Shown here in pieces: positions 1 to 33,942 of a stretch of 33,942 nucleotides of DNA. The notes below the pieces were generated by a model. That model did not search any database. It was not told where the DNA came from and saw nothing but the letters and a program-made list of their open reading frames with translations. A program made the translations under genes and the position numbers. Position 1 is the stretch's first letter, and every line of letters starts with the position of its first letter. The stretch is taken from positions 1-33,942 of the forward strand of contig DYJU01000019.1 in NCBI GenBank assembly GCA_020722985.1, written 5' to 3'. This DNA comes from Candidatus Methylomirabilis sp. GTDB lineage: Bacteria > Oederibacteriota > PGYV01 > DYJU01.

Positions 1-626
1 CATAATAAATTCGTTTTTTATTTTACTTTTTAAAAAATATATTGAGCCGATAACAAGAACTGCAATAAAAATCAACAATAATAACCAAACCCCAGGCGTT
101 GAAACAAGATGTTTAACAACAACTGTAAATGGGGCAATTTCAAAAGTGGGTTGATTTTGTATTTCATTTGTCTGTTCAATAAATACATTCATAACAAAGT
201 ATGGGTAAAAGATAAATAGTGCCATAATTATAAATATAATTAAAATAAATTTCCAATCTAAAATATTTTTTGGAGCATATATTTTATTAACACTTAATAT
301 TTTTCCCTTATATTTTTTATCAGACCTAAGATAAGCAATAAAAAAGAAAAAATAAAAAATCGAATAAAAAATTAATGCCAAGATAGAAAAATTTGATTTA
401 TATGAAAGGAACCATGCAATTGATAAAAAAACTATTGAAAAAAAATAAAAAATATTAAGACCCGATTGCCAACCAATTAATAGGAGTATGGCAAGAATAA
501 AAAAATAAACAAATAAAAAATAATTCCATACCTTTAAAATGAAAAAATAATTAAAAAATAATATTGCGATAAAATCAATAATAAAATTGAAACAAAAATA
601 TATAAAAAATTCTTAATTTTTTTCAA
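1..626 (-). CDS. Partial multi-pass membrane protein, N-terminus apparently frameshifted
   Basis: The minus strand is open in one frame from 612 to the left edge (204 codons) and encodes at least four hydrophobic helices. These are separated by a basic loop (around YLRSDKKYKGK) and a short extracytoplasmic-looking loop (FIEQTNEIQNQPTFEIAP). That frame has no ATG, GTG or TTG for its first roughly 75 codons. A plausible start is a TTG at 626-624 behind GAGGTG, giving LKKIKNFLYIFVSILLLIL, but it lies in another frame that stops after about 30 codons, close to a run of six T. One indel in that AT-rich tract would join the two. The gene is last in the glycan operon and continues beyond the window. 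I do not recognise the family; the GT39 loop motif of the neighbouring paralogues is absent from the part visible. Confidence 0.45.
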
Positions 627-660
627 GCAACACCTCAAATAGTATTTTAATTTTTTGATT

Positions 661-3600
661 CTATCTCACAAAAGGCGTTAAATTAACAGATGCAACCGGG
701 TAAAAAAATTTTTGCTGCCTTTTCTTCCATAATAACCTTATAGGAGTTTCAACCTGTGCAGCAACTGAATTTATTTCTATTTTATGCTTCCCATTTTTTA
801 AATAAATATTTTTTATCTCCGGTTTACCATACTCTGCTTTAATTGAAACTATCTTGTTATCAACGATAACTTCCGAATATCTATCTGTTTCAAAATAAAT
901 TTCATAGGAATCTTCATCAATAACTTCCAGATATCCTTTCCATGTAACATTACATCTATCACCGGGACATTTTATGCCAGGTCTACGAAAATAAAAGTAA
1001 TTGTTAAATTGCATCATGGATTCTAAAGACTCATAAACTATTTTGTTTTCATCGTTCTTATAATATGCCACAAGACCAAATATCTTATCCGAATCAATAA
1101 AATAATTTACAGGAATTGGTTCAAACTCTCCATTACCTCTTTTCCAGAATAAAATATATTCTTTATTATTAGCAATATCAAAAATTTTTATTTTTATTTT
1201 ATGTAAACCCTTATAAAGGGTAACTTGTTTTTTTACTAAAATGTTATCTATATAAACTTCGTATCTGCTATTTTTTACTAAAAATCTATAACTATCATAA
1301 TCTGGTATTTCAATCAAATTATTTATTTCGGCATAATCCGCACTACTTAAGTATATTATGCTATTGCTTCCAAAAAATAAATTTTTTCTATTGCTTCCAC
1401 TTATAAAAGTTACATTCAACCTATATAAATCTCTGATATCTTCATAAGGAATACGAAAATATACAAAATCAAGTAATGGAATAATTTGATTTGTTTTTTT
1501 GCCAAAATACCAATTTCTTAACCAACCTGTAACCAACTCCGGCCTTTTCCAGCCATACATATCAAAAAATTTAGGTGGCGATATAAATAAAAAATAATTT
1601 TCACTAAATCCTCTATAAATTGTCAAATTTCTAAAATATTGTTTAAAATAAACATAAGAATTATCATATATCCCCTCTGCCAATATAATAACATTCTTAT
1701 TTTTATTATTATATATTTTTGAGAATTCGCTTAACGAGATATCCATGTTTCTCCCGTTTATTTTTAATAGTTTTAGATAATTCATTAATATTCCACCCTC
1801 ACTCTGTATTAAATAAAAATTTGAAAACAGAACATCGTCCCCCTTATGTTTTTCCAATTCTATCCTGATTTTATTATAATAACTATTATTGGCATATTTA
1901 ACAGAAGGGTCATTTGGATATTTATAAAAATATCTGTAAACATTAAAAACGCTTAATATTGTCAATATAATAAATAGCAAAGTATACATCAAAAATTTAT
2001 ATCCATAATATTCTATAAATCTTAAAATCAAATCCAACCCGGTTCCAGCAATAACAGCAACAACAGGATAAATAAGAATTATTCTTGCAGGATAAAAAGT
2101 TGCAGTTCCTGACAAAAAACCTATAAGTATACCTATAAAAAACCAGCAAATAATAAAAATATTATTTATTGACTTCCAATTTATCAGCAAATATATAAAT
2201 CCCAAAATAAATAAAATATTTGTAATAACATCAAAAGCCGCTTGATTAGTTAAATTATATAATCCCCATTCGCATCCTTCATTAAAAAAAAATTTATAAT
2301 AAATATATATTTGCGCAACTATGCTTTCAATACAATTCTTGTCTCTTAACAAGAAACCGATAAGGTTAAATTGTTTTATTCGTTCAAAATATACATTTGG
2401 ATATTTAATTATATAGTCCATCAATGGTATAAATGCAATAATAGAAGAAATTACTAAAATTAAATTCATTTTCATTATATATTTTTTATAGTTATTTTTT
2501 AAACCCCAAAATAATAAAAAAAGCCAATATAAAACAAAAATAAAAGGAGCCGCTCTCCCCGGAGTATAAAAATATATACTTATTCCAAGCCAAATACCTG
2601 CAATAACCATTAATAAAGAATTTCCTTTACGTAAAGCTAAAAAATAAAAATAAAAACAAATAGTTAAAGAAGCCATCGTCAAAATCATAGCTTCCCCACT
2701 TCTGCTAAATAAAAGATGCTGGGTCATAAAAGAAAGAATAAACGACGATATGAATGCCATTCTTTTTGAATAAATTTCTCTAATTAACAAATATAAAAAA
2801 ACAATATTTATTACTCCAACTATGGCGTGGAATAATTTAACAGTAAAAATATTTATTTCAAATTTAAATAAATTGGATATAAAACCTAAAAATTTTGCTA
2901 TTAAAGTTGCCTGCGCATATACTCCACCTATATACATTGGCAAATCAATACCTTGTTTTGCCTGTTCAAATACATTTAGCACAACTACAAAATCATTAAT
3001 AATACCTGGTGGAACTTCAAGTAATTTATAAACTCTTAAAACAGAAGATAGTGTTCCAATAAAAATTAATAATATAAAATCATTTTTGTCTATTTTTTTA
3101 TATTCATACATATTTTCAGTTTTCATTAATTTGCTAACTTTATATAATAATCCAGAAGCAATTACAAAAAATAATATAAAATTTCCCATTTTTTCTTTGA
3201 TTGCCGCATCAAAAGTAAATATAAGAAATGTAATTAATAAACAAAATAAAACAAACAATAAAAAATTCTTTCTTGTTGGAATATTCTTACTATTTATTAA
3301 ACTGCTTGTTTTTATTTTTTCTATTTTTCTAAATCTAAACAATAAAATAGCCTGTATGTAAGATATGATGTAAGTTATATATCCTAAAATATTTTGTTTA
3401 TTATATAAAAAATATTGAGCAAGAACTACCAAAACAAATATATTTAAAATTTTTAATATTGCTAATATTATTTTTGTATTATCTAAATAATTATAATTTA
3501 AATAAATATCTGATTTGTTTTTGTTTGAAAAATACATAAAGAGAGCAAATAAGGAAATAAGTATTAAATTAATTGAGAGAATGTAATTTTTTAAAGCATA

Positions 3601-3687
3601 AAACTTTAAGGAAGTAAATATTGATATCACAATTATTATATATAATAAAAATTTAATTCTTCCTTTCTTTAAAAATAAAAAACTCAT
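661..3687 (-). CDS. GT-C (GT39/PMT-like) membrane glycosyltransferase with C-terminal PA14-like domains
   Basis: This 1008-residue protein has about 5-6 N-terminal membrane helices (1-185). A loop starting RVYKLLEVPPG then leads to an acidic ND pair at 231-232, at the place where GT-C enzymes carry their catalytic acidic motif. A further block of helices follows to about 590. The extracytoplasmic C-terminus (about 600-1008) holds two beta-rich PA14-like units, near 790-850 (YEVYIDNILV, YKGLHKIKIKIF) and 860-990 (NVTWKGYLEV, EVIVDNKIV, LKNGKHKIEI). GT-C enzymes take sugars from polyprenyl-phosphate donors and act outside the membrane; PA14 modules often bind glycans. It overlaps the transketolase gene by ATGA. 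It is a paralogue of the genes at 12248-15148 and 15169-18162; for example KYPNVYFERI matches KYPNAYFERI in the last. Acceptor and sugar are unknown. Confidence 0.8.
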   Translation of the reverse strand: MSFLFLKKGRIKFLLYIIIVISIFTSLKFYALKNYILSINLILISLFALFMYFSNKNKSDIYLNYNYLDNTKIILAILKILNIFVLVVLAQYFLYNKQNILGYITYIISYIQAILLFRFRKIEKIKTSSLINSKNIPTRKNFLLFVLFCLLITFLIFTFDAAIKEKMGNFILFFVIASGLLYKVSKLMKTENMYEYKKIDKNDFILLIFIGTLSSVLRVYKLLEVPPGIINDFVVVLNVFEQAKQGIDLPMYIGGVYAQATLIAKFLGFISNLFKFEINIFTVKLFHAIVGVINIVFLYLLIREIYSKRMAFISSFILSFMTQHLLFSRSGEAMILTMASLTICFYFYFLALRKGNSLLMVIAGIWLGISIYFYTPGRAAPFIFVLYWLFLLFWGLKNNYKKYIMKMNLILVISSIIAFIPLMDYIIKYPNVYFERIKQFNLIGFLLRDKNCIESIVAQIYIYYKFFFNEGCEWGLYNLTNQAAFDVITNILFILGFIYLLINWKSINNIFIICWFFIGILIGFLSGTATFYPARIILIYPVVAVIAGTGLDLILRFIEYYGYKFLMYTLLFIILTILSVFNVYRYFYKYPNDPSVKYANNSYYNKIRIELEKHKGDDVLFSNFYLIQSEGGILMNYLKLLKINGRNMDISLSEFSKIYNNKNKNVIILAEGIYDNSYVYFKQYFRNLTIYRGFSENYFLFISPPKFFDMYGWKRPELVTGWLRNWYFGKKTNQIIPLLDFVYFRIPYEDIRDLYRLNVTFISGSNRKNLFFGSNSIIYLSSADYAEINNLIEIPDYDSYRFLVKNSRYEVYIDNILVKKQVTLYKGLHKIKIKIFDIANNKEYILFWKRGNGEFEPIPVNYFIDSDKIFGLVAYYKNDENKIVYESLESMMQFNNYFYFRRPGIKCPGDRCNVTWKGYLEVIDEDSYEIYFETDRYSEVIVDNKIVSIKAEYGKPEIKNIYLKNGKHKIEINSVAAQVETPIRLLWKKRQQKFFYPVASVNLTPFVR

Positions 3688-4613
3688 TTTCCTTTTCTTC
3701 CTGTATATTCTAAAATAATATTTTCTATCCCCTTAGAATCTATCTCATTTATATGTCGCAAATAATCCGGAGAACCAGATACAAATGTAAAATCATCTTT
3801 CAAACCAATTTTTATTATTCTGGCTTTTTTACTCTTTTCAGCCGCAACTTCACAAACCGCACTACCAAAGCCACCACAAATTCTGTGTTCTTCAAGTGTA
3901 AAAATAATATCAAATTTTTCCATAGAATCTAAAATAAACTCTTTATCAATGGGTTTTATCATAGCAAAATTATATATGGCAACATCTATTGATTGCTTCT
4001 GTAAATTTTCAGTTGCTTTTATTACTTCATTTATGATACTGCCCGTAGTAAACATAGCTATTTTCTTGCCTTTTCTTATCTCAAATGCCTTTTTAATATC
4101 AAAATTATTTCTCTTAATTTCCATATTTCCATTTTTTCCTTTGCCTAATCTTATATAAAAAGGCCCATTATTTTTATAACTATACTCTGCAGCAATTTTT
4201 GCTTCAAATAAGTCGCAAGGTGAAATTATTGATATTTCTGGTATTGCCCTTATTATTGCAATATCTTCTGTAGCATGATGACTGAAGCCCAGAGTTCCGT
4301 AATCAAAACCAACACCAGCAGAGATTATCTTTACATTTGCTTTATGATAAGCAACATCATTTCTTATCTGCTCCAGACACCTGAACGTTGGAAAATTTGC
4401 TATTGAATAAACAAAAACTTTTTTGCCTTCTAATGCCATTCCTGTTGCAATTGAAATCATATTTTGTTCAGCAATACCAGCATTTATAAATTGCCCTGAT
4501 AAATCTTTTCTAAATTTATCAAATAACCCATAACCCAAATCCCCTGTTATTAAAATTACATTTTTATCTTTTTTTGCTATTTCATACAATTCAGTAAAAA
4601 ATGTTTCTCTCAT
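3684..4613 (-). CDS. Transketolase C-terminal subunit (split transketolase, beta half)
   Basis: This 309-residue protein matches the pyrimidine-binding plus C-terminal half of transketolase. Residues 42-51 read FINAGIAEQN, and Glu49 corresponds to the glutamate that activates thiamine diphosphate. Further conserved blocks are ITGDLGYG (22-29) and FGSAVCEVAAE near the C-terminus. It is translationally coupled to the N-terminal subunit upstream by an ATGA overlap and to the GT39-PA14 gene downstream by another. Full transketolases are about 650 residues, so with the 269-residue partner this is a complete split enzyme. Its place inside a CDP-deoxysugar operon suggests transfer of a two-carbon ketol unit to a sugar-nucleotide rather than a housekeeping pentose-phosphate role. 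That role is inference; a DXS-like or generic transketolase function is the alternative. Confidence 0.88.
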   Translation of the reverse strand: MRETFFTELYEIAKKDKNVILITGDLGYGLFDKFRKDLSGQFINAGIAEQNMISIATGMALEGKKVFVYSIANFPTFRCLEQIRNDVAYHKANVKIISAGVGFDYGTLGFSHHATEDIAIIRAIPEISIISPCDLFEAKIAAEYSYKNNGPFYIRLGKGKNGNMEIKRNNFDIKKAFEIRKGKKIAMFTTGSIINEVIKATENLQKQSIDVAIYNFAMIKPIDKEFILDSMEKFDIIFTLEEHRICGGFGSAVCEVAAEKSKKARIIKIGLKDDFTFVSGSPDYLRHINEIDSKGIENIILEYTGRKGK

Positions 4614-5419
4614 GGTTTTGCTTTCTCCAATTCTTCCATTGCTTTTAGATAATGCTCATCCTGAGGATCCCTGTAATGCCATAATATGTTATTCTCCATA
4701 AAAGATACACCTTTTCCTTTTATAGTATGGGCAACTATACATTTAGGTTTTTTGTTTTCAGTATTTTGTAATACTTTTTTCAATTCTTCATGATTATGCC
4801 CATCAACTTCAAAAACATCCCAACCAAATGCTTTCCATTTATCAGCCAGATTTGATAATTTTATTGTATTCTCACAAAAATCCAGACTTTGCATTTTATT
4901 ATGGTCTATAATAACTATTAAATTATTTAATTCATAATGATTTGCAAATAATGCTGTTTCCCATACAGAACCTTCATCGCATTCCCCATCGCCAATTATT
5001 GTAAAAATTCTGTGATTCTGATTGTTGATTTTCGCAGCCAGAGCCATGCCTGATGCTATACATATCCCATGACCCAAAGAACCTGATGAGACTTCTACCC
5101 CAGGAACGTTTTTATATGATACATGACCAAAAAGATAACTTCCATCCTTGCAATATGTGTCTAAAAATTTTTCATCAAAAAATCCTTTTTTTTGCAAAGC
5201 CACATACAAAGCCAATCCGGCATGCCCTTTGCTCAAAATAAGTCTATCTCTTTTTTCCCATTTTGGATTTTTACTATCCAATTTTAAAATTTCGGAAAAT
5301 AACACAGCAATAATGTCTGCAACTGAAAATATTGAGGCTATATGCGAAGAATGTGAATTATGAATGATTTCCAGCGTTTTTTTTCTTATTTCCCAGGCAA
5401 GTTCCCTTGAATTCATCAT
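4610..5419 (-). CDS. Transketolase N-terminal subunit (split transketolase, alpha half)
   Basis: This 269-residue thiamine-diphosphate-binding half carries SKGHAGLALYVAL (63-75), GSLGHGICIASGMALAAK (113-130) and the TPP/Mg motif GDGECDEGSVWE (143-154) ending with the NN at 165-166. His26 and the GHG at 116-118 fit the conserved active-site histidines of the family. Two adjacent ATGs are possible starts (5419 and 5416) behind AAGGTG; the second has the better spacing. It lies 6 bases after the GT2 gene and overlaps the C-terminal subunit by ATGA, so both halves should be made in equal amounts. Split transketolases of this kind occur both in central metabolism and in deoxysugar gene clusters. 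The operon context favours the second. Confidence 0.88.
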   Translation of the reverse strand: MMNSRELAWEIRKKTLEIIHNSHSSHIASIFSVADIIAVLFSEILKLDSKNPKWEKRDRLILSKGHAGLALYVALQKKGFFDEKFLDTYCKDGSYLFGHVSYKNVPGVEVSSGSLGHGICIASGMALAAKINNQNHRIFTIIGDGECDEGSVWETALFANHYELNNLIVIIDHNKMQSLDFCENTIKLSNLADKWKAFGWDVFEVDGHNHEELKKVLQNTENKKPKCIVAHTIKGKGVSFMENNILWHYRDPQDEHYLKAMEELEKAKP

Positions 5420-5425
5420 ATCACC

Positions 5426-6358
5426 TTAAAAATTTATCCTTTTTTCTTCAATTACCAGGGGTCTTTTAATTATGCGAGTATTTATATTTAATATATATTC
5501 CCCAAGAAAACCTATAAAAAATAATTGAACTGCTCCAAAGAATAAAATTAATATTATTATTGGAGCAATCCCTATAGGAAAAGTAAACCAGAAAATTAAT
5601 TTTAAAATAATATAAATAATAGCAAGTATGAAAGATAAAGCCGAGATAATAAATCCTCCTATTGTTGCAAATCTTAATATAACTTTTGAATAGGATGTTA
5701 TTCCCAGCATAGCCAGATCATACAAACTCCACCAATTACTCTTTGTTTTCCCTGCTCTTCTTTTTTGTTGTTCATAAACAATATTTTTTCTTTTAAACCC
5801 TAACTCTGCAACAATCCCTCGCAAATAAGGCCTGATTTCATCCAATTGCTTTAAAATTTTTATAAAATCTTTATCATATAAACCAAAACCTGTAAAATGT
5901 TCAATATGCTCAATATCTGTAATATTTTTTATAAATTTATAAAATAATGTTCTCATCAAATAAATTATAAAATTTTCTTTACTCTTATTTTTTATCCCTG
6001 CAACAATTTTATATCCCTTTTCCCATTCCCTCACAAAATCTATTATTAATTCAGGTGGTTCCTGAAAATCCGCAGATAATAAAATTGTGCAATCCCCTTT
6101 TGTTTGCATTAACCCATAAAATGGCGATCTTAAATATCCAAAATTTTTGATATTGTAAATCGCCTTAATCCTTTTATTTTTTTTACATAATTTTTCTATG
6201 TTTTTTCTTGTATTATCAGTAGAACAATTATCAATAAATAAAATTTCATAATTATAATTTTTCAATCTTGTTGTAAAAATTTTAACTATCTCTTCTGCTA
6301 ATGGAATTACATTATCCTGTTCATTAAAAGTTGGAATTAATACACTTATTTTTCGCAT
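5426..6358 (-). CDS. GT2 glycosyltransferase, polyprenyl-phosphate sugar synthase type (GtrB/ArnC/DPM1-like)
   Basis: This 310-residue protein begins with a GT-A fold: VLIPTFNEQ (6-14), the nucleotide-binding DNCSTDNT (43-50) and DFQEPPE (97-103), the counterpart of the DXD-region D(L/F)Q(D/E)PPE of dolichyl- and undecaprenyl-phosphate sugar synthases. Two long C-terminal helices follow (about 232-258 and 261-290), as in GtrB and ArnC. Such enzymes move a sugar from a nucleotide donor to a polyprenyl phosphate on the cytoplasmic face, producing the donor that GT-C enzymes use outside. Three GT-C enzymes are encoded in the same locus. The start has a strong AAGGAG six bases upstream, inside the end of the epimerase gene (13-base overlap). 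The sugar it loads is not readable from sequence. Confidence 0.87.
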   Translation of the reverse strand: MRKISVLIPTFNEQDNVIPLAEEIVKIFTTRLKNYNYEILFIDNCSTDNTRKNIEKLCKKNKRIKAIYNIKNFGYLRSPFYGLMQTKGDCTILLSADFQEPPELIIDFVREWEKGYKIVAGIKNKSKENFIIYLMRTLFYKFIKNITDIEHIEHFTGFGLYDKDFIKILKQLDEIRPYLRGIVAELGFKRKNIVYEQQKRRAGKTKSNWWSLYDLAMLGITSYSKVILRFATIGGFIISALSFILAIIYIILKLIFWFTFPIGIAPIIILILFFGAVQLFFIGFLGEYILNINTRIIKRPLVIEEKRINF

Positions 6359-7401
6359 CCATTCTCCTTTGTTAAATAACTTAAAACAGTTCTTTTAAAT
6401 CCTTCTGCAACTCTTATAATAGGTTTAAAACCTAATTTATTTATTTTTGTTATATCAGGTTTTACAATTTTAACACCTTTTATTCCTTTATTCAATTTAT
6501 TTTCATATTTTATTTTAAGCCCCTTTCCCTGAAATGTCTTAATCAAAATTTTTGCCAAATCCTTAATGCTTAAAACATCTATATCACTACCAATATTATA
6601 CGCTTCACATGGCAAACCATAAAAAATAACCCTGAAAATTCCATCAACAGCATCTCTCAAATAACAAAAGGACCTAACAGCATCACCTTTACTCCTTAAA
6701 ATAATATATTCATTATTTAATATATTTTTTACAAAATCAGCATAAACCCTTCCATCATCCAGTTGCATATTTGGACCATAGATATGAAATGGTCTTACAA
6801 TTTTAGTATTAACTTTGTATTGCCTATAATAAATATTACACAATGTCTCTCCTGCTCTTTTTGCCTCAGAATAACATGCCCTTACTTCAAGAGGATTCAA
6901 ATAACCAAATTCATTTTCATTCATAACCTTATTTAAACTTTCTCCATAAACCTCAGCTGAGGAAAAAAATAAAAAATTTTCACTTTTATTTTTTAAAGCC
7001 AATTGTAAGAGATTATAGGTGCCTATGGTATTTGGCAAAAATGTTCCCGCCGGATCGACATTATAATATTTGGGACTCGCCTGACTGGCAGCATGAATAA
7101 TAATATCTATTTTTTCTTTTAAAAAAATAGGTTTTAATATATTTATTTTTTTTATTACTAAATCTTTTCTATTTTTATAATCTGAAAATCTATTTTTCGC
7201 TTTTTTAAAATTTCTTATTATACCTATTATTTTAATTGGATTTTGGGCTTTATTTTTATTATAAAATAAAAGCGTTTCTATCATAAATGAGGCTATAAAA
7301 CTATTTGCTCCAGCAAATAAAAGTGTTTTACCTTCCAGATTTTTAAATGGTAAATTTTGACCTAAAAGCCATTCTATATCTTCTTTTATTATTTTGTTCA
7401 T
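6346..7401 (-). CDS. NAD(P)-dependent epimerase/dehydratase (extended SDR, sugar-nucleotide type)
   Basis: This 351-residue extended short-chain dehydrogenase has a Rossmann nucleotide loop GANSFIAS (31-38), the catalytic FSSAEVYGES (146-155) and YSEAK (Tyr177, Lys181), and the sugar-nucleotide-binding stretch RPFHIYGPN. An additional roughly 20 residues precede the Rossmann strand. It starts one base into the FkbM stop codon (TAATG) behind GGAG. By family it could be an epimerase, a 4-ketoreductase or a decarboxylase on a nucleotide sugar. Next to RfbF/G/H, the likeliest jobs are reduction or epimerisation of a CDP-4-keto-3,6-dideoxyhexose (as CDP-abequose or paratose synthases do) or of a two-carbon-branched product. 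The exact reaction is unresolved. Confidence 0.85.
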   Translation of the reverse strand: MNKIIKEDIEWLLGQNLPFKNLEGKTLLFAGANSFIASFMIETLLFYNKNKAQNPIKIIGIIRNFKKAKNRFSDYKNRKDLVIKKINILKPIFLKEKIDIIIHAASQASPKYYNVDPAGTFLPNTIGTYNLLQLALKNKSENFLFFSSAEVYGESLNKVMNENEFGYLNPLEVRACYSEAKRAGETLCNIYYRQYKVNTKIVRPFHIYGPNMQLDDGRVYADFVKNILNNEYIILRSKGDAVRSFCYLRDAVDGIFRVIFYGLPCEAYNIGSDIDVLSIKDLAKILIKTFQGKGLKIKYENKLNKGIKGVKIVKPDITKINKLGFKPIIRVAEGFKRTVLSYLTKENGCEK

Positions 7402-8513
7402 TATTTTTCTCCGCTGTAAATAGCATACAACACTGTATCTGCATTTGTATCGGAATAATGCCTTAAATAAAATTTATAATCCTTAACAAATGACTTTAAA
7501 AGTAAAATAATAGCATACATATCTTCTCTTTTATGATAAACACTTATTGCAAGTTTGGGCTTATATTTTTGTATTACTTTTTTAGCACCTAAAAGTGCAT
7601 TATATTCTGCCCCTTCTACATCCATTTTAATAAAAGTTACTTTTTCTCCTTTTAAAATATTATCAATGGTATCAACCTTGATTTTGACATTTTTACCATG
7701 AAGTTTTTTCCCATTTATTCCCGAACTACCTAATAAATTTTCAGTAAAACTCAATATCCCTATTTTGTTCCATGCTCCATTTTTTATTAATTTTATATTT
7801 TTAATTCCCGCCATATTTACATATTTTTCCAAAAGGGTAAAATTTTTTTTATCAGGTTCAAAAGCAATTATCCTTTCATATTTATTTCTTACCACATTTA
7901 AAAATTCTTTTATTGAATCTCCCGTATATGCTCCAACATCAAGGTAAATTTCTCTTTCTGAAAATTTTATTATATTTCTATCAAAATATTGATTACTGCT
8001 TTTTATTTTTTCTATATATTTTTCATCACAGGTAATTTTCCCATTTAACACATTTAAAAAAACCTTTTTTGAAAATCTATCACTTAGACAATTATACGCA
8101 TTTTTAAATCTTTTTATATTTTTTCTGATAAATTCATAATCTGTTGGTTTACTCCATGGATCGCGAAAATTTGCCATATAAAAAATATTACTTTTCTTTT
8201 CACCCTTTTTATATAAAAAATTTAATATTTCTTTCATTTTTGCTATTGTTATTAAAATATAATAACTATTATATCTTTTCCTAAAATCATTATAACTATA
8301 AACAGGTAAACCAAGATATTCTGTCCCATGCTTTTGTTTATTATTATCGCAAAAACATATTGGTTCAATATTATTTTCCCTTAATCTTTTCAATATAAAA
8401 ACACTTGCGGAACCCGCTCCAAATAGCATTAATGGCTTGGGCATCTTTTTTATTTTCTCAAAAAATTCTTTTTCTTTATTTTTGTTTTTTTCTAATTTAT
8501 TTAGAATGTCCAT
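7401..8513 (-). CDS. Two-domain protein: nucleotide-binding Rossmann-like domain plus FkbM-family methyltransferase
   Basis: This 370-residue protein has two parts. Residues about 25-115 form a small alpha/beta domain beginning PLMLFGAGSASVFILKRL with a DNN turn (56-58), like the sugar O-acyltransferase/PglD-type or CoA-binding Rossmann folds that often precede FkbM domains in glycan loci. Residues about 185-365 are the FkbM methyltransferase: SAM loop DVGAYTGDS (192-200), AFEPDKKNF, FIKMDVEGAEYNALLGAKK, and a late IYHxR-like segment VYHKREDMYAI. FkbM enzymes O-methylate sugars or polyketides using S-adenosylmethionine. It overlaps rfbH by 17 bases and the epimerase by one. The natural inference is methylation of the locus-specific sugar, but neither substrate nor position can be read. 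Confidence 0.82.
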   Translation of the reverse strand: MDILNKLEKNKNKEKEFFEKIKKMPKPLMLFGAGSASVFILKRLRENNIEPICFCDNNKQKHGTEYLGLPVYSYNDFRKRYNSYYILITIAKMKEILNFLYKKGEKKSNIFYMANFRDPWSKPTDYEFIRKNIKRFKNAYNCLSDRFSKKVFLNVLNGKITCDEKYIEKIKSSNQYFDRNIIKFSEREIYLDVGAYTGDSIKEFLNVVRNKYERIIAFEPDKKNFTLLEKYVNMAGIKNIKLIKNGAWNKIGILSFTENLLGSSGINGKKLHGKNVKIKVDTIDNILKGEKVTFIKMDVEGAEYNALLGAKKVIQKYKPKLAISVYHKREDMYAIILLLKSFVKDYKFYLRHYSDTNADTVLYAIYSGEK

Positions 8514-9834
8514 GAATTCCTATTCTACAAAAAATTTTTATTTTATTAACTATTTTTTTTATTTGCGTTTTTTTCAATCCAGGATAAACCCCAACCCAAA
8601 AACTATTATTCATAACAAAATCAGTATTTTCCAGATTACCAGATATCCTGTATAATTTTTGTTTAGAAGCATTAACAAAACATGGCTGTCTTACTATATT
8701 ACCGGCAAATAGCATACGAGTTTGTATTTGATTTTTTTCAAGGTATTTTATCATCTCATCTCTTTTTATTTTTTTATTTTTAATGGTCATTAAAAATCCA
8801 AACCACGCTGGCTTTAAATTTTTCTCTTTATCAGGCAATATTAAAATATCAGATAAATCTGATAAATTTTCTCTTAAATATTGCCAGTTTTCATTTCTTT
8901 TCTTAATAAATTCAGGCAATTTGTCAATCTGGGCACACCCTATGGCTGCCTGTAAATCTGTTGCTTTTAAATTATAACCAAAATGTGAATAAACGTATTT
9001 GTGGTCATAACCCAACGGTAATTTACCATATTTTTTATCAAACCTGTGACCACAGGTATTATCTCTACCAGGTAAACAATAACAATCTCGTCCCCAATCT
9101 CTTAAAGACAATGCTATTTTATAAAGTAAATCATTGTTTGTATATACCGCTCCACCTTCTCCGGTTGTTATATGATGTGCTGGATAAAAACTGGATGTCC
9201 CTATATCACCAAAAGTCCCTGTGTATTGCCATTTACCATTTAATTTATACATTGCACCTAATGAATCACAGTTATCTTCTATAAGCCATAAATTATATTT
9301 TTCACAGAATTCTTTTATACTTTTTATATCAAATGGATTACCCATAGTATGAGCTAAAAATACTGCTTTTGTTTTTTTACTTATTGCCTTTTTTAATTTT
9401 GTAATATCAATATTGTATTGAGGAATTTCAATATCTACAAAAACTGGTTTGGCGCCATATTGAATTATCGGTGAAATTGTTGTTGGAAAACAGGCAGCAA
9501 CAGTTATTACTTCATCGCCTTTTTTTATTGCTCTCTTTCCTAATAAAGGTGATGTAAGTGTCATAAATGCCAATAAATTTGCAGACGAACCGGAATTCAC
9601 AAATAAACTGTGTTTAATTTTTAAAAAATCCGACAATTTCTTTTCAAATTGCAGGGTCCAGCGTCCAGCTGTTAACCAGAATTCTAATGAAGCATCTATT
9701 AAATTTAAAATTTCTTTTTCATCATAAACTCTACCAGCATACGGTATTTTGGTTAAATTTTTATTTTTGTGAAATTTTTTATAATATTCAATCACTTTAC
9801 TAAAAATTTCTTTTTTTAATTTTTCCTGTTGCAT
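8497..9834 (-). CDS. rfbH: CDP-6-deoxy-4-hexulose 3-dehydrase (E1; DegT/DnrJ fold, PMP and [2Fe-2S])
   Basis: The 445-residue length is close to the usual of about 437. The E1 signature is clear: SFYPAHHITTGEGG (214-227) places histidine where PLP aminotransferases have the Schiff-base lysine, so the enzyme should bind PMP and dehydrate rather than transaminate. DWGRDCYCLPGRDNTCG has Cys251, Cys253 and Cys261 (C-X-C-X7-C), which together with an upstream cysteine (Cys189 is a candidate) bind the [2Fe-2S] cluster in characterised E1. It removes the C3 hydroxyl of CDP-4-keto-6-deoxy-D-glucose. It follows rfbG by 11 bases. The partner reductase E3 (a ferredoxin-FAD protein) is not in this window, so electrons must come from elsewhere. 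Confidence 0.93.
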   Translation of the reverse strand: MQQEKLKKEIFSKVIEYYKKFHKNKNLTKIPYAGRVYDEKEILNLIDASLEFWLTAGRWTLQFEKKLSDFLKIKHSLFVNSGSSANLLAFMTLTSPLLGKRAIKKGDEVITVAACFPTTISPIIQYGAKPVFVDIEIPQYNIDITKLKKAISKKTKAVFLAHTMGNPFDIKSIKEFCEKYNLWLIEDNCDSLGAMYKLNGKWQYTGTFGDIGTSSFYPAHHITTGEGGAVYTNNDLLYKIALSLRDWGRDCYCLPGRDNTCGHRFDKKYGKLPLGYDHKYVYSHFGYNLKATDLQAAIGCAQIDKLPEFIKKRNENWQYLRENLSDLSDILILPDKEKNLKPAWFGFLMTIKNKKIKRDEMIKYLEKNQIQTRMLFAGNIVRQPCFVNASKQKLYRISGNLENTDFVMNNSFWVGVYPGLKKTQIKKIVNKIKIFCRIGIHGHSK

Positions 9835-9845
9835 AAATACCCTTT

Positions 9846-10982
9846 TTATAAATTAAAATAATTTTTTATCTGACTATCTACTATTTTTACTGGATTATCA
9901 CCTGAAAGAAACCCATCATACCACTGTGCCGTTAATTCAATTGCTTTTTCTATATTTATTTCTGGCATCCAATTTAATATTTTTTTTGCTTTTGTATTAT
10001 CCAGTTTTAAAACTTCTGCTTCATTATATTTTTTATTCTTTTTAATTATTATTTTAAATTTATTTCCGGTTTTTTCATTAAACAATTTCACCAAATCTAT
10101 ATTTTTTATAAAATCCTTCTTCTCTGGTCCGAAATTATAACTCCCTTCTATTTTTTTATCCACATATTGCTTCTGAGATAAAAGTAAATATCCATATATG
10201 CAATCTAAAATATATTGATAAGGTCTTATTGACTGTGGATTTCTTATTATAACTGTTTTTTTACTTTTTAATGCTTTATAACAATCAGGTATTATTCTAT
10301 ATTTGGCAAAATCACCGCCACCTATAACATTGCCCGAACGTGCAACTGATAAAGCAGGTAAATTTCTGTCATTAAAGAAAGATTTTCTATAACTGTAAGT
10401 CAAAATATCTGAACAGGATTTTGAATTAGAATATGGATCACTACCACATAATTTATCATCTTCTTTATATAGGATATCTTTTCCTTCATTTAAATAAACC
10501 TTATCTGTCGTTATGTTTATTATGGATTTTATTGACGAAATATATCTACATGCCTGTAATAAATTAGAAGTCCCCATCACATTAACCTGATATGTATATA
10601 AAGGTTTTATATATGAATCAATAACCAATGGTTGGGCAGCAAGATGAAAAATAATTTCTGGTTTTATTTTTTTCATAACTTTTAATAATTTTTTATAATC
10701 CCTGATATCACCTGTTATTGATTCCATATCATCTTTTAAATTTAAAATTTCAAATAAATTGGGATTGGTTGGCGCTTTTAAAGCATAACCATATACTTTT
10801 GCGCCTGCAATAATAAGTGTTCGGGAAAGCCAAGCACCTTTAAATCCGGTATGTCCGGTAATCAGAATTTTTTTCCTGGCAAAAAAATCAAATCTTAAAC
10901 GTTTGGATGCTTTGATGCTTATAGGGTTAGATGATTGGAAAGTTGGGAGTTGGAATGATTGTATGCTTGATTGCTTTTCCAT
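9846..10982 (-). CDS. rfbG: CDP-glucose 4,6-dehydratase with a repeat-derived N-terminal extension
   Basis: This extended SDR has GHTGFKGAWL (43-52), the active-site ITTDKVY (157-163) and YSNSK (Tyr184, Lys188), all typical of RfbG, which converts CDP-glucose to CDP-4-keto-6-deoxyglucose. The family normally begins about 15 residues before the glycine loop. Here residues about 2-29 are a Ser/Gln/Pro-rich stretch (SSIQSFQLPTFQSSNP and onward) encoded by low-complexity repeat DNA that flanks the inserted four-helix-bundle gene. No ATG, GTG or TTG lies nearer the fold in frame. The ATG follows directly on the stop codon of the inserted gene, and its AAGGAG lies inside that gene. The insertion therefore seems to have supplied a new translation start. 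The core looks intact. Confidence 0.92.
   Translation of the reverse strand: MEKQSSIQSFQLPTFQSSNPISIKASKRLRFDFFARKKILITGHTGFKGAWLSRTLIIAGAKVYGYALKAPTNPNLFEILNLKDDMESITGDIRDYKKLLKVMKKIKPEIIFHLAAQPLVIDSYIKPLYTYQVNVMGTSNLLQACRYISSIKSIINITTDKVYLNEGKDILYKEDDKLCGSDPYSNSKSCSDILTYSYRKSFFNDRNLPALSVARSGNVIGGGDFAKYRIIPDCYKALKSKKTVIIRNPQSIRPYQYILDCIYGYLLLSQKQYVDKKIEGSYNFGPEKKDFIKNIDLVKLFNEKTGNKFKIIIKKNKKYNEAEVLKLDNTKAKKILNWMPEINIEKAIELTAQWYDGFLSGDNPVKIVDSQIKNYFNL
10901..10978. repeat. Low-complexity GATGCTT-type repeat, left flank of inserted cassette
   Basis: On the plus strand this stretch is built from imperfect units such as GTTTGGATGC, TTTGATGCTT, TTAGATGATTGG and GTATGCTTGATTGC, unlike the AT-only background. 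It is the inverted counterpart of the repeat on the other side of the four-helix-bundle gene, and it encodes the odd N-terminus of RfbG. Confidence 0.7.
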
Positions 10983-11339
10983 TTAAATATCACTCCTTAA
11001 TAATTTACTTTTTAAAAAATTAATTTTATTGCCTAAAATTGATATTTTTTCCTTCAAATCTCCTTTGGCTTTTATAAAACCAAGTTCTTCACAAATCGTT
11101 AAAATGGCTTTTATTTCGAAAAGTGATGCAATTGCGGTTGTTAAAAAATTCGCAAAGTCTTTGGCAGTCTTTCTGTTTTTTCCTTCTGCTATATTTAGGG
11201 CAATTGAAGGGACAGCCTTTTTCAATTGAAGTTTAATATTATACTCCTTTGATTTAGGCAGTTTTTCTGAAATTAAATATATTTCCTTTATCAATTTCAC
11301 ACTTTCCTGCCATATTATCAACTCTTTATACATATTCAT
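10983..11339 (-). CDS. Four-helix-bundle protein of the S23/IVP-like (TIGR02436/bAvd) family
   Basis: The protein is 118 residues from the ATG at 11339, which has GGAAGG nine bases upstream. A longer form from 11384 adds 15 residues encoded by flanking repeat DNA and is less likely. Family landmarks are YKELIIWQESVKLIKEIY at the start, LQLKKAVPSIALNIAEG in the middle, then KDFANFLTTAIASLFEIKA and a helix containing ICEELGF. Members are small basic helical bundles, first noticed in 23S rRNA intervening sequences and related to the accessory protein of diversity-generating retroelements; their role outside those settings is unknown. It sits between rfbF and rfbG, flanked by inverted low-complexity repeats, which marks it as an inserted cassette rather than a pathway gene. 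It is co-oriented with the operon and may be nearly neutral to it. Confidence 0.85.
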   Translation of the reverse strand: MNMYKELIIWQESVKLIKEIYLISEKLPKSKEYNIKLQLKKAVPSIALNIAEGKNRKTAKDFANFLTTAIASLFEIKAILTICEELGFIKAKGDLKEKISILGNKINFLKSKLLRSDI

Positions 11340-11345
11340 ATTATT

Positions 11346-11450
11346 CGCCCTTCCAATCTTCCAAGCAATTGAACCTCTAAGCATCTAATCACCTAAACCT
11401 CCACCCATCTGAGCATCCAAGCATCTAAACATCCGGGTATCCAGCCCTCC
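11346..11450. repeat. Low-complexity GATGCTT-type repeat, right flank of inserted cassette
   Basis: On the minus strand this reads as tandem degenerate units such as GGATGTTTAG, ATGCTTGGATGCTC, TTAGATGCTTAGAGG and GCTTGGAAGATTGG. The same motif family occurs in inverted orientation at 10901-10978, so the four-helix-bundle gene lies between inverted repeats. The element also encodes the last nine or so residues of RfbF and its stop codon. Confidence 0.7.
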
Positions 11451-12231
11451 GCTTCTCCCATATCATCCATGGTGCTTTTCCACTTTCAAATAATTTATCC
11501 AAAAGTATTTTGTCTCTCATAGTATCAAGACATTGCCAGAAGCCCGTATGTTTATACGCTGCGAGTTGATTTTCTTTACTTAATTTTTCTAATACATCTT
11601 TTTCAAATATTGTTTTATCACCTTTTTTTATATAATCAAACACCTTCCTGTTAAGAACCATAAAACCTCCATTTATCCATCCACCATTTTCTTTTCTTTT
11701 TTCTACAAAATCAACTGTTACATTGTTTTTTTTAAACTCTACATTTCCAAACCTTGCCCCTGGCTGGACAGCTGTAATAATTGCTATCTTTTTATGTTTT
11801 TTATAAAAATTCAAAAGTTTATTTATATTAACATTACTCACTCCATCTCCATAGGTCAACATAAATAAATCTTCTTCTATATATTTTTCAATTCTCCCAA
11901 TCCTGCCACCTGTTGCGGTGTTTAACCCGGTATCAACCAGCGTTACCTTCCACGGCTCTGCAATATTATTATGAATTACCATTTTATTCTCTGATGCAAA
12001 ATCAAAAGTGACATCTGAATTATGCAGGTAATAATTTGCAAAATACTCTTTTATCATATAACCTTTATAACCACAGCAAATAATAAACTCATCAAATCCA
12101 TAATAAGAATAAATTTTCATAATATGCCAGAGTATTGGTAAATTTCCTATTTCTATCATTGGTTTAGGTTTTAAATGGCTTTCTTCGCTTATTCTAGCCC
12201 CAAAACCACCTGCCAATATTACAACTTTCAT
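11425..12231 (-). CDS. rfbF: Glucose-1-phosphate cytidylyltransferase
   Basis: This 268-residue enzyme makes CDP-glucose from CTP and glucose-1-phosphate, the first step of CDP-3,6-dideoxyhexose synthesis. The nucleotidyltransferase signature GGFGARISEESHLKPKPM spans 8-25, the metal/nucleotide motif YGDG is at 127-130, and NGGFMVL and HTGFWQCLDTMRD follow as in RfbF. The family usually ends shortly after the APWMIWE segment (253-259). Here a tail of nine residues (KRRAGYPDV) follows, read from the repeat DNA flanking the inserted four-helix-bundle gene, so the native stop codon appears to have been displaced. Catalytic parts are complete. It starts 16 bases after the preceding GT39 gene. Confidence 0.94.
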   Translation of the reverse strand: MKVVILAGGFGARISEESHLKPKPMIEIGNLPILWHIMKIYSYYGFDEFIICCGYKGYMIKEYFANYYLHNSDVTFDFASENKMVIHNNIAEPWKVTLVDTGLNTATGGRIGRIEKYIEEDLFMLTYGDGVSNVNINKLLNFYKKHKKIAIITAVQPGARFGNVEFKKNNVTVDFVEKRKENGGWINGGFMVLNRKVFDYIKKGDKTIFEKDVLEKLSKENQLAAYKHTGFWQCLDTMRDKILLDKLFESGKAPWMIWEKRRAGYPDV

Positions 12232-12247
12232 AATATACCTCCGAAAA

Positions 12248-15148
12248 TTATTTAAAAGGCTTCAATTTATAATATTCTATTGTTTTAAACTCTTTATCAT
12301 CTGGTTCTTTAACTTTTAATTTAAAATAAGATCCAGATACAGACTGTATAATACTGGCATAAGATTTTACCCTGATTTTATGCCAGCCTTTCTTTAAATG
12401 AATTTCTTTTTTATCTTTTTTTTCACCTGCAATTGTAAAAATCTCATTATTACCCACCTGTATTATATTACAAAATTCTTTTGGTGAAAATAGATAAAAA
12501 TCATATTCTCCTTCTTTTTCCGCATAATAATATCCATTCCATGTGACATTGAATTCTCCTTCACCCGGAATGAAATTTATATCTGGATTGAACCAGTTTA
12601 TTCTTTTAATTATATTGTTTTCTCTTTTCTTTAATTTATTTCCAGAAAGTTCTGCTTTATAAATAGCATCAATACCAAAAATTTTATTATTTGTAAAAAA
12701 GATATTTTGGAGCAGTTCATTTTTTGAGTTTTTTATAGTTATATTTAATTTTTTATCTAAAGAAAATTTCTGTAATATTATTTTTAAACTATGTAATCCT
12801 TTTGTTAATTTATATCCTGTATATTTTTTATTATCTACAATTACTTCAAAATCCGCATCTTCAATATTGAATTCATATTTATCGGTATCTGTTAGTTCAA
12901 AAGAACCAGTTAATTCAATTCTGCCACAATTTACAGGTAAAAATTCATTGTATATCTTCTCGCTTTTAATTATTTTATTATCAGAATAATAATTAGCAAT
13001 TAATCCCTGCGCATTAATTATGTCATCCCTTGAAATTTTTATTGCCAGAAACAAATATTCTGGGAAAACAGGATCAATCCAGAATTTTAAATTTTCTTCA
13101 TTTTTAATCTTTTCTATTATTAAATTTGGAAAAAATTCCTTTAAATAATCAAAATAACCATCAAATATGCCTTCCACGAGAAATATTACATTTGTATTAA
13201 TTTTTTGCAATTCATTTAATCTTATTGTAAATATATCTTTTATCTCTGGTTTTATCAAACTTTTATAGCACTGCATACAGAACATTGATCTATTATTAAA
13301 ATAAAATTGTGAAATAAATATTTTATTTTCATTACTATTTTTTAAAACAAATTTCTCAATTTCTCTGTTCACATAATCAAATTGTTCTTTCATTATTGGA
13401 TCTTTAGCATATTTTTCAAAATAATCATTTTTTGTAACGTAAATTGAATTAATTGTTAGTATTATTATTACAATAAAATAAATATACTTAGAACCACAAT
13501 TAAACAATTCTTCAAAAGATTTATAGATTACATTCGCACCGAGTCCTGCAACAATTGCAAGAGCTGGAAAAATAAGAATCATTCTAAAATAATACGGATT
13601 TGAATGGTGAGAAAAATATATTTCTGGCAACATGGAAACAACAAGCCATACCAAAATTACAAGATTATTTTTACTTTTCCATCCATATAAAAGATAACCT
13701 ATTCCCAAAATAAATAAAAATGCTTCCAACCCTGTAAAAATTGGTCTGAAAGGCAAATTAACATATTCATAATTTGAGCCTTTGACAATAAAAGAATAAA
13801 AGATATCCTTAAAATTATGATAAAAAGTGATAAATAATTCTTTACTTATTCCAGTTGGGCTAATTCCTGTTGCCCTTTGTGTGAAAATATTAAATTGAGT
13901 AATGATAAAATAAAGTAATGGAAAAAAGAAAATTAAAAATGATAATAAAAATATAAATAAAACAATTAAATTCTTATATGTTTTTTTTATTCTTGTTATT
14001 TCAAAACAGTATATAAAGAAAATTAAAATAGCAATTAAAATATGAACTTTTGCAGAATGATAGGTATACATATTAAAAGCAGTAAAAATTCCCGCTATAA
14101 CAATATAAGCAATATTTCCTTTTTTTATCCCTTTTATTAAAAAATATAAGCCCAATACTAAATAAAAAATTGCTAAATATAAACCATTATCCAATCTGGA
14201 ATATAATATAAATATAAAAGATAAAGAAAAAATTATTGTTGAAAAGATTGCTATTTTTTTATCATATAATTCTTTTACTAAAAAGAAAAAAATAGGAATT
14301 GATATTATTGAATGCAATACCATAAAAATCCTCATGTTTAACATATCAAATCCAAATATCTTTAAAAAATAATACATTTCATAAAATATCAAAGATGCCG
14401 AAGATACATCTATGTCACCAATAAAAACACCAATACTTTTACCAGATGCTATTTGATTAATAATGTCAAATGCCCTTCTTACATCATAGGTAAAACCTGG
14501 AGGAATATCAGCGAATTTAATAATTCTTAAAAAAATAGCAATAGCAAATAAAAAAAATAAAAATAATATTTCTTCTTTATATATTTTTTCTTCATCAATG
14601 AAATTTTTTTTATTAAAAATTGAACCGAAAATAAAAGCCATAAAAAAAATAAGCAATAAAAAATAAAATAAATTATATTTTTTAAAAGCAAAAATAGAAA
14701 AAATAACCAGTATCAAAACTATTGAAAATTTAATCGATAAATTTTTTACTTTTTCTTTTTTTAATAATTCCGAACCGGCTGTGCATATTACATTTATCTT
14801 TTTCATTAAACTGAATAAACAAATATATGAACAAATGCTTAGTAAATAAAAAACATTATGCCAGTTTTTAATGTATGCAAAAATAGCAAAAAGAAAAAGT
14901 ATTGTTGCACTTATTGTAAGAAAAAGATATTTATTATACCTATAATAAAATATATATATTTCACTATTTACTTTTTTAGAATAAAAATAGAAAAATATTA
15001 AAATTATAAATAAGGAAAATATTAATAATAAAATTCCAATATTATTAAAAGCATTTCTATTTAAAATATATGCAGAAACTATAAAAAATAAAATACCAAT
15101 TATTAATAACCAATTTTTTTTTTCATAATTACTAAAATTTTTAAACAT
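12248..15148 (-). CDS. GT-C (GT39/PMT-like) membrane glycosyltransferase with C-terminal PA14-like domains
   Basis: This 966-residue paralogue has about six N-terminal helices to residue 180. A loop LRIIKFADIPPGFTYD then ends in Asp222 at the expected acidic GT-C position, and more helices run to about 565. The C-terminal extracytoplasmic part has one beta-rich unit at about 735-790 (FEVIVDNK, LTKGLHSLKI) and another at about 860-950 (FNVTWNGYYYAEKEGEYDF, LKKGWHKIRV). The segment FFTNNKIFGIDAIY matches FIDSDKIFGLVAYY and FVNSDKIYGLKGEYY in the other two paralogues, which shows common descent. Only a single acid (YD) is visible where the third paralogue has DE. It lies 20 bases from the preceding gene. 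Divergence among the three suggests different donor or acceptor sugars. Confidence 0.8.
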   Translation of the reverse strand: MFKNFSNYEKKNWLLIIGILFFIVSAYILNRNAFNNIGILLLIFSLFIILIFFYFYSKKVNSEIYIFYYRYNKYLFLTISATILFLFAIFAYIKNWHNVFYLLSICSYICLFSLMKKINVICTAGSELLKKEKVKNLSIKFSIVLILVIFSIFAFKKYNLFYFLLLIFFMAFIFGSIFNKKNFIDEEKIYKEEILFLFFLFAIAIFLRIIKFADIPPGFTYDVRRAFDIINQIASGKSIGVFIGDIDVSSASLIFYEMYYFLKIFGFDMLNMRIFMVLHSIISIPIFFFLVKELYDKKIAIFSTIIFSLSFIFILYSRLDNGLYLAIFYLVLGLYFLIKGIKKGNIAYIVIAGIFTAFNMYTYHSAKVHILIAILIFFIYCFEITRIKKTYKNLIVLFIFLLSFLIFFFPLLYFIITQFNIFTQRATGISPTGISKELFITFYHNFKDIFYSFIVKGSNYEYVNLPFRPIFTGLEAFLFILGIGYLLYGWKSKNNLVILVWLVVSMLPEIYFSHHSNPYYFRMILIFPALAIVAGLGANVIYKSFEELFNCGSKYIYFIVIIILTINSIYVTKNDYFEKYAKDPIMKEQFDYVNREIEKFVLKNSNENKIFISQFYFNNRSMFCMQCYKSLIKPEIKDIFTIRLNELQKINTNVIFLVEGIFDGYFDYLKEFFPNLIIEKIKNEENLKFWIDPVFPEYLFLAIKISRDDIINAQGLIANYYSDNKIIKSEKIYNEFLPVNCGRIELTGSFELTDTDKYEFNIEDADFEVIVDNKKYTGYKLTKGLHSLKIILQKFSLDKKLNITIKNSKNELLQNIFFTNNKIFGIDAIYKAELSGNKLKKRENNIIKRINWFNPDINFIPGEGEFNVTWNGYYYAEKEGEYDFYLFSPKEFCNIIQVGNNEIFTIAGEKKDKKEIHLKKGWHKIRVKSYASIIQSVSGSYFKLKVKEPDDKEFKTIEYYKLKPFK

Positions 15149-15168
15149 ATATGTCTCGTCTTAAATTA

Positions 15169-18162
15169 TTATTCTGGTTTTAAATAATTAACCGGAACTT
15201 CGTCAGGTAAATTCATTTTTTCAGTTTTATAAAGAAATCTAACTCCTAAAAATTTTGGTGTCAATAATCCTAAACCTTTATAGCCATAATAAATTTTAAT
15301 ATTATGCCAGCCTTTTTGACCTTTAAAAAATTTTGTTTGCTCTTTATTATCTTGCTTTAAAAATACTTTTTGTCCATCTATTTCTATCCAGGAATTATGA
15401 ACTGTATCTAATAAATATGAAATATTTTTTTCAGGCACATATATTTTCCCTGTCCATATAATATCATGCTGATTTTGCCATTTTTTTGCTTTTATTCTGC
15501 CTGACATAAAATAAACCCTGTGAGTTATTATTGGATCGATCTGTTCTGCCACTTTTTCTCCATTTATATAATATTCTCCCTTTAATCCATAAATTTTATC
15601 CGAATTTACAAAATATTCAGCAGGGATTTTCCCTGACATCCTGTATTCAGGACATTCCCAGTTTATTATTAAATTTTTTGATATTTCAGGTTTTAAAATA
15701 ATTTTTAACTTATGAAGCCCAGCAGAAAAGAGTTTTTCACCTGAAACTTTTTTATTATCCATAAAAATCTCATAATTTTCAGCATTTGAACAGTAAAATT
15801 TATATTTAGAATAATAAGGTAAATCAATAAGAGAATATATTTCTATTTTATTTGCTTGCTGCATTACAGGAATCTCTGCCATATTAATTTTAATATTTCC
15901 AAGTGTTTCTTTATTTTTATTTAAATATTTTACATTTAAACTATGAAACATTTTTATGCTTTCTTCAGGTATTTTTATATTTATAAATAAAAGCCGTGGA
16001 TTAAACTCATCATAAACCCTATAAAAATATTTTTTATTAGTAATATCAGAATAAAAATCCCAGTGTCTTTTAATTTCAGCATCTGGTATATATTCTTTTA
16101 CAATTTCACAGGCTTTATTGTAAATGCTTTCTATTATAAACTGAACTCCTTTATTTTTTTCTCCTTTCCATTCATAAAAACGCATTGCTGCAAAATCAAA
16201 AAATTTAAATCTTATACCTAAATTTATATGAAAATTTGGCGTTTCAAGGTAAAAAAGCGAACCATAATTAAAATAGTTTTTTGAATTATTCACATGTTTT
16301 ATAACCTTTGATGGCACATAAAAAAATTCTGCTTTTACATCATTATCATTTTTATACAAAACAAAATATGTATAACAATTTTCATATATGACATATATTG
16401 CTATTAAAGAAAATACAACTATTGAAATCAATTTGATTATTTTTATTTTAAAATATTCTATGGTTTTTAGTAATACTTCTGTTCCTATTGCAGTAAATAT
16501 AATAACAGGCAAAATAGAAAGAATCGCTCTCTGTGAATTAGGATCACCTGTATGCTTTGAAAAAAATGCAGGACAGAGCGAAAATAAAAAAATTATTAAT
16601 AATAAAAAATAATTCTTTACCCTGAAATTATATATGGCCCACGCAAAGCCAAGTATATATAAAAATCCACTTACATAATCAAGTAATGGTTTTAAAGGAT
16701 AATTATAATAACCATATTTACTTGATTTATAAATAAACATAAAAATGGTATCTTTTGCATGTGTAAAAAACCATGCTAAAAAACCACCATCTAAAATATT
16801 TGATAATTTCTGACCACCAAAAAATGATTCTCCGCGTATTCTTTCAAAATATGCATTGGGATATTTATATATATAAATGGCAAGTGGAATATAAACAATA
16901 ATAGCTGATAAAATAAAAATAAACAATGCTCTTTTATTATTTAAAATGTAATTTCTCGTCTGGGAATTTCTTAAAATTAAAAATATCCAGTAAAAAATAA
17001 AGATAAAAGGAACCATAATAGCAGCATTATAAAAATAAAGATTTATCCCTAAAATTAAACCAGAAATCATAAAGAAAAAATATTTTCCTGTCCTCTCACC
17101 TAAAAGATAAAAATAAAAAGTTGCGTTTGCCAATGTCGGCACAAAAATCCATAGCCATGCTATTCTACTGTATATTAGATGATAATAAGAAAATGTCATA
17201 AAAAAAGCAGATAAAAGTGCAATTCTTTTATTTTTAAAAAGTTCCAAAGAAAAAAAATAAACAAATAAAATATTTAATGTCCCGGTAATTGCAGAAAAAA
17301 TCCTTACATAATCAAGATTTACTGTAAAGATCTTCCATATTTGTGCTACAAAATAATAAAATAATACAGATACTTTAAATCTGGCATCAGCAATAAATAT
17401 GCCAATTCTTTCGCCATTAAAAATACGACCAGCGTAAGCGCCAATCAGTTGCTCATCTAAACTATAACCATCCGGTATTTCGCTTATTTTATAAACTCGC
17501 AAAATCAGGGCAATAATAATTAATAATGCAAGAGAGATTATATTAAAAAATAAATTATTATATAATGTATGTTTTTCTGTATATTCTTCCCTATCTATCA
17601 TAGAATAAAAATATCCAAATCCAGTTATTGCAATTAAAAGTGTAATTGATGATATAAAAGGCAGATCCTTTCTGGCAAATTTATAACTAAAAAATATAAT
17701 TGCTACAAAAGAAAATATAAAAAATATTGTTATTAATGTTTTAATAAAAATTTTCTTTTTCTGTTCGTTATTTAATTTATCTTTTATAATTAAATTCTTT
17801 TCTTTTTCTATAATTAATTGTGGCGTTTTACCTTTAAATAAAAAAGCAAGTTGTATTAAACCAATCAATATTACTAAATTTGCCAGAAAATCTTTTCGTA
17901 ATTGAAATAGTTTATAACCAACAAAAACAGCAATTATTAAAATAAAAATTTTTAATAAAAATAATGATATATTATATTCAATTTTTCCCTGAAAATTAAT
18001 TTGTAAATTATAATTTTGGTTTTTCCATAAAAATAAAAATAAAATAAATGCCATTAAAAAAAATGAAAAACTTAAATAAAAATTATTTCTAATTAACCAG
18101 CCGATAAAATAAAACAAAATTGAAAAATTAAATAATATAAATTTATTAACAAATTCTTTCAC
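15169..18162 (-). CDS. GT-C (GT39/PMT-like) membrane glycosyltransferase with C-terminal PA14 domain
   Basis: This 997-residue paralogue is the first gene of the glycan operon. It starts with GTG at 18162 behind GAGG. About six N-terminal helices precede LRVYKISEIPDGYSLDEQ, where Asp236-Glu237 form the acidic pair typical of PMT-like GT-C enzymes; more helices run to about 590. The C-terminus contains the clearest PA14 unit: IYGLKGEYY, WTGKIYVPEKNISYLL, WIEIDGQKVF and KGWHNIKIYY. Upstream there is a perfect TATAAT (minus strand, 18192-18197) without a good -35. No hairpin terminator is visible between feoB and this gene (65 bases), so read-through from the feo operon is possible. Confidence 0.82.
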   Translation of the reverse strand: MKEFVNKFILFNFSILFYFIGWLIRNNFYLSFSFFLMAFILFLFLWKNQNYNLQINFQGKIEYNISLFLLKIFILIIAVFVGYKLFQLRKDFLANLVILIGLIQLAFLFKGKTPQLIIEKEKNLIIKDKLNNEQKKKIFIKTLITIFFIFSFVAIIFFSYKFARKDLPFISSITLLIAITGFGYFYSMIDREEYTEKHTLYNNLFFNIISLALLIIIALILRVYKISEIPDGYSLDEQLIGAYAGRIFNGERIGIFIADARFKVSVLFYYFVAQIWKIFTVNLDYVRIFSAITGTLNILFVYFFSLELFKNKRIALLSAFFMTFSYYHLIYSRIAWLWIFVPTLANATFYFYLLGERTGKYFFFMISGLILGINLYFYNAAIMVPFIFIFYWIFLILRNSQTRNYILNNKRALFIFILSAIIVYIPLAIYIYKYPNAYFERIRGESFFGGQKLSNILDGGFLAWFFTHAKDTIFMFIYKSSKYGYYNYPLKPLLDYVSGFLYILGFAWAIYNFRVKNYFLLLIIFLFSLCPAFFSKHTGDPNSQRAILSILPVIIFTAIGTEVLLKTIEYFKIKIIKLISIVVFSLIAIYVIYENCYTYFVLYKNDNDVKAEFFYVPSKVIKHVNNSKNYFNYGSLFYLETPNFHINLGIRFKFFDFAAMRFYEWKGEKNKGVQFIIESIYNKACEIVKEYIPDAEIKRHWDFYSDITNKKYFYRVYDEFNPRLLFINIKIPEESIKMFHSLNVKYLNKNKETLGNIKINMAEIPVMQQANKIEIYSLIDLPYYSKYKFYCSNAENYEIFMDNKKVSGEKLFSAGLHKLKIILKPEISKNLIINWECPEYRMSGKIPAEYFVNSDKIYGLKGEYYINGEKVAEQIDPIITHRVYFMSGRIKAKKWQNQHDIIWTGKIYVPEKNISYLLDTVHNSWIEIDGQKVFLKQDNKEQTKFFKGQKGWHNIKIYYGYKGLGLLTPKFLGVRFLYKTEKMNLPDEVPVNYLKPE

Positions 18163-18227
18163 AAAATACCTCTTTTTTAAAAATTTTCTTAATTATACTA
18201 AAATCCCATTATTTTTCTATATTTTTT

Positions 18228-19937
18228 TTATAATTTTATCAAAAAATTTAATAACATAGCCACAATTAAAGATAGTATAAAAATGAGGGAAAATAATTTA
18301 GTTGTGCTTTTTATGCCAAGTTCTCTATTTAATGTGAAAAAAGATGCAACACAGGGTAGGTACATAACTAAAAATATTGAAGCAATTATAAATTGCTTTG
18401 CAGTTAAATTAAAAGGTGCCAGCATTGAAATGGAAACATCTTTTCTTAAAAAACCGAGCAACATAACAGAAGCCATTTCTTCTGGTAACCCTGTTATAAC
18501 AGTAAAAAATTTGCCAAAAGTTTTAGATAAATAATTAAGCAATCCCGTTATATCCATTATATTGATTAAAAAAATACCAAAAATAATAAGTGGTATTGCT
18601 TCAAAAATAAAATTTCTTAACCTCATCCACAATTTTTTCGCTAAAATATTTATATCTGGAATTCTATATGGAGGAATTTCTATAAATAATTCTTGAGATT
18701 CTCCTTTTAGTAATTTATTTAAAAAATATGCTGTAATAATTGAAATCAATAATAACAAAAAAAATATCATTAAAACAACTTTAAGTCCATAATGCATACC
18801 CAATGTTATAATCATTGCGGTTTGCGGCATACAGGGAGCGGATATTAATATTAAAAGTGCTGTAATTATTTTTTCCCTTTCTGATTCTAAAATTCTGATG
18901 GATAAAAATCCAGGCACCTTACAACCTATGCCCAGTAATATTGGAATTGAAGAATATCCATGTATCCCTAATTTATGTAAAAAATTATCAAGTAAAACAG
19001 AAAGGCGTGGCAGATAGCCCGAATCTTCTAAAAAACTTAAAACGATATAAAATGATATTATATATGGCAAGACAACAACAAAAGGGATATATAAGCCAGT
19101 TGATAAAACACCAAATGATTCCATTGGCTCTATGTTCTTCCCTATTAAAATATGTTTTATTAATAATGGAATATCTGAATTATTTATTTTAATAAGAAAC
19201 GGCATATAAAATTTATTGAAAATTGGATCTAAAACATAATTTATCAGTCCTTCTCCTGTAAATCTTATTATAATAAAGGAAAATAATAAAATAAAAAAAG
19301 CAACAGGTAAGCCAGTAAAATGATTAAATGTTAATTCATTTATAATTTCAGAAAATAAATGATGTTTGGGATAAATTTTCTGGACCTGATTTATAATTTC
19401 ACCTATTTTTTCCCATTTTTCATTTTCTTTATAATCAAAATTACTTATTCTGGCTTCTTTAACTCTCTCCACTAATTCTTTAATTCCCTGCCCTGTTATA
19501 GCACAGGTTGGAATAACAGGAATATTTAATATTTCTTCTAATTTTTTATAATCTATAACTATGCCTTTATGTTTGGTTTCATCCCATATATTCAACACAA
19601 GTATCATTGGTTTTCTTTTTTTAATAACCTGAAGGGTTAAATTCAAATTTCTTTCAAGATTTGTTGAATCTAAAATATTTATTATTATATCACCTTCATC
19701 CATTGTTTTATTTGCTATCTCTTCTGCTTTTGATGATGAAGAAAACGAATAAATACCTGGCGTATCAATTATTATATATTTATCATTTCTTACTTTTAAG
19801 TTCCCTTTCATTAATTCTATGGTAGTTCCAGGATAATTAGAAGATATTACATCAACACTTGTAAGGCGCGAAAAAATTGCGCTTTTGCCCGAATTCGGAT
19901 TTCCAGTAAGGATGATTTTTTTTAGATAGTCATCCAT
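18228..19937 (-). CDS. feoB: Ferrous iron transporter FeoB
   Basis: FeoB is the inner-membrane Fe(II) importer with a cytosolic G domain. From the ATG at 19937 the protein has 569 residues; the open frame extends to 19985, but 19937 lies in an ATGGATGA overlap with the feoA stop and leads straight into the G domain. G1 is GNPNSGKS (12-19), G2 the YPGTT region, G3 DTPG (58-61) and G4 NIWD. The membrane part has the first gate with EDSGYLPRLSVLLDNFLHK and LLGIGCKVPG, including the pore-associated Gly-Cys-x-x-Pro, and a second gate with SAPCMPQTAMI. It is somewhat short for the family because of compact loops and C-terminus. It is co-transcribed with feoA and the Fur-type regulator. Confidence 0.93.
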   Translation of the reverse strand: MDDYLKKIILTGNPNSGKSAIFSRLTSVDVISSNYPGTTIELMKGNLKVRNDKYIIIDTPGIYSFSSSSKAEEIANKTMDEGDIIINILDSTNLERNLNLTLQVIKKRKPMILVLNIWDETKHKGIVIDYKKLEEILNIPVIPTCAITGQGIKELVERVKEARISNFDYKENEKWEKIGEIINQVQKIYPKHHLFSEIINELTFNHFTGLPVAFFILLFSFIIIRFTGEGLINYVLDPIFNKFYMPFLIKINNSDIPLLIKHILIGKNIEPMESFGVLSTGLYIPFVVVLPYIISFYIVLSFLEDSGYLPRLSVLLDNFLHKLGIHGYSSIPILLGIGCKVPGFLSIRILESEREKIITALLILISAPCMPQTAMIITLGMHYGLKVVLMIFFLLLLISIITAYFLNKLLKGESQELFIEIPPYRIPDINILAKKLWMRLRNFIFEAIPLIIFGIFLINIMDITGLLNYLSKTFGKFFTVITGLPEEMASVMLLGFLRKDVSISMLAPFNLTAKQFIIASIFLVMYLPCVASFFTLNRELGIKSTTKLFSLIFILSLIVAMLLNFLIKL

Positions 19938-20166
19938 TTCGCTCAATCCTTTCAACAATAATCTTTCGCGCCATGCCTCTGCCAATTGCTACATTTGTAT
20001 TTCCAATCATAATTATAACTGGTCCGCTCAATCTTATATCATTTACTTTTTTAACAAGCACTCCTTTTCTTATACCCATTGTATCTAATTTATTATGTAA
20101 ATTACTTCCACCTGCTATTTCAATTACTTTACCTGTTTCACCTTTTTTTAATTCAATTAATGTCAT
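19930..20166 (-). CDS. feoA: FeoA, cytosolic partner of FeoB
   Basis: This 78-residue SH3-like protein has the FeoA pattern: L..L..GE.GKVIEI, then LDTMGIRKGVLVKKV, a GPVIIMIGNTNVAIGRGMA segment and a basic end. FeoA supports Fe(II) uptake through FeoB. It overlaps the regulator by 14 bases and feoB by 8, so all three proteins are translationally coupled. Confidence 0.92.
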   Translation of the reverse strand: MTLIELKKGETGKVIEIAGGSNLHNKLDTMGIRKGVLVKKVNDIRLSGPVIIMIGNTNVAIGRGMARKIIVERIERNG

Positions 20167-20605
20167 TTTTTTTCTCCCTTTTTAAACATTCTTTACATAT
20201 GCCTTTTAATTCCATATTATGTTCTAAAAGTTTAAATTTATATTGCATACAAATATCATTTTGTAATTTCTCGATTTTTTCATTTTTAAACTCAATTATT
20301 TTTCCACATTTTATACATACTATATGGTCGTGGTGTGGAACATTTTCAACACATTCATAAATTATTTTATCATTTTCATCTCTTCCTACTTCTTTTATTA
20401 TTCCATCTTTTTTAAGTAAGGGTAACATTCTGTATATTGAAGCTCTGGATACTTCTTTTAAATTTTTTTTTAAATATTCATAAACATCTTCGGCATTAAA
20501 ATGGTTTTTAAATAATTTAATACATTTTAAAATATTTATTCTCTGGTTTGTAATTTTCAATCCGTCTTTTTTTAAATAACTAGTAAATAAATTATCCTTT
20601 ACCAT
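20153..20605 (-). CDS. Fur-family metal-dependent repressor
   Basis: This 150-residue protein has an N-terminal winged helix (LKITNQRINILKCI, then SRASIYRMLPLLKKDGII, about 16-70) and a C-terminal dimer/metal domain with HHDHIVCIKCGK (His91, His92, His94, Cys97, Cys100) and CKEC (Cys137, Cys140). The two CxxC pairs are the structural zinc site of the family. It is the first gene of the regulator-feoA-feoB operon, and a Fur-box-like dyad overlaps its promoter, so an iron-sensing Fur with autoregulation is likely. PerR or Zur cannot be excluded from the motif alone. RBS AAGGAG lies at 20613-20618. Confidence 0.92.
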   Translation of the reverse strand: MVKDNLFTSYLKKDGLKITNQRINILKCIKLFKNHFNAEDVYEYLKKNLKEVSRASIYRMLPLLKKDGIIKEVGRDENDKIIYECVENVPHHDHIVCIKCGKIIEFKNEKIEKLQNDICMQYKFKLLEHNMELKGICKECLKREKKNDIN

Positions 20606-20620
20606 TTTTATTCTCCTTAA

Positions 20621-20637
20621 TTGAGAATGAGTTTCAA
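20621..20637. promoter_or_regulatory. Fur-box-like operator
   Basis: TTGAGAATGAGTTTCAA is an imperfect dyad around 20629. Its 7-1-7 core TGAGAAT-G-AGTTTCA fits the Fur/PerR operator shape with 5 of 7 paired positions. It lies between the -10 box and the start codon, where a bound repressor would block transcription start. Confidence 0.55.
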
Positions 20638-20642
20638 TTTCA

Positions 20643-20671
20643 ATTATATAAAAAATAAAAATTTATATCAA
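20643..20671 (-). promoter_or_regulatory. Sigma70-type promoter of the fur-feoA-feoB operon
   Basis: On the minus strand TTGATA (20671-20666), a 17-base spacer and a perfect TATAAT (20648-20643) lie 38 bases upstream of the regulator start codon. The Fur-box-like dyad covers the predicted start site. Confidence 0.7.
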
Positions 20672-20673
20672 GT

Positions 20674-20722
20674 AAAAAAATTTTAATAAAAAAATGGGGA
20701 AATAATAAAAAAACCTTTCCCC
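20674..20722 (-). terminator. Rho-independent terminator upstream of the feo operon
   Basis: On the minus strand GGGGAAA (20722-20716) pairs with TTTCCCC (20702-20696) across a 13-base loop, followed by ATTTTTTTATT and more T. It ends transcription coming from the direction of the STAS gene, and it directly precedes the feo promoter. Confidence 0.65.
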
Positions 20723-21246
20723 TTCCCCAAAATAATAGCATTAAATAAAATCATTCTATTCTGTTAAAAGAAACAAAAGATTGCATAATTTCAAGAAAAT
20801 GTTATTCAGGGGAAATTCCCGAATTTAACGTTATTTTAACTTTTAATCTACATTTTCACTTATTTTTATACATGGCAAAGTAAAATACTTCAATGTAAAC
20901 AGATTATCCTATAAATGCGAAAAAAATTGGGAAATTTTTTTTATTCAGCAGTTTGCGTTTTTATTCGCTTATTTAAAAACTCAAAACATCTTTTGCAATA
21001 AATAACGGCCAGTCAGCAGCATAAACCCACCAATTTTTGTTTAAATTTCAGTTTATAACTGCCTCTTCAAAATACTAATTATCCATAACAATTTTTTACG
21101 ATATTTTTCAAAAAAATAACATTTTCATTTAAAAATTTTATTCATCCCTTACTTTTGAGATTTAATGCTGTTTTCGAATTTTCAAAATTAAAATAAAAAA
21201 ATTTTTTATTATATTTTTGTTATCTGTTTTTCCCTTTTTTCTCATA
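20723..21246. other. Long intergenic stretch without a gene
   Basis: About 520 bases between the terminator and the STAS gene contain no supportable ORF on either strand and no RNA class that I recognise. A short dyad GGGAAATTCCC lies near 20810. On the minus strand a stretch around 20940-21060 is less AT-rich than its surroundings and has a 23-codon stop-bounded frame containing YCKRCFEFLNKR, possibly a gene remnant. The distance between the STAS stop codon and its terminator leaves room for a long 3' UTR or an untranslated RNA. Confidence 0.4.
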
Positions 21247-21597
21247 TTATTTTATAAATTCTTTTTTGGCTTCTTCTATTAAATCATAAGATTTAATAAG
21301 TTCATTAAACTCTATCATCTCATAAACTCTTTTTACCTCCGGGTTCATATTGACAAGTTTAATATCTCCTTTTTTATTTCTTGCTCTATTTACATAACCA
21401 ATAAATGAACCCCAGCCTGCACTGCTTATATATTCAATGCCTTTTAAATCAATTATAATTTTATATTTGTCTTTTAAAAATAATTCATCAATTTTTTCAC
21501 AAACTAAAGAATAAGTTTCAGCGTCAACACGCCCTATAAAAAACAATATAGTAATATCATCTTTTTCTTCTGTATTAATAATCAATTTATTTTCCAT
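21247..21597 (-). CDS. STAS-domain anti-sigma factor antagonist
   Basis: This 116-residue single STAS domain (SpoIIAA/RsbV type) has IIIDLKGIEYISSAGWGSF at 47-65; Ser59, before Ala-Gly, is the expected phosphorylation site, and VNMNPEVKRVYEMIEF follows as in the family. Such proteins bind and inhibit a serine-kinase anti-sigma factor when unphosphorylated. No kinase, phosphatase or sigma factor is encoded nearby, so its partners must lie elsewhere. It follows the helicase gene by 63 bases on the same strand and is probably the last gene before the terminator. Confidence 0.87.
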   Translation of the reverse strand: MENKLIINTEEKDDITILFFIGRVDAETYSLVCEKIDELFLKDKYKIIIDLKGIEYISSAGWGSFIGYVNRARNKKGDIKLVNMNPEVKRVYEMIEFNELIKSYDLIEEAKKEFIK

Positions 21598-21660
21598 AGT
21601 TTTTAATTATAACAATAAATTTTTTATTTTCAATATTTAAAACAACTAAAAAATCCTCTG

Positions 21661-24621
21661 TTAAAATAAAACGCCTGCTTTTGAATAAGGACAGATATTA
21701 GAAAATAAGCAAAAAGAACAGACATAAGAATCCGGAGTTGCAACAAAATTTTCTTTTTCAATATTTTCAGCAACTTCAAATATTTTTTCCTTATAATTAT
21801 CTATTGTTTTCTCCTTGATTTTTTTAGTAACTAAAATACATCTTTCAATAAAATAAATTCCGACTTCTGCAGGTAAAATTTTAAATATTTCTTTATATGC
21901 CAGAGCATATAGTTTTAACTGTCTTGAAATATTGTCGCTCTCAAGTTTATCATTTAATTTTTTGGCATCTTTGCCTTCTGTATCCGATGCTTTATAATCA
22001 ATTATAACAGCGCCATTTTCTGTCTTATCTATTCTGTCCCATCTACCGGTTATTATCAATTTTTCAGATAATTTAAATTCAAAATTTTTTTCAATAAATT
22101 CTGTTATTACTTTATTATCTTTTTCTTTGTTGTAAAAATTTTCTATATTTTTTATTCCCACTTCAAAACGTCTTTTTTCATGATCTTTTGATATAAAACC
22201 TTCGGAACGCCACATGGATTTAAAAATAAATGTCAGATCTTCTAAATTTAATTCTTTCCCTTCTTTTTTACTTTTAAAAAATTCAGCCGCCACTTTATGC
22301 ATCGCCTGACCATACATAACAACAGGTTTACTTTTAATGGGCATTTTTAAAATGTGTATTAATTTATATTTAAAAGGACAGGTTAAATAATCATCTATCT
22401 GATAATTTGAAAGTTTAATAATATTACTTTTCTTTTCAATTTTTATATCTGCGATAGGACTCTTTATTTCAAAAAATTTTAATTTTTCAGCGACCTCTTC
22501 CTTTTCTTGCAATTCTATTTCTGGGATTCCAATACCTATTTCCTGCAAAAATATACTGATTTTCCTTAAACTTTTACCTTCATACTTTTGAGATGCAGTT
22601 AAATAAAGAGATTCTTTTGCTCTGGTCATTGCAACATAAAACAATCTTCTTTCTTCCTCTTTAAAATAGGTTTCTTCATCAACAATGTCTTTCATAAGTT
22701 CTTCCGGCAAAGGCAAAGGAGAAGCGCCTTTTCTCTTTACAGGAAATTTTTCCTGAACCAGAAAAACTAAAAATACAACTTTAAACTCAAGCCCTTTTGC
22801 CTTATGAACAGTTAAAACCTGAACACAATTTTCTGCTATATCCTCCAATAATTCTTCCTGAGGTTTGTCCCCTGCCAGTTGTCTTAACTCTATGTATTTG
22901 ACAAAATTGGGTAAAGTATCATATTCTTCATTTATAGAAAATTGCTTTACTATTTCAAAAAACTTTGATATATTTGCAATTTTTCTTTCTGCCTCTATGG
23001 TATTGCTCTTTAAAAGTTCATCAAAAATTTTTCTATTTTTTAAAAAATCATATAGTATTTCACCTGCCGACCAGTTTTCTTTTATTTTTTCATAATAAAA
23101 TTCAATATCATTAATAAGACTTTTTATCTTTTTTATCTCATCTTCTTTTATTTCCAGTTCAGAATAATTATCTATATTTTTCATCATTTCATAAATAGTT
23201 AATGAAAAATCTTTTGCCTTATTTCCTATTTTTGTCATGGTATAAGGACTTATATTATAATACTCAGATATAGCAACATCAAACATAGGGTTAAATTCAT
23301 ATGGTTCTGATAACATTTTACAAAAATTTATAAGAAACATAACTTCGGGTTTATTATACAGTCCCTCATCTCCACTGAATCTAAATGGTATTCCTTCTTT
23401 TTCTAAAGTTTTTAAAAAAATCAAAGCATCTGCTTTTGAGCGAACTAAAATTGCAATATCTTTTTTTTTATAATATTTTAATAATCTTTTAATTTCTGAC
23501 ACTACAAAATCAGCTTCTAAAGAATAATTTTTAAAAAATTTAAAATTTAAACTTTTTATTTTATGTTCTGGTATATATTTTGATTCTAATTTTTTATTTA
23601 TGTTTAATTTGTTTTCCAACCTATCATTATTATTTATAATAAGTTTATAAGCAGTATCAAGTATTGGTTGAACTGTTCTGTAATTGTTTTTTAAAACAAT
23701 TACCTTAGCATCTTTATAATAATCCTTAAATCCCATTATGTTTGAGATGGCAGCTCCACGAAATCTATATATCATCTGATCGTCATCACCAACCACTGTT
23801 ATATTTTTTTCTTTCTCAGCCAGTAATTTGATAAGTTCAAATTGAGCATAATTTGTGTCCTGAAATTCGTCTATCAAAATATACCTATATCTTTTCTGAT
23901 ATTTTTCAAGGATAGATTTATTATTTTTAAATAAGTAATATGGAATAGATATTAAATCACCATAATCTACAAAATTATTTTCTGTTTTTAATTCTTCATA
24001 TTTTTTATAAAATTTTGAAAGTTCAATATGTTTTTTTGCAATTTCTTTTTTTTCATCAGTATCTGCTTTTTTAAATAAATCACTGGCATATTCAATATAT
24101 TCTTCTGGTTTTATTAAATTGTCCTTTAATCTTGATATAAAGGTTGTAAACATCTCAACATATTTATGCGGATTATTTAATGGTCTGAAGATCTCAAGAT
24201 CAAATTTATCTATATTTTCAGCTATAAAAATTATTGCATCAGCATCTTTTAATAAATTCCAGTCAGGCGCAATTTTTAATTCTGCAAAATTCTCATCTAT
24301 GATATCATATCCAAAAGAATGAAATGTAGAGATGTGGGTATCAACCATACCATAAGGAACGAGTTCATCAACTCTTCTTGCCATCTCATTTGTTGCTTTT
24401 TCAGAAAAAGTAAGCGCTAAAATTTCAGATGGCTTTACATCTTTTTCCTTTATAAGCCATACGATTCTTTCTGTTATAACTTTTGTCTTTCCAGTCCCGG
24501 CACCTGCTACAATTAAAAGTGGACCATCTCCATGCGTTATTGCAGAATTTTGTTTTTCATCTGATCCTGACGTTTTTGGTTCATCTATCAGTTTCTCTTT
24601 TCTTTTTTTGCTATCTGTCAT
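21661..24621 (-). CDS. UvrD/PcrA-type DNA helicase fused to a RecB-family Fe-S nuclease
   Basis: This 986-residue SF1A helicase has motif I AGAGTGKT (39-46), motif II DEFQDT (251-256), motif III DDQMIYRFRGA (280-290), a motif V region TVHKAKGLEFK and motif VI RRLFYVAMTRAKESL. The C-terminus is a PD-(D/E)XK nuclease: GRWDRID (Asp862) and IIDYK (Asp875, Lys877), followed by a QLKLYALAY helix. Cys748 plus Cys968, Cys971 and Cys977 (C...C-x2-C-x5-C) match the [4Fe-4S] staple of AddB/Cas4-like nucleases. It resembles the single-chain helicase-nucleases used in double-strand-break processing or, in some lineages, defence. No second AddA/AddB subunit is encoded nearby. The start overlaps the ABC ATPase stop as TAATG, so it is coupled to a membrane-transport operon. 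Confidence 0.9.
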   Translation of the reverse strand: MTDSKKRKEKLIDEPKTSGSDEKQNSAITHGDGPLLIVAGAGTGKTKVITERIVWLIKEKDVKPSEILALTFSEKATNEMARRVDELVPYGMVDTHISTFHSFGYDIIDENFAELKIAPDWNLLKDADAIIFIAENIDKFDLEIFRPLNNPHKYVEMFTTFISRLKDNLIKPEEYIEYASDLFKKADTDEKKEIAKKHIELSKFYKKYEELKTENNFVDYGDLISIPYYLFKNNKSILEKYQKRYRYILIDEFQDTNYAQFELIKLLAEKEKNITVVGDDDQMIYRFRGAAISNIMGFKDYYKDAKVIVLKNNYRTVQPILDTAYKLIINNNDRLENKLNINKKLESKYIPEHKIKSLNFKFFKNYSLEADFVVSEIKRLLKYYKKKDIAILVRSKADALIFLKTLEKEGIPFRFSGDEGLYNKPEVMFLINFCKMLSEPYEFNPMFDVAISEYYNISPYTMTKIGNKAKDFSLTIYEMMKNIDNYSELEIKEDEIKKIKSLINDIEFYYEKIKENWSAGEILYDFLKNRKIFDELLKSNTIEAERKIANISKFFEIVKQFSINEEYDTLPNFVKYIELRQLAGDKPQEELLEDIAENCVQVLTVHKAKGLEFKVVFLVFLVQEKFPVKRKGASPLPLPEELMKDIVDEETYFKEEERRLFYVAMTRAKESLYLTASQKYEGKSLRKISIFLQEIGIGIPEIELQEKEEVAEKLKFFEIKSPIADIKIEKKSNIIKLSNYQIDDYLTCPFKYKLIHILKMPIKSKPVVMYGQAMHKVAAEFFKSKKEGKELNLEDLTFIFKSMWRSEGFISKDHEKRRFEVGIKNIENFYNKEKDNKVITEFIEKNFEFKLSEKLIITGRWDRIDKTENGAVIIDYKASDTEGKDAKKLNDKLESDNISRQLKLYALAYKEIFKILPAEVGIYFIERCILVTKKIKEKTIDNYKEKIFEVAENIEKENFVATPDSYVCSFCLFSNICPYSKAGVLF

Positions 24622-25298
24622 TAATTTTCTTTTATCCTCCCATCTTCTATTTTTATTATTCTCTTTGCCATATCAATAACTCTCTGATCATGAGTTGAAA
24701 AAATAAAAGTCGCATTATGTTTTTCATTTAATTCTCTCATTATTCTCATAATATTTGCACCATTTTCACTATCTAAATTTGCCGTTGGTTCATCTGCCAG
24801 AACAAGTTCGGGTTTAGTTACCAATGCCCTTGCAACAGCAATCCTCTGTCGTTGACCACCAGATAATTCTTCTGGTTTATGCTTAACAAATTCACGCAAT
24901 CCAACTTCATCAATTAATTCATTAACTCTTTTCTCTCTTTCCTCTTTTGAAATACCCTGAATTATCAAAGGAAATTCAATATTTTCATAAACATTCAGAA
25001 CAGGAATTAAATTAAATGTTTGAAAAATAAACCCTATTTTACCCCTTCTTAATTTTGTGGCTTCTTTATCATTTAATTTTGAAACATCATGTTTACCAAA
25101 AAGAATTGCTGTCCCTTCAGTTGGTGTATCAAGGCAGCCAATTATATTTAATAATGTTGTTTTACCAGAACCAGATGGACCTACAATACAGGTAAATTCT
25201 CCATTTTTAATATTAAAATTAACACCATTTAAAGCAGGGACAAATGTTTTGCCAAGTTGATATGTTTTTTTTACATTTTCTACTTTTACAGTTTCCAT
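24621..25298 (-). CDS. ABC transporter ATPase, LolD/MacB type
   Basis: This 225-residue ATPase has Walker A GPSGSGKT (40-47), a Q-loop in IFQTFNLIPVLNVYENIEFP, signature LSGGQ (145-149), Walker B LVLADEP (165-171) and H-loop His203. The FNLIP...NIEFPL pattern and short length place it with LolD, MacB and FtsE-type ATPases that drive FtsX-like permeases. The two permeases lie upstream in the same operon. It likely powers removal of a lipoprotein or lipid from the inner membrane. Confidence 0.92.
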   Translation of the reverse strand: METVKVENVKKTYQLGKTFVPALNGVNFNIKNGEFTCIVGPSGSGKTTLLNIIGCLDTPTEGTAILFGKHDVSKLNDKEATKLRRGKIGFIFQTFNLIPVLNVYENIEFPLIIQGISKEEREKRVNELIDEVGLREFVKHKPEELSGGQRQRIAVARALVTKPELVLADEPTANLDSENGANIMRIMRELNEKHNATFIFSTHDQRVIDMAKRIIKIEDGRIKEN

Positions 25299-25308
25299 AT
25301 TTTCCTCC

Positions 25309-26430
25309 TTAAAAATATGCCTTTAATTTTAAAATTAAATTGTTAAATAAAGGTATAGCATAATATGTTTCTTTATTTTTATCTGTTATATTTTCTATAA
25401 AACCCAATTCTACATTAAATACTGAATTTTCAACATATTGTATTTCAGGATATAATAAAAAACTACTATCATCTGCTCCCCAGATAAAAGTTAAAGAAGA
25501 TGTAATCTTTTCTTCCCATGTATATGAAAAAATAAATAAAAAATAATTTTTCTTATTCCCAAATTCTAAAATTTTAGCAATATCTATATAGTCATTGTAT
25601 TCAGTATTATCAAATCCCCAGCCATTGTAATAATATTCTAACGTTATAAAAGTTGATAAGTCAATGTTTTTATTAATGCCCAATAGATAAGAATAATCTA
25701 TTTTATCGCCATCTATGCCTGCTTTTCTTGTATTCCATAAAGAAGGTTCCATAAATCTCAACGCAGCAGATTCTAAATTTAAAATAAAAAGATTTACATC
25801 CCAAGAAAAAGATGCGCCGATAGTTTGAATATTATTCATCTGATAAATGCCATTTATAAAAAAATCAACCGTTCCAATTAACTTATATAATTGAAGCGCA
25901 AAACGAATATTTTCAAGAAAATCCTTATCATAAGATTTTGGTTCAGACGATATTATAAGAGAAGGAGTTAAAAAATCATTTGAATATTCTAATCGCAAAG
26001 CATAAAAACCTTCTAAATCTTCTGCTGGATTTAAAATATCCTTTTGTGGTTGCAATCTGTCAGAAGGATTCCATGTATAACCAACCCCCCATTTTATTCT
26101 CTGTTTTCCTGCATATAAAATAAAAGGACCATTTTCAAAAGAAAAATACGCAGAATCAACAATGTAATTTATTTCTTCTTTTTCTGGTTTTAAATAACTC
26201 CTTATATCCAATACAAATTTTATCTGATCTGATATATTTTTATATTTTATTCTTATCTTTTCCTGTGCATCAAAAGCAGTTAAAGTTGTATTTTGAGAAA
26301 TGAACTCAAACGTTTCATTTTTAATATAATTATAATAAAAAAACTGGGATTCTAAATCAAAATTTATATCCTGAGAATAACTATAAAAAAATATGAAAAA
26401 GAAAAAAAGAATAAAAAAACTTTTTTTCAC
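25309..26430 (-). CDS. Outer-membrane beta-barrel protein of the lipoprotein-sorting operon
   Basis: This 373-residue protein has a very hydrophobic signal peptide (about 1-19, cleavage likely near YSYSQ) and then alternating amphipathic strands. It ends in ...LKLKAYF with terminal phenylalanine, as BAM substrates do. The segment AGKQRIKWGVGYTWNPSDR followed by a D-x-LNPAEDLEG stretch resembles DUF1302- or porin-like barrels, where a W-G and an NP motif are common. It starts 2 bases from the LolA-like gene and ends 10 bases before the ATPase, so it is probably the outer-membrane end of the same system. The cargo is unknown. Confidence 0.7.
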   Translation of the reverse strand: MKKSFFILFFFFIFFYSYSQDINFDLESQFFYYNYIKNETFEFISQNTTLTAFDAQEKIRIKYKNISDQIKFVLDIRSYLKPEKEEINYIVDSAYFSFENGPFILYAGKQRIKWGVGYTWNPSDRLQPQKDILNPAEDLEGFYALRLEYSNDFLTPSLIISSEPKSYDKDFLENIRFALQLYKLIGTVDFFINGIYQMNNIQTIGASFSWDVNLFILNLESAALRFMEPSLWNTRKAGIDGDKIDYSYLLGINKNIDLSTFITLEYYYNGWGFDNTEYNDYIDIAKILEFGNKKNYFLFIFSYTWEEKITSSLTFIWGADDSSFLLYPEIQYVENSVFNVELGFIENITDKNKETYYAIPLFNNLILKLKAYF

Positions 26431-26432
26431 TT

Positions 26433-27209
26433 TTATCTCCCTAATTGTGTTGCATCAAATTTATAATCAGGAATTGATTGTAATTCTTTTAATTCTAATA
26501 ATTTAACATCGGTATAAGCACCTTCTTCTAATAAATCAACCATTTTCATATTGAGCGGACGCAAAAGTCCTGCAATTTCTTTTACATTTGAAAAATAAAC
26601 CTTTTTTATTGGTTTACTTGATAGCCCAAAATAAATTCCTTCTGTCGGCACTTTTGTCTCTTTATTAACCCATATATCTATCTGTTTATAAGCAACATCC
26701 TTTCTTTTGGCTTTCAACGTTAAAAGAAGCATATCTTTTTTTTCATCTGTAATGCTCGGATCATAATCATCTTCCCATGTTGAATCAGCAATATCTTCAT
26801 TTGAAAATGTGGAGCCCATAAATGATTGATTCCTGGAAAGCCGTATTGGTCTTGAAACATCCGGTATATACATCCATAAGTTATTATTAGTAAGAAGTAT
26901 TTTTTTCCCTTTATCCCTTGCTGGAAAAACTATTTCCATTAATGCTTTTGTCCCGCCTTTTGAATATACTTCATAAATAAATTTAATGGGCTGTCTTCCT
27001 TTTCTTATTGTTTCCATTAACATCTTTGCCTGAAAAATCTCAGGATACATTGAATCATCAACACCTTTTAATAAACTTATTGCAAATTCTCTGGAATATT
27101 TTGTAAGGGCATTACTTGCATGCGTTGGTTGAATCTTTTCTTTTCCCTGTGCTTTAAGAAAAATAAAAAAGAATATTATCAAACATAAACTTAATAATAT
27201 TTTTTTCAT
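26433..27209 (-). CDS. Outer-membrane lipoprotein-sorting protein (LolA-like, PF17131 type)
   Basis: This 258-residue periplasmic protein has an N-terminal signal (about 1-20) and no lipobox cysteine. The family core is evident: KILLTNNNLWMYIPDVSRPI, then RLSRNQSFMGSTFSNEDIA, followed by DIWVNKETKVPTEG. LolA-fold proteins shuttle lipoproteins or lipids across the periplasm in a hydrophobic half-barrel. Its place between two FtsX-type permeases and a beta-barrel gene suggests it carries cargo from the permease to the outer membrane. Confidence 0.87.
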   Translation of the reverse strand: MKKILLSLCLIIFFFIFLKAQGKEKIQPTHASNALTKYSREFAISLLKGVDDSMYPEIFQAKMLMETIRKGRQPIKFIYEVYSKGGTKALMEIVFPARDKGKKILLTNNNLWMYIPDVSRPIRLSRNQSFMGSTFSNEDIADSTWEDDYDPSITDEKKDMLLLTLKAKRKDVAYKQIDIWVNKETKVPTEGIYFGLSSKPIKKVYFSNVKEIAGLLRPLNMKMVDLLEEGAYTDVKLLELKELQSIPDYKFDATQLGR

Positions 27210-27265
27210 ATTTCACCTCTTAAATTATAATTTTTTCATCCAGCATTCGGCATACAAAAATATTT

Positions 27266-28507
27266 TTATCTAACTCCTTTTTTTAACGCATCTACGACAT
27301 TGGTACCAGCCGCTCTGTTTGCCGGAAGTATTGCACCTATTATGCCGGTTATTATGCAAATTAAATATGTTAAAAACCAATCTGTTATATAATTTTTGGA
27401 TTTTAATGATTCAAATGGAAATGGCATTTTATCCATAATTTCCTGTGGCATGGTCATTCCATGAATATTTAAATACGCAACTATGGGTAAAACCAGTATG
27501 CCACCAATTATAGCACCTCCCAATGAAAGTAAAATCCCTTCCCATAAAAACATCCATCTTATCTGTCCTTTTGTAAGCCCTATTGCACGCAAAGTCCCAA
27601 TTTCAGCAGTTCTTTCAAATACAGTTATTGTAAGAGTATTCATAATTATTGAAATGGATAAAAATAATAAAATTGCAAATAATACACCATAAGAGATAAA
27701 ATCTGCCTGGGCGCCTGCAATTAAACCTTCTGCTTCCTGTGTCCAGTCGCGAACGATTAATTCCTGATATTTTTCTTTTAAAATTTTTTCTATTTGTTTT
27801 TTTACAAAAGGGACAAATCTTTTATCATCTATTCTTATAATTATTTCAGTGGCACTGCCATGCATATCAAAAAAATCCTGAGCAAAATTAAAAGGAATAT
27901 ATACAACCATTTTTTCCATTACGGCAAACCCTATTAAATAAATACCTTTTAAAGTAACATCCATTAAATTATTTGCTTTATATTGTGTCTGAGAATATAT
28001 GAGCAAAGAATCGCCGGGCTTATTGTTCATAAGTTCACTTAACCGTTGCCCTATCAATATTTCCACACCATTATTAAGATAATATTCCCATTTTAACTTT
28101 TTAAAAAGATCTGTGGTCTTTAATTCTAAATCCATATCAATACCTGTTATTATTACATTGGTCTTATTCTTTGAGTTGCTCAAAATACCATTTTTTACTA
28201 TTCTCGGCGCAGCACTTACAAAATGCGGGATATTTTCTATTGCTCTGATTACTTCATAAGGATCTTTTATATTTTTATCCAGTGGCATTTTATCTTTTTC
28301 AGAAATGTAATCTTTATGATAAATTTTAAAATGTCCTGTATCAAGTGCTATGGTTCTTTCAAAAGCCTCATTATACATTCCTTTTAACATACCGAGTAAA
28401 ACAATTAAAGCCAGCGCACTTGTAGCAAAGGTAAAAATATTGAAAATTGTTCTGCCTTTATGTTTTACAAGATTATTAAATGCTATTTTTATAATTTTAA
28501 AATTCAT
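27266..28507 (-). CDS. FtsX/LolE-type ABC transporter permease (second of pair)
   Basis: This 413-residue protein has one N-terminal helix (about 15-40), a large periplasmic MacB-PCD-like domain (about 45-265) and three C-terminal helices in the order of FtsX-family permeases. Conserved segments are IVLLGMLKGM near the start, FERTAEIGTLRAIGLTKGQI before the third helix and a terminal LPANRAAGTNVVDALKKG. It overlaps the first permease by ATGA. A heterodimer of the two with the LolD-like ATPase is the likely assembly. Confidence 0.88.
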   Translation of the reverse strand: MNFKIIKIAFNNLVKHKGRTIFNIFTFATSALALIVLLGMLKGMYNEAFERTIALDTGHFKIYHKDYISEKDKMPLDKNIKDPYEVIRAIENIPHFVSAAPRIVKNGILSNSKNKTNVIITGIDMDLELKTTDLFKKLKWEYYLNNGVEILIGQRLSELMNNKPGDSLLIYSQTQYKANNLMDVTLKGIYLIGFAVMEKMVVYIPFNFAQDFFDMHGSATEIIIRIDDKRFVPFVKKQIEKILKEKYQELIVRDWTQEAEGLIAGAQADFISYGVLFAILLFLSISIIMNTLTITVFERTAEIGTLRAIGLTKGQIRWMFLWEGILLSLGGAIIGGILVLPIVAYLNIHGMTMPQEIMDKMPFPFESLKSKNYITDWFLTYLICIITGIIGAILPANRAAGTNVVDALKKGVR

Positions 28508-29853
28508 ATAATTATCCTTAAAATCTCAACTGGTTTTTTCTTTACCGCAATAAAAGCAGGATATAATGATGCAAAAAAAGAAATCAAAACACCGGTTATA
28601 AAAGTATAAACAGCATCTTTAATGGAAAAACAAGTTCCAATAACCGCATCCACTCCTTTATATACTTCCAGAGATTCTCCCATTGCACTGTAATCTATGG
28701 GATTCAATTGAAAGTAATAAACAAACAGAATACCTGGAATAATCCCCAGAATACTGCCTATCACTCCTAACAAAAATGATTCAGACATAATCATGCCAAA
28801 TAATTGTTTTGTGGATACACCAATCGCTCGTAAAACACCAAATTCCTGCATCCTGCCTGTTATATTTATTAAAAAAGAATTTGATATGCCCATTGAAGCA
28901 ACAAAAAATATTATTCCTAAAATAATATAAATCCATATATCTGTAATATTCAAAAGCATTATTAAATATCCCTGATCTTTTTGCCAGGGAACTGCAACCA
29001 CATAATCCGGAAGTCTTTCCTCTAAATCTTTTGCAATTTTTTCTGCTCCTTTTAAAGGATATTTTTCATCTAAAATTTTTAAAATCTTCTTTTTTTCTGC
29101 TTCATTCTTTGCTTTTTTTAATTTTTCTCTTAATTTATTTATTTTACCAAGAGTTTGATATTTATATCCCATAAAATCCTGGACATTTATTAAAATTTCA
29201 GTAACCTTTCCCTCCATTCCTAGTAATTTTCGTGCAGTTGCGATCGAACAAATAACTCCAGATTTATCTTCAGATGCTATAAATGATTTATAAATACCTA
29301 CAATTTTACCTTCTATAGCATTCATACTTCCATATCTATCAATTGTTAAAAGAATTAAATTATCACCAATATTTACTTTTAGCATTTCAGCTGCTTTATA
29401 ACCAATAACAAATTCTTTATCTTTTTCAATAAATCTACCTTTAATTATTGTTTTTTTCTTTTTCTCATAATTTTTAATTTCATTAAGATCAATTGCCTTT
29501 ACAAAGGCATCTATACTTTCCCTTTCGCTATTTGCTAAAGTTCCAAAATTTATCTCTGGTCTTACAGAAACCACATTAGTGGTTTGTTTTATAACTTTCT
29601 TTACTTTTTCATTATATTCAATATTATATTCAAGCGGCATAAAATCAAGATTATTATGATAATTTTTATTATATAGAACTATATGCCCTATATTTAAAAG
29701 TGCATCATCAGACATTTTCTTTTTTATACCCTCAATATAACCTACAGTAAATTCCATTGTTAAAACACATATAAAAACAACAAGAAGTATGGTAATTGTA
29801 CTTCTTTTGTTTTTCCAGATTGATCTTAAAGCGAGTTTTAGAAAAAATAACAT
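28504..29853 (-). CDS. FtsX/LolE-type ABC transporter permease (first of pair)
   Basis: This 449-residue permease is the first gene of its operon. It has an N-terminal helix (about 17-40), a periplasmic domain and three C-terminal helices; RMQEFGVLRAIGVSTKQLF is the family coupling segment, and it ends with PAFIAVKKKPVEILR. Its periplasmic domain carries a Lys/Glu-rich insertion (about 235-275, KLREKLKKAKNEAEKKK and following) likely to be helical and absent from its partner. A promoter candidate lies 37 bases upstream. Confidence 0.88.
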   Translation of the reverse strand: MLFFLKLALRSIWKNKRSTITILLVVFICVLTMEFTVGYIEGIKKKMSDDALLNIGHIVLYNKNYHNNLDFMPLEYNIEYNEKVKKVIKQTTNVVSVRPEINFGTLANSERESIDAFVKAIDLNEIKNYEKKKKTIIKGRFIEKDKEFVIGYKAAEMLKVNIGDNLILLTIDRYGSMNAIEGKIVGIYKSFIASEDKSGVICSIATARKLLGMEGKVTEILINVQDFMGYKYQTLGKINKLREKLKKAKNEAEKKKILKILDEKYPLKGAEKIAKDLEERLPDYVVAVPWQKDQGYLIMLLNITDIWIYIILGIIFFVASMGISNSFLINITGRMQEFGVLRAIGVSTKQLFGMIMSESFLLGVIGSILGIIPGILFVYYFQLNPIDYSAMGESLEVYKGVDAVIGTCFSIKDAVYTFITGVLISFFASLYPAFIAVKKKPVEILRIII

Positions 29854-29889
29854 AAATTTTCCTTTATTTATATTTATTTTATATTAATA

Positions 29890-29918
29890 AATATATAGCA
29901 CAAAATCAAAAATATCAA
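29890..29918 (-). promoter_or_regulatory. Candidate promoter of the ABC-permease operon
   Basis: On the minus strand TTGATA (29918-29913), a 17-base spacer and TATATT (29895-29890) lie upstream of the first permease gene. The surrounding sequence is very AT-rich, so chance matches are common; an alternative TTGATT-N17-TAATAT overlaps it. Confidence 0.45.
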
Positions 29919-29949
29919 TTGTGATTATTAAATTGTTATAATTATTTGT

Positions 29950-30260
29950 AATAACTTAGCCACTGGTAGAACAAAATTAATCATTAAATTTTTCTTTTGG
30001 CATTTTAAAGTCAGACGAATGATACCCTTTGTCTTCTATTCCACCGTTCATTGAACCTGACAAAGCAATCTTGCTTTTCCTATCGATCGCCTTTTCGCCT
30101 TGTTTTCTTCCGCTTTTAACTGCCAGATTGCTTCCTTAAGCCTCATGTTACCCTTATTTTCCCTTCCACCCTCCTCTTTCGGCTTCCTGAGAATGACAGT
30201 GCCATATATTTACTTACTGATAGCAAAACTTTTCCATGTTCACTTTTGGTGGCTTAACTA
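29950..30260. repeat. GC-richer dispersed-repeat-like island or gene remnant
   Basis: Between two minus-strand operons lies about 300 bases of distinct composition: I count 53 G+C in 120 bases (30061-30180). It contains a 9-base inverted repeat, AAGCAATCT (30063-30071) and AGATTGCTT (30125-30133), and a segment CTTCCTGAGAATGACAGTG (30185-30203) like the GTCATTCTGAG dispersed repeats of many draft genomes. The minus strand has two short protein-like frames: a 32-codon ATG ORF (30146-30048) and a start-less 52-codon frame (30135-29977) containing ALSGSMNGGIEDKGYHSSDF. No intact gene is supportable. Confidence 0.5.
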
Positions 30261-30314
30261 TTACCTAAACTATTAGATAATAATAAAAAATAAAATAATA
30301 AATTTTTCCATTAA

Positions 30315-31829
30315 TTAATTTATAAATAATGATTTTGTTGAAAATTGGGGATCGCTTGTTAAATTAATTCCTAATTTTTTAATACCACTTTCATCTCCTG
30401 GCGTTGGAATATGAGTTATATGCATTTCACAGTTGCGTAACTCTTTTAATTTTTCAATTGCGTATTGAACAGTTGGATTGGTTGTTGCACTTATACTTAA
30501 AGAAACCAATGTTTCTTCTAAATCTAAACTAACTGATTTTTTATGTAAAATATCTTTTTTAAATTTATGTATTGATTCTGTTATATTAGGAGCAATCAAA
30601 TGTATATTATCAGGAATTTTTGCAAGATATTTTATTGCATTTATTATTACACTTGAAGCAGCATGTAGCAATTGTGAATTTTTACCTTTTATAATTGTCC
30701 CATCTTTTAATTGTATTGCGGCTCCGCAATATATACCATCATTGCCTTTACCCTTTTGCTCTGCTTCATAAGCTTCCTGTCTTGCCGGAGTTACAACAAC
30801 GCGATCTTCTTGTTTTAAGTTTAATTCTTTTAATAGTAACTCTGCTTTTAAAACTGCTTCTTCATCAGTAAGACCCATTAAATATTCACATTTACAATTA
30901 AAAAATCTTCTTATTATTTCCTGTTTTGCTGCTTCTTTAACAACCTCATCATTTATTATACCAAATCCTGCTCTGTTAACACCCATATCAGTAGGAGATT
31001 TATAAACATCTTTTTCACCCATAAGTTTTGTTAAAATTCGTTTTATTATTGGAAATGCTTCTACATCCCTGTTATAATTTACTGCTTTTTCACCATATGT
31101 TTCCAGATGAAATGGGTCAATTAAATTAAAATCTTTTATATCAAGTGTCGCAGCTTCATAAGCAACATTTACAGGATGTTTAAGCGGTAAATTCCATATT
31201 GGAAAAGTTTCAAATTTTGCATAACCAGATTCAATGCCATTTTTAAAATCATGATAAATTTGCGAAAGACAGGTTGCAAGTTTTCCGCTATTAGGTCCAG
31301 GACCTGTTACTATAACAAGCGATTTATCTGTTTTTATATAATCATTTACTCCATAGCCTTCCTCACTGACAATAAGGTCAACATCCGTTGGATAACCCTT
31401 TGTATATTTATGAATATAAACTTTTATACCTCTTCGTTCTAATTTATTTTTAAATTGTTCTGCTGCTGGTTGACCTTCATAACGAGTTATAACAACGCCA
31501 AGAAAATCCAATCCAAAATCATTCAAATCATCAATAAGTTTCAAAACATCCATATCATAAGTTATTCCAAAATCAGCTCTTATCTTTTTTCTTTCTATTG
31601 CGTTAGCATAGATTGCAATAATTATACCTGCTTTATCTTTTAGTTCCTGTAAAAGTCGTATTTTCACATTCGGATCATATCCCGGCAAAACTCTTGCAGC
31701 ATGCATATCAAATAAAAGTTTACCCCCGAATTCTAAATACAATTTTTTAAACTTTTTTACACGGGAAAGAATATATTCTTTTTGCTCTTTTAAGTATTTA
31801 TCATTATCAAAACCAACTTTATCTATCAT
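30315..31829 (-). CDS. DUF1846 (UPF0371) family protein
   Basis: This 504-residue cytosolic protein matches the DUF1846 family over its whole usual length. Recognisable stretches are LYLEFGGKLLFDMHAARVLPG, GVVITRYEGQPAAEQFK, VIVTGPGPNSGKLATCLSQIYHD (a P-loop-like segment) and SPTDMGVNRAGFGI. Family members are conserved in many Firmicutes and anaerobes; structures exist but no firm biochemical role is known to me. It is the last gene of a three-gene unit and overlaps the membrane protein upstream by 11 bases, which suggests joint expression with the sulfur/redox proteins. Confidence 0.9.
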   Translation of the reverse strand: MIDKVGFDNDKYLKEQKEYILSRVKKFKKLYLEFGGKLLFDMHAARVLPGYDPNVKIRLLQELKDKAGIIIAIYANAIERKKIRADFGITYDMDVLKLIDDLNDFGLDFLGVVITRYEGQPAAEQFKNKLERRGIKVYIHKYTKGYPTDVDLIVSEEGYGVNDYIKTDKSLVIVTGPGPNSGKLATCLSQIYHDFKNGIESGYAKFETFPIWNLPLKHPVNVAYEAATLDIKDFNLIDPFHLETYGEKAVNYNRDVEAFPIIKRILTKLMGEKDVYKSPTDMGVNRAGFGIINDEVVKEAAKQEIIRRFFNCKCEYLMGLTDEEAVLKAELLLKELNLKQEDRVVVTPARQEAYEAEQKGKGNDGIYCGAAIQLKDGTIIKGKNSQLLHAASSVIINAIKYLAKIPDNIHLIAPNITESIHKFKKDILHKKSVSLDLEETLVSLSISATTNPTVQYAIEKLKELRNCEMHITHIPTPGDESGIKKLGINLTSDPQFSTKSLFIN

Positions 31830-32280
31830 TTTTTATCACCCCATAGATTTTAATAATATTATGGTCAAAAATCATAATTATTAAACCCATCATCAATAAA
31901 ATTAAATCTCTGATTATTGTTGTCCATCCAATTTCTTCTTCAGGGAATAAAAAATCAAAACAGCCACAGGAAATTTTTACACCTCTTATAACATCAATTA
32001 CTATTGCAATAATAAAAACTATGAGTAATCCGTTTATTGTTAATGCATTGCTTTTTGGATAAATATCTAACATTAAAAGCAAGCCAGCAATAAATTCTAT
32101 CCAGGGCGCTATTACAGCAAAAAGTGGAACTAAATAAGACGGAAATATTGCATAAGAATAAACATCTTTTGCAAAACCCTGCGGATCAATTATTTTACCT
32201 AAACTTGCAACTACAAAAACAAAACCCAATAGCAATTTTAATATACCAAGTAAAACCGTATTTGATAAAAAATTTTTCAT
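31819..32280 (-). CDS. MauE/DoxX-like membrane protein
   Basis: This 153-residue protein has four hydrophobic helices. ASLGKIIDPQGFA after helix 1 and APWIEFIAGLLLM are typical of the DoxX/MauE superfamily, and SCGCF (Cys105, Cys107) before the fourth helix matches the CGCF motif of MauE-like redox-related members. It begins 6 bases after the double-rhodanese gene, so a thiol- or sulfur-transfer role at the membrane is plausible. It could instead be a general DoxX-type quinone-linked protein. Confidence 0.82.
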   Translation of the reverse strand: MKNFLSNTVLLGILKLLLGFVFVVASLGKIIDPQGFAKDVYSYAIFPSYLVPLFAVIAPWIEFIAGLLLMLDIYPKSNALTINGLLIVFIIAIVIDVIRGVKISCGCFDFLFPEEEIGWTTIIRDLILLMMGLIIMIFDHNIIKIYGVIKNDR

Positions 32281-32286
32281 ATTGCC

Positions 32287-33321
32287 TCACCTGCCATAAG
32301 GATTTTTATAAACGGGATAATTTGCCTGTTCCCATTTTTTAAAACCCTGAATAAACAAAAGAATTTTTCTATATCCCGCTTTATATATCTTTCTTGCAAC
32401 GGTTTTTGCTTTACCACCATTTCCATGGCAATAAATCACAACTGGTTTTTGCTTTAAAAAATTGTCATAACCAGGAAGATACTGATCAACTTTGTCTATT
32501 GGAAAATTAATTGCCCTGTCTATATGAATTTTATTAAATTTATCTGTATAATCAACATCTAAAAAATTAGCAAGCATATTATCATATAAAAATTTTGCCT
32601 CTTCTAAAGTTATTTCAGTTATATTTTTTTCATTATCTACTTCTTTAAATAAATGTTTATATTGTTCTGGTGGTTGATATTCTTCTATTGGCATTTTAGC
32701 ATTTACCCATTCAGGCCAGCCCCCAAAATATATAGCAATTTTTCTATAACCAGCATCATAAAGAGCATAGGCAACTTTATCTGATAAATGACATCCCACA
32801 CCATGACAATAAGGAACCAAAACTTTATCTTTTAAAATATCTTTAAGTTGTGGTATTTTTGATGCAGCCTCACCCACCATTATACTTATTGAACCAGGAA
32901 TATGTGATTGATTATATTCGGCAATGCCCCGCGCATCAATAAATAATGCTTTTCCGCTTTCATATAAAACTTTTGCTTCTTCTAAATGAATCTTAGGCAT
33001 ATCATCTTTACTTTTTATTTCTTTAAAAAGATATTTGTATTTAAAAGGTATCTTATAAACCACCGTTGCAGTTGCAGTTGGAACTGTTTCTGTTATTTGC
33101 ACGGTTGGAGTTGAAATTGTTGAACTGGTATCTTTTTTATTATCAATACCAGCCAGTGCCCTTATTCCCGTATATACAGAAGCTAAAATTACAGCACTTA
33201 CAATAATTATAATAGATTTAATAATAACATCTTTTGAAGTTTTTAAAATTGCTCTTTCAGATTTGGTTGTTTTTCCCTTTTGCATAAATTTTTTATTTTT
33301 AATAATTTTCTTTTTCATCAT
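32287..33321 (-). CDS. Membrane-anchored double-rhodanese protein
   Basis: This 344-residue protein has a basic N-terminus, one membrane helix (about 33-55), a Thr/Pro-rich linker (64-88) and two rhodanese domains of about 120 residues. Both keep an active-site cysteine: CHGVGC (Cys172) and CHGNGG (Cys298). The domains are an internal duplication, with YKYLFKEIK and YKHLFKEVD opening each one and the pattern LEEAK-x-LY in both. The positive-inside rule puts the rhodanese part in the periplasm. It would carry or transfer sulfane sulfur there. Two ATGs in tandem are possible starts; GGAGG lies six bases before the first. It leads the operon with the MauE-like protein. Confidence 0.9.
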   Translation of the reverse strand: MMKKKIIKNKKFMQKGKTTKSERAILKTSKDVIIKSIIIIVSAVILASVYTGIRALAGIDNKKDTSSTISTPTVQITETVPTATATVVYKIPFKYKYLFKEIKSKDDMPKIHLEEAKVLYESGKALFIDARGIAEYNQSHIPGSISIMVGEAASKIPQLKDILKDKVLVPYCHGVGCHLSDKVAYALYDAGYRKIAIYFGGWPEWVNAKMPIEEYQPPEQYKHLFKEVDNEKNITEITLEEAKFLYDNMLANFLDVDYTDKFNKIHIDRAINFPIDKVDQYLPGYDNFLKQKPVVIYCHGNGGKAKTVARKIYKAGYRKILLFIQGFKKWEQANYPVYKNPYGR

Positions 33322-33347
33322 TCACCACCTCCGCATAATTGACAAAT

Positions 33348-33376
33348 ATAATATAACAAAAAAAAATTTTTTCAAG
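33348..33376 (-). promoter_or_regulatory. Candidate promoter of the rhodanese operon
   Basis: On the minus strand TTGAAA (33376-33371), a 17-base spacer and TATTAT (33353-33348) precede the double-rhodanese gene, which has the strong RBS GGAGG at 33328-33332. Confidence 0.45.
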
Positions 33377-33399
33377 TTTTTTTTATTTAATTTTTTATT

Positions 33400-33427
33400 T
33401 GACAATAAAAAAGGTATATGATAAATA
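33400..33427 (+). promoter_or_regulatory. Candidate promoter of tRNA-Asn
   Basis: A perfect TTGACA (33400-33405) is followed after 16 bases by TAAATA (33422-33427), about 20 bases before the tRNA. The -35 box is convincing, the -10 box less so. Confidence 0.5.
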
Positions 33428-33446
33428 ATATCTAAATTAAAAAGGT

Positions 33447-33522
33447 TCCTCGGTAGCTCAGTTGGTAGAGCAGGTGGCTGTTAACCACCCCGCCGCAGGT
33501 TCGAGTCCTGCCCGAGGAGCCA
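33447..33522 (+). tRNA. tRNA-Asn (anticodon GTT)
   Basis: A complete cloverleaf can be drawn: acceptor TCCTCGG/CCGAGGA, a D-arm with AGCTCAGTTGGTAGAGC, anticodon stem GGTGG/CCACC around loop CTGTTAA with GTT at 33480-33482, and T-arm GCAGG-TTCGAGT-CCTGC. CCA (33520-33522) is encoded. It is the only feature in its stretch on the plus strand before the accessory segment. Confidence 0.97.
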
Positions 33523-33545
33523 GTCAATACTATCTACTGCAACGA

Positions 33546-33685
33546 GAGTGGCATGCACCACTCACGGAGTTTACCATATATCCGAATGAAATGAATGATA
33601 TATGGCTCGGGTGCATGCCCTGAACCCGAACGAAGTGAGCATGCCCTATACTTAAACATAGTGAGTGGTAGAGGGTGGTTCAGGG
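33546..33685. repeat. Nested inverted-repeat element downstream of tRNA-Asn
   Basis: Within 140 bases I find several perfect inverted repeats: GGCATGCACC/GGTGCATGCC (33550-33559, 33610-33619), CCATATATC/GATATATGG (33574-33582, 33597-33605), CCCTGAACC/GGTTCAGGG (33618-33626, 33677-33685), ACCACTCAC/GTGAGTGGT (33557-33565, 33661-33669) and GAGTGG/CCACTC (33546-33563). An 8-base arm with one mismatch, CCCTATAC/GTAGAGGG, lies at 33644-33675. G+C is 55 of 120 at 33541-33660, far above the surroundings. No T tract follows, so a plain terminator is unlikely. Confidence 0.8.
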
Positions 33686-33786
33686 TTAACAGTGCAGGGG
33701 ATTTAAGATATATAGTTTGATTAGGCGAAGTAGTTCTACCATTTTAGGTTATGAGCTATTTTCCCTTAAAAGAAAAGGAATAAAGA

Positions 33787-33942
33787 ATGCCTGGTTGTTT
33801 GATAGAAATATTTGAAGATAAAAAAGTTATAGAGAAGATACAAAGACGTTTGCCATATCTGTTCCAACTCGCGGAATTGGAAAGCTAAAGAGCAGGCAAA
33901 ACAGGAATGGAAGTTGGTTCAGTTCGTGAGAGAATAATAGTT
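33787..33942 (+). pseudogene. ThaI-like type II restriction endonuclease, N-terminus, with in-frame stop
   Basis: From an ATG at 33787 (AAAAGGA upstream) the frame reads MPGCLIEIFEDKKVIEKIQ, then RRLPYLFQLAELES, then TAA (33886-33888), then RAGKTGMEVGSVRERIIV to the window edge without further stops. From memory, ThaI-family endonucleases have a LPYLFxLAELESSRAGKxGMEVGS-type block here, so the TAA falls exactly where a serine is expected and the reading frame is otherwise kept. This looks like a nonsense mutation or a base-call error in a restriction gene; the rest lies outside the window. Family assignment is from recalled similarity over about 50 residues. Confidence 0.55.

Follow-up and report, generated by a model that had tools for sequence, protein, structure and literature searches.

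Two questions are raised by an open reading frame that runs into the end of a contig with a single stop codon in its middle: is it the start of a restriction endonuclease gene, and if so, how did the gene arrive and how was it broken? In this work, we analyzed a stretch of 33,942 nucleotides (hereafter the window), which is the entire contig C8 of a draft assembly (2.13 Mb in 122 contigs, 84% complete); its last base, 33942, is the end of the contig. The reading that we consider likely is that the window ends with the start of a horizontally acquired ThaI restriction endonuclease gene, which was disabled when codon 34 became a stop and belongs to a unit that is decaying nuclease first. The features discussed below are listed in Table 1, in which G001 is the sister genome and L008 is the nearest relative at the DNA level.

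Table 1. Features at the right end of the window, in window coordinates.
Feature	Position	Strand	Remarks
tRNA-Asn (gtt)	33447..33522	+	left flank conserved in G001, whose contig breaks at the tRNA 3' end
Leader between the tRNA and the ThaI gene	33523..33786	+	pieces 33523-33551 and 33684-33723 also found directly behind a tRNA 3' end in L008
Palindromic REP-like stretch (132 bases)	33552..33683	+	missing from the otherwise matching leader of L008
Head-like stretch resembling the ThaI units of relatives (GTTATACGCCATTT...)	33748..33776	+	some of those relatives are attC-flanked
ThaI-family type II restriction endonuclease gene, 5' end (52 codons)	33787..33942	+	PF15514, 3ndh_A, and whole-genome profile search; cut by the contig end
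In-frame TAA (codon 34)	33886..33888	+	at the second serine of the ELESSRAG block of the family

Translation from the ATG at 33787 gives 33 residues (MPGCLIEIFEDKKVIEKIQRRLPYLFQLAELES), the TAA, and 18 further residues (RAGKTGMEVGSVRERIIV) up to the contig end. These 52 codons are the first quarter of a gene of approximately 210 codons, and the TAA, located 54 bases from the end of C8, is the only lesion among them. With an X placed at the stop, residues 8-51 match positions 1-44 of the Pfam ThaI family (PF15514) at 72.8 bits (E 4.1e-20), which is above the curated cut-off of 25 bits. When the whole genome was searched with the same profile, the fragment scored 72.5 bits. Because the match continues across the TAA, both sides belong to one gene. 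The fragment is also matched by the PDB chain 3ndh_A (3NDH; E 1.3e-17) and by the PADLOC model REase_II PDLC03575 (E 7.4e-20), and no match was found in NCBIfam, either for the fragment or for the intact nuclease of a relative (L013). The other 23 rows beside 3ndh_A are TAL-effector repeat proteins; we rejected these, as their E values (down to 3.5e-9) are sums over repeats and no single stretch passes. The original prediction, made from the letters alone, had proposed a ThaI-type endonuclease start with one in-frame stop, in a frame that is protein-like on either side of a TAA within a conserved block, and had named a search of the joined translation against ThaI-type families as a check. The Pfam and PDB matches and the alignment of relatives bear this out, with the stop lying inside ELESSRAG. 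A second check named there, reading on to the right for a methyltransferase and the remainder of the gene, would pass beyond the contig end.

ThaI is a restriction endonuclease that originates from Thermoplasma acidophilum and has the specificity CGCG. Its catalytic core residues presumably lie beyond residue 60, and the sequence in the window stops at residue 52. Judged from the sequence as assembled, the gene is a broken member of the family and not a working enzyme, given that the TAA at codon 34 and the contig end after codon 52 leave no complete frame of approximately 210 codons. The stop would yield a peptide of 33 residues with the rest of the enzyme missing, so the nuclease would not be made.

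A scan of GTDB genomes provided 145 relatives confirmed by tblastn, of which the best 80 were fetched. These 80 bear many bacterial and archaeal names and share 63-96% of residues with the fragment. A nuclease frame of at least 195 codons was found in 61, the gene is broken in 15, and 4 reach contig ends (two of the latter, L038 and L079, have a stop or frame change already before the end). Among the 15 broken relatives, L015, L024, and L052 have a premature in-frame stop with the alignment kept to the end of the protein, and the others are frameshifted, deleted, or cut short. Searches of plasmid and phage collections gave no ThaI match, and viral contigs gave one locus (L092).

The nearest DNA relative, L008, is recorded as Armatimonadetes and is 92.6% identical to the window over 175 bases. 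From codon 5 to codon 52, six synonymous and two non-synonymous differences separate the two, and the stop accounts for one of the latter; at codons 1-4 every residue is different, and L008 has no ATG there. This excess of synonymous differences points to a protein that was under selection until recently. A single substitution would turn 23 of the first 52 codons of the nearest relative into a stop, so it is unremarkable that another relative, L067, has its stop at the same codon 34. The L067 locus (5001-5951) comes from a Methanoperedenaceae record of 1.9 Mb; its nuclease match is confined to the first 65 residues, and approximately 74 residues are missing from its methyltransferase. Since L067 is only 72% identical to the window in DNA (over 163 bases) and its nuclease and methyltransferase are otherwise wrecked, the common stop position is most simply explained by two independent events.

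A lone stop so near the end of a contig might reflect an error or a minority variant. We find it improbable, though deserving more weight than any other rival, that a base-call or assembly error produced the TAA and that the organism has a working ThaI restriction-modification system of which the first 156 bases were assembled. Such an error would fit a lone lesion in conserved sequence, 54 bases from the end of a contig in a 122-contig draft, and a family in which intact copies form the majority (61 of 80). However, breaks are common among the fetched copies (at least 15 of 80, a number that may itself include errors), the stop recurs at this codon in L067, and the same genome already harbors a decayed ThaI unit on another contig (C98). 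A real loss of function after horizontal gain is the most likely explanation.

The decayed unit on C98 was found by a DNA-level search, in which a ThaI remnant of 33 bases (88% identity) was detected. Next to it is a frame of 140 residues that encodes a methyltransferase (PF01555) without approximately 144 residues, including the SPPY motif, as judged by alignment with L013. The unit (L003:6592-7220) consists of short leftovers of the ThaI nuclease and the methyltransferase frame; beside it are a frame that we take to be recA-like and a run of N, and the sequence flanking the N run is presumably REP-like. A ThaI remnant of 49 codons in a Nitrospirota record (L057:5001-5147) lies a few hundred bases upstream of a frame that we also take to be recA-like, so a recA-like neighbor is common to these two remnants. 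One genome therefore contains an older, nearly erased ThaI unit (C98) and a lightly damaged one (the window). Searches of the assembly with the Pfam model and with a full-length protein brought up no other ThaI nuclease fragment. The search for an intact cognate methyltransferase in the assembly returned only the C98 remnant and four matches that are 30-41% identical to the ThaI partner. The earlier suggestion of a decaying restriction-modification system is supported indirectly by the C98 unit, the broken state of 15 of the 80 relatives, and the lack of any other ThaI piece in the assembly.

The start of a ThaI gene is detectable in only 1 of the 45 genomes of the phylum, namely, that of the window, and in none of the 25 better genomes. 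In the sister genome, the only other member of the family, there is no match to PF15514. Given this rarity and the absence from the sister genome, together with the 92.6% identity to a copy recorded in Armatimonadetes, the ThaI unit of the window was most likely acquired horizontally. The gain of the unit, a nuclease of approximately 210 codons with a methyltransferase directly behind it, was probably fairly recent.

The surroundings of the gene suggest where the unit may have entered. The original prediction described a tRNA immediately upstream and a jump in G+C, and took both as fitting an island boundary. A tRNA is indeed nearby, but 264 bases separate it from the ATG. The G+C content does rise, from 0.265 in the part of the window left of the tRNA to 0.41 in the leader and 0.365 in the ThaI part, but the peak of approximately 0.50 belongs to the tRNA and the start of the palindromic leader, and these two account for most of the step. 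The folding of the leader is equaled or surpassed by 3 of 200 shuffled sequences (z -3.0). Four other genomes of the phylum share 24-28 bases of the palindrome core (33613-33640), and a fifth has a match of 74 bases at 80% (45 genomes searched, own included).

As for the boundary itself, the sister genome is conserved up to and including the tRNA-Asn (94% over 124 bases), and the neighboring protein, which we take to be rhodanese-like, is 75% identical over 321 aligned positions. The contig of the sister genome begins at the end of the same tRNA-Asn, such that both assemblies break at or soon after it, as would be expected where strains differ. In L008, the first leader piece is part of an 82% match that includes tRNA sequence, and the second matches at 87.5%. 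A group I intron (RF00028; L008:4453-4898) ends just before the tRNA 3' half of L008, directly upstream of its ThaI leader; ARAGORN did not report this intron-adjoining tRNA on L008. The break at the tRNA in the sister genome and the position of the L008 leader are in favor of a boundary, but no second tRNA 3' end (18 bases, at most one mismatch) was found in the assembly, and the right side of the junction lies beyond the contig end. A tRNA-edge island for the ThaI unit is thus only suggestive, and entry at this edge would be one step of the proposed history. Among the best 80 of the 145 relatives, ARAGORN placed a tRNA within 150 bp upstream of the ThaI gene in two, L014 on the same strand and L043 on the opposite one; in L018, a tRNA follows shortly after the methyltransferase. 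A general preference of ThaI units for tRNA genes was considered on these data and discarded, as the cases are too few and the comparison is post hoc.

The same junction bears on the idea that the contig terminates in a chimeric join, its final few hundred bases coming from another organism of the metagenome, and that the host has no ThaI gene here. The composition shifts after the tRNA, the sister contig stops at exactly the same tRNA, a ThaI gene is detectable in a single genome among the 45 of the phylum, and the closest DNA, at 92.6% over 175 bases, is recorded as Armatimonadetes; all of these would suit a chimera. Yet the L008 leader pieces likewise directly follow a tRNA 3' end; a natural junction at the end of a tRNA would account for both cases, and strain variation there for the contig breaks. 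If C98 is rightly binned, it also shows that the lineage hosted a ThaI-type unit. We regard a chimera as unlikely and retain the reading of a broken, horizontally gained gene.

The order of decay can be approached through the methyltransferase. In most intact relatives fetched, a methyltransferase of the N6_N4 type starts directly behind the nuclease. At 58 of the 61 loci with an intact nuclease, the methyltransferase match spans 257 residues or more, any internal gaps included, in one stop-free frame; the three others are L010 (141 residues), L073 (two frames), and L009, at which a second methyltransferase confounds the count. Of the 15 broken relatives, 6 retain one methyltransferase match that is at least 293 residues long (L024, L044, L045, L051, L052, and L054), and in the other nine the methyltransferase is damaged, weak, cut, or absent within the stretch searched. 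This pattern, from a small sample that is uncorrected for sequencing errors and shared ancestry, agrees with nuclease-first decay. A protected cell tolerates the loss of the nuclease of a restriction-modification pair but is killed if the methyltransferase goes first, and a nuclease-first order is expected for this reason. By analogy, the unit in the window would have decayed after its arrival, with the nuclease lost before the methyltransferase.

Two remaining explanations concern the frame itself. The stop might be tolerated, with a restart at Met41 or readthrough keeping the nuclease at a low and easily controlled level; an in-frame ATG is present seven codons past the TAA, and the stop position recurs in L067. 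We consider this very improbable, as L067 is otherwise wrecked (a nuclease match of 65 residues and a methyltransferase minus approximately 74), which indicates decay, and 61 of the 80 relatives have no premature stop. Met41 is moreover a conserved protein residue in nearly all relatives and therefore gives no sign of a restart site. A chance open frame unrelated to ThaI is refuted by the matches across the stop (E 4e-20 and 1e-17) and the 92.6% DNA identity to a relative over 175 bases.

How such units travel may be indicated by attC-like sites, which are located at the ThaI restriction-modification unit on both flanks in L005 and L009, upstream in L024 and L054, and downstream in L006 and L016 (L016 and L054 are recorded as archaea). 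L019 and L025 have similar flanks by a looser scan. At a threshold of 9, the rule-based scan found sites in 4 of 78 upstream and 4 of 73 downstream regions, compared with 1 of 426 and 0 of 293 control regions from the same loci; a threshold of 8 gave 4 and 4 (controls 2 and 0), and thresholds of 10 and 12 gave none anywhere. Some of the sites had already been spotted by inspection when the rule was drawn up, which makes this contrast post hoc. A scan requiring perfect outer arms found two sites only, both far from ThaI, and a loose scan was noisy (5 loci upstream and 14 downstream, many not attC-like by eye). Because the alignment of seven attC-like sites was uneven, the rule-based scan with controls was used instead of a covariance model.

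In the last 3 kb of the window, the rule-based scan found no attC-like site, and the copy there does not qualify as an integron cassette. Nevertheless, the head-like stretch resembles the L024 head more closely than all 2000 of 2000 shuffles and all 4786 of 4786 other stretches of the window, and the same holds for L007; for the heads of L006, L011, L016, and L054, an equal resemblance is found in 1-7 of 2000 shuffles and in 0-9 of 4786 stretches, with these five heads besides L024 having been chosen by eye. Matches to an integron integrase in the genome itself were below the cut-off and were dismissed, as all 14 control genomes match as well. According to Ghaly et al. (2022; PMC9668308), phage-resistance proteins that work through DNA methylation or restriction make up 8.3% of archaeal cassette proteins with predicted function, so restriction-modification cassettes in archaea are already known in kind. 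Among the titles and abstract openings returned by a literature search in which ThaI itself was seldom a search word, none is on ThaI decay or ThaI cassettes. We tentatively raise the possibility that bacteria and archaea exchange ThaI restriction-modification pairs as two-gene integron cassettes, that the one in the window settled behind a tRNA, outside any integron, before its nuclease was lost, and that C98 represents an earlier round of gain and loss.

Taken together, the window and C98 make a small case of gain and loss of restriction-modification genes, in which a single genome holds two decayed ThaI units that differ in age. The decay in the window most likely reflects nothing more unusual than a mobile defense system falling apart after its arrival. 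The family has a patchy distribution across many bacterial and archaeal phyla, is often broken, and has attC-like sites beside 6 of the 80 fetched relatives; this broader pattern is modest, and it could be used to test how selfish restriction-modification pairs move and which gene dies first.

Compared with the known enzyme (PF15514, 3NDH), the fragment follows profile positions 1-44 across the stop, but its gene is interrupted at codon 34 and only the first quarter is in the assembly. The unit of L013 (Ca. Methanoliparum) has both genes intact, a nuclease of 210 aa followed by an N6_N4-type methyltransferase of 307 aa, and shares 85% of residues with the window over the 52 codons. In contrast, the window has the stop and, as the contig ends, no visible methyltransferase, and the leaders differ. 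The L008 copy resembles that of the window in having its leader pieces behind a tRNA 3' end and in being broken too. It differs in that its nuclease lacks the codon-34 stop and ends after approximately 119 codons beside frames that we take to be transposase-like, its tRNA adjoins a group I intron, and the palindromic stretch of the window is absent.
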